From Verrucomicrobiia bacterium (lineage in GTDB: Bacteria; Verrucomicrobiota; Verrucomicrobiia; Limisphaerales; JAEYXS01): a stretch of DNA of 64,000 nucleotides. The position numbers and the translations under genes are program-made. Under the pieces are notes generated by a model. It was not told where the DNA came from. It made no database searches and worked only from the letters and a program-made list of their open reading frames with translations. Below are positions 1 to 64,000 of the stretch, piece after piece (position 1 is the stretch's first letter; each line of letters begins with the position of its first letter). The stretch covers positions 124,001 to 188,000 of the forward strand of contig DASWYF010000013.1 of assembly GCA_036405135.1 (NCBI GenBank), read 5' to 3'.

Positions 1-1
1 C

Positions 2-106
2 TCCGGGTTGAAGCTGCCGGATGACATCTTGGAGAAAATCTACCACCTCAACGCCGAGCGTATGTTCCAGCAGGCCAAGGTTGCTGCGGCGAAGCCTTCC
101 CCGTAG
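2..106 (+). CDS. C-terminal end of an amidohydrolase-like protein (partial)
   Basis: The frame is open from the window edge to a TAG at 104-106 and gives 34 residues. The stretch KLPDDILEKIYHLNAERMF resembles the last helix of amidohydrolase-superfamily TIM-barrel enzymes, where a D-x-x-L-x-K-I-Y-x-x-N-A-x-R pattern is common; a short Ala/Lys-rich tail follows. No catalytic residues lie within the window, so the family is inferred from one helix only. It converges on the ABC exporter, with 16 bases between the stop codons. Confidence 0.5.
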   Translation, partial: SGLKLPDDILEKIYHLNAERMFQQAKVAAAKPSP

Positions 107-122
107 AGGTCAGGGAGACGGG

Positions 123-1937
123 TCACATCGTGACCCGGAACTTCGCCCAGTGATCTGCCAGATAACCTTTGCTGCCGATCAGTTCTTCCGGTCTCCCTTG
201 TTCGAATACCTTGCCATTCACCACTACGATCACCCGGTCCGCATTACGGATCGTGTTCAGGCGATGCGCCACCACCAGTGTCGTGCGTCCTTTGCGCAAC
301 TCCTGCAAGCTCGCTGCGATCTGCGTCTCGTTCTCGATATCGAGCGAACTCGTCGGCTCATCCAGTAACAGCACCGGAGCATCCTTCAGATATGCGCGCG
401 CCAGATTTAGCCGCTGTTTTTCACCCACGCTCAAGCGTGCTGCCCCTTCACCTACGATCGTGTCATAGCCCAGCGGCAGGCTCATGATGAACTCATGCGC
501 ATGCGCGGTCTTTGCCGCCGCCTCGATCTCTGCGCGGGTGACTTCACGCAAGCCGTAGCCGATGTTCTCCGCCACCGTTGCGGGCAGCAGCAACGGTTCC
601 TGCAGGACGAACGCGATGTTCTTCCGCAGGTCCGCCAGCTTCAGTTCGCGCAGGTCCACGCCATCCAGTTTGATCTTGCCCGCAGTTGGATCGAAAAACC
701 GGGTGACCAGTTGCAACATCGTGCTCTTGCCTGCACCACTAGGACCGATGATCGCCACAAATTCACCTGGCTTCACTTGAAATCTTAACCCTTTAAGGAT
801 CGGCCGCCCGCTCACATATTCAAAGCTCACGTTTTCAAATTCCAATCCACCTTCCACCACCAACGGCTTGCAAAGTGATTTCCCATCGATCTGGGCTTCT
901 TCTTCAGTGATCACCGAGCGGGCATTAAATTTTTCCGCTACCGTTTCATTCGCATCCAAAAGATCGAACACCCGTTGGGCGCTGGCGCTGGCCGTGGATA
1001 CGGTGGCGCCCACATGTGAGAGCTGGTTTAGCGGTTCATAAAGCATCGCCAGATAAGCGAGAAAAACGAGCAGGTCACCGATGGTGATCTCGCCTTCCAA
1101 CACGCGTTGCCCGCCCAGCCACACGATAAGTGCCGTGCCAATGCCGAACACCAGCGCCACACCCAAACCATACATCAGCTCCCAGATATGCTGTCTTAGC
1201 CGTTTGGCACGGGTATCTTGCGTAAGATTTGAGAACCGTTGCGCTTCCGGTTTCTCCGTGGCGTAGCCCTGGATGAGCGGCAGGTTTGCGAGGCTTTGCT
1301 GCAAGCGCGCCGCCACCTGGCTTTCCGCCTGTTGCGCCTGTGCTCCCCATTTGTTCATCACCCGGCTGAAGATGCGGATGGAGACGACCAGCAACGGCAT
1401 GACGAGCAGCGCATAAATTGTCAGCACATCATCCACCTGCCACATGATGATGACCATGAGCAGGAGTGTGATGCTTGCCTCCACGAACGTCATCATGCCC
1501 TGTTGGAACAACGTCTGGAAGGCGTAGGTGTCCCACGTGGCACGGTAGAGTGTGTCACCACTCGATTTGTTCTGGTGAAACCGTTGGGAAAGGAGCAGCA
1601 ACCGTTCGTAAACCGCTTCCCGAACCCGTGCCAGTCCGCACAGGCCTGTGCTGATGATCCAATAATTTTGCAGCGCCTTCAGCCCGCCATGCATGGCATG
1701 AAGAGCCAGCACACTGATGCCCAGAAACGAGAGCAGCGCGATCTGGTTGCTGGCCACGGACTGGCCTGCCAGCCAGTCGGGCAGGGGTTTGTCGCCCAAG
1801 ACGCTGTCGGCGAGCAAAGCGATGGGCCAAGGTTTGAGCAGATTGGCAGCGATCGCGAGGACCAGCAGGGAGAAAGCCAGGATGACCCGGCCAAGGTCAG
1901 GCCGGAAATACGCCAGCACTCGCTTCAATCGGTTCAT
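123..1937 (-). CDS. ABC exporter, fused membrane and ATPase domains (MsbA/lipid-flippase type)
   Basis: A 604-residue half-transporter that would work as a homodimer in the inner membrane, exporting a lipid, peptide or drug. The N-terminal half (about 1-310) has six hydrophobic segments. The ATPase half has Walker A GPSGAGKST near residue 397, a Q-loop in FVLQEP, the signature LSVGEKQR (instead of LSGGQ) near 500, Walker B VLLLDEPTSSLD and the H-loop VVAHRL. The open frame extends to 2003, but the ATG at 1937 (MNRLKRVLAYFRP) begins the family's usual N-terminus, and the upstream 22 residues read like intergenic sequence. The substrate cannot be told. A second, different MsbA-like exporter lies at 46334. 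Confidence 0.9.
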   Translation of the reverse strand: MNRLKRVLAYFRPDLGRVILAFSLLVLAIAANLLKPWPIALLADSVLGDKPLPDWLAGQSVASNQIALLSFLGISVLALHAMHGGLKALQNYWIISTGLCGLARVREAVYERLLLLSQRFHQNKSSGDTLYRATWDTYAFQTLFQQGMMTFVEASITLLLMVIIMWQVDDVLTIYALLVMPLLVVSIRIFSRVMNKWGAQAQQAESQVAARLQQSLANLPLIQGYATEKPEAQRFSNLTQDTRAKRLRQHIWELMYGLGVALVFGIGTALIVWLGGQRVLEGEITIGDLLVFLAYLAMLYEPLNQLSHVGATVSTASASAQRVFDLLDANETVAEKFNARSVITEEEAQIDGKSLCKPLVVEGGLEFENVSFEYVSGRPILKGLRFQVKPGEFVAIIGPSGAGKSTMLQLVTRFFDPTAGKIKLDGVDLRELKLADLRKNIAFVLQEPLLLPATVAENIGYGLREVTRAEIEAAAKTAHAHEFIMSLPLGYDTIVGEGAARLSVGEKQRLNLARAYLKDAPVLLLDEPTSSLDIENETQIAASLQELRKGRTTLVVAHRLNTIRNADRVIVVVNGKVFEQGRPEELIGSKGYLADHWAKFRVTM

Positions 1938-2316
1938 CAGTCGGGTATTTAATAGAGCTGTGAGACAGTTGCCAGCCGGAAAAGCATTGATTGTGAGTTT
2001 CAAGCTCTCAGTGCTCAGTTTTCAGAGCGAAACGGAAAACTTAAAACTCTCCATCCTCTTTTTGCGCCTTTAGTTTTCTTGAGGCCTATTTTGAACGTTG
2101 GACATTTTCTTTATTTCCTTCACGCGCCCACCCATTGTGCCACAGCACCAGAACCTCCGGCTTTGAAATCTTAAATCCCCAACTCCGTTGAAAGCATGTA
2201 GTGCCAGAGGCACGCCATGATGGTGAGCGTGTAGGAAAACTTTGGTGCTTCATTCCTGAAATTTTCGTCACGCAGTGACGGCTGAATACCCTCCCGCAGC
2301 TATCACCGCGCTAGAC
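1938..2316. other. Intergenic stretch without a convincing gene
   Basis: Between the divergent exporter and a doubtful small ORF. It holds one copy (1997-2025) of a 29-base sequence seen again at 61810-61838 with about three mismatches, an AT-rich stretch at 2035-2120, and short open frames on both strands that look like noise. The exporter promoter should lie here, but no clear -35/-10 pair stood out. Confidence 0.5.
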
Positions 2317-2478
2317 ATGACCGGGCGCGGCGTTTCCTCAACGCAACGTGCTGAACGCCTCAAGAAAGACGACGCTGCCGACAATCTGAAATTCAAATTC
2401 TGGCTCGGCGCAGGTATCAGCGGCGGTTTCGGCCTCATCTACGTAGCCAAATGCATCATCCGCAACGAAGACCCATGA
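2317..2478 (+). CDS. Doubtful small membrane protein
   Basis: 53 codons from ATG 2317; the frame is open upstream to 2275. The C-terminal part (FWLGAGISGGFGLIYVAKC) could be one transmembrane segment after a charged N-terminus. I recognise no family, and no strong ribosome binding site precedes it. It may be a real small membrane protein or an open frame by chance. Confidence 0.25.
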   Translation: MTGRGVSSTQRAERLKKDDAADNLKFKFWLGAGISGGFGLIYVAKCIIRNEDP

Positions 2479-2560
2479 ATGGTGATTCTGGATACCGAGT
2501 CGCACATGTTCGTTTCCCCTTGCGAACTGGATCGCAGGACTATAACCGTTTGTTCGCTCT

Positions 2561-3166
2561 ATGTGGCCTTTTGGTAAATCAGATAAATCAAAAAAAGTTC
2601 AATTACCCACCCTTGCCGAAGGTCTCGCCGCTCTCGAAAGCCTTGGTATTCGCAAGCGTGCTGATGTCACTATCGATGATTTGCTCCATTCCACAGGCGG
2701 CACAGCGGATGAACCTACCGAATATAGCAGTCTGCTCTGCATTCTCGGCGGAGAAGTAGAGCGGGGTGATTTCCAGCCCATATCAGATGATGTGTGGCAC
2801 TTCGACACCGAATGCATCGTCGATCATGGAGACTACACTCGGATTGCCGAACAGCTCTTCCGCCTGTCAAAAGGCGCACTAGCCATTTCCAATATCAAGG
2901 ACTACGTCAGCACGGAGGAGTCTGTCGCTTGGTTGGAATTCGACTTCCACGGCAAACGGGTGCATTGGGACTTCACGGTGCAGGATGATTGGGTGGATGC
3001 CAGTGTGTTGTCCAACTTCAGCAAGTTGTTCCGGGAAACGCCTTCCACTGCTCATTTTACTTACGGCAACCTCGGCGGCCAAGACTGTCTCATCGGTTTT
3101 TCGACGGAAGAACAAAGGCTCGCTCTGTCAAAATTGACGAGCATACAATTCGATTGGTTGACCTGA
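2561..3166 (+). CDS. Hypothetical protein
   Basis: 201 residues starting MWPFGKSDKSKK. No signal peptide or membrane segment; acidic, with many aromatic residues in the second half (VAWLEFDFHGKRVHWDF). It looks like a small soluble globular protein. I do not recognise the family. The gene is followed 31 bases later by another cytoplasmic unknown on the same strand, so the two may be cotranscribed, but nothing here indicates a role. Confidence 0.65.
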   Translation: MWPFGKSDKSKKVQLPTLAEGLAALESLGIRKRADVTIDDLLHSTGGTADEPTEYSSLLCILGGEVERGDFQPISDDVWHFDTECIVDHGDYTRIAEQLFRLSKGALAISNIKDYVSTEESVAWLEFDFHGKRVHWDFTVQDDWVDASVLSNFSKLFRETPSTAHFTYGNLGGQDCLIGFSTEEQRLALSKLTSIQFDWLT

Positions 3167-3197
3167 GGCAGTGGGTTGAAAAGCTTACGAGTAATAC

Positions 3198-3893
3198 ATG
3201 CTAACTTTTGCCTCCTCCCGCATCAAAATCGTCCACAGCTTCCACGAACTCGTCACCACCCGTTTCTCCGGTGAAGTGAACGCCCTCTGCTGGCAGCGCA
3301 ACTTGTCCGGTGACTTCGCGGAAGTCGTCCGCGCCCTCGGCGAACATCAAGGCCTCACCACCGACGATGCCTCTTTGCTTCGCTCCCTCACGCTCAGCCC
3401 CGCTGGCAAAGCCGCCGTGGATGTCTTGCTTGCCGACCTCGACCTCCTCACCACCCACGGCCTCGCCCCCATTCTCGATTGCTTCCCCGGCTATCCGCGC
3501 GATGACGAGAACGAGATCGTCCCCACCCACGTCTATTCCTGGCACGTCGATAGCGCACCCGTGGAAGCCGACACTTACCTCTGCACCTACTACGGCGCCA
3601 CCAGCGAGGGCCTGCTCAATGAAGAATCCCTCCGTCGCGTGGACATCCCCGAAACCCGCGCTGCCCTCCTCCAAGAATTCGGCGGCACCGACGACGGGTC
3701 CTTCCGCGAACACCTCCACGAAAACTGCTACGATCTCCACTACCTCGCCAAGCCCGGTGCCCAGCCCTATCCCTTCGGCCTAGGCAACCTCTGGCGCATC
3801 GCCATCCAACACCCCGAAAGCCCTGTATTACCCTGCATCCACCGTGCCCCTGAGATGATTCCCGGCCAAACCCGTCTCCTGCTCATCAGCTAA
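3198..3893 (+). CDS. DUF1826-like protein
   Basis: 231 residues, soluble. Features reminiscent of DUF1826 are an early NALCWQRNL motif, a central WHVDSAPVEADTYLCTYYG block and a C-terminal HRAPEMIPGQTRLLLIS block; in the family these are W-H-x-D, L-x-C-T-Y-x-G and H-R-x-P-x-x-x-G-x-x-R-L-L-L. The conserved His/Asp/Cys positions could bind a metal, but no activity is established. Assignment is from memory of the family pattern. A palindrome of the GGAGYGCGG type follows the stop codon. Confidence 0.5.
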   Translation: MLTFASSRIKIVHSFHELVTTRFSGEVNALCWQRNLSGDFAEVVRALGEHQGLTTDDASLLRSLTLSPAGKAAVDVLLADLDLLTTHGLAPILDCFPGYPRDDENEIVPTHVYSWHVDSAPVEADTYLCTYYGATSEGLLNEESLRRVDIPETRAALLQEFGGTDDGSFREHLHENCYDLHYLAKPGAQPYPFGLGNLWRIAIQHPESPVLPCIHRAPEMIPGQTRLLLIS

Positions 3894-3895
3894 GT

Positions 3896-3918
3896 TGGAG
3901 TGCCGGCCTCCGGCCCGG
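3896..3918 (+). repeat. Short palindrome, possible GGAGYGCGG-family member
   Basis: Directly after the DUF1826-like stop codon, ggagtgccgg then cctccggcccgg can form a short stem (gccgg/ccggc, loop cct). The leading ggagtg matches the flank of better hairpins at 13591, 53167, 53249 (reverse) and 62000 (reverse). Weakest member of the group. Confidence 0.35.
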
Positions 3919-3995
3919 CTCGATGCTTGTAGGACAAATGTTTTGAGTGTGCATTTTGCTTCGCCACGCTTCATAGCGTATCATCCCGCCAGTCT

Positions 3996-4328
3996 ATGAA
4001 ATATCATCTGCGAAACTTGGTCGTCTCTCTGCTCATCGTCCTCACCACTTGGGGTTGTGCCCATGATAAAAATAAAAGTGCTACCAGCCATAAAGCCGTC
4101 CAGATGCCCTTGGTGATCAATATCGACGGCGACGGCAGTTTGGCCATCGCGAAACAGCCTTGTCCCGCAGATCAGTTTTCCTCCCGTCTCGCCAAACTTC
4201 CAGATTCACGGGTGAGACCCGTCGTGATTGAAGCGGATGAGCGCGCTCCTCATAGCAAAGTGAAAGAAGTGATGGATGCCTGCAAAACCGCCGGATTTCA
4301 GCAGGTGAGCTTGAAGTCGGTGAAATGA
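3996..4328 (+). CDS. Lipoprotein with an ExbD/TolR-like periplasmic domain
   Basis: 110 residues. The N-terminus (positively charged, hydrophobic, then TTWGC) is a lipoprotein signal with the lipid-bearing Cys near residue 21. The rest, from VINIDGDGSLAI to AGFQQVSLKSVK, follows the ExbD/TolR periplasmic fold pattern: I-x-I-x-x-D-G-x-L, then R-P-V-V-I-E-A-D-E-x-A-P-H-x-K-V-x-x-V-M-D-x-C-K-x-A-G. ExbD normally has a TM helix with a proton-carrying Asp; here that helix is replaced by a lipobox, so it cannot couple to ExbB in the usual way. No exbB or tonB is nearby. Confidence 0.55.
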   Translation: MKYHLRNLVVSLLIVLTTWGCAHDKNKSATSHKAVQMPLVINIDGDGSLAIAKQPCPADQFSSRLAKLPDSRVRPVVIEADERAPHSKVKEVMDACKTAGFQQVSLKSVK

Positions 4329-4386
4329 TGCTGATGGAACAATGGGAAAAGCTCTAAGGAAAACGCTGCTCGCGTGTCATATCTAT

Positions 4387-4806
4387 ATGAAACACGTCCT
4401 CCGCCTGTCCATATTCGCCTTTCTGATGTTCGCCCTCATCGCTCCGTGTTTCGCCATGATGGGCCTCGCCATCGTTTCACCGAAAGAAGCCAAGGAACTC
4501 GGCCTTGACCTCCGCATCAAAGACAGCGGCCCAAACGCCGTCTGGGTGGAACTCGAATTCAAACCCGAAGGCCGTTTTAAAGATTTTCAGCACGTCAGCC
4601 TGGAAATCACTGACGGGGATAAATTGCTCCTGGGCTACACCGCGCTGAAAGAAACACGCGAAGGTGGCAAAATCACCGTCCGCTCCATGATCAGCCGCGC
4701 CTACTTGGATAAAACCACCTTGCGGATCGTGACTGGTTTCCCCATGAACTACACTGGCCACGACCTGCGCCTGAAAGAGTTCATCAAGGCCGAGAAAGCG
4801 CCTTAG
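4387..4806 (+). CDS. Secreted hypothetical protein
   Basis: 139 residues from ATG 4387 (MKHVLRLSIFAFLMFALIAP), which gives a clear signal peptide ending near CFA; upstream codons to 4342 have no such character. The mature part is a small beta-rich domain (VWVELEFKPEGRFKDFQHVSLEI, then a basic/hydrophobic alternation). Family not recognised. Stop codon overlaps the convergent HPr-like gene by four bases. Confidence 0.6.
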   Translation: MKHVLRLSIFAFLMFALIAPCFAMMGLAIVSPKEAKELGLDLRIKDSGPNAVWVELEFKPEGRFKDFQHVSLEITDGDKLLLGYTALKETREGGKITVRSMISRAYLDKTTLRIVTGFPMNYTGHDLRLKEFIKAEKAP

Positions 4807-5075
4807 GTCGATCCGGCCTCATCATCCAGCGAGAAAACCTGTTCCACTGCCCGCACCGCTTCCTGCTCATCATCGCCTGAAACCTCCACCACCAACGCTG
4901 ACCCCATCACCGCGCATAGACTTATGACGCTGATGATGCTCCCAAGATTGGCCACCTGATCGCCACACCTGACACGGATGGTAGAACGAAACGTCTGCGC
5001 CAGCCGAACCAGCCTCGTCGCTACACGCAAGTGCAACCCCTTCTTCCATGGCACAATGACCTGACGTGTTGTCAT
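4803..5075 (-). CDS. HPr-family phosphocarrier protein
   Basis: 90 residues from ATG 5075. It keeps the phosphorylatable His in KKGLHLRVATRLVRLAQ, corresponding to HPr His15 in G-L-H-A-R, but has Leu for the usual Ala. The regulatory-serine region is represented by LGSIISVISLCAVMG (Ser46-like), and the C-terminal helix EQEAVRAVEQVF fits. In PVC bacteria such proteins often serve PTS-Ntr-like regulation rather than sugar uptake. No EI or EII gene is in the window. It precedes the UbiA gene in the opposite transcription order on the same strand. Confidence 0.75.
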   Translation of the reverse strand: MTTRQVIVPWKKGLHLRVATRLVRLAQTFRSTIRVRCGDQVANLGSIISVISLCAVMGSALVVEVSGDDEQEAVRAVEQVFSLDDEAGST

Positions 5076-5161
5076 ATCGTGTTTGGACCAAAACGGAAAA
5101 GATTGGTTCAAAGAAGAGGAAAGCGACAGTCATTCTACCCGCACGAGATGACGAACATAGG

Positions 5162-5193
5162 CTCGTAATCGTCCTTCAAAAATCGTAAATCCC
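5162..5193. repeat. Dispersed TCGTAAATC-type repeat, copy 1
   Basis: The stretch ctcgtaatcgtccttcaaaa followed by atcgtaaatcc closely matches 13673-13704 and shares its core with 7817-7850 and 7920-7935. It lies in a gene gap just downstream of the UbiA gene, which runs leftward. Confidence 0.5.
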
Positions 5194-5194
5194 C

Positions 5195-6079
5195 CTATGT
5201 TGCCGGAATAAACTTCTGAAACACCAGCGCCAGCCCGAACAGGACCAAGAACACCGCCGTCATCACTGGCGAACCGCCTGCGATCGCCAGCAAATCCACC
5301 AGCACAATCCCCGCCAGCAGCCCTGACACCGTGCGTCCGATGTTCCGTTCCTTCGCCCAAAATGTGAATTGCAGACACCACACCACCCAGCCGATCAGTA
5401 ACGCCGAGAACCACCATGCTGCCAGACGGAAATCGTTTCCGTTGACTATGTAAGCCAGCACCACGGGCGCAGCCATGAACAGCGCGGGCCAAAATCGCAA
5501 GATGCCCAGTGAACTCTCCTGTTTCGCGATATAACTGAGTCCGATGATGTAGCACGCAAGCACCACCGCGCACCAGACCGCAAATCCGTTGATGCCGTAA
5601 TCACCAGCCGCCACCGCTGCGAGAAAAAGAAACAACCGGCAGAACGCCATCAACACCGGCGAGAACACCGTGAACTTGTGCACCAGATCATAAACCAGAA
5701 TGCAGATGCCCAGGAGCAACCCCAATATCGCCACATTTTTCCCAAGTAATAAAAATAAGACCCCGCCGATCACCAGCCCGCCGAAACCCAACGCGTAAAC
5801 AGTCCGCACACTGATGGCTCCGGCCGGGATGGGACGTTCCTTGCGATATTGCCGATCATACTCCGCATCGCAGGCATCATTCAGATACATCCCGCCCACG
5901 TAGAAGAACGTCGCCCCCAAGCACAACAGCAACAATGTGCGCAAATCATTAACATTGCCCCCGCCCAGCAACCAGCCCGCCGCACAGTTCGACCACACGG
6001 TCGGCAGATTGGACACCCGCCCCAAGATCAGGAGCGTGCGTCCCAGCGACGGCGGCGAATAGTTCACAGCGGTTTCCAT
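5195..6079 (-). CDS. UbiA-family prenyltransferase
   Basis: 294 residues with about nine hydrophobic helices. The first Asp-rich motif is clear: YLNDACDAEYDRQYRKERPI (N-D-x-x-D-x-x-x-D, residues about 66-86), which binds Mg-diphosphate. These integral membrane enzymes attach a polyprenyl chain to an aromatic or other acceptor. The usual second motif is less obvious (a YDLVHKF segment follows helix 4). No quinone-biosynthesis partner is adjacent, so the acceptor is unknown. Confidence 0.8.
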   Translation of the reverse strand: METAVNYSPPSLGRTLLILGRVSNLPTVWSNCAAGWLLGGGNVNDLRTLLLLCLGATFFYVGGMYLNDACDAEYDRQYRKERPIPAGAISVRTVYALGFGGLVIGGVLFLLLGKNVAILGLLLGICILVYDLVHKFTVFSPVLMAFCRLFLFLAAVAAGDYGINGFAVWCAVVLACYIIGLSYIAKQESSLGILRFWPALFMAAPVVLAYIVNGNDFRLAAWWFSALLIGWVVWCLQFTFWAKERNIGRTVSGLLAGIVLVDLLAIAGGSPVMTAVFLVLFGLALVFQKFIPAT

Positions 6080-6264
6080 GCAGAGCGCATTAAGAAATCA
6101 TGAGCAGGGCAAAAAGCAATCCGCGTGAAAAAGTTTTTGGCTGTTGCCCTCCAGATGGAGTGGGGCGGGGAACCTATGCAGCCCAACTTTTCTTGCCCGC
6201 GAAAAACACGTCTGCCAGAAGATTTTCTATTGCGTGGAACAATACTCGGGATAGATTTTCATCC

Positions 6265-7092
6265 GTGAACCCGCTCCCTCAGATTTTGGCCGTTGCCGAC
6301 GGCTCAGGAGCATCCGACGCCAGCACGCAATGGCTTCAATGGCTGGCTATCGCACTCATATTTCTTCTCGCCTTTATTTTCATGGTGGGCACCGGCTTTG
6401 TGATGTTGTCCAAATATCATGTGCGCAAACGTCAGGAGGAAGAAGCCCGCATGGAACAATTCCTCCGGACCAATGCCGGTACGGCCGTGCCTCTCGGCAT
6501 GCGTTCCATCTATGGTTTGCCGAAACGGTGGGTCGCCATCCGCAGCACGAACCAGCAAGCCGTTCGGGATGCCTTCGGCCTGCACAAGGCCCGCACCTGC
6601 ACTTGGGAGGAAGGCCTGGCCGAGGCCAGCCAGCGCAAACTTTTCATCTCGCCGCCCGTAGGCCCGTGGATATTGGTCATGGGCACGTGCCTGCCGGACC
6701 CATATGACGATGTAGACCGCTGCTTCCGCTTCCTGCTGGACCTCAGCCACAAGCTCGGTCACGTGCAATACTTCCAGGCGGACCGTGTGCTCTATCATCA
6801 CACCTGGGCCCGGGCTGAAGATGGCCGCATCCTGCGTGCCTACTCCTGGGCGGGTGAAACACTCTGGAACCAAGGCGCGCTAACCGTGGCTGAAAATGAG
6901 CTCGGTCTCCACTGCCTGGACTATGGCGACCCTGCGGGGATGGATACCTTTCCGCCCGCTTCCTTCATCCAGATGAATACCGACAAGGTCGTCACCCTCG
7001 CGGCGCACTGGAGCATCGATCCTTTGACGGTGGACCAGCGCGCGTTGCGCCTGGGGCAGGGACTCGCCGGGGAAGTTTCCTCAACCTCCTAG
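6265..7092 (+). CDS. Hypothetical single-pass membrane protein
   Basis: About 275 residues from GTG 6265. The frame is open to ATG 6100, but the first 55 residues look non-coding and the sequence becomes protein-like at NPLPQILAVADGSG. One TM helix (WLAIALIFLLAFIFMVGTGF) is followed by a charged stretch and a soluble domain of about 210 residues with GPWILVMG, then a hallmark VLYHHTWARAEDGRILRAYS WAGE-type block. The layout suggests a membrane-anchored cytoplasmic or periplasmic domain. I do not recognise a named family. Divergent from ubiA-like gene. Confidence 0.7.
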   Translation: MNPLPQILAVADGSGASDASTQWLQWLAIALIFLLAFIFMVGTGFVMLSKYHVRKRQEEEARMEQFLRTNAGTAVPLGMRSIYGLPKRWVAIRSTNQQAVRDAFGLHKARTCTWEEGLAEASQRKLFISPPVGPWILVMGTCLPDPYDDVDRCFRFLLDLSHKLGHVQYFQADRVLYHHTWARAEDGRILRAYSWAGETLWNQGALTVAENELGLHCLDYGDPAGMDTFPPASFIQMNTDKVVTLAAHWSIDPLTVDQRALRLGQGLAGEVSSTS

Positions 7093-7234
7093 TCGTATCC
7101 GGGAGGAACACAATCTGCTTTTGAGAAGGCGGATTGATGGGCATGACGGATAAATGACAAAATGGCTGACCCCTCCGGCTTCTCCGGCTTGGGGCCGGGT
7201 AATGACAGAACAATCATCTCAACCAGGAGAAATT

Positions 7235-7816
7235 ATGTCGCTCGAGTTTGCGCTCCAGAAGTACCCCAAGGAAATCAAATTAAAGACCGAGAAGAAGTGC
7301 AAGGTCCGGCCTTTAAAAAAGGACGATGAAATTGTCTTTCACGAATTCTTCCTGGCTGTCCCGGGTGAAGAGCGCCTCTTCATCAAACATCACGTCACCG
7401 ATCTTGCCGTCATCCAGAGGTGGTGCAAGAATATCGACTACCAGGTGAACTTGCCACTGCTCGCGCTGGTTGATGGCAAGATCGTCGGCAGTGCGACGTT
7501 GCACCAGCATCAGGGCGGTTGGAAACGCCACATCGGCCGGGTGAGCGTGCTCGTGCATCCGCAGTTTCGCGGTATCGGCATCGCCCGTGCTTTGGTAACG
7601 AACCTGATCGAGATCTCCAGCATGCTGGGCCTTGAAAAAGTGGAGGCGGAATTCATCGGCCAGCAGGCAGGTGCCATCAAGACCTTCCAACTGCTCGGTT
7701 TCAGCGACCTGATAAAACTCCCCGACTACGTGAAAGACATGCAAGGCATCACTCACGATTACATAGTCATGGGCCTTGATCTCATCACGGACGAGGAATA
7801 CGCGGGGATGGGTTAA
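7235..7816 (+). CDS. GNAT-family N-acetyltransferase
   Basis: 193 residues. ATG 7235 is chosen because an aaccaggaga ribosome binding site ends four bases before it; upstream codons to 7154 are not protein-like. The acetyl-CoA-binding motif A is VLVHPQFRGIGIARALV (R-G-x-G-x-A), preceded by strand LPLLALVDGKIVGSATL and followed by motif B (AIKTFQLLGFSDL). Related proteins acetylate amines on small molecules or protein N-termini; the substrate is not evident. The C-terminus has an extra acidic tail. Confidence 0.85.
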   Translation: MSLEFALQKYPKEIKLKTEKKCKVRPLKKDDEIVFHEFFLAVPGEERLFIKHHVTDLAVIQRWCKNIDYQVNLPLLALVDGKIVGSATLHQHQGGWKRHIGRVSVLVHPQFRGIGIARALVTNLIEISSMLGLEKVEAEFIGQQAGAIKTFQLLGFSDLIKLPDYVKDMQGITHDYIVMGLDLITDEEYAGMG

Positions 7817-7935
7817 GATCGATTTACGATTTTGGATTTTCAATTTACGAGCTGTCTATTCCCAACGGACAGCACGACTCGAAACCAGAAACGATTTCGC
7901 GCTGGGATTACCTCGCCGTCTCGTAAATCGTAAAT
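7817..7935. repeat. Gap with two copies of the TCGTAAATC-type repeat, opposite orientations
   Basis: Between the convergent GNAT and DUF362 genes, gatcgatttacgattttgga (7817 on) is the reverse-complement form, and ctcgtaaatcgtaaat (7920-7935) the direct form. Together they could pair as a long imperfect hairpin across about 100 bases, which might also act as a transcription barrier. Confidence 0.45.
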
Positions 7936-9027
7936 TTACTTCATCACCCGCTCGATCTTGATCTGTTTGGTGTCAGCCACGCCCAATTCCAGCAATGCCG
8001 CATTCCCGTAAATCTCCAGCTTCTCTTTCTTGGACGGCACGTTCGCCAGTTCACGCTGACGCTCCAGTTCTTCCACGCTCAAGGCATCGAGGGCCACCGG
8101 ATCGCGGCTGAACCGTAATTCATTCAATACGGCAGAATAGTGGAGCAGGGTTCGGGATTCGCCTTGATACTGGCAGAGCAGGGCGTCGGTGATCGCCAGC
8201 ACCATCCGGTCGGCGAGTTGCGGCATGTTATAGATCTCCGGCACGGCCACGGCCATGCGCGATGTCTCATTCTCGAAGCGTATCGTGTTGTCCATGCTGC
8301 CTATCGCCAGGCTGTAGAGATGGCCGGAGACACCCACGGTGTTGTGGTTCAGCAGCGGCGCGATGCTGATGATCTTGGTGATCCTTTTGGAGACCAGCTT
8401 GGACATGAAAGAATTACGGCCCACGTCCTCGCCCTTCTTGTCGAACTCGAAATCGCCGAAGACCGGTTTGCCGATGATGGACGATTCGTAGAACGTCTTG
8501 TCATCCCAGCCCGCTGATTGGGCGCCCTCCAGCCGCACGCCATACTTGCTTGCCAATTCCCCGTAACCAGCAACCTGCATCTCCACCAAGGTGCGATCCC
8601 AGAGCACGATATTGCCCGGTGCGATTCCTGCCTCGCGCAAACCCTCGATGACGCCAGCGACGACTTCCTTGCGCGTGCCGCTGTAACGGCCCGGCGCTGT
8701 CAGCACCTTGATGCCGATGGTGTCTTGCGTGGAGACGAGACTGAGCCAAGCGCTGCGGTCATCCTTTTTCCCAGTCAGCTTGAGGAGGCCTTCGCGGACG
8801 AGTTTGCGGACTGCTTCAGCGTTGGGGTTGAAAGATTCCAACGCGCCATCCGTGGAGGCTACTACTACGCGGCCATTCTTTTCCGGCCCTGAGGCGGGTT
8901 TGGCCGGGGCTGCCGACTTATCTCCCGCGAGAGCCAGACCCATGGCGAAAAGGCAGAAAAATCCCGTCAGCACACTTTTTAGGGGCTGGAAATCAATCAA
9001 ATACCGTGCGTTTCTTGACACTAACAC
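7936..9027 (-). CDS. Secreted DUF362-domain protein
   Basis: Up to 363 residues. The N-terminus has a basic region followed by a hydrophobic core ending LALAGDKS, a probable signal peptide; starts at GTG 9027 or GTG 8973 are both possible. The mature part matches DUF362: IGIKVLTAPGRYSGTRKEVV, then a GLREAGIAPGNIVLWDRT block and a SIAPLLNHNTVGVSGHLYSL block. Many DUF362 proteins carry an added ferredoxin domain; none is present here. Function unknown. Only 25 bases separate GTG 9027 from the divergent TPR gene, which slightly favours the later start. Confidence 0.8.
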   Translation of the reverse strand: MLVSRNARYLIDFQPLKSVLTGFFCLFAMGLALAGDKSAAPAKPASGPEKNGRVVVASTDGALESFNPNAEAVRKLVREGLLKLTGKKDDRSAWLSLVSTQDTIGIKVLTAPGRYSGTRKEVVAGVIEGLREAGIAPGNIVLWDRTLVEMQVAGYGELASKYGVRLEGAQSAGWDDKTFYESSIIGKPVFGDFEFDKKGEDVGRNSFMSKLVSKRITKIISIAPLLNHNTVGVSGHLYSLAIGSMDNTIRFENETSRMAVAVPEIYNMPQLADRMVLAITDALLCQYQGESRTLLHYSAVLNELRFSRDPVALDALSVEELERQRELANVPSKKEKLEIYGNAALLELGVADTKQIKIERVMK

Positions 9028-9052
9028 CTGCGAATGTTAACAGCTTGACCTG

Positions 9053-10978
9053 ATGCTGACCACTCTAAAGACGGTCGCAACCTCCTGTTATTCAGCGCTG
9101 TTCCTGATATTGCTGGTGGGCTTGGCCGCCTGCGCACCCAAAGGACCGAAAGCGTTGCTCGAGGGCGAAAAACTGCTGCAAGCGGGCAAGCCCGCCGAGG
9201 CTTTGGTCCTGTTAAAGCAGGCCACCGAACTCCTGCCGCAAAACGCGCAGGCATGGAATCATCTGGGCCTCGCCTATCACCAGACCGGCAAACTGGAGGA
9301 TGCCGCGCAGGCCTACAACCAGGCGCTGCGGTTGGACCGGGATCTTGTGGCCGTCCGTTACAATCTCGGCACACTCATGCTGGATCACGGCGATCCTGCC
9401 CGTGCTCTGAACGAGTTCAAGACCTTTACTCTGCTCAAGCCGGAGTCAGTGGAAGGCCACGTTCAGCAAGGCACCGCTCATTTGCGTCTACGCCAGTGGA
9501 GTGAGGCGGAATCCGCTTTCGTCACCGCGCAAAAACTGGACAAGAGCAATCCCGAAGCATTGAACGGCTTGGGGCTGGTGCTGCTCCAGCGTCAACGCGT
9601 GCGGGATGCCGCCACCTACTTCAATGCCGCCATCCAACAAGACCCCAAGTTCGCCGCCGCACGACTGAACCTGGCCGTCATCTATCATCAGCACCTTACC
9701 AATTATCCCCTTGCACTCACCCAATATCGGGCCTACCTCGCCAGCCAGCCGCCGCCCGCGGACATGGCGGAGGTCAGCTCGGTGGTAAAACAGTTGGAAT
9801 CGCTGGTGCCCGGTGCCCAAACCACGAGCAATGCAGGTCCGGTAAACATCGCTGCCGCCGCTGCTGCCGCCCGTAGCAATGCCCTGGCGGCAAAAACTGA
9901 ACCGGTAAAACCCGTCGATCCGTCGAAGCCCGTGGAAGTCGCCGCCGTTCCGGCACCAGTTTCTGTCATTGAAAATCCGGTGAATCTTCCGCCTCCGGCA
10001 GCCGTTAAACCGGAAGCCACCAAACAGATGGCAAAAGCCGAGCCTGTCCGTGTGGAGAGCAAGTCTGCCGCCGTCACACCTGCGCCTGCACCTAGACCTG
10101 TGGCTCCGCCTGTCGTCAAGCCCCCGACAGTGGTGACTCAGGCACCACCTCCTGTGAACGTGCCGATTCCCGTTACACCCGCTGAGAAAGTTTCTGTGGC
10201 CTCTGCTGCTCCTGCAGTTGCTGCAACCATGCCAGAAGAGAGGCCCGGGTTCTTCCAACGCATCAATCCGGTGAATCTTTTCCGTAGCAAACCCAAGCCT
10301 CCCACGCCGCTTTCCGGTCTGCCTCCTACGATGCTGGTGACCAATGCGAAGCCTAAAGAAGTGGCCAAGACAGAGCCGAAATCGAGACCGGCTCCGGCCG
10401 TTGAATTGCCTGCTCCCGCGCCGACGCCTGTCATCGCGTCGCCCCCCGTTATCAAACCAGCACCCATCCCACGCTATCCCTATCTCAAGCCCGGTCCCTT
10501 TCTCGCCGGCGACAAGAAAGAGGCGCAAGCAGCGTTTGACTCGGCATTGGCCGCTCAAAAGGTGCGGAACTTGCCGGAAGCCATAGCCGGGTATCGCCGA
10601 GCTGCCATTGCCGACCCCGCCTATTTTGAGGCTTATTACAACTTGGGCTGGACGGCCTACGAGGCGAAGGACCTGCGCCAAGCGTTAGTGGCTTATGAGC
10701 ACGCCCTTGCGGTGGCCCCAGATTCGTTTGATGCCCGTTATAACTTTGCTCTCACACTCCAACAGGCAGGTTATCCGCAAGATGCGGCAGAAGAGTTACA
10801 GACCCTGACCAACCGTTTTCCCGGCCGGGCGCAGCCACATCTCATGATGGCCAGCCTGCTTTCCACCAAGTTGCGGGACAAGGTAGCCGCGCGTCAGCAC
10901 TACCAGAAGGTGTTGGAGCTGGAACCTGATCATCCCAAGGCTGCCGAGATACGCTATTGGTTGCGCGCCAATCAATAA
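9053..10978 (+). CDS. TPR-repeat lipoprotein with Pro/Ala-rich linker
   Basis: 641 residues. A lipoprotein signal (LILLVGLAAC, Cys near residue 27) anchors it outside the inner membrane. Residues about 33-225 hold five or so TPR units (e.g. AQAWNHLGLAYHQTGKLEDA). Residues about 240-470 are a Pro/Ala/Val/Lys low-complexity linker, probably extended. Three more TPR units end the protein (EAYYNLGWTAYEAKDLRQAL on). Such proteins act as scaffolds for envelope complexes; the two-lobed arrangement could span a distance in the periplasm. Followed 112 bases later by cvpA; that gap shows no clear terminator. Confidence 0.85.
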   Translation: MLTTLKTVATSCYSALFLILLVGLAACAPKGPKALLEGEKLLQAGKPAEALVLLKQATELLPQNAQAWNHLGLAYHQTGKLEDAAQAYNQALRLDRDLVAVRYNLGTLMLDHGDPARALNEFKTFTLLKPESVEGHVQQGTAHLRLRQWSEAESAFVTAQKLDKSNPEALNGLGLVLLQRQRVRDAATYFNAAIQQDPKFAAARLNLAVIYHQHLTNYPLALTQYRAYLASQPPPADMAEVSSVVKQLESLVPGAQTTSNAGPVNIAAAAAAARSNALAAKTEPVKPVDPSKPVEVAAVPAPVSVIENPVNLPPPAAVKPEATKQMAKAEPVRVESKSAAVTPAPAPRPVAPPVVKPPTVVTQAPPPVNVPIPVTPAEKVSVASAAPAVAATMPEERPGFFQRINPVNLFRSKPKPPTPLSGLPPTMLVTNAKPKEVAKTEPKSRPAPAVELPAPAPTPVIASPPVIKPAPIPRYPYLKPGPFLAGDKKEAQAAFDSALAAQKVRNLPEAIAGYRRAAIADPAYFEAYYNLGWTAYEAKDLRQALVAYEHALAVAPDSFDARYNFALTLQQAGYPQDAAEELQTLTNRFPGRAQPHLMMASLLSTKLRDKVAARQHYQKVLELEPDHPKAAEIRYWLRANQ

Positions 10979-11090
10979 TACTTAACTCGGCACGCCCATT
11001 GCTATAGTATTAAACAGCGGCATATTTGAGACTTGGTTAACGGATTGCCAAGGGATAACATAATCCCGAGACAGAAAAGCTGGCTAGTTT

Positions 11091-11780
11091 ATGGACATGT
11101 CCTCGTTTAGTGTGACTTGGTTTGATGCCCTCGTGATCATCATGGTGGGCACGGGTCTCTTCGTCGGCAAAAAACGTGGCATGTCCAATGAACTCTTGGA
11201 CCTGATGTGCTGGCTCATGATGGTAGTCGTGTCGGCGTTGTATTATGAGCCATCGGGCAAGCTGCTCTCCAATGCCACCTCGATGTCCCTCTACTGGTCA
11301 AATATCATCTGCTACCTGTTCATCGCCTTGGTGATCAAATTTGCCTTCTCCTACATCAAGCGCGCGGTGGGGGAAAAACTCGTGGGCAGTGACATCTTCG
11401 GTCGTGGAGAATTCTATCTGGGTGCCCTGGCTGGAGGGCTGCGCTTCTTCTGCATGGTCATCATGCTGGTGGCCATCATGAATGCCAAATTCATCACCAA
11501 AGCGATGGTCCAAGCCCAGATCAAGGCCCAAGAAGCCGAATATGGCAGCTCATTTTTTCCGACATACGCCAAGATTCAGAGCGATGTCCTGTTCGATTCC
11601 ACCAGCGGCCAGTTCTTCCGGGAAAGGCTCGAAGAACAGCTTATTAAGCCGGTCGATCCTTATGCTACCGCCGTTCCTAAGAAACCCGTGGGCAACAAGC
11701 AGCGTGAAAAAGCTGTCTGGGATGCCACGGGTGAAAAGGGCGAAAAAGGTGGCGAGAAAGCCGTCGAGAAGGCTAAATAG
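11091..11780 (+). CDS. CvpA-family membrane protein
   Basis: 229 residues, four hydrophobic helices in the first 150, starting with the family's W-F-D-A-L-V-I-x-x-x-x-x-G-x-x-x-G-x-x-R-G pattern (TWFDALVIIMVGTGLFVGKK). The C-terminal 70 residues are hydrophilic and Lys/Glu-rich. CvpA proteins sit in the inner membrane and affect envelope homeostasis and colicin V export in enterobacteria; the biochemical role is unclear. It ends six bases before dnaG starts, so the two are likely cotranscribed. Confidence 0.8.
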   Translation: MDMSSFSVTWFDALVIIMVGTGLFVGKKRGMSNELLDLMCWLMMVVVSALYYEPSGKLLSNATSMSLYWSNIICYLFIALVIKFAFSYIKRAVGEKLVGSDIFGRGEFYLGALAGGLRFFCMVIMLVAIMNAKFITKAMVQAQIKAQEAEYGSSFFPTYAKIQSDVLFDSTSGQFFRERLEEQLIKPVDPYATAVPKKPVGNKQREKAVWDATGEKGEKGGEKAVEKAK

Positions 11781-11785
11781 CGCTC

Positions 11786-13588
11786 ATGGCAGTCATCCCT
11801 CCCGCACTGCTGGAGCAGATACGCGCTGCCAGTGACATCGTCGAAGTCATCGGCAGTTACATCCCCTTAAAACGCGCCGGAGCGAACTTCACCGCGCTCT
11901 GTCCCTTTCACAAAGAGAAGTCCCCCAGCTTCAACGTCAGTTCTACCCGGCAAGGCTTCCATTGCTTCGGCTGCCACAAGGGTGGCGATGTCTTCAAGTT
12001 CGTCCAGGAATACGAGAACCTTTCTTTCATGGAGGCGGTCCGCCGCCTCGCCGAACGCGCCAAGATTCCCCTCGATGTCATCGAAGGCCCCGGTGCCGCT
12101 GCCACGCGCGGGATGAAGGAGGCGCTCTTCGACCTCCACGAACAGATCACCAAGCGCTGGCAGCAAGCACTCGTGAATGACGCCGCCGGGCAGATCGGCC
12201 GCGATTACATCGCCAAGCGCCAGATCTCTGCGGAAGCGCAGCAAGTCTTCCGCATCGGTTATTCCCCGGACAAGTGGGATGATACGGTAAACTTCGCCAA
12301 GTCCAAGGGCTTCACCGAGGAAGTCCTTGAGCAATCCGGCCTCGTCATCAAGCGCGATCAGGGCGATGGCTATTACGACCGCTTCCGTGGCCGCCTGATG
12401 TTCCCCATCTGCGATGAACAGGGCCGCGTCATCGGCTTCAGCGGTCGCGTCCTCTCCGGCGACGAGAAGACCGCCAAGTACGTGAACTCGCCCGAGACGC
12501 TGCTCTTCCACAAGAGCAAGATTTTCTTCGGCCTAGATAAATCGAAGCGCGCCATCCTCGATGCCGGTTACGCCATCATCTGTGAAGGCCAGATCGACAT
12601 GATCCAGTGCTTCATGGCCGGCGTGAAGAACATCGTCGCCCCGCAAGGTACCGCCTTCACCAACGATCACGCGCGCATCCTTAAGCGTTATGTGAACGAC
12701 ATCGTCCTGTGCTTCGATTCTGATAACGCCGGTCAAAACGCCGCCGTCCGCGCGCTCGATCACTTGCTCGGTGCGGAACTCGCCGTACGCGTCGCCGTCG
12801 TTCCCGCCCCGCACGATCCCGATAGCTTCATCCGCGAGAACGGTGCCGATGCCTACCGCCAGCTCATCGAGAAAGCCCCGAGCTTCTTCGATTTCTACCT
12901 CGAACGTCTCTGCAAGCAGAACGACATCAGCACGGACCCCGGCCAGCTCGCCGTCCTGCGCGCGATGAGCGAAGCTTTGGGTAAAGCGAATAACGCCGTT
13001 ACTACGGACAAGTATGCGCAGAAGACCGCCTTCCGCCTCGGCGTCTCCACCGATGCCGTCCGCAAGGAATTCTCCCGCAAAGGTCGTCAACCCGCTCCGC
13101 AACAACGCGAATACGATGACGTGCCGCCGGAGGAAGAAGTCCTCCTCGAGCGCCCCAACGCGCAAGAGATGACCTTTCTAAAATTGCTACTCATCGTCGA
13201 GAACGATGGCCGCGGTTGGATTCATCACATGCGCCCGGAATGGATTCCCAACGCCACCATACGCAAACTCGCCGAACAGATCCAACGCCTCGAACAAGAG
13301 CAGCAGTGGCAAAGCCCGACAGCCTTCATGACCGCGCTCGAAAACGATTTCGAGCAATCCCTCGTCACCGAAGCGATGATGGATAAACGCGCACTGCCAG
13401 AGATCACCAGGCAACTGCACGATTACCTGCTGAAGCTCCGCAACGCCTACATCGACAAACAGATGGCCGCTGCCAACCGCCTCCTCGATCAACCCGGCAT
13501 CACCCCTGCGGAACAGACCACCCTCATCCAAATGACCCAACGCCTCCGCACCGCCAAGAAGCTACCCCTCGAAGAACCAGTGGAGTAA
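11786..13588 (+). CDS. dnaG: DNA primase
   Basis: 600 residues, the normal DnaG length. It makes RNA primers at the replication fork. The CHC2 zinc-binding domain has Cys39, His42, Cys60 and Cys63 (C-x2-H-x17-C-x2-C). The RNA-polymerase core follows, with the TOPRIM Glu in CEGQIDMIQCF near residue 266 and the acidic pair in CFDSDNAGQNAA near 310. The C-terminal 150 residues form the less conserved helicase-interaction domain. Usual partners rpsU and rpoD are not adjacent; here dnaG follows cvpA and precedes an esterase and priA, so two replication-restart/priming genes lie within 3 kb. Confidence 0.95.
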   Translation: MAVIPPALLEQIRAASDIVEVIGSYIPLKRAGANFTALCPFHKEKSPSFNVSSTRQGFHCFGCHKGGDVFKFVQEYENLSFMEAVRRLAERAKIPLDVIEGPGAAATRGMKEALFDLHEQITKRWQQALVNDAAGQIGRDYIAKRQISAEAQQVFRIGYSPDKWDDTVNFAKSKGFTEEVLEQSGLVIKRDQGDGYYDRFRGRLMFPICDEQGRVIGFSGRVLSGDEKTAKYVNSPETLLFHKSKIFFGLDKSKRAILDAGYAIICEGQIDMIQCFMAGVKNIVAPQGTAFTNDHARILKRYVNDIVLCFDSDNAGQNAAVRALDHLLGAELAVRVAVVPAPHDPDSFIRENGADAYRQLIEKAPSFFDFYLERLCKQNDISTDPGQLAVLRAMSEALGKANNAVTTDKYAQKTAFRLGVSTDAVRKEFSRKGRQPAPQQREYDDVPPEEEVLLERPNAQEMTFLKLLLIVENDGRGWIHHMRPEWIPNATIRKLAEQIQRLEQEQQWQSPTAFMTALENDFEQSLVTEAMMDKRALPEITRQLHDYLLKLRNAYIDKQMAAANRLLDQPGITPAEQTTLIQMTQRLRTAKKLPLEEPVE

Positions 13589-13590
13589 AG

Positions 13591-13617
13591 GAGCGCGGCT
13601 TTTAAGCCGCCTAAACT
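13591..13617 (+). repeat. GGAGYGCGG-family hairpin
   Basis: Just after dnaG: ggagcgcggcttttaagccg then cctaaactcc. Stem gcggctt/aagccgc (13595-13610) with loop tt. Same flank and loop layout as 53167 and 53249 but a different stem sequence. No T-run follows, so it is not a standard terminator. Confidence 0.55.
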
Positions 13618-13672
13618 CCCGCACACCAGCAGCCCCAAGAACTCACCGGACCTCTCAAAGCTCTATCCGCCC

Positions 13673-13704
13673 CTCGTAAATCGTACTTCGAAAATCGTAA
13701 ATCC
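13673..13704. repeat. Dispersed TCGTAAATC-type repeat, copy 4
   Basis: ctcgtaaatcgtacttcgaa followed by aatcgtaaatcc, only 16 bases before the esterase ATG. Best matched by 5162-5193. Its position could place it in the 5' untranslated region of the esterase-priA transcript. Confidence 0.5.
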
Positions 13705-13720
13705 TCTTTATCTTCCACCC

Positions 13721-14347
13721 ATGCTTGAGACGGATTTAATCCCCGCAGTGGAACGCGATTCCAAGAAACTCCTCGTCGTCCTCCACGGCCTCGGCGACAG
13801 CATGGAAGGCTATCGCTGGCTTCCCGGTGAACTCCGTCTCCCTTGGTTAAACTACCTTCTCGTCAACGCGCCGGATGCCTACTACGGCGGCTACTCCTGG
13901 TATGATTTCACTGGTGAAGAACGCATCGGCGTGGGCAGCAGCTACAAGCTCATCGCCTCCCTCCTCGACTCCATGCGCGCCGCTGGATTCCCCAGCGAAG
14001 ACATGGGGTTCTTCGGCTTCTCCCAAGGCTGCCTCATGACCATCGAGACCGGCTGCCGCTATCCGCACAAACTCGGTCCTCTCGTCGGCATCAGCGGCTA
14101 CGTGAACGACGCCGAACTCCTTGCCAAAGAAATGTCCCTCGTCGCCAAAGAGCAGAACTTCCTGATCACCCACGGCACCTACGATTCTCTTTTGCCAGTC
14201 GCCCGCACCCGTGGTCATCTGCATACCCTGCAAACCGCCGGGGTGAAGATGGACTGGGCCGAGTTCCCGAAAGATCATACTATCCTGCCAGAAGGTGAAC
14301 TTCCGTTCATCCGTGAATTTTTGATCAAAGGATTTGGCAAGGGTTGA
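13721..14347 (+). CDS. Phospholipase/carboxylesterase-type alpha/beta hydrolase
   Basis: 208 residues, cytoplasmic (no signal). The oxyanion strand LLVVLHGLGDSMEG is followed by the nucleophile elbow GFSQG near residue 108, the acid in HGTYDSLLPV and the catalytic His in FPKDHTI. This is the short-chain esterase/acyl-protein-thioesterase-like family. The TGA stop overlaps a possible TTG start of priA (TTGA), so the pair is probably one operon. Confidence 0.85.
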   Translation: MLETDLIPAVERDSKKLLVVLHGLGDSMEGYRWLPGELRLPWLNYLLVNAPDAYYGGYSWYDFTGEERIGVGSSYKLIASLLDSMRAAGFPSEDMGFFGFSQGCLMTIETGCRYPHKLGPLVGISGYVNDAELLAKEMSLVAKEQNFLITHGTYDSLLPVARTRGHLHTLQTAGVKMDWAEFPKDHTILPEGELPFIREFLIKGFGKG

Positions 14348-17300
14348 AGAATTTCATGATCGCCCGGGTCACATTGGAAATCGCCTTGCGGCGCGAGTTT
14401 GACTACCTCGTCCCTTCCGAGATGGAAGGGCAAGTGGAAGTCGGCACGCGCGTAAAGGTCCCCTTTGGCCCGCGCCAAGTCATGGGAGTTGTGACATTGG
14501 TTCTGGATGACTCTCCGCACACGAATCTGCGCGCCATCGCCAAGGTCATAGGCAAGCAATCCCTCGTGACGCCGAAGGTTCTCCAGCTCGCTCGCTGGAT
14601 CGGTGAATACTACTGCTGCGCCCCCGAGATCGCGCTTAAGAGCGTGTTGCCTGAAGCTGTTCGCAAGGAGCAGGAAGGTTGGCGCGAACGCTTAGTGGTG
14701 CGCCTGCTGCAAATCCACGGAGAACCACCAAAACTCTCCAAGCGTCAGCAAGACCTCATCAATGTCATCGAAGAATGGCGTGAAATCCCGTTACAAAAGC
14801 TGGTGGAACTTGCTGGCACTACGCCCGACACCATCCGTCGCCTTGAAGACAAAGGCTTGGTCGTCATCGAAAACCAGATCTCCGAACGCGATCCCTACGA
14901 GCACGAAAACATCCTGCCCACCGACAAGCTGACGCTAAATGCCGAACAGGAGAAAGCATTAGCGGCAATCAATGGGGCATTGGACCAATGTGCTGCCGGA
15001 TTCCAGCCGGCAGTAGGGGCGGGTGGCCGAAGCCAAGCGTTACCCAAGGAAACAGAGGAGGAACTTTTAGTTGGTTCGAAGCTCAAAGGTGGGAATTCAG
15101 TTCAAGAGTCGTGTGCTTCTGCGGACGCCGCGGACTGCCGGCTGGAATCCGGCAGCACGGGGTCGCGTGCTTCGTCGGAGGCTCAAAATGAAGACACTGA
15201 ATCCCTTTTTTTTGATCCCAAGGCGGAGAAAGGGGGGCATCGTGGTGCATTGCCGCACTGGCGGCAGGGAGCAAAACTTTATTTCGTCACCTTTCGTCTG
15301 GAAGATTCAGTGGCGCAGCAGCAATTGCAGGTATGGCAGGAAGAGAAAACGGTTTGGGAATCATTCCACCCCAAACCGTGGAGTGAGAAAACTCAAGCTG
15401 AGTATAGCCGCCGCTTCACGTCTAGAATGGAGGATCTTTTGGACGCAGGTTATGGCTCTTGCGCGTTGGCTGAATCACGCGTTGGAGAGGTGGTGGAAAA
15501 TGCGCTTAAGCACTTTGATGGGGATCGTTACAGCTTAGGTGATTACGTAGTGATGCCGAATCATGTGCATGTGTTATTGCAGCCGGGTGATGGAGTGGAA
15601 CTCAGTGATATTTTATACTCTTGGAAATCTTTTACAGCCAAAGAGATCAACCGAATTTTAAACCGCAAAGGTATGTTTTGGCGGGATGAATCGTTCGATC
15701 ACATCGTCAGGAGCGGAGCACAATGGGCTAAATTTAAACGATATATCCAAGACAACCCAGTCAAGGCACGGCTAAAATCGGGCTTCAAAATTGGCAAAGG
15801 CAATCTGGTAGATATCGGGGATGTTATCCAGTTGACCGAGAATAAAGGAGCCGCGAAGCAAAGTGCTGCCGGATTCCAGCCGGCAGTCGGGACTGGTGGC
15901 CGAAACCAAGCGTTACCCAAAGAAACAGAGGGGGAACTTTTAGTTGGTCCGAAGCCCAAAGGCGGAAAGACAGTCCAAGAGTCACGTGATTCGGCGAACG
16001 TCGCGGACTGCCGGCTGGAATCCGGCAGCACGGGGCTTCCTGCTTCGTCGAACCAAGGACCAACCACTTTCCTCCTGCACGGCGTGACGGGTAGCGGTAA
16101 GACAGAGGTTTATCTTCAAGCCCTTGCCCACACCTTGGAGCAGGGGAAGGGCGCGATCGTTCTCGTTCCGGAAATCTCGCTCACGCCGCAAACGGTCGAG
16201 CGTTTCAAAGCGCGCTTCAGTTCTGGTAAGTGCCAGACACTTGTAGCCGTGTTGCACAGTCATCTCTCCTCCGGTGAGCGTCATGATGAGTGGCATAAGA
16301 TTCGTCAGGGCAGGGCACGTATCGTGATCGGCGCACGCTCCGCCATTTTCGCACCCGTTGATCCACTCGGACTCATCATCGTGGATGAGGAGCACGAGTA
16401 TTCATATAAACAGGAAGAAGCACCGCGTTATCACGCACGCGATGTCGCTGTCTATCGCGGCCAGATGGAAGGTGCCGTTGTCGTGCTAGGTTCCGCCACC
16501 CCTTCGATGGAGAGTTACTACAATGTGAAGCGTGGCAAGTATCAGCTCCTGGAGATGCCCACGCGCGCGGACGATAAGAAGATGCCCATCGTGCGCGTCA
16601 TCGACATGCGCTCCGAAGCGAAGAAGGAGAAGGGGATACCGATCTTTTCGAATCGCTTGAAAGAAGCGATGCATCAGCGGCTCGAGAAAAAAGAGCAAAC
16701 GATTCTTTTCCTCAATCGCCGTGGTTACTCTTCCTCGCTGCAATGTCCGAAGTGCGGTTACGTGGCGCAATGTCCGCATTGCAGCGTTTCACTCACGTAT
16801 CATCGGCGGGCTCAGGAATTGCGCTGTCACATCTGCGGTCACTTTGCACCTGCGCCAGCGCGTTGCCCGAATAATGAGTGCCGTGATCCGGCCATCCGTT
16901 ACGCGGGTCTTGGTACAGAGAAGGTGGAAGAGACGCTCGGTAAACTTTTTCCCAATGCGAGCATCCGTCGCATGGACTCGGATACGTTGAAGCGTAAGGA
17001 AGATTACCGCACCATCCTTGGAGAGTTCCGTCGTGGAAAGATCGATATCCTCGTGGGCACGCAGATGATCGCGAAGGGCCTGCATTTCCCGAATGTCACG
17101 CTCGTGGGCATCATCTACGCGGACCTTGGATTACACCTTGCGGATTTCAGGGCGGGTGAGCGGACGTTCCAATTGCTCACCCAAGTATCAGGTCGCGCTG
17201 GTCGCGGTGATGTGGAGGGCGAAGTCGTGGTGCAAGCCTTCACGCCGTTTCATCCCGCCATCCAATATGCACGCCGCCACGATTACATCGGCTTTTACGA

Positions 17301-17637
17301 ACAGGAGATAGAGTTCCGCGAGCAGTTGAAATACCCGCCGCTGAGCCGCGTGGCCTTGCTGACGATGAAAGGGCGGAATGAGGACAAGGTGCAGTTCTCC
17401 GCCGATCATCTGCGGAAGCAACTGGAGACGAAATTCAAAGGCTGGTCGGATCTCGTCATCGCCGGTCCAGCGCCTGCGCCGTTGGCGCGTGCCGAAACAT
17501 TTTATCGCTACCAGATCATGTTGCGGACGAAGGCCATGAGCAAACTGAGCAAGATGCTCGCGGAAATGTTGGAGAACCAAGAATGGCCGGATGATATTAC
17601 CGTGGCTGTGGATATCGACCCCGTGGACTTGATTTAA
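14344..17637 (+). CDS. priA: Primosomal helicase PriA carrying an in-frame RAYT/REP insertion
   Basis: 1097 residues without a stop, against about 730-750 for normal PriA. PriA reloads the replicative helicase at stalled forks. Residues 1-215 are the DNA-binding N-terminal part, ending in the LTLNAEQEKALAAINGALDQ helix. Residues about 217-569 are foreign (see the mobile element). PriA resumes at TTFLLHGVTGSGKTEVYLQ (Walker A about 580-587), with DEEH near 680, eight paired cysteines at about 801-845 (CPKC, CPHC, CHIC and so on) and helicase motifs V/VI (GTQMIAKGLHFPNV, QVSGRAGRG). Removing the insertion leaves about 743 residues, as expected. Start is TTG 14344 or ATG 14356. Whether the long protein works is unknown; the lack of any stop or frame break in the helicase domain argues that selection still acts. 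Confidence 0.9.
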   Translation: MKNFMIARVTLEIALRREFDYLVPSEMEGQVEVGTRVKVPFGPRQVMGVVTLVLDDSPHTNLRAIAKVIGKQSLVTPKVLQLARWIGEYYCCAPEIALKSVLPEAVRKEQEGWRERLVVRLLQIHGEPPKLSKRQQDLINVIEEWREIPLQKLVELAGTTPDTIRRLEDKGLVVIENQISERDPYEHENILPTDKLTLNAEQEKALAAINGALDQCAAGFQPAVGAGGRSQALPKETEEELLVGSKLKGGNSVQESCASADAADCRLESGSTGSRASSEAQNEDTESLFFDPKAEKGGHRGALPHWRQGAKLYFVTFRLEDSVAQQQLQVWQEEKTVWESFHPKPWSEKTQAEYSRRFTSRMEDLLDAGYGSCALAESRVGEVVENALKHFDGDRYSLGDYVVMPNHVHVLLQPGDGVELSDILYSWKSFTAKEINRILNRKGMFWRDESFDHIVRSGAQWAKFKRYIQDNPVKARLKSGFKIGKGNLVDIGDVIQLTENKGAAKQSAAGFQPAVGTGGRNQALPKETEGELLVGPKPKGGKTVQESRDSANVADCRLESGSTGLPASSNQGPTTFLLHGVTGSGKTEVYLQALAHTLEQGKGAIVLVPEISLTPQTVERFKARFSSGKCQTLVAVLHSHLSSGERHDEWHKIRQGRARIVIGARSAIFAPVDPLGLIIVDEEHEYSYKQEEAPRYHARDVAVYRGQMEGAVVVLGSATPSMESYYNVKRGKYQLLEMPTRADDKKMPIVRVIDMRSEAKKEKGIPIFSNRLKEAMHQRLEKKEQTILFLNRRGYSSSLQCPKCGYVAQCPHCSVSLTYHRRAQELRCHICGHFAPAPARCPNNECRDPAIRYAGLGTEKVEETLGKLFPNASIRRMDSDTLKRKEDYRTILGEFRRGKIDILVGTQMIAKGLHFPNVTLVGIIYADLGLHLADFRAGERTFQLLTQVSGRAGRGDVEGEVVVQAFTPFHPAIQYARRHDYIGFYEQEIEFREQLKYPPLSRVALLTMKGRNEDKVQFSADHLRKQLETKFKGWSDLVIAGPAPAPLARAETFYRYQIMLRTKAMSKLSKMLAEMLENQEWPDDITVAVDIDPVDLI
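14991..15177 (+). repeat. Left REP pair (BIME-like), 187 bases
   Basis: Two inverted palindromes of the same family face each other: ctgccgg-attccag-ccggcag at 14993-15013 and ctgccgg-ctggaat-ccggcag at 15135-15155, i.e. a REP and its reverse complement about 120 bases apart. In the PriA frame the first reads AAGFQPAV and the second DCRLESGST. The segment matches 15864-16050 over its full length without a gap, with roughly two dozen mismatches. Confidence 0.9.
15188..15863 (+). CDS. RAYT (REP-associated tyrosine transposase, Y1 HUH type), nested in priA
   Basis: The transposase domain is read in the PriA frame from about 15230 (ALPHWRQGAKLYFVTFRL) on. The HUH pair is His-Val-His at 15562-15570 within VVMPNHVHVLLQPG, followed by ILYSWKSFTAKEINRIL, GMFWRDESFDHIVR and the catalytic-Tyr motif KRYIQDNPVKARL (Tyr codon 15742-15744). 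Its own start seems to be ATG 15188 with a GGAGG site at 15177-15181, but this ATG is in the +1 frame and joins the transposase frame only by a -1 shift at eight T (15204-15211). No native stop occurs before the right REP. Function: probably single-strand nicking at REP hairpins. The start and expression mode are inferred. Confidence 0.8.
15204..15211 (+). promoter_or_regulatory. T8 run, candidate frameshift or transcriptional slippage site
   Basis: Eight T in a row follow MKTLNP-type codons from ATG 15188. With nine T, or a ribosome slipping back one base, the ATG frame continues into FFFDPKAEKGGHRG and the full RAYT. With eight T as written, the PriA frame passes straight through. A ninth T would instead put a TGA in the PriA frame directly after the run. 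Confidence 0.5.
15864..16050 (+). repeat. Right REP pair (BIME-like), 187 bases
   Basis: Palindromes at 15866-15886 (ctgccgg-attccag-ccggcag) and 16008-16028 (reverse orientation) with the same spacing as the left pair. Mismatches to the left copy fall about evenly on the three codon positions, so the translated peptide seems not to be under selection. PriA coding resumes immediately after. Confidence 0.9.
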
Positions 17638-17653
17638 GAAAAGTCCTCCGGCT

Positions 17654-17685
17654 GGCGTGAATGGAGGTGTTCACGCCGGTTTCCA
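17654..17685. terminator. Possible bidirectional terminator between priA and DUF3276 gene
   Basis: Stem ggcgtgaa (17654-17661) and ttcacgcc (17670-17677) with an eight-base loop lies between the convergent stop codons. A short T-containing stretch (ggtttcca) follows on the + strand and gacttttctt on the - strand a little further on. Moderate hairpin, weak T-runs. Confidence 0.4.
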
Positions 17686-17700
17686 TTGGTGCCGTGCCGG

Positions 17701-18045
17701 TTAATCGACGCCTTCTTCTGGCGCTTCCGTCTTCAGCGGCGTTTCCGCCGAGGTGTTCACCATCTCTTCCACCACTTTTTTGAAGTCTTCCAGGCCGGTC
17801 GCCGGGATGATGATCGTATCACGGCGTCCGCCAACATCTTCCGTGATGCGCAGGAAACGGCCACGCGGATTTTCCTTCAACGTCATGATGAACGTCTTGC
17901 GCTCGATCTGGATCTTTTCCGTGCGCAACGTTTCCTCGTTGGAGGGCGGCTTGGGGCCGGAGTGCGAGTGATGATGATGCGAGTGGGAATGGTGCCCGTG
18001 AGACGGCCGGTAACCGTAAGGCGAGGGGCGTTCGTTTGAAATCAT
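17701..18045 (-). CDS. PurA-like nucleic-acid-binding protein (DUF3276) with His-rich N-terminus
   Basis: 114 residues. The core (about 43-95) matches bacterial Pur-alpha homologues of DUF3276: IQIERKTFIMTLKENPRGR, then FLRITEDVGGRRDTIIIP and GLEDFKKVVEEM. These bind single-stranded nucleic acid as dimers. The N-terminus is unusual: residues about 15-30 (SHGHHSHSHHHHSHSG) contain nine histidines and could bind Zn or Ni, or simply be a disordered tail. It lies next to priA and near dnaG, all nucleic-acid genes, though on the opposite strand. Confidence 0.85.
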   Translation of the reverse strand: MISNERPSPYGYRPSHGHHSHSHHHHSHSGPKPPSNEETLRTEKIQIERKTFIMTLKENPRGRFLRITEDVGGRRDTIIIPATGLEDFKKVVEEMVNTSAETPLKTEAPEEGVD

Positions 18046-18149
18046 AATGACCTTATGTTCCTTTTGGACCGCCTGAATACCCGTAACTACTACCCAGACA
18101 GCTCTAGCTATTCACTTAGCATAACTAGTTCGCCCGATAGCCCCGTTTG

Positions 18150-18749
18150 TCAACTCTTGAATTTACGCGCGCTGTTGAAGCGCGGTTGCTCGCCCGGTGT
18201 CGCCGTCTTCCACGTATAAACCACCAATCCCGCCAGCATCACCCAGTGGATGATCTCCGTGGCAGATTGCAATGTGCCGAACATCTTCGCCGCCTTGTTC
18301 TTTTCATCCACCTGCCGTTGCGTCACTGGTGGTGGCAATCGCTCATAGCGGATGCGATGCAACTCCTTCATCTTCAAGTGCAGCAAGACCCCGTTCGTCA
18401 ACCCCAATACGATCAATGTCATCGCGAGGTAAAGCATCAATGACCGCGTCGCCTTGCCGGTGAACAGCCACTCTACCAACAAGTGAAACGCTGCCACACC
18501 ACCGCAGATGAAATGCATCCAGTAAAATTTCCCGGCTACAATCTCCACGGCCAGCCCCCGGTAGGCGGGAGCCATGGGATTGCGCGCACCGCCGAACACA
18601 TCCAGCATCTCGGGAGACACCAGCGCCGGTGAAATCAACGCCGCATAAACCACGACTGCTCCCAGCCACACCGCGGCATTCATCAGCCCGATGAATCTAA
18701 GGAAGGCAATCACCCGCAAATGATTAGGAAAAATCCCCGCATCTGCCAA
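18150..18749 (-). CDS. DUF4149-like integral membrane protein
   Basis: 199 residues with four hydrophobic helices: FLRFIGLMNAAVWLGAVVVY, a helix around FYWMHFICGGVAAFHLLVEW, RSLMLYLAMTLIVLGLTNGV and ATEIIHWVMLAGLVVYTW. A hydrophilic stretch rich in Lys/Arg/Glu lies between helices three and four. The arrangement resembles DUF4149 proteins of unknown role. Ends 24 bases after the BrkB-like gene on its left in the same direction, so it is the upstream partner only if transcribed together; 24 bases separate their coding ends and starts. Confidence 0.6.
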   Translation of the reverse strand: MADAGIFPNHLRVIAFLRFIGLMNAAVWLGAVVVYAALISPALVSPEMLDVFGGARNPMAPAYRGLAVEIVAGKFYWMHFICGGVAAFHLLVEWLFTGKATRSLMLYLAMTLIVLGLTNGVLLHLKMKELHRIRYERLPPPVTQRQVDEKNKAAKMFGTLQSATEIIHWVMLAGLVVYTWKTATPGEQPRFNSARKFKS

Positions 18750-18773
18750 CCCGCAATTTCACTCAATCCGCCC

Positions 18774-20390
18774 TTACACCTTCTCCTTCAATTTCTTCGC
18801 CCGCTCCTCCGCCCCTTCCTTCCACGCTTTCTCATCCTTCGGCTTGGCCGCGATCCGTGCTTCCTCCTCCTTACGCCGTACCTCTGCGTGCTTCACCAGG
18901 TCCGCGACTGTTATCTCGCTCGCCGTCTTCTGCTCTGCGTTCTGGATGATGTCGAAATCCGTCCTTACCGGATCGCGTGCGTAATCATCCTTCGTCTCGA
19001 TGCCATGCCCGTTCCCCGACCGCAACGCATCCAAAATATCCGCACACGTGATCCGCTCGATCGGCCGGGCAGGGGTGTAACCCGTCTCACCATTACCCAC
19101 TTCGTTCACCAGCTTTGCCGCCACCAATGGTTGCAACAACTGCGTCACCAACCGCGTCGGCACCTCCATATGCTGCGCCAGCACCGTGATGGAAGGCGCC
19201 TTCAACCCCAGCGCGAACCGTTCCCCGACCAGCTCCATGATCCGGAACGCCACAAACTCCCGCCCGCGCTGATGGATCGTCTCCGCCTGCCGCTCCTGCA
19301 TATACGTCTGGCGATTCTGGAACGCATACGCCACCTGCGCGCCAAAGAGCAGAATGAGCCACGAAAAATACAGACCGCTCAAAAACACCGGGATCGCTCC
19401 CAGCGACCCATACACCTTGCTCGCCGTGATCACCTTGCTCGCGAACAATACGTTGAACGTGCTGTTCGCCGTCCAGAGCCCGCCACCCACTAAGCCACCG
19501 ATGAACGCTGCACTCGGCTTCACCTTCGTGTTCGGGATCAATTGATAGAACACCGTGAAAATGATGATCAATACGATCAGCGGCACCAATGTGAAAAACA
19601 TCTCCGACATGATGGGCCACGCCTGCATCTTGCTCCGGATGAACACGAACCGCGACGACACCGTCACGCCTAGTGCCAGCACCATGAAAAGCGGTCCCAA
19701 CGTGATCACCGCCCAATACTGCACCGCACGCGATACCCAATTCCGCCCATGCGTCACCCCCCAGATATCATTGAACGTCGTCTCGATATTGCTCAGTAGG
19801 AGGATCGCCACCGCGATCAATGCGATCGTGCCCGTCACACCTAGAGTGCCGCTGTGAATGTTCGAGATGAACTCATTGATCTTCTTCACCACCTCCGCCC
19901 GCGCATCAGATGCCGTCTTATCCCGCGTATCCGTGATCAGGCCCAGTTGCGGCGCGATCTCATCCACCAGCGTATTCACCATCTTCTGCACCGGATCATC
20001 CGAGGCCGGACCAGACAGCACCGTCACCTCATTCGTCCCCTTGTTCTCGATGATCACCACATTCGTCGATCCCGTGATATCCACCGTATTCGTCGCCTGA
20101 CTGATCTTCGTCTCCTTCTCAAACTTCGCACTCTTCAGAAACGTCGCTGACACACCGATACTCACCGCCAATAGAGGAATGAGTGCCAACAAAGTCGCAT
20201 AAGCCAGGGCAGACGCGCGCACTGGACACCGGTTATCCAAAAAGTTGCGCCCCACCATCAACCAGAAATGGCAGAACTGCTGCAAAGGAGTGACCCCGCG
20301 CTCGCCCTTGCCGAAGAGACTGCGCTCATCCAGCAACGCCTCGATCTCCGCGCGCCACTTCGCCCACCAATCAGCCAATTTATTGCCCAT
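18774..20390 (-). CDS. YihY/BrkB-family membrane protein with C-terminal winged-helix-like domain
   Basis: 538 residues from ATG 20390; a start at 20408 adds six. The family core has six membrane helices beginning CPVRASALAYATLLALIPLL, with the typical FLDNRCPVRASALAY entry. Two additions stand out: a polar insert at about 88-150 (VDITGSTNVVIIENKGTNEV) after helix one, and a soluble C-terminal 150 residues whose part around LAQHMEVPTRLVTQLLQPLV and CADILDALRSGNGHG resembles an Rrf2-like winged helix. The family was once called RNase BN in error; its true function is unknown. Ends with a Lys/Glu coiled-coil-like tail. Confidence 0.8.
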   Translation of the reverse strand: MGNKLADWWAKWRAEIEALLDERSLFGKGERGVTPLQQFCHFWLMVGRNFLDNRCPVRASALAYATLLALIPLLAVSIGVSATFLKSAKFEKETKISQATNTVDITGSTNVVIIENKGTNEVTVLSGPASDDPVQKMVNTLVDEIAPQLGLITDTRDKTASDARAEVVKKINEFISNIHSGTLGVTGTIALIAVAILLLSNIETTFNDIWGVTHGRNWVSRAVQYWAVITLGPLFMVLALGVTVSSRFVFIRSKMQAWPIMSEMFFTLVPLIVLIIIFTVFYQLIPNTKVKPSAAFIGGLVGGGLWTANSTFNVLFASKVITASKVYGSLGAIPVFLSGLYFSWLILLFGAQVAYAFQNRQTYMQERQAETIHQRGREFVAFRIMELVGERFALGLKAPSITVLAQHMEVPTRLVTQLLQPLVAAKLVNEVGNGETGYTPARPIERITCADILDALRSGNGHGIETKDDYARDPVRTDFDIIQNAEQKTASEITVADLVKHAEVRRKEEEARIAAKPKDEKAWKEGAEERAKKLKEKV

Positions 20391-20522
20391 CACGGGTAAG
20401 ATAGGCACGAAAACCGCTTATGGGAAATCCAGAATAAAGCGCTGACACTTGAAGTCGCTTAGATGAAGTTGCGTTTACCCTTGAATTGTAATCCTTAAAC
20501 TTTGAAGTTTGCTTCCGCCTTT

Positions 20523-20942
20523 ATGAATTTCGAAACCGCCTCCCACACCATCAGTGACTGTGCCATCAAGATGACCCGTGCCTATGGCTCGGCGGTATTC
20601 AATGAACTCGTCATCGTCTCCTTTGCCGGTGGACGCGAGGAAGTCGTCGGCTACGTCGGTCCCCGGCCAGAGCGCGTGCAGAATGATTTCGCGGAGAACC
20701 TCCACCGTCTCAAAGGAGAACTCTTCAGCGCCAAGCACCAAACCGGTGAATTCGAATTCGCCCGCGATGCCCACGGCACCCACTTCGACGCCTTCCTCGT
20801 CCTAGGCGACTGGCTCTACCTCATCTGCAACAACACCACGCTTAGCATGGATGAGATCACCGCCAAACCCGAATGGCGCAAAGCCCAAGTCTCCTTCTTC
20901 GAAATGTCCGAAAAATTTCGGGCTGATCCTCTGAAGTTGTGA
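20523..20942 (+). CDS. Hypothetical soluble protein
   Basis: 139 residues from ATG 20523 (MNFETASHTISDCAIKMTRA); a longer frame opens at 20502. Alternating hydrophobic strands (NELVIVSFAGGREEVVGYVG and FDAFLVLGDWLYLICNN) and amphipathic helices suggest a compact alpha/beta fold. No signal peptide, membrane segment or catalytic motif seen. Family not recognised. Confidence 0.6.
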   Translation: MNFETASHTISDCAIKMTRAYGSAVFNELVIVSFAGGREEVVGYVGPRPERVQNDFAENLHRLKGELFSAKHQTGEFEFARDAHGTHFDAFLVLGDWLYLICNNTTLSMDEITAKPEWRKAQVSFFEMSEKFRADPLKL

Positions 20943-21062
20943 CTTCAAGAAAACCCCAACGGGGTTTGAATCAATCAGCCCAGGGTTGGACTGCGACGAA
21001 GGAGCTGGCCTACCCTGGGTTAGCGTGAATTTAAATGCCTACCCTGAAAGGGTTGCATCATT
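20943..21062. repeat. Three-hairpin intergenic element
   Basis: Three consecutive palindromes: aaacccc-aac-ggggttt (20951-20967), cccaggg (20979-20985) pairing with ccctggg (21013-21019) around a 27-base loop, and accct-gaa-agggt (21041-21053). I recall similar strings as dispersed repeats in PVC genomes, but only one copy is present here, so its repeat status cannot be shown from the window. Confidence 0.55.
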
Positions 21063-21130
21063 CCTGAAAGAGTCCGCTCTTCTGTGGACGTTGAACGTTT
21101 CCCCAAAAAATAGGCCTGCGGGGCAACCCG

Positions 21131-21544
21131 CTAGAGGCGGATGCTTCTCGCCCCCGACGCCTTCTGATAGATCTGCGTCTCTTCCTTCCGTCGGCACACA
21201 CGGCATGTGAAATGTTTCTGACCGTCCCAGAAGATGCTCGGCACCGCGAAAGGCTCGTGACACCCATCGCACACCTCCAGCGCATCCGATGGCTTCAACG
21301 GCAGGGCGATCCAATAATCACCCGTCTCCGCATTCAGCTCCGCGATCTGGCCCGGGATGTCATCCGCCACATAATCGAAGATGAACGCATCATCCATCAC
21401 CTCCGTGAGGCCCACCTGGCCATCCTTCATCACGATGAAATTCCCACGGAAATAACTCTGCACCACCACCTGCACGCCCACGACCGGATCCACTGCCTTC
21501 AGCGGCAGCAGAAAATCCTCCGGCGATGATTGGTAGGCACCCAT
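21131..21544 (-). CDS. Hypothetical protein with C-terminal zinc-ribbon cysteines
   Basis: 137 residues. The N-terminal 90 residues are an acidic beta-rich domain (VVGVQVVVQSYFRGNFIVMK on). The C-terminus has two Cys pairs, VCDGCHEPF and FTCRVCRRK, 21 residues apart, a probable zinc ribbon. No family recognised. It lies 18 bases downstream of the SGNH hydrolase stop on the complementary layout, sharing its direction, so the two could be one transcript with this gene last... the SGNH gene starts further right. Confidence 0.6.
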   Translation of the reverse strand: MGAYQSSPEDFLLPLKAVDPVVGVQVVVQSYFRGNFIVMKDGQVGLTEVMDDAFIFDYVADDIPGQIAELNAETGDYWIALPLKPSDALEVCDGCHEPFAVPSIFWDGQKHFTCRVCRRKEETQIYQKASGARSIRL

Positions 21545-21562
21545 GGTGGTTAAAGCAGTTCG

Positions 21563-22342
21563 TTACTTCATCAACTCCGCCAGCTTCGGCGTGATCGCAT
21601 CCGCCCAGATCTGATAGCCCTTGGCCGTCAGATGCAGGTAATCATGCATGATCTCCTTCGTCAAAGTTCCATCCGGCTGGAGGAACTTGTCGCCGATATC
21701 CAGGAAGAACACCTTCTTGCCATCATCCAGCTTCGCGATGATCTTGTTCACTTCCTTGAGCTTGTCGCGTGTGGAATTCGGCTTCTCACCGCGCGGAAAC
21801 ACTGCCAGCAAAAGGATCTTCGTATCCGGCGTTTTCGCGCGGATGGTCTCAACGATCTTCGTGACACCCTTCGCGATGCCTTCTGCTGAATCCACGCCCG
21901 AATTGTTCGTGCCGATCATCACCACCGCCGCCTTCGGCTTGATGCCTTCCAATTCACCATTCTCGATGCGCCACAACACATGCTGCGTGCGATCACCCCC
22001 GATGCCGAAATTCGCCGGCTTATAAGCGCCGAACGCATTCGTCCAGATCGCCTTCTGCCCGTTCCAACCCGCCGTGATGGAATCGCCGAGGAAGAGCAAA
22101 CCCACATCACCCTTCTTGGCAACCGCTACAAAACTCTCGTGCGATTTTTGAAAGCCTGCATTCACGACACCGTTAGTTGTCAGCTTCGGAGCCGCGATAT
22201 CCGGCGGCTGAATGATCGGCTTCGGTGCCACCGCAGGTGCCGCTGGAGTGGAAGAGGCTCCCGGTGCTGGAGGCGCAGGCTGTGCGACCGCGTTGAAAAG
22301 CGTCGCTGAGAGAAGAGTAAGCGCAAGAAAACGGGAATTCAT
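21563..22342 (-). CDS. Secreted SGNH/GDSL hydrolase (PAF-acetylhydrolase-like)
   Basis: 259 residues. Signal peptide MNSRFLALTLLSATLFNAVA, a Pro/Ala linker, then the SGNH blocks: LFLGDSITAGWNG (Ser), FGIGGDRTQHVLWRIENGEL (Gly), VMIGTNNSGVD (Asn) and MHDYLHLTAKGYQIWADAI (Asp/His). This matches the GDSL-like family close to mammalian PAF-acetylhydrolase beta/gamma subunits, used by PVC bacteria mostly to deacetylate carbohydrates or lipids outside the cytoplasm. All catalytic residues are present. Confidence 0.88.
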   Translation of the reverse strand: MNSRFLALTLLSATLFNAVAQPAPPAPGASSTPAAPAVAPKPIIQPPDIAAPKLTTNGVVNAGFQKSHESFVAVAKKGDVGLLFLGDSITAGWNGQKAIWTNAFGAYKPANFGIGGDRTQHVLWRIENGELEGIKPKAAVVMIGTNNSGVDSAEGIAKGVTKIVETIRAKTPDTKILLLAVFPRGEKPNSTRDKLKEVNKIIAKLDDGKKVFFLDIGDKFLQPDGTLTKEIMHDYLHLTAKGYQIWADAITPKLAELMK

Positions 22343-22527
22343 CGGCGCTAAATCTGGTGCTTTCTATCTGTTCTGCCAAGCGAATAAGTGTCACTTTTGT
22401 TCCGCTTTTGGACATCCCAGCGAACGGAAAAGCCATATCTAACTCTTTCTTGGCCAGCATTCTTACGAAATCGCCTTCCAAGTTGACAGACTATTGCTTT
22501 CCCCTGAGGTTCTGCTAAACGCCTGCC

Positions 22528-23400
22528 GTGTCCATGACCAGTCCGAGTCTGTTATTGCTTATTCCGGCCTACAATGAAGAGGGCCGGATAGAGCCTGTCT
22601 TGCGTGCCTACGGCGAATATTTCGCCGCCAATTACCCCGGCAAATTCCAGCTCGTCGTGGTCCTCAATGGCTGTCGGGACAACACCTTGGGCGTAGTGAA
22701 CCGCGTCGCCATGGATTACCCCTCGGTCGGTGCGCTCGATTTCCCGGCTCCAATCGGCAAAGGCGGCGCCCTCATCGAAGGTCTTAAACTAGCCCCCTTG
22801 GCCGACCTCGTCGGCTACGTGGATGCCGATGGTGCCACGCCCCCCGCAGCTTTTCATGACTTGGTGAAGCAGATGGACAAGGCCGACTGTGTCATCGGCT
22901 CTCGCTGGATTGACGGCGCTGTGCTGCATCAGGCCCAGACCAGCAAACGCCGCTTCGCCAGCCGTTGCTTCCACCTTATCGTCCAATGCCTGTTCTGGAT
23001 GAACATCCGCGACACGCAATGCGGTGCCAAGGTGATGAAGCGTGAGGCTGTGGAAAAGATTCATAGCATGCTCCGTATCGCGGACATGGCTTTTGATATC
23101 AATCTCCTCTTCGCTCTGAAACGTGCTGGCTACCGCATCCTCGAAGTGCCCACCGAATGGACCGACCAGATCGGCTCGAAAGTAGTGCTGGGCAAGACCT
23201 CGCTCACCATGCTCCTCTCCGCCATCCGTTTGCGCTTGGTGTACTCGCCTTTCTACGGCTGGCTCCGTCCTTTGCGTCCCTTGGAGACCTGGGTATATGT
23301 GAAGCTCCTCGGCGCACCGCAACCGTTGCAAGGCCCGAAGCCTCCGCCGAAAACAGCTCCTAAAGAAGATAAGGAAGACAACGATCTTCAGCCCAAGTAA
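22528..23400 (+). CDS. Family 2 glycosyltransferase, polyprenyl-phosphate sugar synthase type
   Basis: 290 residues, start GTG 22528 or ATG 22534. GT2 motifs: LLLIPAYNEEGRIEP, then YVDADGATPPAAF (metal-binding D-x-D), GSRWIDGAV and DTQCGAKVMKREA. This order is that of dolichyl/polyprenyl-phosphate glucose and mannose synthases, here without the C-terminal TM pair, though the region around LTMLLSAIRLRLVYSPFYGW may dock on the membrane. Probably loads a lipid carrier with one sugar for the envelope glycans. Its 3' end overlaps the convergent GT4 gene by 13 bases. Confidence 0.87.
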   Translation: MSMTSPSLLLLIPAYNEEGRIEPVLRAYGEYFAANYPGKFQLVVVLNGCRDNTLGVVNRVAMDYPSVGALDFPAPIGKGGALIEGLKLAPLADLVGYVDADGATPPAAFHDLVKQMDKADCVIGSRWIDGAVLHQAQTSKRRFASRCFHLIVQCLFWMNIRDTQCGAKVMKREAVEKIHSMLRIADMAFDINLLFALKRAGYRILEVPTEWTDQIGSKVVLGKTSLTMLLSAIRLRLVYSPFYGWLRPLRPLETWVYVKLLGAPQPLQGPKPPPKTAPKEDKEDNDLQPK

Positions 23401-24503
23401 CGGCGATAGATCGCTTCCAGCTTATCCAGCATCACCTCGAGGCTGTGCTCCGTCTCCACCTGCTTGCGCCCTGCGTCGAGGTATCGCTGCGTGACATCCT
23501 TCTGCTGAATCGTCTCCTTGATAGCCTTGGCGAGCGCTTCCCCATTGCCACCCGGAAAATTACGTCCTGTCACGCCTTGGCGGATGATCTCCGGCGTCCC
23601 GCCCACATCACTGCCCACCACCGCCGTCTTGCTCGCGAGCGCCTGCAACCCGATTTGCGGCACCCCTTCGTGCTTAGTGGACGCGATCACCAGCACATCT
23701 ATTGCGCGCAAAATATCCGCCACATCTTCCCGATGTCCGCACAGGTGGATGACATCGCTTAAGCCCGCATTCGCGATTTTGCCGTTCAATGCATCCTTCT
23801 GCGGTCCATCGCCTACGATGAAATACCGCGCCGCAAAACCTTCCTTCTGCAGCCGTTGAATGGCATCCAAAAACGTGTCATGGCCCTTCCATGATCGCAG
23901 CACCGAGATCATCGCAATGGCTGGCAAATCCAACCGTCCATACTTCGTGATGGCTTCGGATTTTGCTCCTTCAGGATGAAATTTCCGCACATCAATGCCG
24001 GTCGGCAACGTCGTGATGCGGTCATCCGCCAGTTGAAAATTTTCCTGAAAATGCGCTGTGATTTTCTGGCTTGTCGTCAATACATGATCTGCGAGCGTCG
24101 TGAACGCATGCCGGCTCAACCACCGGTTCGGATAGCTGACATCGATGTGACGGCTGCGGATGAGCAGGGGAACCTTTGCCATGCGACCGGCCACACCCAC
24201 GAGCCAGCCATCCGCCGAGCTGTGGGTGTTAAGGACATCAATCTTTTCCCGCTTCAACCACGACGCCAGCCGCATCGCTTCGAACGGGAATCGCAGCTTG
24301 CCCGGTCTGATTACAGCAGTGCCGATGCCTGCCTCCTGACAGCGCCCGAAGAGATTGGCATGTGAGGGAGCCATCAGCCATACCGGATGCCCTCGCTGTT
24401 TGAATCCCATCAACTCTGCGAATACGCGATGTTCCTGTCCACCCCAGCCTAATGAAGCCTCCGAGTGTGCGATACGCCAGACGCGTTGAGGTTGAGGCGC
24501 CAT
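23388..24503 (-). CDS. Family 4 glycosyltransferase
   Basis: 371 residues from ATG 24503. GT-B fold: N-terminal lobe with GWGGQEHRVFAELMGFKQRG and NTHSSADGWLVGVAGR, C-terminal lobe with AMISVLRSWKGHDTFLDAI, FIVGDGPQKDAL and the donor-binding E-x7-E-type KHEGVPQIGLQALASKTAVV then GGTPEII. Likely adds a sugar to a lipid-linked glycan or LPS core. It starts two bases after the stop of the methyltransferase gene, so they form an operon. Confidence 0.88.
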   Translation of the reverse strand: MAPQPQRVWRIAHSEASLGWGGQEHRVFAELMGFKQRGHPVWLMAPSHANLFGRCQEAGIGTAVIRPGKLRFPFEAMRLASWLKREKIDVLNTHSSADGWLVGVAGRMAKVPLLIRSRHIDVSYPNRWLSRHAFTTLADHVLTTSQKITAHFQENFQLADDRITTLPTGIDVRKFHPEGAKSEAITKYGRLDLPAIAMISVLRSWKGHDTFLDAIQRLQKEGFAARYFIVGDGPQKDALNGKIANAGLSDVIHLCGHREDVADILRAIDVLVIASTKHEGVPQIGLQALASKTAVVGSDVGGTPEIIRQGVTGRNFPGGNGEALAKAIKETIQQKDVTQRYLDAGRKQVETEHSLEVMLDKLEAIYRRYLG

Positions 24504-24505
24504 TC

Positions 24506-25246
24506 CTACCTCGGCTTGACTGCACACACGATCACCGTGCGCCCTAACAGCATATCCGCGCGATTCATGGAGTCTACGAGAGGGGCGTTGTGCGCATCGA
24601 TCGTCTTGTATTTGCTCACTTCCTTGTTCCGCGCCAAGGTGCCGAACAATTGGATGGGCAGATAAAACAGGATGAACGCCGGGATGGACGAGCGCTGATA
24701 CTTGTCCACGCTGAACTTCACGTCTTCAAAACCCGCATCCATCATCGTATGCCCGATGTAGAAGCTGGACACCGGATTGATATGACCGCCCGTCGTGTAG
24801 AGATTGCTGTTCTTCACGGGCAGGGGACCGAAGAGATTCCAGTAACCGCAGGAAAAGAACCGCATCCGCGACTTGATGTTCAGGATGTTCGGTGTGCTCA
24901 GGATGCACACGCCGCCTGGCTTCAGGATGCGATAAAACTCCCGGATTGTTTCGCGGTAATGTTCCAGATGCTCGATCACCTCTGTGGCCGTCACAATGTC
25001 GAACGTGTTATCCGCGTAAGGCAGCTTTTCGTGGTTCAGGTTGGCCACATCCACCTTTTGGCCCGGTACATTCATGAGCTTGTCGGTGTAATCACACGCC
25101 GATGATTCCACCCCGAACCGTTCCTTCATCAATTGGATCAACTGTCCGCGTCCTGAGCCGACATCAAGATGCTTCTTGAGAGGCTTTTTGGCGTGATAGC
25201 CGGCCACCAGGTCCAATACCGCTGAATAGATTATTTCTGTGCTCAC
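24506..25246 (-). CDS. Class I SAM-dependent methyltransferase
   Basis: 246 residues from GTG 25246. The open frame runs on to 25918, but that part is the antisense of rfbD and not credible. Motif I is HLDVGSGRGQLIQLM, motif II DIVTATEVIEHLEHY and post-motif FYRILKPGGVCILSTPN. A C-terminal hydrophobic stretch (SIPAFILFYLPIQLFGTLA) may associate with the membrane, as in methyltransferases acting on lipid-linked sugars or quinones. Cotranscribed with the GT4 gene, so a glycan or glycolipid substrate is likely. Confidence 0.85.
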   Translation of the reverse strand: MSTEIIYSAVLDLVAGYHAKKPLKKHLDVGSGRGQLIQLMKERFGVESSACDYTDKLMNVPGQKVDVANLNHEKLPYADNTFDIVTATEVIEHLEHYRETIREFYRILKPGGVCILSTPNILNIKSRMRFFSCGYWNLFGPLPVKNSNLYTTGGHINPVSSFYIGHTMMDAGFEDVKFSVDKYQRSSIPAFILFYLPIQLFGTLARNKEVSKYKTIDAHNAPLVDSMNRADMLLGRTVIVCAVKPR

Positions 25247-25351
25247 GATGATTTCGGGCAAACTCCGCAACCGAACTGCCTGCGGTTCCTTACGTTCTAA
25301 AAGGGGTGACGACTGGCATTCAAGCGCAGACTCTGTCAATCTGCACGAAAC

Positions 25352-26254
25352 ATGAGCGGTCCAACGCTTCAAAAAGTCCTCATCACCGGTGCCGATGGCC
25401 TGCTGGCGCAAGCCATGAAAGCCCTGAATCCTGCGGGATTTGACCTGATTTTCTGCACCCGCAGCGAGTTGGACCTCCAAGATTCCGGCCAAATGGCCCG
25501 CCAGTTGGATGCCCTCCAGCCCGCCATCGTCATCAATACCGCCGCCTATAACTTGGTGGATAAGTGCGAGGTGGAACGCGACCTCTCGTGGGCGATCAAT
25601 GCCGCCGGCCCAAAGATCATGGCGGAACTCACTACTCAGCGCGGCATCAAGCTCATTCATTACGGGACCGATTACGTTTTCGATGGTGCCCAGCGCGTGC
25701 CTTACACGGAGGAGGATACCCCCAACGCCATCAACCATTACGCCGCAGGCAAACTGGCCGGTGAACAAGCCGTCCTGGCCGCCAGCCCGAACCATCTGGT
25801 CCTGCGCACGAGTTGGCTCTTTGGCATCAACCCCATCCGTCCGCAACGTTCCTACATCCACGCCATCATCCGGCAGGCCTTGGATGGCAAACCCATCCGC
25901 GCCACCACCGATCAGCAAGCCGTCCCGACCTACGTAGGTGACTTAGCCCAGTGGACTTTCGAACTGGCCACTAAAAAGACCAGCGGCCTCTACCACGCCG
26001 TGAATGACGAAGGCCTGAGCCGTTACGACTGGACTAAAGAAATCCTAGCCACTGCCCAAGCCCAAGGCCTGATCGCCACCATCCCGTCAGTCGAGCCTGT
26101 GACCACCGCTTTCTTCAATTCCACCATCCGCCGCTCCACCTATAGCTGGCTGAGTAACGCCAAGCTGACAGCAGCCTTGGGCCACCCACTCGGCTCATGG
26201 AAAAATGGCATGCAAACGATGCTCCGCCAGCCGCTTTGGCCGGAAAATGTTTGA
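25352..26254 (+). CDS. rfbD: dTDP-4-dehydrorhamnose reductase family protein
   Basis: 300 residues, short-chain reductase of the RmlD/RfbD group. NAD(P)-binding loop VLITGADGLLAQAMKAL, VINTAAYNLVDKCEVE, YGTDYVFDGAQRVPYTEEDT, the catalytic Y-x3-K in HYAAGKLAGEQA and VLRTSWLFG. It reduces a dTDP-4-keto-6-deoxyhexose. RmlA and RmlB are not in the window; an RmlC-like gene lies 1.1 kb downstream, beyond a toxin-like pair. Divergent from the methyltransferase gene. Confidence 0.9.
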   Translation: MSGPTLQKVLITGADGLLAQAMKALNPAGFDLIFCTRSELDLQDSGQMARQLDALQPAIVINTAAYNLVDKCEVERDLSWAINAAGPKIMAELTTQRGIKLIHYGTDYVFDGAQRVPYTEEDTPNAINHYAAGKLAGEQAVLAASPNHLVLRTSWLFGINPIRPQRSYIHAIIRQALDGKPIRATTDQQAVPTYVGDLAQWTFELATKKTSGLYHAVNDEGLSRYDWTKEILATAQAQGLIATIPSVEPVTTAFFNSTIRRSTYSWLSNAKLTAALGHPLGSWKNGMQTMLRQPLWPENV

Positions 26255-26324
26255 GTAGATCAGGTGTTTTGCTCGCTTGCTGTAAAGCAGTGGATGATTT
26301 ACTCTCTTAATAGAAAGTTACGTC

Positions 26325-26546
26325 ATGTCTGACCAAGAGATTCAACAGCTTGAGAACCAGTTTCCGACAGTTTCTGGCTCGGCGTTTGCTGCTGCACGGG
26401 AGCAAGTTTTGTTATCCGGGCAAAGCGTCTTGCAGTCTGAGAATGGGGTCATATACGAAGTTTTTCCTGATGGACATCGGGTGGAAGTAAAAAGGATTGA
26501 ACCGCCTGTTCAGTTTGTGACTGGCAGTATTTTTACTATCAAGTGA
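26325..26546 (+). CDS. Small protein preceding a zeta-toxin-like gene, candidate antitoxin
   Basis: 73 residues, soluble. The C-terminal half (VIYEVFPDGHRVEVKRIEPP) forms a short beta-hairpin-like segment, a pattern often seen in the small ORF ahead of zeta-like kinases. It ends in a GTGA overlap with the next gene, so the two are translationally coupled. More AT-rich than its neighbours. The antitoxin role is inferred only from position and size. Confidence 0.6.
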   Translation: MSDQEIQQLENQFPTVSGSAFAAAREQVLLSGQSVLQSENGVIYEVFPDGHRVEVKRIEPPVQFVTGSIFTIK

Positions 26547-27289
26547 GTCAATCAGTTCCACGGCTGCGTATGTTTGCCGGACCAAATGGCTCAGGCAAAA
26601 GCACATTGAAGTCGTATCTTCCGCAAAACCTGCTTGGCGTATATCTGAACCCGGACGAAATAGAGCAAGAGATTCGCAGACAAGGGTGCCTTGATTTTGC
26701 TTCCTATAGCGTAAGTGCGAATGAGCGAGAGATTCGCACGTTTTTCGCCAGTTCCAAATTTTTGCAAGACGAAGGCTTTGGAGGGATATCTGATAAACTT
26801 GTTTTGGTTGGAAGTCGCCTGGATTTTAGCGAAGTTGAAATTAACTCCTATTTGGCTTCGGTAACAGTAGATTTTATCAGGCAAAAGCTGCTGGCACATC
26901 AGATATCTTTCACGTTTGAGACAGTAATGTCGCATCCGGGTAAAATAGATATCTTAATTCAAGCGCAAGCGTTGGGATATCGGACTTATCTGTATTTTGT
27001 CGCTACGGACGATCCGGCAATCAATGTTTCGCGCGTTCGCAATCGAGTGGCCCTGAATGGACATAACGTTCCAGAGGACAAAATAGTCCTGCGGTATGCA
27101 CGTTCACTGGATTTGTTGATGGATGCCATCCGGTACACGAACAGGGCTTATGTTTTTGACAATTCAGGAGATAGCAAAGAAGGCACTCAGACTTGGCTGG
27201 CTGAAATTACAGACGGCAAGAAATTGGAATTGAAGACGGGAGGGATGCCTGCGTGGTTCAGACGTTCGGTTCTCGACAAGATTGTTTGA
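26543..27289 (+). CDS. Zeta-toxin-like P-loop kinase
   Basis: 248 residues from GTG 26543. Walker A FAGPNGSGKSTLKSYL, then LNPDEIEQEIR, the substrate-binding FTFETVMSHPGK and Lid region RVRNRVALNGHNVPEDKIVL followed by AYVFDNSG. Zeta toxins phosphorylate UDP-N-acetylglucosamine and related sugars, blocking wall synthesis; close relatives have other substrates. It could be a toxin or a sugar-nucleotide kinase used by the surrounding glycan operon. Codon use is visibly richer in A/T than the flanking genes, which suggests recent transfer. Confidence 0.78.
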   Translation: MSQSVPRLRMFAGPNGSGKSTLKSYLPQNLLGVYLNPDEIEQEIRRQGCLDFASYSVSANEREIRTFFASSKFLQDEGFGGISDKLVLVGSRLDFSEVEINSYLASVTVDFIRQKLLAHQISFTFETVMSHPGKIDILIQAQALGYRTYLYFVATDDPAINVSRVRNRVALNGHNVPEDKIVLRYARSLDLLMDAIRYTNRAYVFDNSGDSKEGTQTWLAEITDGKKLELKTGGMPAWFRRSVLDKIV

Positions 27290-27355
27290 TTTTTCCGCCC
27301 CAAAACAAAATCCTCGAATCTCCCGTCCTCTCACGCATAATTTGGCCGCTTTCGA

Positions 27356-27877
27356 ATGACTGCGGTTTGGCACACAGTGGATTTGCCTGCAAAAGGCATG
27401 GCGGAGATTCCCGGACTTCCGGGTGTCCGGCTGGAGGCCATTCCCGTGTTTCATGATACCCGCGGTTCCCTGCATGAACTCTGGCGCGCGGATGAAATTC
27501 CCGAGGGTTACGCTCCTCAGATGGCTTGCTCCTCTTGGTCTGCTCCCGGTGTCGAGCGTGGACCGCATCAGCATGTCGGGCAGGACGACTATTTCACTTT
27601 TGTAGGACCGTCGGAATTTTTGGTCGTTCTGTGGGATGCCCGTCCCGGTGCGGCCGGGCCGGAAGTCGGCTGGCGCATGAACGTGGGCCAGTCCAAGCCC
27701 ACGCGCATCTATGTGCCGCGCGGTGTCATCCATGGCTACCGCAACATCGGCCAGAGCAACGGACTGGTGGTCACCGTCACAAATCTTTTGTTCCGCGGCT
27801 GGGGCCGCAAAGAACCGGTGGATGAGATTCGCCACGAGTGCGATCCATCTTCACCTTATCGTTTTCCTGCAACATGA
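27356..27877 (+). CDS. dTDP-4-dehydrorhamnose 3,5-epimerase-like (RmlC family)
   Basis: 173 residues, cupin-like jelly roll. IPVFHDTRGSLHELWRADEI begins the family pattern; the block VERGPHQHVGQDDYFTFVGP takes the place of canonical R-G-L-H-Y-Q, and YVPRGVIHGYRNIG matches the second His region. The altered active-site sequence suggests a relative that handles a different 4-keto sugar, perhaps a 3-epimerase or isomerase. The stop overlaps the next ATG (ATGA). Confidence 0.78.
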   Translation: MTAVWHTVDLPAKGMAEIPGLPGVRLEAIPVFHDTRGSLHELWRADEIPEGYAPQMACSSWSAPGVERGPHQHVGQDDYFTFVGPSEFLVVLWDARPGAAGPEVGWRMNVGQSKPTRIYVPRGVIHGYRNIGQSNGLVVTVTNLLFRGWGRKEPVDEIRHECDPSSPYRFPAT

Positions 27878-29133
27878 TCCATGAACGCAAGCAATGCCGC
27901 GCATGTGGTTCCGCCCGGCTCGAACTGATAGTTGATCTGGGCAAGACCGCCCTGGCGAATGACTTTCTCGATGCCGGTGAGGTCTTCAGCTACAAAACGT
28001 TTTTGCCGCTCCGCCTCCGCTTGTGCCGCGATTGCACCCTCGTGCAATTGGCCGAGGTGGTAGACCCTGGAGTGCTTTATTCGCGTTACGCTTACGTGAC
28101 ATCCAATTCGAAGACGATGGATGAACACCTCTCCAAACAATGCGAACATGTGCTGGCCTCAGCAGGAGTTACCGGCAAAGCCAAAGTGCTGGAGATCGCG
28201 AGCAATACCGGCCTCTATCTGCAGAAGTTCAAAGCCAAGGGTTGCGACGTCATCGGCGTGGAACCAGCGCGCAACATTGCCGAGATCGCTGAGCGCGATG
28301 GCATCCCGACGTGGACGGATTTCTTCAACGCCCATAATGCCGAGCAAGTTCGCCAGGAATGGGGCAGCCCGGATGTCATCCTCGGCCGTCATGTCTTTGC
28401 GCACATTGATGATTTGAATGACCTCGTGAAGGGGCTCGAAGTTCTGGCCCATGAACGCACGTTGGTTGGCTTTGAAGTGCCTTACTTGGTGGACTTCTAT
28501 GAGAAGGCCGAATACGACACCGTCTATCACGAGCATCTTTCCTACGTGTCTGTGCATTCCGTGCAAGCGCTCCTGAAGAACACGCCGTTCCAGTTGGAGC
28601 GTATCGAGTATTATCCGATCCACGGCGGTTCTATTTTGTTCCAGTTCCGTCGCAAGTCTGCTGGTGTGCCGGTGCATGAAAGCGTGGCCGCCTTCTTGAA
28701 GAAGGAAGCAGATATGAAGCTGGCTGAACCATCGACGTGGCAACCGTTCGTGCAAAAGGTGGAGCACATCCGCACCGAGTTGCCGAAGCTTGTGCGGAAG
28801 CTTAAAGCTGAGGGTAAACGTGTTATCGGCTACGGCGCATCCGCGAAGGGTAACACGCTGCTGAACACCTGCGGCCTGACAGACAAAGACCTCGATTACA
28901 TCATCGACAACACACCTTTCAAACAAGGCAAGGTCGCGCCCGGTTCATGGATTCCCGTGAAGCCGCCGGAGACTTTACTCAAGGACCAGCCGGATTACGC
29001 GCTCTTGCTCGCGTGGAATTTTGCCCCAGAGATCGTCCGGCGCGAAGTGGAGTATCAGCAAAAGGGTGGACGTTTCATCGTCCCCATTCCCGCGCCCAAG
29101 ATACTCGAGTTCAATGGCAAACCTGCTCTGTAA
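27874..29133 (+). CDS. NDP-hexose C-methyltransferase-like protein
   Basis: 419 residues from ATG 27874, coupled to the RmlC-like gene. Three-domain architecture: an N-terminal zinc-binding part (CRACGSARLELIVDLG and LRLCRDCTLVQL), a central SAM domain (KVLEIASNTGLYLQKFKAKG, GRHVFAHI) and a C-terminal putative sugar-binding part (GYGASAKGNTLLN). This is the layout of TylCIII-like methyltransferases, which put a methyl group on C3 of a keto-deoxysugar. The second Cys pair of the zinc site is complete. Expected product is a branched deoxysugar. Confidence 0.88.
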   Translation: MIHERKQCRACGSARLELIVDLGKTALANDFLDAGEVFSYKTFLPLRLRLCRDCTLVQLAEVVDPGVLYSRYAYVTSNSKTMDEHLSKQCEHVLASAGVTGKAKVLEIASNTGLYLQKFKAKGCDVIGVEPARNIAEIAERDGIPTWTDFFNAHNAEQVRQEWGSPDVILGRHVFAHIDDLNDLVKGLEVLAHERTLVGFEVPYLVDFYEKAEYDTVYHEHLSYVSVHSVQALLKNTPFQLERIEYYPIHGGSILFQFRRKSAGVPVHESVAAFLKKEADMKLAEPSTWQPFVQKVEHIRTELPKLVRKLKAEGKRVIGYGASAKGNTLLNTCGLTDKDLDYIIDNTPFKQGKVAPGSWIPVKPPETLLKDQPDYALLLAWNFAPEIVRREVEYQQKGGRFIVPIPAPKILEFNGKPAL

Positions 29134-29141
29134 GATTTTAT

Positions 29142-29774
29142 ATGGATTACAACTTCAGTGTCAGTTTCTGGCGTAAACGTGCGGTGAAGGCCGCCTTGGA
29201 CCGCCGGGATGACAACCGCACTTGGGGCGGTTTCCGTTTTAGAAAATTTCCCTCAGATGGTATCGCGATTCAAGAGCTGCTTTGCCGCTGCCGCCCGCAG
29301 GTCTTGGTGGAGTTGGGCACGCAATATGGCGGCAGCACCTTGTTTTTTTCCTCTTTTGCTGCACAAGCAGGCATTGAGGCCATCGTCACTGCCGACATCG
29401 TGGCTTTAGAACGGCCCAATATCCCCATCGCCACGTTTCTCACCGGTGATGACACTTCGCCGGAGGTCTTTAACAAGATCAAAGAGTTTATCGGTGGCCG
29501 CACATGCTCCATCGTGGTTGATTCAGATCACAATGCGGCACATGTGGACAAGGAGCTGGAACTTTACGCCCCCTTGGTCACGCCCGGCCAGGCGCTCATC
29601 ATGGAAGACACCCATGTGGACGTGCTGGATTTCAAGAAGTTCCGGGAGAATGGCGGGCCGTTGCGCTCCATTCAGAAGTACATGCCCAAGCATCCGGAGT
29701 TTGAGATGACCACGGACATCGAGCCTTATATCACCTCGAATTTTTTTGGCTATTGGGTGAAGAAAACCGCTTAG
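29142..29774 (+). CDS. CmcI-like SAM-dependent methyltransferase/hydroxylase family
   Basis: 210 residues from ATG 29142. The family's pattern is clear: VLVELGTQYGGSTLFFSSFA, then the acidic SIVVDSDHNAAHVDKELELY and TPGQALIMEDTHVD. This group (PF04989), named after cephalosporin CmcI, contains sugar O-methyltransferases such as those decorating rhamnans. Together with the C-methyltransferase it suggests methylated deoxysugar residues on a surface glycan. Confidence 0.82.
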   Translation: MDYNFSVSFWRKRAVKAALDRRDDNRTWGGFRFRKFPSDGIAIQELLCRCRPQVLVELGTQYGGSTLFFSSFAAQAGIEAIVTADIVALERPNIPIATFLTGDDTSPEVFNKIKEFIGGRTCSIVVDSDHNAAHVDKELELYAPLVTPGQALIMEDTHVDVLDFKKFRENGGPLRSIQKYMPKHPEFEMTTDIEPYITSNFFGYWVKKTA

Positions 29775-29795
29775 TCACGACGACGGCGCAGGATC

Positions 29796-30554
29796 ATGAA
29801 CTACAGCCTCATTGTTCCTTACTTCAAGACGCCGGAAGTCACGCGGCTGTGCCTGTATTCCATCTTCAAGTTCAGTGAGGGGAATCCCGAGGTGATCGTG
29901 GTGGATAATGCCCCCGACAGCCCGGAATCTGCGATGCTGAAGGAATTTCCTGGCATCAAACTGGTCAACAACCGCACAGAATTACGCGGCTCGGCGGCCA
30001 ATTTTGAAGCGCTTGATATCGGTCTGCAACACGCCTCGCATGACTTGGTCGGTCTTATCCATAGCGATACGATTTTTCTGCAAAAGGGTTGGGACATCGA
30101 GTGCTTCGGTCGCTTGGAATCAAAGAAACTGGCAGTCCTGAGCACATTTGAACGGGAGGCAAATCCGCTTCGGCCTTTGCGCAAGCGCATCCGCGATTGG
30201 TGGCACGATCTGCGGCATGTGCATCAGCCGGGCTATGAGGCGCAGGGCAAGCTGATGATGTTTTTCTTTCTCACCCGGCTCAGCACGTTGAAACAGTCGG
30301 GCTTTGTCTTCCTGCGCGATGGGCACATCACACCCGCGCACTTTGCCAAAACCGGTTTGCCAGTCGAAGTTATGAGCCTGGTCGAGATCAGCCGACTGAT
30401 GTGGCACACGAGCAACATCACCAGTATTCTCACCGGGCAGATGACTGATCCGGCACTGCTGAAATCTTATCAAACCAAGCGCGAACAATTGCTTCATCAT
30501 CCATTCATGGTGGAGCGCTTCGGTGAGATATTGGCCAAGCACAAGTTGCCTTAA
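29796..30554 (+). CDS. Family 2-like glycosyltransferase
   Basis: 252 residues. The GT-A beginning SLIVPYFKTPEVTRLCLYSI leads to VIVVDNAPDSPESA, and LIHSDTIFLQKGWD supplies a D-x-D-like position. The C-terminal half is not typical of GT2 and has basic clusters. Probably transfers one residue to the glycan whose precursors the preceding genes make. Confidence 0.78.
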   Translation: MNYSLIVPYFKTPEVTRLCLYSIFKFSEGNPEVIVVDNAPDSPESAMLKEFPGIKLVNNRTELRGSAANFEALDIGLQHASHDLVGLIHSDTIFLQKGWDIECFGRLESKKLAVLSTFEREANPLRPLRKRIRDWWHDLRHVHQPGYEAQGKLMMFFFLTRLSTLKQSGFVFLRDGHITPAHFAKTGLPVEVMSLVEISRLMWHTSNITSILTGQMTDPALLKSYQTKREQLLHHPFMVERFGEILAKHKLP

Positions 30555-30561
30555 AGCAAGG

Positions 30562-31686
30562 ATGAGTGTACCGCGTCCAATCTCGGGTAGTCCGCAGAAG
30601 GTGCTTATCACCCAGAAGTTTTCGTCGCTCGGTGGCGGTCAGAAAAGCCTCGTCTATCATCTTGAATTGCTGGACCGGAAGCGGTTCGAGCCGCATGTGA
30701 TGGTTTCCAATACGGGCTGGCTTACGCAGGAGTTGGACCGCTTGCAGATACCTTGGACGCTCGCGAAGTTCGGTCACTGGGGAAACATTTTTTCCCTGCC
30801 GCGTAATCTGATGTTGATCGCCCAGATCAAGCGTTACATCCGCGCCCATGGCATCCGGCTCGTGCATGCGAATGAGCATTGGGTGGGGCCGCCGAGCTAT
30901 TGGGCGGCACAACAATGCGGGATTCCCTCCATCTGTCATTTCCGCACAGGTTTGGATGACCTCACTCCGGGCCGCATCCGCAAATATCTCTATAGTCGGT
31001 TTGATCGTGTGCTGGCGGTGGCGGAGGTGCTGAAAGATCAATTGGTCCGGCATGTCGAACATCCAGAGCGGGTGACCGTCGTGCGAGATGGGGTGGAGCC
31101 GTTTCCAGATGAGCCGAAGTATTATCCGCAACGTGGTTCACGCATCGTCATCAATGTCGGAGCGATCTACCATGTGAAAGGGCAGGCGATCATCCTTGAA
31201 CAGGCGCTTCCTTGGCTGAAAGCGAGTCGCAAGCATTTCATCCTGTTCATCGGAGGTACACGTCAGGATGCAGAATATTTCGAGCGGATGAAACAGGTGG
31301 TGGCGACTGAAGGGTTGCAACGACAGGTGAGATTCCTTGGGCCACGACAGGATGTGCCGCGTCTTTTGCGTGCGGCTGATGTGCTGGCGGCTTATTCCAC
31401 GGTGGAAGGTGTTCCGCGCGTGGTCATGGAAGCCATGTTCGCTGGCCGCCCTGTGATCGTCTCCAATACTCCCGGCATGGCCGAAGTGGTGGTGGATGGC
31501 GAAGTGGGGCGCATCCTGAATTTTGATGACAAGAACACCCCCTTGTCGCAATGTTTACAGGATTTGACGGCACGGTATTCGCATTGGGAGACCATGGGCA
31601 GGAAGGCACGGGAGCGTGCTTTGAGTCGTTATTCCACCCGGGCGATGTGCGAAGCGATCCAGAAGATCTATACCGAACTGTTGTAA
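30562..31686 (+). CDS. Family 4 glycosyltransferase
   Basis: 374 residues from ATG 30562, seven bases after the preceding gene. GT-B: SLGGGQKSLVYHLELLDRKR, LVHANEHWVGPPSYWAAQQ, then INVGAIYHVKGQAIILEQAL, FIGGTRQDAEYF, RFLGPRQDVPRLLRAADVL and YSTVEGVPRVVMEAMFAGRP (E-x7-E). Part of the same operon as its neighbours. Confidence 0.88.
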   Translation: MSVPRPISGSPQKVLITQKFSSLGGGQKSLVYHLELLDRKRFEPHVMVSNTGWLTQELDRLQIPWTLAKFGHWGNIFSLPRNLMLIAQIKRYIRAHGIRLVHANEHWVGPPSYWAAQQCGIPSICHFRTGLDDLTPGRIRKYLYSRFDRVLAVAEVLKDQLVRHVEHPERVTVVRDGVEPFPDEPKYYPQRGSRIVINVGAIYHVKGQAIILEQALPWLKASRKHFILFIGGTRQDAEYFERMKQVVATEGLQRQVRFLGPRQDVPRLLRAADVLAAYSTVEGVPRVVMEAMFAGRPVIVSNTPGMAEVVVDGEVGRILNFDDKNTPLSQCLQDLTARYSHWETMGRKARERALSRYSTRAMCEAIQKIYTELL

Positions 31687-31696
31687 TCGCACGATT

Positions 31697-32296
31697 ATGT
31701 CCGAACCAAAAGCTGAACTGCCTTACTTTGTCCACCCCACGGCGGAGGTGGCGACTTCGGCTGTCATCGGGACGGGCACAAAGATCTGGCATCAAAGTCA
31801 GATCATGGGCGGTGCGCGGATCGGAGATAACTGCAAGCTGGGCAAGTCCGTGTATGTGGACTCCGGGGTGCAGATCGGCAGCAACGTCAAGATTCAGAAC
31901 GGCATCTCGGTCTATAAGGGCGTGACCGTGGAGGATGATGTGCTGCTGGGGCCACACATGGTCTTCACGAACGACTTGTATCCGCGTGCGTTCAACGACA
32001 GTTATGAAATTTTACCCACACTGGTGAAAAAAGGCGCCTCGGTCGGTGCCAATGCCACCATCGTGTGCGGCGTCACCCTCGGGAACTATTGCATGGTAGG
32101 CGCAGGTTCCGTGGTGACCACAGACGTTCCCGACTATGCCTTGGTCGTGGGGAATCCAGCGAGGGTTATAGGTTATGTTTGTGCCTGTGGCAAACGCCTC
32201 GCTGTAGACTATAAAAACAAGCGCGACGGCCAGGTGATGTGCGAGCGTTGCGGCAAACAGTTCAAGATCGAGGCCAGTCAGATATCCGTGATCTGA
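31697..32296 (+). CDS. Left-handed beta-helix N-acetyltransferase (WbpD/WlbB-like) with C-terminal zinc ribbon
   Basis: 199 residues. Hexapeptide repeats cover about 12-155 (IGTGTKIWHQSQIMGGARIG, VQIGSNVKIQNGISVYKGVT, MVGAGSVVTTDVPDYALVVG), matching WbpD/WlbB acetyltransferases, which acetylate the 3-amino group of UDP-GlcNAc3NA. The C-terminus adds VCACGKRLAV and MCERCGKQF, two Cys pairs forming a likely zinc ribbon, also known in some homologues. If active on such a substrate it could feed the amidotransferase genes in the opposite-strand operon. Confidence 0.87.
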   Translation: MSEPKAELPYFVHPTAEVATSAVIGTGTKIWHQSQIMGGARIGDNCKLGKSVYVDSGVQIGSNVKIQNGISVYKGVTVEDDVLLGPHMVFTNDLYPRAFNDSYEILPTLVKKGASVGANATIVCGVTLGNYCMVGAGSVVTTDVPDYALVVGNPARVIGYVCACGKRLAVDYKNKRDGQVMCERCGKQFKIEASQISVI

Positions 32297-32314
32297 GTTC
32301 GCTTCCCTCCTTCA

Positions 32315-33076
32315 GTGAAGACCATCAAATTCAGCCGCGATGCGGCTTTCGAGTCAGCTGTCAAACTGCTGCGTACTGCGCCGGAGAATTACGAACCGGT
32401 GATGCCTAATACGTCCCATGGACGGCCTTTGCCGGACACGGCCTACACACAACGTATTCAATGGCTCGCGGAACGGATCCCTGCCGGCAGCCGGTTGCTG
32501 GATCTCGGCTGCGGACGCGGCGAGATACTCCATTTCTTGGAGCGTGAGCGTAAGGTGAAGTATCTCGGTCTCGAGCGTGATCCAGGCCATCTGGCTTCAT
32601 GTCATTCGGTTGGGATCAAGGCGCTGCTCGCAGATTTTAACGATTTGAGCGACCCGGCCTTGCGCTACGCCTGCAGCCAGCAGTGGGATACCGTGATCAT
32701 CATCGATACGTTAGTTTACTGGCGGTGTCCCTCCGTGGTGTTGGCCGCTTTGAGCGACCGCTGCCAACGGATCTTTGTGACGTTGAACAATGCCGGTCAC
32801 ATCCGTAATCGCTGGCGCGCTATAAGGGGAATCGATACTGAACTGCCGAATGCGCGGGGTTCTTTGACCAAGGGTAACTTGGAGTTTTCGCCCAACTGGT
32901 TCAACAAACGCTGGACCATGCAGAGCTTCGTGGTCTGGAGTGCTGCCATGGGCTATGACGCCCGTCCGGTGGCCCGCCGTAGTGTGAATGCCAAATATCT
33001 GCCGTTGGGATTCTGGCCGGAGCTGACTGCCCGTGCGGTCATGTTCGAGCTGACGCCGTCAGCACGAAAGGCCTGA
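32315..33076 (+). CDS. MetW-like SAM-dependent methyltransferase
   Basis: 253 residues from GTG 32315. Motif I SRLLDLGCGRGEILHFL and KYLGLERDPGHLASCHSVG resemble MetW, followed by VIIIDTLVYWRCPSVVLAAL. Unlike free-standing MetW there is no MetX neighbour; here it ends a glycan operon, so a glycan or lipid methyltransferase is more likely. The stop lies just before the convergent GT9 gene's stop (no gap). Confidence 0.78.
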   Translation: MKTIKFSRDAAFESAVKLLRTAPENYEPVMPNTSHGRPLPDTAYTQRIQWLAERIPAGSRLLDLGCGRGEILHFLERERKVKYLGLERDPGHLASCHSVGIKALLADFNDLSDPALRYACSQQWDTVIIIDTLVYWRCPSVVLAALSDRCQRIFVTLNNAGHIRNRWRAIRGIDTELPNARGSLTKGNLEFSPNWFNKRWTMQSFVVWSAAMGYDARPVARRSVNAKYLPLGFWPELTARAVMFELTPSARKA

Positions 33077-34120
33077 TCAAGACGGACGCAGCAGCAGTTC
33101 TGCCTTTGCCAGCACTTGCTCTTCCGTGATGCGTCCCATGCAGGGATAGGGCTTGCTCTTGTCGCAAGTAAACTGGCGCGTCTGCTTGCACGGGCAATCG
33201 CCCAAGACCAGTTCATGCCGCACCTGCCACGGATGCCAGCTCCACTCGGAAGAGGGGCCGAACAAAGCCAGCGTGGGCGTTTGCACGGCGGCGGAGAGAT
33301 GCATGGCCACCGTATCCACACCGAGGAATATTTTTGCTCTCTGGATCAGGAGGCCGAACTGATGCAAGGAAAGCTGACCATCACTGCTGAGGTGTTTGGT
33401 CCGGCATTGTGCGATGATGCTTTGCACATAAGCCTTCTCATGCGCATCCGGGCCGCAGGAGAAAATGACCGTCAAACCGTGGCGCTCATGCAGTTCATCC
33501 GCCACCTTGGCCCAGCGCTCGGGAAACCATTGCTTGAACGCCCAACGGCTCGTGGGGTGAATCACGGCATACTTCGTCTCCGGCGTAAGGCTGAGAAAAA
33601 GAGCCTGCAATTCTGCAAACGTCGCCTGTGGTTCAAACCGTAAGGCACCCGCCTTGGCCTCGGTCCCGATCACATCCGTGACGGTGCGAAAATCGCGTAA
33701 CACCTGATGTTCGCTGCCCCACTTGAAGGCGGAGAACCGGTTGAAAAGTTTGCCCTTCCAGTTCAGGGAAGCGTAGGCGTTGTTGATGCCGCGGACTTTC
33801 GCAGCGGAGAGCAGAATCCACGTCTTTGCACGATCAGAATCCGAAAGGTCGAAGGCGTAATCGTAACGACGCAGGAAGAGCTTCGGAAATGTGCGGCCAA
33901 ACTCTTCCAGTGAATTGCCGAAGGAACGCTGATGTTTCTCCGGACGGGCGAGAGGGATGACGCGGGTGATATCTGGATTACCCCGCAGCATGTCCTCGCA
34001 ACCAGCGCGCACGAGCACGTCGATCTCCGCCTGCGGATATTGCTGCCGTAAGAAACGCGTGGTAGGCGTCAGCAGCAGCGTGTCGCCGAGGTGATTGAGT
34101 TTGACGAGGAGAAAGCGCAC
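33077..34120 (-). CDS. Family 9 glycosyltransferase (ADP-heptosyltransferase-like)
   Basis: 347 residues. The start MRFLLVKLNHLGDTLLLTPT is the GT9 signature; DVLVRAGCEDMLRGNP, YAVIHPTSRWAFKQWFPERW, FSCGPDAHEK, FLGVDTVAMHLSAAVQTPTL and LFGPSSEWSWHPWQ follow. Heptosyltransferases of this family build the LPS inner core. Last gene of the long leftward operon. The C-terminus holds four cysteines in a short stretch (CPCKQTRQFTCDKSKPYPCM). Confidence 0.88.
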   Translation of the reverse strand: MRFLLVKLNHLGDTLLLTPTTRFLRQQYPQAEIDVLVRAGCEDMLRGNPDITRVIPLARPEKHQRSFGNSLEEFGRTFPKLFLRRYDYAFDLSDSDRAKTWILLSAAKVRGINNAYASLNWKGKLFNRFSAFKWGSEHQVLRDFRTVTDVIGTEAKAGALRFEPQATFAELQALFLSLTPETKYAVIHPTSRWAFKQWFPERWAKVADELHERHGLTVIFSCGPDAHEKAYVQSIIAQCRTKHLSSDGQLSLHQFGLLIQRAKIFLGVDTVAMHLSAAVQTPTLALFGPSSEWSWHPWQVRHELVLGDCPCKQTRQFTCDKSKPYPCMGRITEEQVLAKAELLLRPS

Positions 34121-34133
34121 ACGGCTTGATCGG

Positions 34134-35531
34134 TTAGCCTTTGGCCTTGCTGGCCGACTTGGCTTTGCCTTTGCCGTAATACTCTTCCAATTGCTTGCGT
34201 GCCTTCTTCACGTCGCTAGGACGGATGGCCTTGTTATAGGCTTTCAGCTTCGTCTTATGGCGTCCGGCCAGCTTGGCTTTTAATTTCTGAAACGGATTGT
34301 AGTGATAGGGCTCGTCCACGACTTGGGCCAGCTTGAGCTTCATCGCCCGGCGATGATCCGTGAGCGTCAACTGGCTGAAATCAGACGCGGGCTTGCGTTT
34401 CACGGCCTCGGCGATCAGATCGGCGATGCGGTCTGTAGTGTGACCGGAAGGGTTGTTGCACCACTTGGTAAGATGGGCTTTGCGGCCTTCGGCGTAAATC
34501 TTCTGGGCGGGGTTACGGAGATATTCTTCCACCATGCCCACGAGCTTGGCGGGGTCTTCGCAATGCGGGCTGAGTTTGGCGACCTCCTCCGTATAGAGCA
34601 CCGGGTGCTTCTCGAAGATCAGTTCCACCGCCGGTTTGCCCGCGATCCAGGCTTCCATCGTGGTATTGCAATTCTCGCAACCGATGGCGAGATCGCACGC
34701 CATGAGCAGGGAAGTGATGTTCGTCTCGCCATCCACTTCGAGCAGCTCGCGCTGTTTCTCCGGCAGCTTTGAGATCCAAGAGTCGTAATAATCCAGACGT
34801 TCGCGCGGATGCGGCCGCAGGATGACGTTGAATTTCTCGGAAGCGAGCAGAGCTCCGAGATGTTTCAGCACACCTTCGCGGTAGCGATGATGGGCGGAAA
34901 CGATGCCCATGTAATCTTTCAGATAGGGGATGCGGTCCTTCCAAGGAGCGAAGAACTTATCCACCTCGCTGCGCGGTAAATCATAGAAATCTGCCAGACC
35001 GAAGTTCGTGCAGAGCAAGACGAGCGGTTTGCCATTGGCCGGTTTTTGATAGCCTGAAAAAGCTTCCGACCATGGAGGGAAATAGAAGTCATGTCGTGGA
35101 TTGCCGACCACTTCGATCTGCGTGCCCTCGAAGCCCGCCTGCCGCAGTGAATCCTTCAAGGGCTGGTTCCAGCAGAAAAAGAAATCCAAATGCGCGCCCT
35201 TATGATGCTTTTGGGCGTTGAAAGCGCGTTCCTCTTCATCGTAGCAGAGACCTTCATTCAGCACCACGCCCGTGAGGATGTTCATCTTGCCGAGCCGTTG
35301 CGTGTAGGCAACGAGATGGCTGGCCGTGACGTGGTTGAAGATCATCATGTCCGGACGATGGGCCGCGAGTACGCCCTGATAGGCCTCGAGCGGTTCCAGC
35401 AGGCACTCCACGCCGCGTTCGCGCAATTGAAAGGCGAGCAAAGAGGCGACGAGCAAGTCACGACGGCGGTCATCCACCAGCAGGACGACTTTTTTCGGTT
35501 CCGATTTCGATGTAGCGGACTTCATGTGCAA
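34134..35531 (-). CDS. Surface carbohydrate biosynthesis protein
   Basis: 465 residues (or 463 from the internal ATG). N-terminal KVVLLVDDRRRDLLVASLLA, a central VVGNPRHDFYFPPWSEAF and NVILRPHPRERLDYYDSWI, then DLAIGCENCNTTMEAWIAGK. The GT-B-like arrangement with HPRE resembles proteins annotated as surface carbohydrate or lipopolysaccharide biosynthesis, perhaps glycosyltransferases acting late in nonulosonate-containing glycans. The C-terminus is strongly basic (KAKSASKAKG). Confidence 0.7.
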   Translation of the reverse strand: MHMKSATSKSEPKKVVLLVDDRRRDLLVASLLAFQLRERGVECLLEPLEAYQGVLAAHRPDMMIFNHVTASHLVAYTQRLGKMNILTGVVLNEGLCYDEEERAFNAQKHHKGAHLDFFFCWNQPLKDSLRQAGFEGTQIEVVGNPRHDFYFPPWSEAFSGYQKPANGKPLVLLCTNFGLADFYDLPRSEVDKFFAPWKDRIPYLKDYMGIVSAHHRYREGVLKHLGALLASEKFNVILRPHPRERLDYYDSWISKLPEKQRELLEVDGETNITSLLMACDLAIGCENCNTTMEAWIAGKPAVELIFEKHPVLYTEEVAKLSPHCEDPAKLVGMVEEYLRNPAQKIYAEGRKAHLTKWCNNPSGHTTDRIADLIAEAVKRKPASDFSQLTLTDHRRAMKLKLAQVVDEPYHYNPFQKLKAKLAGRHKTKLKAYNKAIRPSDVKKARKQLEEYYGKGKAKSASKAKG

Positions 35532-35565
35532 TAGAGGATACCGGCAGTTGCCTGCCAGATTTCGC

Positions 35566-36648
35566 TCAGGCGTAATTCTGCCCCTGACGACCCGTGATGG
35601 TCAAATCTTCCGGTATGTCCCGCAAGGTCATTTGCTGCCCCCCGTTCAGAGCCGACCATGCTACGGCAAAGCTAAGTTGATTGGAAAGCAGCACTTCTGC
35701 GGGGGTGATAGACGGCTGACCTGTTCCATTCACAGCGGCAATCAATTCAGCGAAGGCCCGCTGTGTGCCGCTGGCTTGCGGTGTGAAGGGAATGCGTTCC
35801 GGCAGCCCGTGATAAGGCCGGTCCGTGTGCGTGCGCTTTTCACGCGTGAGCCAGCTTCCATCCGCACCGACGGTGAGCAATCCCAAGTCACCCGCAAAAC
35901 GTACATTCAATCCGGGCGCAGTCGTGATGACCGCATTCAAGCCGCCGGAAAACCGCACCGAAGCATTCTCGATGATAGGGTCGGCATCGATGAGGTGATC
36001 TTTCACGGCGTCAGGAGCGATCTCGCAAGCACCTTGCACGCCTAGTGCTTCGCGTCCGGTCGCAAAATAAACCATCAGATCGAACGAATGCGGATGACTC
36101 CAAAGCAAAGCTGCGCGCCCTAGCTCGATGGTGATCTGGCGCAATTCACCGATCTCTCCCGCCGCGATCAGGCTTTTCACGAGCCGGAAGACATCCATGC
36201 ACCGGCGGGTAGTGCCATAGCTCAGTTTCGTGCCGTGTTGTTCGACGGACTGTAACGCTTTCCGGCATTCGACCATGGAACGGCCCAAAGGTTTGTCCAC
36301 ATGGATGCCGCGTACGCCTTGTTGCGCGGCGTAAGCGACGATCTCGCAGCGGCCTTCGGTGCGCGTGGCGATGCTGACAATATCCGGCTTAACCGTCTGG
36401 ATCATCTGCCGGTAATCGGTGAAGGCCGCAGCCACGCCCATTTCCTTGGCCGTGGTTTCCGCAGATTCCTGACGCGCATCACATACGGCCACCAGTTCCA
36501 GTCCGGAGTTTGCCTGCATGGCTTCGGCATGGTTGACGGGGATCCACCCCGCTGGAATGGTCTGACGCAAACGGTCCGGTGTGTGCGCGCCGATGCGGCC
36601 GCAACCGATGAGAGCGGCACGCAAACGTGATGGTGAGTAAGAACTCAT
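35566..36648 (-). CDS. Gfo/Idh/MocA-family oxidoreductase
   Basis: 360 residues. Rossmann motif RAALIGCGRIGAHTPDRL, VAVCDARQESAETTAKEMGV, IVSIATRTEGRCEIV and the catalytic-Lys region GIHVDKPLGRSM (usually E-K-P). It would oxidise or reduce a sugar or sugar nucleotide with NAD(P). Its ATG overlaps the stop of the alcohol-dehydrogenase-like gene by four bases, so the pair act together, perhaps in making an additional modified sugar of this locus. Confidence 0.85.
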   Translation of the reverse strand: MSSYSPSRLRAALIGCGRIGAHTPDRLRQTIPAGWIPVNHAEAMQANSGLELVAVCDARQESAETTAKEMGVAAAFTDYRQMIQTVKPDIVSIATRTEGRCEIVAYAAQQGVRGIHVDKPLGRSMVECRKALQSVEQHGTKLSYGTTRRCMDVFRLVKSLIAAGEIGELRQITIELGRAALLWSHPHSFDLMVYFATGREALGVQGACEIAPDAVKDHLIDADPIIENASVRFSGGLNAVITTAPGLNVRFAGDLGLLTVGADGSWLTREKRTHTDRPYHGLPERIPFTPQASGTQRAFAELIAAVNGTGQPSITPAEVLLSNQLSFAVAWSALNGGQQMTLRDIPEDLTITGRQGQNYA

Positions 36649-37649
36649 TTCCAGCGGAGAAGGGCGGTGAGGCGCGTAGACCGGCTGGCTGCCATCGCTT
36701 CGTAAACGGAGGGTAACTCAGCCCAGTTGCAGCGTTGCCCAATGAGTTTCGCCGCAGGCAGTTTGCCATTCAATATTTGGCCGAGCAGGAATTCGCAATT
36801 CCGTTTCACCGTGAAGCGCAGTTCATGCGGTGCCACCGGCAAGTCTGGCGACATGCCGCAGGCGATAATGCGCAACTGTTTGTCGTAAAAATATTGTGAA
36901 TCCAGCGGATTGAACGGGGCGGGGGCTTGGCCGCGTCCGGGGAAACCCAGCACAGCGATGGTGCCTTCTTTACGAGCGAGTTGCAGGCAGAGCTGCCAGT
37001 CGTCCCAGCGATTCGATGTGGAGATCACGAGGTCCACGTTAGCTGCGTTGTTCTGGGTGGCTTCGGCTTTTGAACTTACCGTCAGTGCGCCCAAGTCTTG
37101 AGCCAAGGCGCGGGCGTCAGCCTGTTCCGAACAAGCGCTGACTTGTCCGCCGGAATTGGCAGCTAGAGCAACGGCTCCAAGCCCCAACATGCCCAAACCG
37201 ACAATGGCAACTTTGTGGCCCGGTGTGAATCCGCCTTTGAGTAGCGCGTTGTAGCCCAAGTGAAAGAGATACGTCGTGACGGCCAGTTCGGCATCCGCGG
37301 TGGCTGGCAGTTTCAACACGATTTTTTCCGCCGGGCAGATGAACGCGCTGCGATGGGATTGAAAACTGAGGATGCGATCGCCGGGCTGATACTCTTTCAC
37401 CTCGGCGCCTACGGCTTTGACTTCGGCGACATTGCAGTAACCCACCACGCGGGGATAAATCGGGCCGGGCCGCAAAGGCGGTTCCCCGAGATAAGCGGAG
37501 AGTTCGGTGCCCGGTGAGATGGCAGAGCAAATGGTCTCTGCCAGAACTTCTTGTGGTCCCAGCTTGTCCGCCGCCAGCACCTGTTCCTCAAACACCAATT
37601 GCCGTGGGCCAAGCAAACGGGCGACTTTGGCTGTGATGGTGGTGCTCAT
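36645..37649 (-). CDS. Medium-chain alcohol dehydrogenase-like protein
   Basis: 334 residues. GroES-like N-terminal part (AISPGTELSAYLGEPPLRPG, YPRVVGYCNVAEVKAVGAEV) and Rossmann part VAIVGLGMLGLGAVALAANS. The canonical catalytic zinc ligands of alcohol dehydrogenases (Cys at the beginning, G-H-E) are missing, placing it with the zinc-free sugar-dehydrogenase-like group often paired with Gfo/Idh proteins in polysaccharide loci. Confidence 0.82.
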   Translation of the reverse strand: MSTTITAKVARLLGPRQLVFEEQVLAADKLGPQEVLAETICSAISPGTELSAYLGEPPLRPGPIYPRVVGYCNVAEVKAVGAEVKEYQPGDRILSFQSHRSAFICPAEKIVLKLPATADAELAVTTYLFHLGYNALLKGGFTPGHKVAIVGLGMLGLGAVALAANSGGQVSACSEQADARALAQDLGALTVSSKAEATQNNAANVDLVISTSNRWDDWQLCLQLARKEGTIAVLGFPGRGQAPAPFNPLDSQYFYDKQLRIIACGMSPDLPVAPHELRFTVKRNCEFLLGQILNGKLPAAKLIGQRCNWAELPSVYEAMAASRSTRLTALLRWK

Positions 37650-37655
37650 CGTGGT

Positions 37656-38375
37656 TCAAACGCTTTTCCGATTACGCAGCATCTGCTCTGCTTCCTGCCA
37701 ATCTTCCTCGTTGTCGATATCCACCGAGCGCTCACGCGGCATGGGGTAACCGATCAACGGTTGCGCATAGTAAGATTTGGCTTTTTCAAAGGCAGCAACG
37801 TCCAGCACATGCACCGCGCCGTTCGCGCGGTAGGCGGTCGGTAATTCTTGCGATTTCTTACCGATGTATTCCGGAAAGAACGGTTGCAACAGTTCTTCAC
37901 CGTCCAGCTTCATCGCGGAGAAGGGCGGATGAGAATACGGACTGACGCTCATGAGGAACTGGCCCTTCTTCCGGCGGAACAGTTCAAACGCCTCACGCAC
38001 ATCTTCACCCGTGCGAAAAGGGCAAGTGGGCAGCAGGATGACCAGCGTGCGGAACTCCTCGCCCATCCCACGAAATGTCTGCAAGGCATGCAAGGCTACC
38101 TGCACCACGCCAGCAGGATCGCGAGCCAATTCTATCGGACGATAGAAGGGCACCTCCGCGCCACAATCGCGGGCCACTTTGGCGACGAGTTCATCCTCCG
38201 TGGAAACCATAAGGCGATCAATCACACCACTGGCTTTCGCCGCATCAATGGACCAACCGAGCAAGGGCTTGCCAGCCAGCGGGCGGATGTTTTTTTCCGG
38301 CAGTCGGGTGGAGCCGCGCTTGGCCGGGATAAGGCCGAGGACGGGACCGAGTTCGCCGGAGTTGCTCATGTTCAC
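37656..38375 (-). CDS. Acylneuraminate cytidylyltransferase-type CMP-sugar synthetase (PseF/NeuA-like)
   Basis: 239 residues; start ATG 38375 or 38369. VLGLIPAKRGSTRLPEKNIR is the nucleotide-binding start (A-R-x-G-S-x-x-x-x-x-K-N), followed by MVSTEDELVAKVARDCGAEV, LLPTCPFRTGEDVREAFELF and the acidic SVDIDNEEDWQEAEQM. It would couple a nonulosonic acid to CMP. Overlaps the amidotransferase stop by four bases. Confidence 0.88.
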   Translation of the reverse strand: MNMSNSGELGPVLGLIPAKRGSTRLPEKNIRPLAGKPLLGWSIDAAKASGVIDRLMVSTEDELVAKVARDCGAEVPFYRPIELARDPAGVVQVALHALQTFRGMGEEFRTLVILLPTCPFRTGEDVREAFELFRRKKGQFLMSVSPYSHPPFSAMKLDGEELLQPFFPEYIGKKSQELPTAYRANGAVHVLDVAAFEKAKSYYAQPLIGYPMPRERSVDIDNEEDWQEAEQMLRNRKSV

Positions 38376-39661
38376 ATCACCTTGAAGTGAATGCTCTTCT
38401 GGTCCAGCGCCGGATCACCCTTGGGCAACGGCGGCAGCGCGGGATTGTAGTAAAGATGCCGGTTGTGCGGAGCGAAGGTTCGATCAGCGGATTGCGGCGG
38501 ACGCGCTTTTTCCACGGCGTCATCGGTCGGTTGCATCCACACAGCGTCCTTCACCACCCACTCGCCGTTTTTCTTTTCCCAGATCTTCGGGTCGCGCATC
38601 GGCTCCACGAGGTCGTAGAAATGCTTTTTCGTGATGCCGAGGAAATCGCAGTAATAACCGAGGGAACTGGGTTCTGTGGCGTCGTATTCCTTCACCAAAG
38701 CCTGGCCCTCTTCACGCGTGAGGCGGCCATGACGGATCTCCATGCTGGCGTCATCCGTCGTGCGGCCGTAGCCGAACTTCAGATACTTCAGATAATCATG
38801 CACATCATTGGCATGATCATCGAGCTTGGCGTAGATGTTGAAAGTGCGGTCACGCTTGAAGGAAACGGTGTTGAAACCCCATTCCTTGATCATCAATTCA
38901 CCCTGCTGCTTCGCATCCCAATAGAAGAAGTTGCTGAGATAAATGCCGCGCACTTCGGTCTGCTGGATCTGTTCATCCGTAGGATAAATATAGGGATGGA
39001 TATCTCCGCGCGTGATGCCGCCCTTGCCGATCAAATCCTCCGGTTCATACCCGCGCATGTCATGCTCCTTGCGCGTCCAGCGAGTGAATTCCACGAAGTC
39101 TTCCAATGAAACAATGCCCGTCAATTCGGCGAAACCATGCTCACCCCATACGATGAGCGGGATGTTATGTTGCACCGCCACTTGGAAAGGAAACGTGCGG
39201 ATGCCCGCGTGATAGTGCCACGTCAGGTCGCCCACCGTCTTGAGCATGTGCCCGGAAAGACGGCGCACCGAGTCCAGACCGGCATTGTAAGTGATGAGAT
39301 CGCAACCGGATTTGGCAGCGAGGTTTTCCAGGTTACGCAGGCCAGCGGGTTGATTGAAGGCGTGATTGAAGAACACCAGCAAGGGGTTCATCCCATACTT
39401 GTGCTTCAGCTTCCACACTTGGAAATGAGAATCTTTGCCACCGCTGACGGGGATGATGCAATCATGGCTGTTACCGCGCTTCTTGGCCATCTTCTTGGCC
39501 TCATCCACGATTTCCTCCAGCATCTTCTCGCGTTCTTCCCAATTGATCTCCAGCTTTTGGCGGCTCTCGTGGTAGCGGCAGCCGCTGCAGACGCATTCAT
39601 CGTCGAAGATGATCGTCGGTTTCGCGTTTTCCGGGTAAAGACAGCGCTTGCAGTATCTCAT
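38372..39661 (-). CDS. N-acetyl sugar amidotransferase (WbpG/PseA-like)
   Basis: 429 residues. N-terminal zinc-like site MRYCKRCLYPENAKPT and ECVCSGCRYHES, then the PP-loop IIPVSGGKDSHFQVW. This is the WbpG/PseA family, which uses ammonia delivered by HisH2/HisF2 to turn an N-acetyl group into an acetamidino group: in P. aeruginosa on UDP-ManNAc3NAcA, in Campylobacter on pseudaminic acid. The C-terminus is about 50 residues longer than WbpG as I remember it. Operon with hisF-like and hisH-like genes, as expected. Confidence 0.9.
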   Translation of the reverse strand: MRYCKRCLYPENAKPTIIFDDECVCSGCRYHESRQKLEINWEEREKMLEEIVDEAKKMAKKRGNSHDCIIPVSGGKDSHFQVWKLKHKYGMNPLLVFFNHAFNQPAGLRNLENLAAKSGCDLITYNAGLDSVRRLSGHMLKTVGDLTWHYHAGIRTFPFQVAVQHNIPLIVWGEHGFAELTGIVSLEDFVEFTRWTRKEHDMRGYEPEDLIGKGGITRGDIHPYIYPTDEQIQQTEVRGIYLSNFFYWDAKQQGELMIKEWGFNTVSFKRDRTFNIYAKLDDHANDVHDYLKYLKFGYGRTTDDASMEIRHGRLTREEGQALVKEYDATEPSSLGYYCDFLGITKKHFYDLVEPMRDPKIWEKKNGEWVVKDAVWMQPTDDAVEKARPPQSADRTFAPHNRHLYYNPALPPLPKGDPALDQKSIHFKVM

Positions 39662-40428
39662 TTAAAAGTTCCTGTTCGGACGTCCACCCCGGCCTCGGTC
39701 AGATGTTTCTTGGCCTTGATGGTGGCGTGCTCGGTATAATGGAAGATATTAGCCGCAGCCACGGCTTCCGCGCCAGCCTCAATACCTTCCACCAGATGCT
39801 TCCATTGGAAGACCCCGCCGAAGGCGATGACCGGCACATCCACGGCTGCGCAAACTTGGCGGAGTGACTCCAGGTCATACCCGCGCCGGGCACCATCATG
39901 GTCTACGGAGTTAAAAAAGATTTCACCGGCACCCAAAGCTACCGCGTGTTGGGCCCATTCTACGGGTGATTTCCCGGTGCTGCGTTGCGCGCGATCCACG
40001 ATGACGAGCGGGTTGCCGCTCTCATCACGTTTCACATCCATGGAGGCGACGATGCACTGGCGGCCGAAACGGCTGGAGAGCGCTTCCACCAAAGGCGGGT
40101 TGTCGGCCAGGGCCGTGTTCAGCACCAGTTTGTCTGCACCCGCATTGAGCAGGCTGCGAGCGAAGTCGGCATCCGTCACCCAACCGCCCACCGCCACCGG
40201 CACAAAGCATTTACGCGAGATGCGTTTCACTACGTCGGCAAAGCCTTCACGAGAAGCGGCGTCGCGCGAGACGTTCAGGATGACGATCTCATCCACCGCC
40301 CATTTGTTGAAACACTCGATGGCGTGGACTGGGTCGTAGTGGATGGAGTTCGTGTGCTTGAAGCGCACGCTCTGCACCACCGCGCCATCGCGGATGATCA
40401 GGACGGCTATGAGGCGTTTCTTCAGCAT
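39658..40428 (-). CDS. hisF2: HisF-family glycan-amidation subunit
   Basis: 256 residues from ATG 40428; the upstream extension is antisense to other coding. TIM-barrel of HisF type: LIAVLIIRDGAVVQSVRFKH, VPVAVGGWVTDADFARSLLN, DKLVLNTALADNP, GEIFFNSVDHDGARRGYDLE and AFGGVFQWKHLVEG. The histidine-pathway enzyme would be grouped with hisA/I; the company of WbpG-like and HisH-like genes assigns this copy to sugar amidation. The final A overlaps the hisH stop. Confidence 0.88.
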   Translation of the reverse strand: MLKKRLIAVLIIRDGAVVQSVRFKHTNSIHYDPVHAIECFNKWAVDEIVILNVSRDAASREGFADVVKRISRKCFVPVAVGGWVTDADFARSLLNAGADKLVLNTALADNPPLVEALSSRFGRQCIVASMDVKRDESGNPLVIVDRAQRSTGKSPVEWAQHAVALGAGEIFFNSVDHDGARRGYDLESLRQVCAAVDVPVIAFGGVFQWKHLVEGIEAGAEAVAAANIFHYTEHATIKAKKHLTEAGVDVRTGTFK

Positions 40429-41072
40429 CAGGGCATCTCCACGAAATTCTTCACCAGTTGCAACCCGCCGCGCTGGCTCTTCTCCGGGTGACATTGCGCG
40501 GCGAAGAGATTGTCCCGCGCGACCATGGCGGTGAACGTCTGCCCATGCTGGCATGTCCCGAGAATGTCAGCGGCCTGACGGCAGACGACATGATAGCTGT
40601 GGACGAAATAAAAGTCCGTGCCGCTGGGGATGCCTTTGGTAAACGGGATATCGCGCGTGAAGGTGACTGCGTTCCATCCCATGTGCGGGATCTTGATTCC
40701 TGGAGCAGGGGTGAGCGCCACGACCTCAGCATCGAACCAGCCAAGACCTTGGTTCAGGCCGCCTTCTGTCGAGCTTTTGCACATGAGTTGCATGCCCAGA
40801 CAGACACCGAGGGTGGGCACGCCTTGCTTGACCTTCTCGCCCAGCGCCTGATCCATGCCGTCCTGCCGGAGGAGGCGCATGGCATCACCGAACGCGCCGA
40901 CACCGGGCAGAATGATCTTATCAAAGCCTTTGAGCTGGTCCGGATGCTGAATCACCTCGGAAACCGCACCGACTTCCACGAGAGCGTTCTGCACGGACCA
41001 GATATTCCCCATGCCATAATCAATGATAGCCACGCGTGCTGCCACAGGCGGGGAATAAACGGGGAGCGTCAT
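40428..41072 (-). CDS. hisH2: HisH-family glutamine amidotransferase for sugar amidation
   Basis: 214 residues. Class I glutaminase triad: Cys in LGVCLGMQLMCKSS, His and Glu in AAQCHPEKSQRGG. N-terminal VAIIDYGMGNIWSVQNALVE and LPGVGAFGDAM are HisH-like. It produces ammonia for the adjacent HisF partner. Slightly long N-terminus (MTLPVYSPPVAA) is atypical. Confidence 0.9.
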   Translation of the reverse strand: MTLPVYSPPVAARVAIIDYGMGNIWSVQNALVEVGAVSEVIQHPDQLKGFDKIILPGVGAFGDAMRLLRQDGMDQALGEKVKQGVPTLGVCLGMQLMCKSSTEGGLNQGLGWFDAEVVALTPAPGIKIPHMGWNAVTFTRDIPFTKGIPSGTDFYFVHSYHVVCRQAADILGTCQHGQTFTAMVARDNLFAAQCHPEKSQRGGLQLVKNFVEMP

Positions 41073-41078
41073 GCAGGG

Positions 41079-42107
41079 TCAAGGCTTTCCTGAAAGGCTG
41101 GTTGAGGATTGCCGGTTGATAGTTTTGAGGAGAGCCCCGTGACTTGGCTCAAAGGCCGCGTCTAGCTCCCGGGCCTGCTCTAAGATGCCCACCTGTTTGT
41201 TCAGATCTCCACACCACAAGTCCTGTTCTTGGAGGATATTCACCCGGATGATCCAGTTCGCGCGTCTCAGCGCTTCGCGCCGGATAAAATCGGGCACCCG
41301 CTTCAATTCCATCGCCATAAGCGGATCAATGGCGTGATAAGCCGCGAGAAACTTCCAAATTTTTTCAAGATCATGACCGGCGAACCGGCTTGCGGCAAAG
41401 GCGACCGCTTGCATCCTGAAATCGGTGGCCAAGGAATCCAGATCCAAGATCGCGCTTAATTTTCCTTGGGCGAACAGCGCATTGCCCGGATGAAAATCCC
41501 GGTGCACCCAATCCACCGGGAGGAACTGGCTTTGCTCGATTTCCTTGATCTTGGCGGTGATGGGGGGCAGAACTTCCGTGAGAAGCCGTGTTACCGTTTG
41601 ACCAAAGGGAGTTGCACCCAATGAACCCTTCAACTTTTCCAGAATCTCCTGTGTCTCCTCGTCCGTGAGATGATCATACAACGGCGAGACGGTTCTAGTG
41701 CCGGGCAGACTGCGGATGAGATTGTGTAACTGTGCCAGCCCCGCCGCCGCACTGGTGAGTTCTGACAGGCTGCCGGTAAAAGCTTCGCCCGTGCGGAACT
41801 CCAACAACCGCCAAACCTTGCCGTCCACTTCCAGTCCCAAGGCTCCGCGATCCGCCGGGATGGTGGGCGGAGCCAATGGTTCACGCAGAGCCACTTGCTG
41901 CTGGAACGTGAGCCGGTCTTTCCAGCCGCTCGCATTAACCGCCAACGTCTCCGCTTTCAGCACGTAACTTGGCGTACTGCTGGTGGAGCCCACCCGCACC
42001 AAATAGTTCTGCGAATTGACCCCGCCACCTTTGGCCGCTTCGAGGAACAGTTCCCCCTGGCATCGTTGCGCATAGTGCGCGCGCAATATGTCAGCGGGTT
42101 CCTTCAT
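41079..42107 (-). CDS. Phosphotransferase (APH/choline-kinase fold) protein
   Basis: 342 residues. Kinase-like features: VNSQNYLVRV (N-lobe), LLEFRTGEAFTGSLSEL (hinge), Brenner motif PVDWVHRDFHPGNALF with the catalytic Asp and ILDLDSL (metal Asp). This is the small-molecule kinase fold used on aminoglycosides, choline, N-acetylhexosamines and fructosamine. Set between hisH2 and the second NeuB gene with gaps of 2-6 bases, it most probably phosphorylates a sugar of this pathway. No standard nonulosonate route needs such a kinase. Confidence 0.8.
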   Translation of the reverse strand: MKEPADILRAHYAQRCQGELFLEAAKGGGVNSQNYLVRVGSTSSTPSYVLKAETLAVNASGWKDRLTFQQQVALREPLAPPTIPADRGALGLEVDGKVWRLLEFRTGEAFTGSLSELTSAAAGLAQLHNLIRSLPGTRTVSPLYDHLTDEETQEILEKLKGSLGATPFGQTVTRLLTEVLPPITAKIKEIEQSQFLPVDWVHRDFHPGNALFAQGKLSAILDLDSLATDFRMQAVAFAASRFAGHDLEKIWKFLAAYHAIDPLMAMELKRVPDFIRREALRRANWIIRVNILQEQDLWCGDLNKQVGILEQARELDAAFEPSHGALLKTINRQSSTSLSGKP

Positions 42108-42109
42108 CG

Positions 42110-43144
42110 CTACTCGATATCGCCGAACTGTGGGAACTCACCGGTCGCCAGATTCCGTTTCGCTTTGCGCCCGATCACCTCTTCATAACGATCCGCCGGG
42201 ATGTGTGTGCCGGGACGGCGATAATCCACATCCGCCGCCGTGATGGCCTGACCGGCTGGCACTGGGCGACGCATAATCAAGCTGCGACGATGCTCCGCTT
42301 TCACGCGGGAGTTGAAGATGATGCGCGGATCGCCGATGGCGGCTTCCACCGCGCGAACCTGTTTCACGAAATCCGCCAGTTCATGCGGCTCCAATGACAT
42401 GTAATGCTCCACCGCATTCGTGTTGCGGTCCAGTGTGATGGTCTTCTCGATGAAGTCTGCACCGAGCGCGATGGCGGCATAATTCATCGCCGTGCCCACC
42501 GAGTGATCCGAGTAACCGACCGGGTAACCGAAAATATCTTTGATATGGCGGATGGCCTTCAGATGGATGCCCGCATGCGCCGCCGGGTAACCGGACGGGC
42601 AATGCATGATCACGATGTCATACATCCCCTTGGCCTCGCAGATACGTGCGGCCTGTTCCACGTCTTCAAAGCGTTCACGGCCATCGAGGATGATGGGCAG
42701 CTTCTTGCTGGCCATATGCTCGATGAGCTGGCGGTGATTGATGTCCGATTTAGAAACCTTGATGGCATGCGCCCCGATCTCCGCGAGCAGATCCACTGTC
42801 TCAGGACCGCTCGGTGTGGAGACGAAGAGCAACCCAAGCTTGTCGCAATATTCTTTCAAACGACGCCAGTCGTCGAAGGACAGTTCGCGGCGTTCCAGCG
42901 CATCATAAACCGTCTCGCTCTGCTTGCCTTGGGCGTTCTCGAATTCGATCAGTGTCTCTTTCGTCACCAGCAAGTCTTTTACGCGCACGGTCTGGAACTT
43001 CACCGCATCCGCGCCGCCCTCGGCGGCGGCTTTGCAAAGTGCTTTCGCGCTGTCCAAGCCGCTATGAGTCGCTCCGGCCTCGAACGAGATGAACACCGGA
43101 TGACCTTCGCCCACGAGGCGGTTCCCAATTTTTACAGTTCGCAT
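42110..43144 (-). CDS. NeuB-family synthase (second copy), divergent
   Basis: About 344 residues from ATG 43144; starts at 43153 or 43180 are possible. NeuB TIM barrel: PVFISFEAGATHSGLDSAKA, GGADAVKFQTVRVKDLLVTK, LLFVSTPSGPETVDLLAEIG, VIMHCPSGYPA and GYSDHSVGTAMNYAAIALGA, EKTITLDRN; followed by an AFP/SAF domain (RSLIMRRPVPAGQAITAADV, IPADRYEEVIGRKAKRNLAT). It would condense phosphoenolpyruvate with a C6 sugar to a C9 acid. It differs clearly from the PseI copy upstream, suggesting a different acceptor. Confidence 0.85.
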   Translation of the reverse strand: MRTVKIGNRLVGEGHPVFISFEAGATHSGLDSAKALCKAAAEGGADAVKFQTVRVKDLLVTKETLIEFENAQGKQSETVYDALERRELSFDDWRRLKEYCDKLGLLFVSTPSGPETVDLLAEIGAHAIKVSKSDINHRQLIEHMASKKLPIILDGRERFEDVEQAARICEAKGMYDIVIMHCPSGYPAAHAGIHLKAIRHIKDIFGYPVGYSDHSVGTAMNYAAIALGADFIEKTITLDRNTNAVEHYMSLEPHELADFVKQVRAVEAAIGDPRIIFNSRVKAEHRRSLIMRRPVPAGQAITAADVDYRRPGTHIPADRYEEVIGRKAKRNLATGEFPQFGDIE

Positions 43145-43190
43145 GTGATTCATTATTTGCCGCGCCTTGGCGGGCGACAATGCAATTATC

Positions 43191-44243
43191 TTACCGTATC
43201 AAAGCCCGATCCAGCGGCGTGCCTGCCTTCAAATCTTTCGCCGCCTGTTTGCCCATCACTTCAGCCAGGTGGCGGGTATGCAGCCCATGCCCCGGCCGGA
43301 TAGAGCGGATATTCTGTGCTGTGAAAATTTCACCCGCCTTCACATCCGCCACCACAAACAGGGAACGGCGGAACTGCCGGCTCTTGCTCTCGTTCGCGCT
43401 CACCTCGTAGTTCACCTTGCCGAGAGCGCGTTCGGTGACGCGGATGGCATCCACCATTGCGCGAAACTCCTGCGGCTCCATGGAAAAGCTCGAATCCGGT
43501 CCTGGCACCTTGCGATCCAGCGTGAAATGCTTCTCTAAGATGCACGCACCCAAAGCGACTGCGGCAACGGGCACTGTATACCCCATCGTATGATCAGATA
43601 ATCCCGCAGGTACACCATAACGCGCACTGATGTCAGGGATCGTCCGCAGATTCATCTCCTCCGGCAGGGCAGGGTAGGCACTGGTGCATTTCAGGAGGGC
43701 CAGTTGCGAGCAACCGCCTTCACGCAATGTCTTCACGGCTTCGGCAATCTCTTCCTGCGTGGCCATGCCTGTGGACGCGATGACGGGCTTTTTTGTCGCG
43801 GCGATCTTTTTGAGTAGAGGGATATCCACCAGTTCAAACGAAGCGACTTTGTGTGCCGGCACATCCATCGCCTCGAGGAAATCCACGGCGGAATCATCGA
43901 ACGGGGTGGAGAAGAAATCCATGCCCAGCTCTTCCGTCACCGCTTGCAGCTTCGGCTGCCAATCCCACGGCATGTAGGCTTCCTGATACAGATCATGCAG
44001 CGTGCGCCCATCCCAAAGCGTGCCACCGCCGATGCGAAAGTATTCGTTATCGCATGGGATGGTGAGCGTATCCGCCGTGTAGGTCTGCACCTTCACGGCG
44101 TCCGCACCAGATTCCTTCATCGCGCGGATGATCCGCACCGCCTGGTCAAAGTCCTGCCCGTGATTCGCGGAGAGTTCCGCGATCACATACACCGGATATC
44201 CCGGCCCGACCTTACGGCCATCGATTACCAATTCCATGCTCAT
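43191..44243 (-). CDS. pseI: Pseudaminic acid synthase
   Basis: 350 residues from ATG 44243; upstream sequence to 44348 is not protein-like. The barrel carries PseI-typical blocks: VIAELSANHGQDFDQAVRII, SGADAVKVQTYTADTLTIPC, GGTLWDGRTLHDLYQEAYMP, FFSTPFDDSAVDFLEAMDVP, KVASFELVDIPLLKKIAATK and VIASTGMAT. SAF domain at the C-terminus (RRSLFVVADVKAGEIF, LAEVMGKQAAKDLKAGT). It joins PEP and 2,4-diacetamido-trideoxyaltrose to pseudaminic acid. Its substrate would come from the PseB/C/H/G proteins encoded at 51-55 kb. Confidence 0.92.
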   Translation of the reverse strand: MSMELVIDGRKVGPGYPVYVIAELSANHGQDFDQAVRIIRAMKESGADAVKVQTYTADTLTIPCDNEYFRIGGGTLWDGRTLHDLYQEAYMPWDWQPKLQAVTEELGMDFFSTPFDDSAVDFLEAMDVPAHKVASFELVDIPLLKKIAATKKPVIASTGMATQEEIAEAVKTLREGGCSQLALLKCTSAYPALPEEMNLRTIPDISARYGVPAGLSDHTMGYTVPVAAVALGACILEKHFTLDRKVPGPDSSFSMEPQEFRAMVDAIRVTERALGKVNYEVSANESKSRQFRRSLFVVADVKAGEIFTAQNIRSIRPGHGLHTRHLAEVMGKQAAKDLKAGTPLDRALIR

Positions 44244-44316
44244 CTTCTTGTTGCGCCCTTGAAATTGCACGGAGAACAGGAAAAAGACGAAACAAATCAG
44301 TGGGAGCGTGGAATGG

Positions 44317-45399
44317 TTAAAAAGGTGGAAGCATCCGTCTGAAGCCATGGAAAACGACGACCAGCAGGAAGAAGAGATTTCTCACAATCAAACCCGGCCA
44401 GAAGTAAGGGGCGGGGGCTGATGCCTGTTTGAGCTGGCGTGATTCAGCCAAGCGGCGCGACAGGTCTTCCATCCAGATGAGTGAACGCGGCCATTCCCAG
44501 ATAGCGGTGCGCCATTCGAGAGGAATGCCTTCCTTGCCTACAGCGGTGCCGATGATGCCACCTAGAATGGCAGCGGTAGTATCAGCATCGCCACCCGCCC
44601 GCACCATCTCTTCAATGGCACGACGGTAATCCAGCGGATAACGGAACCACACATGCAACACAGCAGGCACGGTGTGATACATGTAACCTGTCACACCATA
44701 GCTGATGCCGAGTGAAGCCATGAACTGCTGCACCGTTTCTCCTTTGCCAGCGCTGGTGAACACATGTTCCAGCAAGGCATCCAATTCCGAATCATGAGTC
44801 AGGCGATGGGTATGATAAAACTCGATGAAGCGGGCCTGCCAGCCGTCTGAAAAATCACCTTTTACCGACCAGACGGCGGCAAATGCGGCCAAGGCAGCAC
44901 CATGCTCTGCCTTGGGATCGGTATGCGTGAGCCGGGTGGAGATGCGTAAGAGCGTTTGCATGCTCGCCAAGTCATCCGCCATGGCTGCACCTAATACGGG
45001 AGCGCGCATGGCTGGACCATTGCCAGCGGAGTAAACACCGTTGTGTGATGGTGAAATTCCCAGCCATAGCCGGGCACTTGCCTTCAAGGTGGCCATGCCT
45101 GTTCCTGCCGGAAGGCCGATCAGCCACCAACGCAGGCGTTTGGCCAAGGCACGGGTGAACCGTGTCGGATCTCCGCCGGAAACAATCAGGGCTTGGGCAG
45201 TGAGGCACATGTGTTCCGTATCATCCGAGCACATGCCGCGACCCATTACGAAATGCATCCGTGACAGATCAGGGAACAGCCGTTTCTGGCGTGCCAAGGA
45301 AAGCCGTTCGCAAGGCAGGCCGACGGCATCTCCGACTGCTTGTCCGATTAAGCATCCGGTAAGCTTACTGGTGATATCTGCTTTCAACACTATCAACAA
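44317..45399 (-). CDS. ADP-ribosylglycohydrolase-family protein with C-terminal membrane segment
   Basis: Up to 360 residues; the first codons are TTG TTG ATA GTG TTG, so the exact start is uncertain. DraG-like motifs: TGCLIGQAVGDAVGLPC, RGMCSDDTEHM (metal-binding S-D-D-T), HTDPKAEHGAALAAFAAV and the second metal site GGDADTTAAILGGIIG. Enzymes of this family remove ADP-ribose from proteins or small molecules. The C-terminus ends in a hydrophobic helix (LIVRNLFFLLVVVFHGF), unusual for the family and consistent with membrane anchoring. First gene before the nonulosonate operon, 73 bases ahead of pseI. Confidence 0.85.
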   Translation of the reverse strand: MLIVLKADITSKLTGCLIGQAVGDAVGLPCERLSLARQKRLFPDLSRMHFVMGRGMCSDDTEHMCLTAQALIVSGGDPTRFTRALAKRLRWWLIGLPAGTGMATLKASARLWLGISPSHNGVYSAGNGPAMRAPVLGAAMADDLASMQTLLRISTRLTHTDPKAEHGAALAAFAAVWSVKGDFSDGWQARFIEFYHTHRLTHDSELDALLEHVFTSAGKGETVQQFMASLGISYGVTGYMYHTVPAVLHVWFRYPLDYRRAIEEMVRAGGDADTTAAILGGIIGTAVGKEGIPLEWRTAIWEWPRSLIWMEDLSRRLAESRQLKQASAPAPYFWPGLIVRNLFFLLVVVFHGFRRMLPPF

Positions 45400-45442
45400 A
45401 TTAGACCGTTCTGAGCTGCATGTGTTACGCTTTTCTAAAGAC

Positions 45443-45471
45443 TTGTTTGCCTTGAAAACCCGAATTATCTT
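45443..45471 (+). promoter_or_regulatory. Possible sigma70-type promoter of yebC
   Basis: TTGTTT (45443-45448) and TATCTT (45466-45471) are 17 bases apart, 33 bases before the yebC ATG, with a Shine-Dalgarno-like aaagag before the ATG. A by-eye match; the spacer is right, the hexamers are imperfect. Confidence 0.35.
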
Positions 45472-45503
45472 TGCCCCTCAACCTTTAGTTAAAGAGATAA
45501 ACC

Positions 45504-46223
45504 ATGGGTGCTCAATGGAAACAGGCTGGCCGCGAGGCCGCCGCGCAGAAAAAAGGCCAAGTCGTTGGCAAACTCGTCCGGGAACTGATCGTCGCCGCCA
45601 AGCTGGGCGGTGCGGAGCCCGAGACTAATGCCCGTCTGGCTGCGGCCATCGATAAGGCCAAGAAGAACTCTGTGACCAAGGACACCATCGAGCGTGCCAT
45701 CAAGAAGGGTTCCGGCCAGACGGAAGAAAAGGTGGAGTTCGAGACGGTGGTTTACGAGGGCTTCGCTCCGCACAAGGTGCCGGTCATCGTCGAGTGCCTG
45801 ACGGACAATCGTAACCGCACCGCCCCTGAGATCCGCCATCTATTCCGCGCGGGTGCCTTGGGCGCTCCGGGCAGTGTCGGCTTTTTCTTTGAGCATGTCG
45901 GCATTGTGGAAGCCACCCATACGGACAAGTCCAAGGACGCCGAGGGAGATGCCATCGAGGCAGGTGCCCAGAACGTCGAGCCTTTGGAAGCCGGGGAAGC
46001 GGATGAGGGCCATATCGGCTTCCGCTTCACCACCGAGCCGAAAGAGCTGGCAGCAGTCTCCAAGTGGCTGGCCAAGGCCGGCTGGAAGATCACGGCGAGC
46101 GAAATGCGTTATGTGGCCAAGAATTCCACCGAACTGACCGATGCGCATCGCAAGGAAGTGATTGAATTCCTGCATACGCTGGACGACCACGATGACGTAC
46201 ATCACGTTTACGCGGCGCTGTAA
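45504..46223 (+). CDS. yebC: YebC/PmpR-family protein
   Basis: 239 residues, the usual length. MGAQWKQAGREAAAQKKGQV is a diverged version of the family N-terminus, followed by AAIDKAKKNSVTKDTIERAI, VYEGFAPHKVPVIVECLTDN, RHLFRAGALGAPGSVGFFFE and EMRYVAKNSTEL. YebC proteins are cytoplasmic; they act as transcription regulators in some bacteria and help ribosomes through proline stretches in others. Not part of the glycan operons; a terminator follows. Confidence 0.92.
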   Translation: MGAQWKQAGREAAAQKKGQVVGKLVRELIVAAKLGGAEPETNARLAAAIDKAKKNSVTKDTIERAIKKGSGQTEEKVEFETVVYEGFAPHKVPVIVECLTDNRNRTAPEIRHLFRAGALGAPGSVGFFFEHVGIVEATHTDKSKDAEGDAIEAGAQNVEPLEAGEADEGHIGFRFTTEPKELAAVSKWLAKAGWKITASEMRYVAKNSTELTDAHRKEVIEFLHTLDDHDDVHHVYAAL

Positions 46224-46247
46224 GCTTATCCTAAGTATTTAAGGTGG

Positions 46248-46277
46248 AAGGCGGCCGGGCCCTGGCCGCCTTTTTCC
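46248..46277 (+). terminator. Rho-independent terminator after yebC
   Basis: Perfect nine-base stem aaggcggcc (46248-46256) and ggccgcctt (46264-46272), loop of seven, followed by tttcc-type T-run. It ends the yebC transcript before the exporter gene. Confidence 0.88.
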
Positions 46278-46333
46278 TTTACAGTCATACAGCCTTGACG
46301 GAGTGAAGCCCTGCAACGGAGAGTAACCCCGAA

Positions 46334-48346
46334 ATGTTTCGTCGTATCCTTTCGATCTTGCGTTTTGGGCAGCCCTACCTGCAAAGGTATTGGGGCCGCT
46401 TTTTGGCAGGTATCATTTTGGGTGCGCTGTTCGGTCTGTCGAATGGTACTTTTGTCTGGGCCACCAAGACCATTTTTGAACGGCTGGATGCGGATCACTC
46501 CAGCAAATCCGCCATTGTCCTGACCAATGAAGGGCCGGCGAAATTGAACTGGTCTGTAGGGACGAACAGTTCGTTTAACATCAATCCTTCCACCGGAACG
46601 CTGCCTCCGGGGGAGGCCGCCAGCCTGGCAGTAACGGCTGCCGAAAAGAAGAGCGCGATAGGCGGGGTAAACCTAAAAGGGGATGTGGAAGATGCGGCAG
46701 GTAAATTATCTGCCCGGATTGAAAAAGCATTAGACCCATGGTTGCCTTTAGCCGGGCGCCCCATTGATTGGCGGCAGGTTTTAGGCGGTTTTTTGCTGTT
46801 ACCGGTCCTGGTCGCCATCCGCAGTTTTCTCGGTTACTTCAGCAGTTACTGTATGAACTGGGTGAGTGAGCGCATGATGAATGACTTGCGCTATGACGTG
46901 CTGGCCAAGCTCTACCAACTCTCGCTTGATTTCTTCAACCGCTCGACCACGGGCGATCTCCTTACCCGCATCAACAATGATACCAGTGTGCTGCATAAGA
47001 CGATGACCAACGGTCTTTCGGACATCGTCAAGGAGCCCTTCACCATCGTCGGTGCCCTGCTCACTTTGATGTGGCTTGATTGGAAACTGACGTTGGTGGC
47101 GATCGTGTTCCTGCCTTTGTGCATCATCCCGCTGGTGATCTTGGGCAAGAAGGTGCGCAAAGCGGTGAAGGCCAGCCTCTCGGCGAACATCTCCCAGTCC
47201 AGCCAGTTGGTGGAAGTCATCACCAGCATCCGCGTCATCAAGGCTTTCGGCTTGGAGAAAGATTCACTGAAACGATTCAGCGATTACTGCAAACAGATCA
47301 TCCATCACGACATGAAGAGCGTACAGGCGCGCGAACTGGTGAATCCGTTAGTGGAGATCATTTCCATGCTGGGGTTGGGCCTGCTCATCGTGGTGATCTT
47401 CGTTTCCGGCACGCAACTGCCGCAACTGGTCGCTTTCTTGATGGGTGTCATCCTCATGTTCACTCCCGTCAAAAAGCTGGCAGCGGTGCATGTGCTCTTC
47501 CAACAGGCCAGTGTAGGCATTGAACGTCTGCAACAACTCTTCGCCGAGCAACCAAGCGTGAAGGAACTGGCCGAGGGCAAGAAGCTGACCGGCTTAAACC
47601 ATGAAATGCGGTTTGAGCACGTTCGGTTCGCCTATAAGGATAAAATTGTAATCGATGACCTGACGCTGGCCATCCCGCGCGGCACCAAACTGGGCATCGC
47701 GGGTGAGAGCGGTTCCGGCAAGAGCACGCTCCTGAATCTGGTGTGTCGGTTCTACGATACCACCAGCGGTGCGGTGTTGATCGATGGTCATAATGTCCGG
47801 GACGTGACGATCAGCAGCTTGCGTGAACAGATGGCCTTGGTGAGCCAGGAGGTCGTGATCTTCGACCAATCGGTGGCGGAAAATATCGCTTGTGGCAAGC
47901 AAGGCGCGACGCGGGAAGAAGTCATAGCCGCAGCGAAAGCGGCTTATGCGCACGATTTCATCATGGCGATGGAGCAAGGCTATGACACCCGCCTGGGAGA
48001 ACGTGGCGTGACGTTGTCCGGCGGACAACGCGCCCGCATCTGCATCGCCCGTGCATTCGTCCGCAATGCACCTATCCTGGTGCTGGATGAAGCCACCGGA
48101 AACCTCGATCCCCGCGTAGAGGGTGAAGTGCAGGTGGCCATCGACCGGTTGGAAGAAAATCGCACGGTGATCTGCGTGGCTCATCGTTTAGCAACGCTGG
48201 CCAGCATGGACCGGATCATCGTGATGGATGAAGGCCGGATCGTGGAAGATGGGACCTTTGAAGGGCTGCTGACCTCTGGCGGGCGCTTCGCGGACATGGC
48301 CCGTCGTCAAGGCATCTACCCTGGTTCATCCATGGGCAGCAAATAA
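46334..48346 (+). CDS. MsbA-like ABC exporter with Ig/BACON-like insert in the first periplasmic loop
   Basis: 670 residues, about 80 more than MsbA. TM1 is at about 22-44 and TM2 at about 149-170. Between them, residues about 58-104 (AIVLTNEGPAKLNWSVGT, then FNINPSTGTLPPGEAASLAV) follow the pattern of BACON or ASPM/SPD-2/Hydin-like beta-sandwich modules: N-x-G-x-x-x-L-x-W-x-V, S-x-G-x-L-x-P-G. The rest is a normal exporter: RMMNDLRYDVLAKLYQLSLD, Walker A GESGSGKST near 458, LSGGQRARIC near 562 and VLDEATGNLD. It probably flips lipid A or another lipid-linked glycan; the next genes modify glycans. Confidence 0.9.
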   Translation: MFRRILSILRFGQPYLQRYWGRFLAGIILGALFGLSNGTFVWATKTIFERLDADHSSKSAIVLTNEGPAKLNWSVGTNSSFNINPSTGTLPPGEAASLAVTAAEKKSAIGGVNLKGDVEDAAGKLSARIEKALDPWLPLAGRPIDWRQVLGGFLLLPVLVAIRSFLGYFSSYCMNWVSERMMNDLRYDVLAKLYQLSLDFFNRSTTGDLLTRINNDTSVLHKTMTNGLSDIVKEPFTIVGALLTLMWLDWKLTLVAIVFLPLCIIPLVILGKKVRKAVKASLSANISQSSQLVEVITSIRVIKAFGLEKDSLKRFSDYCKQIIHHDMKSVQARELVNPLVEIISMLGLGLLIVVIFVSGTQLPQLVAFLMGVILMFTPVKKLAAVHVLFQQASVGIERLQQLFAEQPSVKELAEGKKLTGLNHEMRFEHVRFAYKDKIVIDDLTLAIPRGTKLGIAGESGSGKSTLLNLVCRFYDTTSGAVLIDGHNVRDVTISSLREQMALVSQEVVIFDQSVAENIACGKQGATREEVIAAAKAAYAHDFIMAMEQGYDTRLGERGVTLSGGQRARICIARAFVRNAPILVLDEATGNLDPRVEGEVQVAIDRLEENRTVICVAHRLATLASMDRIIVMDEGRIVEDGTFEGLLTSGGRFADMARRQGIYPGSSMGSK

Positions 48347-48362
48347 AAGACAACCCGCTGCC

Positions 48363-49937
48363 ATGTCCTTCATCTCCTGGCAATACGCACTGTTCCTGCC
48401 GCTAGTACTGGCTGTGTATTGGGCCATCGGCCATCGGGCCCGGCTCTTGTTGTTGTTGCTCGCGAGCTGTTTCTTTTACGGTGTCTGGGATGTGCGTTTT
48501 CTCGCCTTGTTGGCCACTTCTACCATCGTTGATTTTCTTTGCGGCCAGGCGATCGCCGGTATCCGGGTAAGCACGGGCAAGGTCATCTGTCTGGCTTGTA
48601 TTCCGGTAGCGTGGTTGGGCTTTTGTGCGGTGACGGGATTGGAAGGGAAGCTCGTGAAACCCTCCATGCTCATCATGGCGGGGGCTTTGCCGGTGGTTTT
48701 GACGGTGCTTTATACTAGCCTATGGTCCTTGCCGGAAGCGCGACGGCCCAAGGCGTTTATGATTCTCAGTATCGCGCTGAATCTGGGGCAGTTGCTCTTC
48801 TTCAAATATTTCAATTTCTTCGCGGATTCAGCGGTGCATCTGCTGCAATCAGTGGGTATGCATCCGAGTTGGACCGTGCTTGAGATCATCCTGCCCGTAG
48901 GCATTTCGTTCTACACTTTTCAGAGCATCGCCTATGCGGTGGATATCTATCGCAAGAAAGCGGTGCCGGAGACGGATTTCCTAACGTTTGGTGCTTATCT
49001 TTCCTTCTTTCCTCAGTTGGTGGCTGGTCCGATTGAGCGTGCGAAAGATCTTCTGGTTCAATTCCAAAAGCCGGTCACATGGTCGGATGAAAATTTTCAT
49101 CGCGGCGCGCGGCTCATCCTCATCGGCTTGTTCAAAAAAGTGTTCGTGGGGGATAACTGTGCGCTGCTGGCAAGTTATGCATTTGCCAATGACACCCAAC
49201 TGAACGCCGGATGGGCGATCGTTGGCGCGCTGGCGTTTGCCTTCCAGATCTATGGTGACTTCTCCGGTTACACGGATATAGCGCGTGGCTCAGGGCGGAT
49301 GCTGGGCATCCAGTTGAACCACAATTTCCATTTCCCTTATTTCGCCACCGGGCCGTCAGATTTCTGGCAGCGCTGGCACATCACTCTTTCTTCGTGGTTT
49401 CGGGATTACGTTTACATCCCCTTGGGTGGCAATCGGCAGGGCACGCTCCTGACTACGCGCAATCTGCTTATCACGATGGGGTTGGCGGGTTTGTGGCATG
49501 GGGCGGCCTGGACGTTTGTGGTGTGGGGGCTCTATCATGGCGTGTTGCTGGTGCTTTACCGGTCAATCAAGCCGTTGAGTGAATTGGAGACGGCTCAGTG
49601 CCGTTCTAACAAGCTCATCGCGATGTTGTTGATGGGAGTATTCACATTGATAGGTTGGGTCATATTCCGTGCGAACAGCATGGGGCAGGTGGCGGAATGG
49701 TTCGCCGCGCTGACGCTTTGGAACAGTACGGGGGTGGATTGGGTGAAGCCGTTGGGTTGGCTGGCTTTGCATGTCATCCCTTTGATCCTTTTGCAACTGG
49801 CTACTTGGCGGGCGCGGGATGAGATCGAGAACCAGCACTGGCCGTGGCCGGTGCGAGCGATCGTGTATGGGGTGATGTTCCTCGCCATCGCCAGTTCCTC
49901 CGCCGGGGAACAGGAATTCATCTACTTCCAGTTCTGA
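48363..49937 (+). CDS. MBOAT-family O-acyltransferase (AlgI-like)
   Basis: 524 residues, about eleven hydrophobic helices. Family blocks: LPVGISFYTFQSIAYAVDIY, FFPQLVAGPIERAKDLL, FQIYGDFSGYTDIARGSGRM, GPSDFWQRWHITLSSWFRDY, YIPLGGNRQG and the catalytic-His GLAGLWHGAAWTFVVWGLYH. It transfers an acyl, usually acetyl, group across the inner membrane to a periplasmic acceptor protein. The adjacent SGNH protein is the expected partner, so a periplasmic glycan is probably acetylated. Confidence 0.92.
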   Translation: MSFISWQYALFLPLVLAVYWAIGHRARLLLLLLASCFFYGVWDVRFLALLATSTIVDFLCGQAIAGIRVSTGKVICLACIPVAWLGFCAVTGLEGKLVKPSMLIMAGALPVVLTVLYTSLWSLPEARRPKAFMILSIALNLGQLLFFKYFNFFADSAVHLLQSVGMHPSWTVLEIILPVGISFYTFQSIAYAVDIYRKKAVPETDFLTFGAYLSFFPQLVAGPIERAKDLLVQFQKPVTWSDENFHRGARLILIGLFKKVFVGDNCALLASYAFANDTQLNAGWAIVGALAFAFQIYGDFSGYTDIARGSGRMLGIQLNHNFHFPYFATGPSDFWQRWHITLSSWFRDYVYIPLGGNRQGTLLTTRNLLITMGLAGLWHGAAWTFVVWGLYHGVLLVLYRSIKPLSELETAQCRSNKLIAMLLMGVFTLIGWVIFRANSMGQVAEWFAALTLWNSTGVDWVKPLGWLALHVIPLILLQLATWRARDEIENQHWPWPVRAIVYGVMFLAIASSSAGEQEFIYFQF

Positions 49938-49941
49938 CGAG

Positions 49942-50931
49942 ATGAAACGCAAACTCACAGCCGCATTTCTGCTGATGCTCTTCCTTTTGGTAGGAGCAGA
50001 GGTGGTGGTGCGCGTGTTCTTTGCGCGGAACATGGCGGGGCGGTTCGATTACGGGTATCATCCCGATGCGGGATTTGTGGAGGAAGGCGACAAGCTGAAG
50101 CTCGTTCGTGCAGGTGGACGTCGCTTCTTTCCGCAAGAAATGAAACTGAAGCCGGAGGCCGGCACGTTTCGTATCTTCGTCATCGGTGATTCCGTGCCGC
50201 GTGGGCCGGGCTTGGAGAAAGCTTATGCCTATCAGCTTCAAGAGATACTCAAGACAAACGGCGTAAAGGCGGAAGCCTATAATCTTTGCGTGCCGGGTTA
50301 TGGAGCCCAACGCAAACAGATCGTGCTAAGCAAGGCTCTGGAATACCAACCCGACTTGGTGATTTTGCATCTTAACGCCTCCAATGAATACGAGGATGAG
50401 CGCGAGTATAAACGCAGCAAGGAATTCGATGGCTGGCATCCGAAGAACTGGTTGATGAAGAGCCTGATCATCCGCCGCCTGCATGAAGCCAAGACGGAAA
50501 AAGCGTTCTGGCATCTTTTGCCCACAGAGGTCCGCCAGCAAGGAGCCATCAATGATGCGGATGCCGAGATAGCCGCCGGTCAAAATGAAGCCACGCGCAA
50601 ACGCTGGCTGGAACAGGTGAAACAATGGACGGCGACCAGTGTGCAAACGGCTCAGGACAAGAAAGTGCCCATCTTGCTCGTCTCCCAAGCGGTTTGCGAA
50701 AATATGAAAGACCGGACTCAACCGCTGGACGATCAAGGCCTGGATGCCGTGGCGGAGTCTTTCCGGGGTGTAAGCGTCTACCATCTCTCCATGAAAGAGG
50801 TCCTGACGGGCGGGGATTATGCCACACTTTATTCAGATGGCTCTCATATGAGGCCGGATGGTCACCGGACCGTTGCGGAGGCGTTGGCGCGGTTTATGAC
50901 TACAAATGGCGTGGTAAAGCCGGGAAGCTGA
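49942..50931 (+). CDS. Membrane-anchored SGNH/GDSL hydrolase-fold protein
   Basis: 329 residues. An N-terminal signal anchor (LTAAFLLMLFLLVGAEVVVRV) places the rest outside. Block I IFVIGDSVPRGPGLEKAY has the Ser, NLCVPGYGAQRK the Gly, VILHLNASNEYEDE the Asn, and YSDGSHMRPDGHRTVAEAL the Asp/His pair. Start is four bases after the MBOAT stop. By analogy with AlgX/AlgJ and PatB it would take the acetyl group from the MBOAT protein and pass it to a glycan. Confidence 0.85.
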   Translation: MKRKLTAAFLLMLFLLVGAEVVVRVFFARNMAGRFDYGYHPDAGFVEEGDKLKLVRAGGRRFFPQEMKLKPEAGTFRIFVIGDSVPRGPGLEKAYAYQLQEILKTNGVKAEAYNLCVPGYGAQRKQIVLSKALEYQPDLVILHLNASNEYEDEREYKRSKEFDGWHPKNWLMKSLIIRRLHEAKTEKAFWHLLPTEVRQQGAINDADAEIAAGQNEATRKRWLEQVKQWTATSVQTAQDKKVPILLVSQAVCENMKDRTQPLDDQGLDAVAESFRGVSVYHLSMKEVLTGGDYATLYSDGSHMRPDGHRTVAEALARFMTTNGVVKPGS

Positions 50932-50974
50932 CCTCGCATCTTTCACCTTTTCACAAGTGCCGCCTCTCGGTTAG

Positions 50975-53148
<2,174 letters not shown>

Positions 53149-53166
53149 GCGAAAATTTGCGGACAG

Positions 53167-53270
53167 GAGCGCGGGCTTTAGCCCGCTTCAGGGTTCGCAT
53201 GGTATGGGCGTGAAATGTTTTCTGATCGCCTGCGATTTGTACGTTGAAGCGGCATAAATGCCGCGCTCCA
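53167..53270. repeat. Pair of GGAGYGCGG-family hairpins, facing each other
   Basis: First: ggagcgcgggctttagcccg with stem gcgggct/agcccgc (53171-53186), loop tt. Second, on the opposite strand: stem gcggcat/atgccgc (53249-53264), loop aa, ending cgctcc. Both have the GGAGCGCGG flank and a CTTCA-type flank, but different stems. They sit between pseC and pseG. Confidence 0.65.
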
Positions 53271-53381
53271 AAAATAAAGTTCTGCCGCGGTTGGGTTTCC
53301 ATTGTAACCATCCTGATTTGCGAATGTTTTAAGGTTAAGTTAGGGCTCGAGAGGACTCTCGCCCTACCGGTTTAGGTTAAA

Positions 53382-54959
53382 ATGAATTTGCCGACACTCA
53401 TCATCCGTGCCGATGCCAGTGCTCATATGGGCACGGGGCATGTGATGCGGTGTCTGGCGTTGGCGGAGCCGTGGCTGGCGGCGGGGAGTCAGGTCATTCT
53501 CGCAGCGCAGTTGATGCCGGAGGCTTTGGGGCAGCGGGCGTTGCAAGCCGGTGTCCGAGCTTACGGTGTCCGTGGTCAGGCGGGTGGGATTGAAGATGCT
53601 TGGGAAACAGTGGATCTAGCAGAGCGAGATCCTGACTCATGGTTGGTGGTGGATGGGTATCAGTTCGGTGAGGGATATTTCGGCGTCTTGAAGCAAGCGG
53701 GTGTGAAGGTCTTGCAAATAGATGATTTCGGCGGGTTGACGCATTACGAAACAGATTTCGTGCTGAACCAGAATCTCGGAGCAGCGGAGGATTGGTATCC
53801 GCAACGGGAGAAGGCAACACGCTTGCTGCTGGGGACGCGGTATGTGCAATTGCGTGGAGAGTTCCTAAAGCAAAACAAGAGCGTTGGTGCGAATACCAAC
53901 GACTCCAAACGGATCTTGGTCACGTTAGGTGGAAGTGATCCGGATAATGTGACGGCGAAGGTGATTGCTGCATTGCAAACGGTTGCTGGAGTGGAAGCGA
54001 CTGTGGTGGTCGGTGGCAGCAATCCGCATTGGGAAGATTTGCAGAAGAGTGCACAGGGTGGTGATGGACGCATCCGCCTTGTCCGTAATGCGAGCAATAT
54101 GCCGGAGCTGATGGCGCAGACGGATTTGGCGATTGCAGCGGGTGGCACGACGGCATGGGAGTTCGCCTACATGGGTGTGCCGATGATGACGATCGTGCTA
54201 GCGGATAATCAACGGTCCAATGGTGAGCAGTTGGAGGCGGCGGGTGTGTCCTTGAATTTGGGTTGGCATGAGGATTTGACGGCGAAAGGTTTGGCGGAAC
54301 GGATTGTAGCGTTGATAGGGAATGATGCAGAGGTGAGGGACGGGGGCACCCCTCACCCCGGCCCTCTCCCCTCCGATGGGCGAGGGGGGAATAACCCTTG
54401 GCTAGCCGAGATGTCGGCTAAAGCACGCAAGTTGGTGGATGGGCTAGGGTCGATGCGGGTGTGGTTGAGGTTGAATGAAGAGGCGATCCGGTTGCGTGCG
54501 GCTACGGGCAGTGATGCGAAGTTGATCTTTGATTGGGCGAATGATGCGGGTGTGAGGGCAGTGTCGTTTGCTTCCGAGCCCATCGCTTGGGAGAATCACT
54601 TGACGTGGTTTGAGGGGAAGTTGAGTGATGCGAATTATCGCATTTGGGTGGCGGAGGATTCAACGGGTGCGGCGATCGGGCAGGTGCGGTTTCAGATCGA
54701 AGGTGGGACAGCCACGATTTCTATCAGTCTCGATGCGGCACAGCGGGGGAAGAACCGAGGTTCGTTGCTGATCTGGACGGCGTGCAAGAAGCTGTTCGCA
54801 GAGACGGATGTGAAAGAGGTGTTGGCGTATATCAAGCCGGATAATCAGGCGTCTGTGCGGGCGTTTGAGAAGGTGGAGTTTCAGCCGAAAGAGGAGGCGA
54901 CGGTGAAGGGATTGAGGGCGTTGGTGTATTCGGTGACGCGTGAGGGGATGGGGGACTGA
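53382..54959 (+). CDS. pseG: PseG-PseH fusion: UDP-sugar hydrolase plus N-acetyltransferase
   Basis: 525 residues. Residues 1-355 are PseG, a GT-B-fold hydrolase releasing UDP: IIRADASAHMGTGHVMRCLA, VDGYQFGEGYF, ILVTLGGSDPDNVTAKVIAA and AIAAGGTTAWEFAYMGVPMM. Residues about 370-515 are a GNAT domain in the position of PseH: LRAATGSDAKLIFDWANDAG, YRIWVAEDSTGAAIGQVRF, SISLDAAQRGKNRGSLLI and YIKPDNQASVRAFEKVEF. So the acetylation and UDP removal steps sit on one chain. Residues about 322-338 (TPHPGPLPSDGRGGNN) are encoded by an inserted palindromic repeat. Confidence 0.92.
   Translation: MNLPTLIIRADASAHMGTGHVMRCLALAEPWLAAGSQVILAAQLMPEALGQRALQAGVRAYGVRGQAGGIEDAWETVDLAERDPDSWLVVDGYQFGEGYFGVLKQAGVKVLQIDDFGGLTHYETDFVLNQNLGAAEDWYPQREKATRLLLGTRYVQLRGEFLKQNKSVGANTNDSKRILVTLGGSDPDNVTAKVIAALQTVAGVEATVVVGGSNPHWEDLQKSAQGGDGRIRLVRNASNMPELMAQTDLAIAAGGTTAWEFAYMGVPMMTIVLADNQRSNGEQLEAAGVSLNLGWHEDLTAKGLAERIVALIGNDAEVRDGGTPHPGPLPSDGRGGNNPWLAEMSAKARKLVDGLGSMRVWLRLNEEAIRLRAATGSDAKLIFDWANDAGVRAVSFASEPIAWENHLTWFEGKLSDANYRIWVAEDSTGAAIGQVRFQIEGGTATISISLDAAQRGKNRGSLLIWTACKKLFAETDVKEVLAYIKPDNQASVRAFEKVEFQPKEEATVKGLRALVYSVTREGMGD
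54347..54393 (+). repeat. In-frame TPHPGPLP-type palindromic repeat inside pseG-pseH
   Basis: cacccctcaccccggccctc, then tcccctccgatgggcgaggg and gggaata. Stem around ctcccctc/gagggg. I know this string as a common intergenic repeat whose translation TPHPGPLP turns up in many unrelated predicted proteins. Here it adds about 16 residues to a PseG loop between two helices without breaking the frame. Confidence 0.75.
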
Positions 54960-54968
54960 TTGGGGGGG

Positions 54969-55086
54969 CGCGGCTGTGTCGTCAGACCAGCCGCAGCAGA
55001 TGAAACAGAACGGATCAGTCACAAAATATTTTTGCAGCTTACATTTGCTGCGTTTCCGCTGCGGCTGGTCTGACGACACAGCCGCG
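54969..55086. repeat. Perfect 29-base inverted repeat upstream of kdsD
   Basis: The arm 54969-54997 (cgcggctgtgtcgtcagacc on) is the exact reverse complement of 55058-55086, with 60 bases between. It would form a very stable long hairpin in the gap between pseG-pseH and the isomerase gene. No T-run follows. Confidence 0.85.
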
Positions 55087-55146
55087 GTCCAAGGAGAAGT
55101 GGCTTCGTGATTGAATCTCCGGCTCCGGCGAGGCACCTTTGGGCGG

Positions 55147-56118
55147 ATGAACCATCAGGCCCGTGCCCGTGAAGTGTTCGATATCGAAATGGCCGCCCTT
55201 AAGGCGGTGCGTGCGCAATTGGATGAATCGTTCGAGCGCGCGGTGGAGGTGATCGTGCAGTGCCTGACGCAACGGCGGAAGATCGTGGTGGTGGGCATTG
55301 GCAAGTCCGGCAATATCGGACGTAAGATCGCGGCGACACTTACCAGCACCGGTTCCACGAGTGTGTTGCTGGATAGCGTGGATGCGTTGCACGGAGACTT
55401 GGGCATCCTCATCGATGGCGATGTGGTGCTGATGATCAGTTACTCGGGCGAGACGGAGGAGTTGTTGAATCTTATCCCTGCCTTGAAACGTTTTTCGGTG
55501 AAGGTCATCGCGCTGACAGGGGCGGCGAAGTCCACGTTGGCGAAGCACAGTGATGTGGTGTTGAACGTGAAGGTGCCGAAGGAGGCGTGTCCGTTTAATC
55601 TCGCTCCTACTGCCAGCACGACAGCGACTCTGGTGATGGGTGACGCTCTGGCCATGGCGGTCCTAGATGCGCGCGGATTCAAACAGGCGGATTTTGCACA
55701 ACGTCATCCTTCCGGCGCGATTGGGCGCGCATTGCTTTTCAAGGTGAAGGACATCATGCGTTCTGGTGCGCGCAATGCGGTGGCGGCGCAGACTCTGACA
55801 GTGAAGGAAGCGTTGCTGGTAATGACGCGGGCGAAGGCGGGCAGTGTGAGTGTGGTGGATAAGAAGGGCAAGCTGGCGGGCGTTTTCACGGATGGCGATC
55901 TGCGTCGGCACATGGGCACGGATGATAATGTGCTGGGGCTTACGCTGGCTGAGGTGATGACGAAGAATCCGATCTGTGTGAGTGAGGAGGCGTTGGCGGT
56001 GGAGGCATTGAAGATTTTCAATGAGCGGAATATCGACGATCTCATCGTGGTGAACGCGAAGAAGGAGCCGGTGGGTTTGGTGGATCTGCAGGATTTGCCG
56101 AAGCTGAAGTTGATGTGA
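55147..56118 (+). CDS. kdsD: KpsF/GutQ-type arabinose-5-phosphate isomerase
   Basis: 323 residues from ATG 55147. SIS domain: VVVVGIGKSGNIGRKIAATL, STGSTSVLLDSVDALHGDLG, MISYSGETEELLNLIPALKR and the catalytic-His region FAQRHPSGAIGRAL. Two CBS domains follow (KAGSVSVVDKKGKLAGVFTD, then NERNIDDLIVVNAKKEPVGL). It makes D-arabinose 5-phosphate for Kdo, an LPS inner-core sugar. This fits a Gram-negative LPS producer. Confidence 0.93.
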   Translation: MNHQARAREVFDIEMAALKAVRAQLDESFERAVEVIVQCLTQRRKIVVVGIGKSGNIGRKIAATLTSTGSTSVLLDSVDALHGDLGILIDGDVVLMISYSGETEELLNLIPALKRFSVKVIALTGAAKSTLAKHSDVVLNVKVPKEACPFNLAPTASTTATLVMGDALAMAVLDARGFKQADFAQRHPSGAIGRALLFKVKDIMRSGARNAVAAQTLTVKEALLVMTRAKAGSVSVVDKKGKLAGVFTDGDLRRHMGTDDNVLGLTLAEVMTKNPICVSEEALAVEALKIFNERNIDDLIVVNAKKEPVGLVDLQDLPKLKLM

Positions 56119-56197
56119 GGAGGGGGTGGCCGCAAGAAGGCGCAGAAGGCACAAAAAGGGAGATGGGGTTTCAGAGGGCTTTGATAAATCTAGTTTG

Positions 56198-56215
56198 CGC
56201 GGACTGACGTCCGCG
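56198..56215. repeat. Short palindrome between kdsD and esterase gene
   Basis: cgcggac-tgac-gtccgcg, a perfect seven-base stem with a four-base loop, in a 167-base gap. Similar in shape to the GGAG-type hairpins but without their flank. Confidence 0.5.
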
Positions 56216-56285
56216 GCTACGGATCAGCAGGTTTTCTAGCGCTTGTCAGCAGAGTGGTTTCGTTTCACACTTGGGATATCACACC

Positions 56286-57065
56286 ATGAAAACTCTTAAG
56301 CGATTGGTTCTTGGGCTCGGTCTGGCTATGACGATGACGTCGAGCGCACAAGATTTACCGCGGGATATGGATATGACGCTGTTGCAACGCAAAGTTCATT
56401 TTGAGGAGAAGGTCACGAAGACGTTGACGGCGGATTATCTCCTGTATCTGCCGAAGGATTATACGAAGGATACCAAGAAGCTGCATCCGATGATCCTGTT
56501 CCTGCATGGCGCGGGTGAGCGTGGCACGAATGTGAACAAGGTGGCGGTGCATGGGCCGCCGAAGTTGGTGAAAGCGGGGAAGGATTTTCCGTTCATCATC
56601 GTCTCGCCGCAATGCCCGGAGGGGAAGGTGTGGTCCGTGGAGACGCTGAATGCGCTGCTGGATGATGTGGAGAAGACGTATCGCGTGGACAAGTCGCGTG
56701 TGTATCTCACGGGGTTGAGCATGGGCGGTTACGGGACGTGGGCATTGGGCATCGGTTTCCCGGAACGCTTTGCGGCGATGGCGCCGATCTGTGGAGGCGG
56801 TGAGAGCATCACGTATCTGCTCGGTTCACGGGACAAGGTGCGTGGACCGATGATCAAAAATATGCCGATCTGGGCCTTCCACGGTGCGAAAGACCCGGTG
56901 GTGCCGCTGGCGGAATCCGAGCGCATGGTGGAGATGCTAAAGAAGGGCGGAAACCAGAACGTGAAGCTGACGGTTTATCCTGAAGCACAGCATGATTCTT
57001 GGACGGCGACTTATGATAACCCGGAGCTGTTCGAGTGGTTTTTGCAGCATAAGCGCGATCGGTGA
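56286..57065 (+). CDS. Secreted esterase/PHB-depolymerase-like alpha/beta hydrolase
   Basis: 259 residues from ATG 56286 (MKTLKRLVLGLGLAMTMTSS, signal peptide cut near SSAQ). Oxyanion strand MILFLHGAGERG, nucleophile elbow VYLTGLSMGGYGTWALGIGF, acid in FHGAKDPVVPLAES and His in YPEAQHDSW. Resembles predicted peptidases/phospholipases of the PVC group acting on plant-derived acylated polymers. Its stop overlaps, by four bases, the open frame of the next hydrolase gene, with which it is cotranscribed. Confidence 0.85.
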   Translation: MKTLKRLVLGLGLAMTMTSSAQDLPRDMDMTLLQRKVHFEEKVTKTLTADYLLYLPKDYTKDTKKLHPMILFLHGAGERGTNVNKVAVHGPPKLVKAGKDFPFIIVSPQCPEGKVWSVETLNALLDDVEKTYRVDKSRVYLTGLSMGGYGTWALGIGFPERFAAMAPICGGGESITYLLGSRDKVRGPMIKNMPIWAFHGAKDPVVPLAESERMVEMLKKGGNQNVKLTVYPEAQHDSWTATYDNPELFEWFLQHKRDR

Positions 57066-57079
57066 GAAAGTATTCCGAT

Positions 57080-57955
57080 ATGAAATTTCCCGTCTTTGCC
57101 CTTATCTGTTTGTTCGGAGTTTTTGCGCCATTGGTCCAAGCGGCTGATCTGCAAGTTCCCGAAAACGTCATCTTCGAGCGGGACATCGAATACACGAAGC
57201 CCAACGGGATGCCGGTGATGTTGAATCTGGCGCGGCCCAAGAATGTCACGAGTCCGCGTCCGGCGGTGATCTGCATCCATGGCGGCGGGTTTCGGGCGGG
57301 GAGCCGGGAGAGTTATAACAAGCTGGTCCTGAAACTGGCGGAGAAAGGTTATGTGGCGGCGACGATCAGTTATCGCCTCGCGCCGACGAATCAGTTTCCT
57401 GCGGCAGTGCATGATACGAAAGCGGCGGTGCGCTGGATGCGGGCGAATGCGGCGAAGTATCAGGTGGACCCGACGCGCATCGGGGTGACGGGTTCTTCCG
57501 CAGGCGGACATCTGGTGCAGTTTTTGGGCGTGACGGCGGGTGTGGCGGAGTTTGAAGGCGACAGCAATCCCGGCTTTTCCAGCGCAGTGACGTGTGTGGT
57601 GAATTATTACGGGCCGAGTGATTTCACGCAGTCCTACGGTAAAAGCGTGGATGCGCATGAGGTATTGCCGTTGTGGTTCGGTGGTAATCTGGAGCAGGAG
57701 CGGTTCAAGCATATCCTTGGCAGTCCGTTGAACTGGGTGAACCCGCGTTCGGCGCCGACGTTGATCATCCATGGTACGGAGGATAAATACGTGGGCTATG
57801 AACAGGCCATCTGGATGCGGGATCGGTTGAAGGCGTGCGGTGTGCCGGTTGAATTGTTGACGTTGGAGGGAGCGGGGCATGGTTTCAAAGGGGCGGATGC
57901 GGAGAAGGCGGAGGCGGCGATGCTGGATTATTTGGCGAAATATCTGAAGCCGTGA
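57080..57955 (+). CDS. Secreted alpha/beta hydrolase (BD-FAE/HSL-like)
   Basis: 291 residues from ATG 57080. Signal peptide FPVFALICLFGVFAPLVQAA, then AVICIHGGGFRAGSRESYNK (H-G-G-G oxyanion), ISYRLAPTNQFPAAVHDTKA, the elbow IGVTGSSAGGHLVQFL, acid in IIHGTEDKYVGYEQA and His in EGAGHGFKG. Likely removes acyl or feruloyl groups from polysaccharide outside the cell. Second of a two-gene esterase operon. Confidence 0.87.
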   Translation: MKFPVFALICLFGVFAPLVQAADLQVPENVIFERDIEYTKPNGMPVMLNLARPKNVTSPRPAVICIHGGGFRAGSRESYNKLVLKLAEKGYVAATISYRLAPTNQFPAAVHDTKAAVRWMRANAAKYQVDPTRIGVTGSSAGGHLVQFLGVTAGVAEFEGDSNPGFSSAVTCVVNYYGPSDFTQSYGKSVDAHEVLPLWFGGNLEQERFKHILGSPLNWVNPRSAPTLIIHGTEDKYVGYEQAIWMRDRLKACGVPVELLTLEGAGHGFKGADAEKAEAAMLDYLAKYLKP

Positions 57956-57965
57956 ACGTGAAACC

Positions 57966-58012
57966 AACAGGCGAGGGCGCCTGTTCGACTAATGGCAGGC
58001 GAGGCGCCTGCC
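57966..58012. repeat. Two adjacent perfect palindromes
   Basis: aacaggcg-aggg-cgcctgtt (57966-57985) and ggcaggcg-agg-cgcctgcc (57994-58012). Same core (caggcg/cgcctg), eight-base stems. They sit between the esterase stop and the ClC gene; no T-run, so repeat elements rather than a standard terminator. Confidence 0.75.
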
Positions 58013-58069
58013 CCACTATACGTCACATTCGGCCTCGTCAGGGCGGCAAAGTGAGTCTACCTTGCTCCC

Positions 58070-59902
58070 GTGAACGCGCTGATAGGGCGGGTGGAGAGTG
58101 CGCTGCGGGATGCCAGGCAGTGGTTGCGGGCCAATTGGCTGCGTGCCTTGCGTATCCGTCAGCGCGTGCGCGTCAGTGAGGAGACGTTTCACCTTATCCT
58201 CGCGGGTTGTATCGGTGTCCTCGGTGGTCTTATCAACCTGGTCTTCTATCTCTGCATCGAATTTTTGCTCAAACAGGTCAAGCGGCTGACGCTCGGACAT
58301 GGTGATGATGTGATGGAGGTGGTGGAGGCGTGGGACCCTTGGGTGCGATTTCTCATTCCGGCAGCAGGCGCTTTGGCGGCGGGGTTAGTACTGCATTGGG
58401 GGTTGCAACTGATCGGCCGTGTGGCGCATTCGACGAATCTTTTGGAGGCGGTAGGCGCGGGGGATGGGCGATTGCGTTTGCGACCTACGATCATCAAGTC
58501 AGTCTCCTCGCTTATCAGCATCGGCACGGGGGCATCGATTGGGCGTGAGGGGGCGATCACGCAATTGACGGCCACGCTGGCGTCGCGCTTTGGGCAATCG
58601 GCTTTGTGGGAGCCGTATCGGTTACGATTGTTGGTAGGGTGTGGTGCGGCAGCGGGGCTCTCGGCGGCATACAATGCGCCGATCGCGGGTGCGGTGTTTG
58701 CGGCGCTCATCGTGTTAGGGTCGTTCTCCATGCATCTGTTCGTGCCGCTGATCTTTGCCTCGGTGGTGGCGACGATGGTTTCGCGGACGTTCTTTGGCAT
58801 CGAGCCATGGTATGATGTGCCGCGGTTTGATTTCACGAACTTGTCACAGTTGCCGTGGTTCTTGGTGCTGAGTGTGGCGGCGGGTTGTTTGGGGGCTTTT
58901 TTTCTGAAGGTCATCGCGATCAGTCGGCAGAGATTCCAAAAGCTGCAATGGCCCATCCACGCGAAACTGGCCTTAGGCGGAGCATTGATGGGGTTCATCG
59001 CGATGGGTTATCCGCTGATTTGGGGTAATGGTTACGGTGCAGCGAATCGGATTCTTCACGGCAACATGGCGTGGGATGCGGTGATGCTGTTGCTGGTGGC
59101 GAAGCTGGTGGCGAGTGCGATCGCGGTGGGGGTGGGAACGATCGGTGGATTGATGACGCCGACATTGTTGCTTGGTGCGGCGTTAGGGAGTTTGTTCGGG
59201 ATGGCGTTACACGCGATGGGTTGCGCGCTGGTGCTGCCGACGGGGGCATTCGCGCTGGTGGGCATGGCGAGTGTGCTGGCGGCGACGTTGCATTCGCCGT
59301 TGCTGGCGATGATCTTGGTGTTCGAGATTTCGCTGAACTATTCGCTGATGCCGCCGTTGATGCTGGGGTGCGCCTTGGCATCCGTGGTGGCACGGCGGTT
59401 GCATCCGGATTCGGTGTATGCGGAGTCGTTACGTTTGCGTGAATTGGAAGTAGCGCGCGAGAGTTCGCATGCTGGCATGGCGACGGACCTGACGGTGGGG
59501 GATCTGATGCATGCCCCGGTGCCGCCCATCCGGGAGAACACGCCGATGCCGCAGATCGCCGAACGGTTTCTCACGAGCGCGTATAATTTTCTGCCAGTGG
59601 TGGATGAACAGGGCGGTTTGGTAGGTGTCGTGGCATTGCAAGATCTGAAGGAGTATCTCGCGGGTGGACCGGAGCTATCACTCATCATCGCGTATGATGT
59701 GATGCGGCCTTCACCACGGTGTTTGACGCCGAGCCAGAAATTACCGGAGGCGTTGCCGGTGTTGCTGGCGAGTGAGCAACGGAATATTCCGGTGGTGAAT
59801 AATATGAGTGAGAAGAAGCTCATCGGGGCGGTGCCGAAGGCGGAGGCGCTGGGGCGGTTGTCTGAGGCGATATCGCCGGGGAGCAGCAGCGGCCTAGCGT
59901 GA
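58070..59902 (+). CDS. ClC-family chloride channel/antiporter with CBS domains
   Basis: 610 residues from GTG 58070. Filter motifs: ISIGTGASIGREGAITQLTA (G-R-E-G; the Glu gate is present, Ala replaces the usual Pro), AAGLSAAYNAPIAGAVFAAL and GVGTIGGLMTPTLLLGAALG. About twelve hydrophobic segments, then two CBS domains from about 480 (TVGDLMHAPVPPIRENTPMP, FLPVVDEQGGLVGVVALQDL). The gating Glu suggests a Cl-/H+ exchanger; CBS pairs often bind nucleotides. Confidence 0.9.
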   Translation: MNALIGRVESALRDARQWLRANWLRALRIRQRVRVSEETFHLILAGCIGVLGGLINLVFYLCIEFLLKQVKRLTLGHGDDVMEVVEAWDPWVRFLIPAAGALAAGLVLHWGLQLIGRVAHSTNLLEAVGAGDGRLRLRPTIIKSVSSLISIGTGASIGREGAITQLTATLASRFGQSALWEPYRLRLLVGCGAAAGLSAAYNAPIAGAVFAALIVLGSFSMHLFVPLIFASVVATMVSRTFFGIEPWYDVPRFDFTNLSQLPWFLVLSVAAGCLGAFFLKVIAISRQRFQKLQWPIHAKLALGGALMGFIAMGYPLIWGNGYGAANRILHGNMAWDAVMLLLVAKLVASAIAVGVGTIGGLMTPTLLLGAALGSLFGMALHAMGCALVLPTGAFALVGMASVLAATLHSPLLAMILVFEISLNYSLMPPLMLGCALASVVARRLHPDSVYAESLRLRELEVARESSHAGMATDLTVGDLMHAPVPPIRENTPMPQIAERFLTSAYNFLPVVDEQGGLVGVVALQDLKEYLAGGPELSLIIAYDVMRPSPRCLTPSQKLPEALPVLLASEQRNIPVVNNMSEKKLIGAVPKAEALGRLSEAISPGSSSGLA

Positions 59903-59910
59903 AAATGACC

Positions 59911-59930
59911 AATGACGAAATCCGAATGAC
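59911..59930 (+). repeat. 20-base dispersed repeat, copy 1
   Basis: aatgacgaaatccgaatgac, identical to 63513-63532. It follows the ClC stop in a 121-base gap. I recall strings like this as common spacers in PVC genomes. Confidence 0.5.
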
Positions 59931-60023
59931 TAAGAAGGCAAAGCGGGTGCTTTAATAAAGTTTCATTGATGGAGGAGAGGGTTTTTATCAGCATTGGGGC
60001 GAGAGAACGAAATCACTAAATCC

Positions 60024-60500
60024 ATGGGCAAGACGTTACATGAAGCGGCGAGAGAAGGAGATGTCTCCTCGGTACGTGCGTTGCTGGAAAAGAAGTGGTG
60101 GCGGTCTGCACCCGACGTGAATGCCACGGATAAGTGGGGTTGCACGCCGTTACACTATGTGGTGGAGAGCGGGTCGCAGGGGGTTTTCGAGCTGCTGTTA
60201 TCCCATGGTGCGGATGTGCATGCGGTGAACCGGTTTGCGGACATGCCGATCCACAATGCGGCGAGGGAGGGTAGGAAGGAGATGGTGGCCCTGCTGCTCG
60301 ACAAGGGAGCGGACATCAATGCGCGGGGGACGGAGGGAGGAACGCCGTTACGACAGGCAGCGCGTGAGGGGCATGTGGAGATTGTGAAATTGTTGCTCTC
60401 GCGAGGAGCGGATAAAAACGTGGCGGACAATGCGGGTAGAATTCCCAGACAGTATGCGGAAGATATGCGGCATCAGGCGGTGATCGCTTTGCTGGCGTGA
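60024..60500 (+). CDS. Ankyrin-repeat protein
   Basis: 158 residues from ATG 60024 (MGKTLHEAAREGDVSSVRAL). Four ankyrin repeats: the N-terminal cap, CTPLHYVVESGSQGVFELLL, MPIHNAAREGRKEMVALLLD and TPLRQAAREGHVEIVKLLLS. No signal peptide. Ankyrin repeats bind other proteins; the partner cannot be inferred. It ends two bases before the convergent cyclotransferase stop. Confidence 0.85.
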   Translation: MGKTLHEAAREGDVSSVRALLEKKWWRSAPDVNATDKWGCTPLHYVVESGSQGVFELLLSHGADVHAVNRFADMPIHNAAREGRKEMVALLLDKGADINARGTEGGTPLRQAAREGHVEIVKLLLSRGADKNVADNAGRIPRQYAEDMRHQAVIALLA

Positions 60501-60502
60501 AC

Positions 60503-60940
60503 TCAGCCGAACTTGGCGAGTTCGCGGATGTAACTTTCGGGGAAAACAAAATCGCGGGCGGTGCGGAGGATGTGTTCGGTGTAGTCTGGGACGGGGCGGC
60601 CTTCGATCTCGGAGCGGGCGAAGTAAATGATGGCGCGGACTGGCTTTTTCTCCGTGAGTGATTGGATGGTGACATCAGTGCGCCAATAGATGTCTTCTTG
60701 CAGTCCCTCGTATTCATCCAGTGTCACCAGATGTTCTTGGGTGAGTTCCCAGAGGACGCCGTAAACGGTATGAGCAGGTGAGGGAATGACGGTGGCGTAG
60801 CCGGCGGAGTTGATGATCCAACGATATCCGGGCAAGATCGCCGTGCCAGTGATGCGGGCGCCGGGACAGCGGACGCGCATCTGGACGGGGTCCATATTGG
60901 ACCCGTAAGCGAAGTAGGGCAGGGGCAGCGGCTGATGCAT
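60503..60940 (-). CDS. Gamma-glutamylcyclotransferase-like protein
   Basis: 145 residues. The substrate loop PYFAYGSNMDPVQMRVRCPG and the catalytic Glu in TLDEYEGLQEDIYW are both present; VYGVLWELTQEHL follows the family. Such enzymes cleave gamma-glutamyl or related bonds into 5-oxoproline plus an amine; the true substrate in bacteria is often unknown. Confidence 0.88.
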   Translation of the reverse strand: MHQPLPLPYFAYGSNMDPVQMRVRCPGARITGTAILPGYRWIINSAGYATVIPSPAHTVYGVLWELTQEHLVTLDEYEGLQEDIYWRTDVTIQSLTEKKPVRAIIYFARSEIEGRPVPDYTEHILRTARDFVFPESYIRELAKFG

Positions 60941-61060
60941 CCGGGGTGGAAGATAAGGCTATTCGATTTTGAAGCCAATTTTGTAATCGTAATTCCTTGC
61001 GCTATCTTGGGCGGATTTGGATGCTTCGGCGTCTAGTTAGTTTAGCTAAGGATAAATTCT

Positions 61061-61810
61061 ATGGAATGGCTCACACAACCGGAAATCTGGATCAGTTTGT
61101 TGACGTTGACCTTGCTCGAAGTGGTTTTGGGCGTGGATAACATCATCTTCATCTCCATCCTGAGCGGCAAACTGCCGGCGGATCAGCAAAAGAAGGCGCG
61201 GCAGGTGGGCTTGGGCGCGGCCTTGATCACGCGTGTTTTGCTGCTGTGCAGTCTGGCCCTGGTCATGAAGCTGGACAAGGATCCGATCTTTTCGTTCGCG
61301 TTTCCGGGCGGAGAGTTCGCTCCCACATGGAAGGATATGATCCTGCTGGTGGGCGGTCTCTTCCTCATCGGCAAGAGCACGTATGAGATCCATGAGAAGC
61401 TGGAAGGGGAAGATGGTGGGCACAACCCCAAGGGCAAGGCTTCGTTCAACAGCGTCATTTTCCAGATCATGATGTTGGATATCGTATTCTCACTGGATTC
61501 CGTGATCACGGCGGTGGGCATGGTGAAGCAGATCGGCGTGATGATCGCGGCGGTGGTGATCGCCATGGTGGTGATGCTGATGTTCGTGAACCAGATCAGT
61601 GATTTCGTGGAGAAGCATCCGGCGATCAAGATGCTGGCATTGAGTTTCCTCATCCTTATCGGTGTGATGCTGGTGGCGGAAGGCGCAGGTCAACACTTCC
61701 CGAAGGGCTACATCTACTTTGCCATGGCGTTCTCCGTGGTGGTGGAACTGCTGAACATGAAGATGAAGAAGAAGTCGGAGAAGGTGGCGCTACATCAGCC
61801 GTACAAATAG
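61061..61810 (+). CDS. TerC-family membrane protein
   Basis: 249 residues, seven hydrophobic helices. LLEVVLGVDNIIFISILSGK and the second metal-like site MLDIVFSLDSVITAVGM are the family's two Asp-containing helices; a His/Lys loop lies between. TerC/Alx proteins are linked to Mn2+ export and to tellurite resistance in some plasmids. No ter genes and no yybP-ykoY-like leader were seen. Confidence 0.92.
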   Translation: MEWLTQPEIWISLLTLTLLEVVLGVDNIIFISILSGKLPADQQKKARQVGLGAALITRVLLLCSLALVMKLDKDPIFSFAFPGGEFAPTWKDMILLVGGLFLIGKSTYEIHEKLEGEDGGHNPKGKASFNSVIFQIMMLDIVFSLDSVITAVGMVKQIGVMIAAVVIAMVVMLMFVNQISDFVEKHPAIKMLALSFLILIGVMLVAEGAGQHFPKGYIYFAMAFSVVVELLNMKMKKKSEKVALHQPYK

Positions 61811-62053
61811 TTTCAAGTTTTCAGTGTTCAGTTTTCAGTGGGGAAAAAGTTAGCGGCGGAAGTGTCCGCCGATGGTGGGACTGCCGGCAAGATTCCGGCA
61901 GCACTTTGGGGCTAGCCGGTTACACCGGCGGGCCTTTGAGGGGAAACATCGAACATCGAGAGAAGGGAAGGCGAGGCGTCAAGCCGCCTCGGGCGGAAAG
62001 CGGAGGCAAGCCTCCGCACTCCAAAGCAGGTAAGAGCCTCCTCACGTCGGCTG
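61811..62053. repeat. Repeat-rich gap after terC-like gene
   Basis: Holds a copy of the 29-base repeat (61810-61838, compare 1997-2025); a REP palindrome ctgccgg-caagatt-ccggcag (61881-61901) of the priA family; and a GGAGYGCGG-family hairpin in reverse orientation with stem gcggaggc/gcctccgc (62000-62017), loop aa, flank actcc. No gene seen. Confidence 0.7.
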
Positions 62054-63478
62054 CTACTGTTTGAGCAGGTCCAACAGAGTCTCAGTGATCTTGGGGGCGG
62101 CTTGGACTTCGAGGTAGCTGGATTTGGCGCGCCAGGTTTCGTAGCCGCCGAGTTCGTGGTGTTTCACGGTGGGGAGGTAGCCGTTGTAACCATTGGCGAG
62201 GGAGACGGTGAAGGTTTGCTTCGCGGGGCTTTTTTCGCGCAGTTCGAGGCCGATCTCCACGAAGACTTCGCAAGGGATGGCGGTGATGCCGAGGTCCCCG
62301 ATGCGCATGGCCTGCAAGATCGATTTCACTTCGGCAGGGTAATCGGCCATCTGGACGGTTTCGCGGGCGTAGATCTCTTCCATGGTGTCCATGCGCGGGA
62401 GGCTGCGGGAGCGGGACATGATTTCTTTCGCACGGGTGACTTCTTCAGCATTGGGACGGCGCACGTCGAGGATGAGTTCTTTTTGTTTCACGCTGAGGGG
62501 AACCCAGTCTTGGTATTGGATTTTCTTCAGGGCGGTCAGTGAGGCTTGCGCGACGGCGTCGGCGACGAGGCCGATCTGTTCGTAAGCAGCGCGCTTGGGA
62601 GCGGGTTCGCGAAAGTTCACGTTGTTGATATTGCCGCTGGTGCCGTTGGAGAGGAGGGCGACGAAATCGGGTGAAGGGTTTTCGGCGGTGATGAGTTTCT
62701 TCACGCGCTTGCAGAAGGCGCCGTAGTAATCCGCCGAGATATGGCCGCCACCGGTGCCGCCGACGTAGTGGAGGGAGTAGTTCGCATACAGGGCGATGGG
62801 TTTGCCGTTGGTGCTGACGAGGGAGATGATGGAGACGACGGGATCAATGGGGCCGGAGGGTTCGATGAGGTCTTTGCTGGCACGCGGGGGATTCATCTTC
62901 ACTTTGTCCACACCACCGAAGGGATTTTTGTAGAGGGCTTCGTTCTTCAGGAACCAACGACGGTTGAAGACTTGGTTGGGTTCCTCGGCAGAGGCCCAGC
63001 CGATGCGGGCGGGTTCGAGATTGTTCAAGGCGCGGCGAATGCCATCGGCGATGCGTTGCGCGAGGAATTTTCCATACTCAGCATCAGCATCGCTCTGAAA
63101 CACGCTGCCGCTCGTGGGCGCGGAATGGGTGTGGGTGGCGGACATCATCATGTTCTCCAGTGGCAGACCGGTGGCTTCATTCACCATCTTCTTGGCGGCA
63201 TCGAAGATTTCACGGGGGATCATGCAGCTATCGCACACGACGAGGACGAGCTTGGTCTGGCCGTCATCCAAGGCGAGGCAACGGGCGTGGAGTTCATCGT
63301 GGATGTGCGTGGCCTTGCCATCCTGCATGTTGCCGTTGATGGAGACGCCGAGGTGCGGCGTGATGTTGCTGGTGGCGGCTCCGGCGCGGAACTGGCGTTT
63401 GGGTGATACAGCGGGTTGGGCGAGTGCGGTGGTGATGAAGACGCAGATGGACAGTAGGATGAAGGAAAGGCGTTTCAT
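62054..63478 (-). CDS. Secreted neutral/alkaline ceramidase-like protein
   Basis: 474 residues with signal peptide MKRLSFILLSICVFITTALA. The N-terminal ceramidase domain starts RAGAATSNITPHLGVSINGN, with zinc-type motifs MMSATHTHSAPTSG and HYVGGTGGGHISADYYG, and FVALLSNGTSGNINN. PVC genomes hold many of these proteins, and few are shown to cut ceramide; sugar or amide hydrolysis is equally possible. The catalytic Ser of true ceramidases (N-x-G-D-x-S-P) is represented by SNGTSGNI, a variation. Confidence 0.82.
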   Translation of the reverse strand: MKRLSFILLSICVFITTALAQPAVSPKRQFRAGAATSNITPHLGVSINGNMQDGKATHIHDELHARCLALDDGQTKLVLVVCDSCMIPREIFDAAKKMVNEATGLPLENMMMSATHTHSAPTSGSVFQSDADAEYGKFLAQRIADGIRRALNNLEPARIGWASAEEPNQVFNRRWFLKNEALYKNPFGGVDKVKMNPPRASKDLIEPSGPIDPVVSIISLVSTNGKPIALYANYSLHYVGGTGGGHISADYYGAFCKRVKKLITAENPSPDFVALLSNGTSGNINNVNFREPAPKRAAYEQIGLVADAVAQASLTALKKIQYQDWVPLSVKQKELILDVRRPNAEEVTRAKEIMSRSRSLPRMDTMEEIYARETVQMADYPAEVKSILQAMRIGDLGITAIPCEVFVEIGLELREKSPAKQTFTVSLANGYNGYLPTVKHHELGGYETWRAKSSYLEVQAAPKITETLLDLLKQ

Positions 63479-64000
63479 GGAGGGAGTTTAGGGAACTGAT
63501 GGAGAAATGTCTAATGACGAAATCCGAATGACGAAGGAATGAGCAATGACGAATGACCCATGAAATGGTTTTGCTACGTCGGACGTTCTCGGACTGCCGG
63601 CTAGAATCCGGCAGCACGGGGCGTCTGGTTTCATCGCTCTGGTTCGTAAGAAATGCGACAATTTTGTCTCCATGGAGCGCACCGAGCGCACCGAGCGCAC
63701 CGAAGACTAACGGAGGATCAAATAATCTGGCAGGATGCAGCCATGAAATTGAAATTTTGTTCGAGAATAGCGGGGAATAGTGAGGTTAAGGATAACGGTG
63801 GTTCACAGGAAAGGGCAGGGTGGGCGCGTGAGGAGGAATTCAGAATGAAGAAGCCGAAGTTCGGCCTCCCGAGAATGAAGAAAAGGGCGAACGGAAAACT
63901 TTTTGTGTGAACGCATTGGAACGTAGTGGAACGCAAGGTTAGCGGCGGACGAACGGTTCTGTCAGGGTTACTGGCGTGATAGGGAGAATTTTGTCTCCAT
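63479..64000. other. Gap of about 520 bases with repeats and no convincing gene
   Basis: Contains the 20-base repeat (63513-63532), a REP palindrome ctgccgg-ctagaat-ccggcag (63594-63614), a threefold nine-base tandem gagcgcacc (about 63676-63702) and two copies of aattttgtctccat (63659 on and 63987 to the end). Short open frames here look like noise; several contain the repeats. Confidence 0.7.
63594..63614 (-). repeat. REP palindrome of the priA family
   Basis: Stem ctgccgg/ccggcag with loop ctagaat, one base different from the loop ctggaat of the priA copies. Its flanks (ggactgccgg before, cacggggcgtctggtttc after) also match the second palindrome of the priA REP pairs, so this is a solitary half of such a pair. 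Confidence 0.8.

Follow-up and report, generated by a model that had tools for sequence, protein, structure and literature searches.

A pseG-pseH fusion gene in the 64,000-nt window (i.e., the whole stretch of DNA that was analysed) carries within its pseG part an in-frame copy of a palindromic repeat that is dispersed through the genome, almost always between genes. We consider it very probable that this copy stems from a neutral chance insertion of an intergenic TM/PIT repeat that was filtered by purifying selection. A copy of the dispersed palindrome would have happened to land in the pseG portion of the fusion; as the inserted 69 nt would have contained no stop in their frame, translation would have continued and the protein gained a loop of 23 residues; selection would have retained this harmless insertion while purging nearly all other intragenic ones. 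We infer from the reading frame, the loop position and measures of selection that the insertion was fortuitous and neutral and that the enzyme has kept its activity. The gene is a clean example, measured exactly, of dispersed repeat DNA turned protein sequence.

The repeat occupies positions 54345–54386 of the forward strand, reads GGCAC-CCCTCACCCCGG-CCCTCTCCC-CTCCGAT-GGGCGAGGG according to pattern search and alignment of the genome copies, and encodes GTPHPGPLPSDGRG. Its core CCCTCACCCCGGCCCTCTCCC (54350–54370, +) is directly followed by CTCCGATGGGCGAGGG. With up to three mismatches allowed, the core pattern has a single match in the window and 0 in 100 shuffles, and 21/21 core bases of the pseG copy agree with the repeat family of the genome. 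RNA folding and arm pairing place a hairpin, CCCTCTCCC-CTCCGAT-GGGCGAGGG, at 54362–54386, with a left arm at 54362–54370 (+) and a right arm at 54378–54386 (+) that has one T-C mismatch versus the left; the fold of 54360–54388 reaches −17.7 kcal/mol (z −1.78). TM anatomy combines hairpin arms with a third-strand block (PMC4666352), and all three blocks are found here: CCCTC.CCC and the G-rich arm as a hairpin, plus the third-strand block CCCTCACCCC at 54350–54359 (+), delimited in the sequence after that anatomy. Holder et al. 2015 (PMC4666352) described this repeat as TM (also PIT), a G/C-rich intrastrand triplex motif, of which the pseG copy represents type B. The TM_ECO type B/PIT of that study is like the pseG copy in anatomy and has near-identical bases (CCCTCACCCCGG and CCCTCTCCC...GGG(C/A)GAGGG), and E. 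coli TM no. 18, which reads CCCTCGCCCCTCCGGGGAGAGGGCCGGGGTGAGGGG on the opposite strand, is close to the window repeat (PMC4666352). Places in E. coli that are 85–87% identical to the repeat (blastn) lie at sites without annotated features.

The initial annotation had described a common intergenic repeat, which agrees with the many dispersed copies found, amounting to at least 165 places in the 5.81-Mb genome (up to three mismatches) compared with 0 for a reversed control pattern. The consensus of the genome copies spans about 46 bases, CCGGCAC-CCCTCACCCCGG-CCCTCTCCC-CTCCGAGGGGCGAGGG-tG, with flanks that are little conserved in the alignment. A G-rich arm pairs with CCCTCTCCC in 98/104 copies, and the loop is mostly 6 nt long. 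Across the order, the TM core was detected in 162 of 293 sampled genomes (up to one mismatch), some of which hold more than 200 copies. At two loci of the studied genome (L030 and L091), TM copies are truncated by an identical sequence, TGTATGGACTGGGTACAAGGTGGACAGGTGTGCGG; this may be the terminus of an insertion sequence with the TM repeat as its target.

The host gene is an ORF of 525 codons at 53382–54959 (+), described from the ORF list, profile matches, Foldseek and a codon model. Its N-terminal part is identified as PseG by TIGR03590, which covers residues 5–284 at E 4.7e-67 and 226.5 bits, above the cut-off of 153.55, and C. jejuni PseG (3hbm/3hbn) provided the top Foldseek matches for the predicted model. 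PF13302 (GNAT) covers residues 369–501 of the C-terminal part. TIGR03585 (PseH) covers residues 372–502 with 42.8 bits, below its cut-off of 93.1, and given this score the GNAT domain is termed only ‘PseH-like’. Conserved residues are retained relative to a 40% identical homologue, and the codon model found gene-typical usage on both sides of the insert, with the ORF unbroken throughout. Just downstream of the gene, an inverted repeat at 54969–55086 has 32-nt arms that are 97% complementary and 54 nt apart.

That the repeat lies in frame inside the PseG part, as had been proposed, was confirmed by the ORF reading through it. The proposed gain of about 16 residues had to be revised, since alignment with 23 PseG homologues (MAFFT) gives exactly 23 residues, 318–340, corresponding to 69 nt at 54333–54401 (+) with borders accurate to a few codons. 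None of the 23 aligned homologues, drawn from the order and beyond, has residues in the insert columns. These homologues are thus uninterrupted there, as had been stated for PseG relatives, and there is no unrelated insertion of equal length among them. A same-genus orthologue (L031), 73% identical, runs ...ELVMDWQK-LDEMSAKARKLVDG across the insert site. The position between two helices was likewise upheld in an AF2 model, in which residues 314–337 have pLDDT < 50 between helices 301–312 and 339–351; this model has little depth (3 sequences) and modest quality (mean pLDDT 70, pTM 0.42), and the loop position alone was used. Most likely, the insert forms a proline/glycine-rich loop that separates the final helices of the PseG part and lies in neither of the conserved domains, PseG and acetyltransferase.

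Copies of the repeat are strongly depleted within genes. We classified 104 distinct TM copies, the other 60 or so being more divergent, by reading their contexts in the stretches around the copies. A small codon-model gene caller, by which a fraction of 0.88 of the window is coding, placed 97 copies between genes, one at a gene edge and six inside genes. Two of the calls inside genes were judged false, each as an extension upstream of the true start, at L002 as a locus-edge artefact and at L028 by start-codon choice; one copy in a LuxE-like gene (L004) was missed by the caller and entered by hand. Long ORFs over other copies (L003, L025, L026, L027, L050, L064 antisense and others) were dismissed as spurious or as upstream extensions from codon score and reading of the translations. 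Consequently, 99 of the 104 copies lie outside genes and five inside, namely in pseG, tsaD, a gene for an HrpA-like helicase, the LuxE-like gene and an M56 peptidase gene, compared with about 92 intragenic copies expected at random placement. Intragenic copies are therefore ~18-fold rarer than predicted, and even frame-preserving insertions must mostly be lost. This comparison with chance, which had been put forward as a check, does not support the suggestion that such insertions are generally tolerated; the companion suggestion that in-frame ones are kept holds as survivor bias, all five intragenic copies being in frame. Six TM copies are flanked on either side by a called gene at most 60 nt away, and the four copies with close same-strand neighbours showed no broken genes but pairs of distinct genes.

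Relative to relatives from the same order, extra residues are found at the repeat in TsaD (+43), the HrpA-like helicase (+44) and the LuxE-like protein (+38), the three proteins for which this comparison was made besides PseG. Three sense and two antisense frames of the repeat consensus are free of stops, and four of these five are in use, yielding the peptides TPHPGPLP, PSPRPSPL, PLTPALSP (twice) and SPSPLGGERAG. No particular peptide is therefore favoured and the peptide looks incidental. A literature search for peptides encoded by the repeat gave nothing. The numbers gained are the extent of the depletion, the in-frame state of all survivors and the arbitrary use of frames.

Several related genes carry comparable inserts. 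Fusions of PseG and PseH in three other genomes, G125 (locus L128), G174 (L126) and G026 (L122), have in common an antisense in-frame TM copy at a linker different from that of the window gene, adjoining and preceding the LLVTLGGSDPDN strand. Among these species the PseG genes differ by a dS of 0.38–0.45 with dN/dS of 0.22–0.27, values indicating that PseG is under purifying selection there. The 15 compared residues of the shared insert are identical between L126 and L128, and the L122 copy of the repeat is degraded, with its frame still open. If the insert has one origin, these genes would provide post-insertion evidence that PseG works with an internal repeat. In G027, a genome of another family, the LuxE-like gene (L206) has an in-frame TM copy at the same linker as the copy in our genome; this copy is probably independent, because its orientation is opposite. 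The LuxE-like gene of our genome (L004 and L205; C2:261439–262638) has an in-frame insert that combines palindromes of two families (AAGFQPAV, SPSPLGGERAG). The same linkers appear to have been struck independently, with luxE hit in two families and PseG hit in different lineages at two sites, and the inserts appear to have been retained for long. TM repeats could thus recurrently supply new linker loops to proteins of the order and form a measurable source of length variation, a generalization that we regard as rather doubtful.

The initial annotation had treated pseG-pseH as a functional gene, and it looks functional from its dN/dS. Compared with L031, dN/dS is ~0.13 overall, a value that spans time before and after the insertion at high, nearly saturated dS; the codons ahead of the insert give 0.10, the 25 that follow it 0.04 and the GNAT part 0.20. 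Most likely the fusion enzyme still works despite the insert. Disabling or weakening of pseGH, with a frame open merely because the event was recent, would fit the occurrence of this insert in a single genome and its location towards the end of the PseG part together with an RNA hairpin. However, the intact ORF with gene-typical codon usage on both flanks, the retained conserved residues, the low dN/dS and the predicted loop that houses the insert all argue against it, and we consider such a loss distinctly unlikely. Less probable still, and in our view highly unlikely, is that selection brought the repeat into the protein for a function, either as a Pro/Gly-rich peptide or as an mRNA hairpin (serving as a linker, as a translation pause or to regulate the PseG/PseH ratio). 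Although recurrence of in-frame linker copies in luxE and PseG and the invariance of the compared insert residues between L126 and L128 would be expected from such a role, differing frames and orientations produce unrelated peptides, intragenic copies are strongly depleted, the shared PseG copy is decaying in L122 with the frame still open, and the RNA fold z is only −1.8.

The locally G-rich composition might suggest that the repeat originated fortuitously at this site out of coding sequence. Yet a full core match to a family of 165 copies, with 0 expected by shuffling, and 23 residues wholly absent from homologues leave this reading with next to no probability; copy number and exact extra length can be taken to have already refuted it. 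Chance insertion of an existing copy, which we prefer, may have left a trace at the site: GGGAAT occurs as a direct repeat at 54318–54323 (+) and 54387–54392 (+), at a spacing of exactly 69 nt, and is compatible with target duplication, though suggestive only. At insert lengths, no comparable duplication was seen at the other inserts, with 4-nt matches at tsaD and luxE and 5 nt at hrpA. Linkage of TM to a RAYT, as in RAYT-mobilised REPs, was rejected, as the repeats do not flank the transposase at any of the eight Y1-type transposase (Y1_Tnp) loci of the genome; no TM copy lies in the 3.3 kb examined at these loci.

Absorption of palindromes in frame is already known for other repeat families, and pseG is a well-supported new case. 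Rickettsia palindromic elements (RPE) are in-frame palindromes in genes likely encoding functional proteins (PMC3733652), and like them the pseG repeat keeps the frame and is a segment that homologues do not have, although the sequence families differ. GTAG/CGTC REPs are intragenic and in frame in several species, including Opitutus terrae (Verrucomicrobia), with inserts often of 20–30 aa (PMC3733652); they share with TM the encoding of in-frame inserts, whereas TM is found here without a linked RAYT. In Enterobacter sp. 638, 100 copies of CCCTCTCCCXX(X)GGGAGAGGG repeats occur at gene 3′ ends with a presumed terminator role (PMC2869309); these share the TM hairpin core but differ in this placement. 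In E. coli MG1655, 23/23 TM copies are intergenic (PMC4666352), in contrast to the five in-frame intragenic copies here; intergenic location is a trait of the E. coli copies rather than part of the sequence definition of the motif, and the pseG copy does not share it. New in the present case are the motif family, the measured depletion and the repeated strikes on linkers of the same kinds. Applied to further TM-rich genomes from the order, this approach could show how frequently repeats become protein loops.

A further gene of the window, priA, had been paired with pseG as a second frame that absorbed palindromic repeats. This pairing is apt only in a loose sense: the palindromes absorbed in frame by priA belong to a different repeat family and surround a whole Y1-type transposase domain. 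The priA ORF (14344–17637, +; 1097 aa) contains some 350 extra in-frame residues. This segment holds a Y1_Tnp (IS200-like/RAYT) domain at 15478–15756 (PF01797, 28.7 bits vs. a cut-off of 23), flanked on both sides by inverted copies of the palindrome CTGCCGGATTCCAGCCGGCAG. In most of the other listed genomes of the order, the match to PriA extends to residue ~216 and picks up again at ~570, with hardly anything in the interval. A repeat-transposase-repeat unit read through within PriA is more striking than the insert in pseG.
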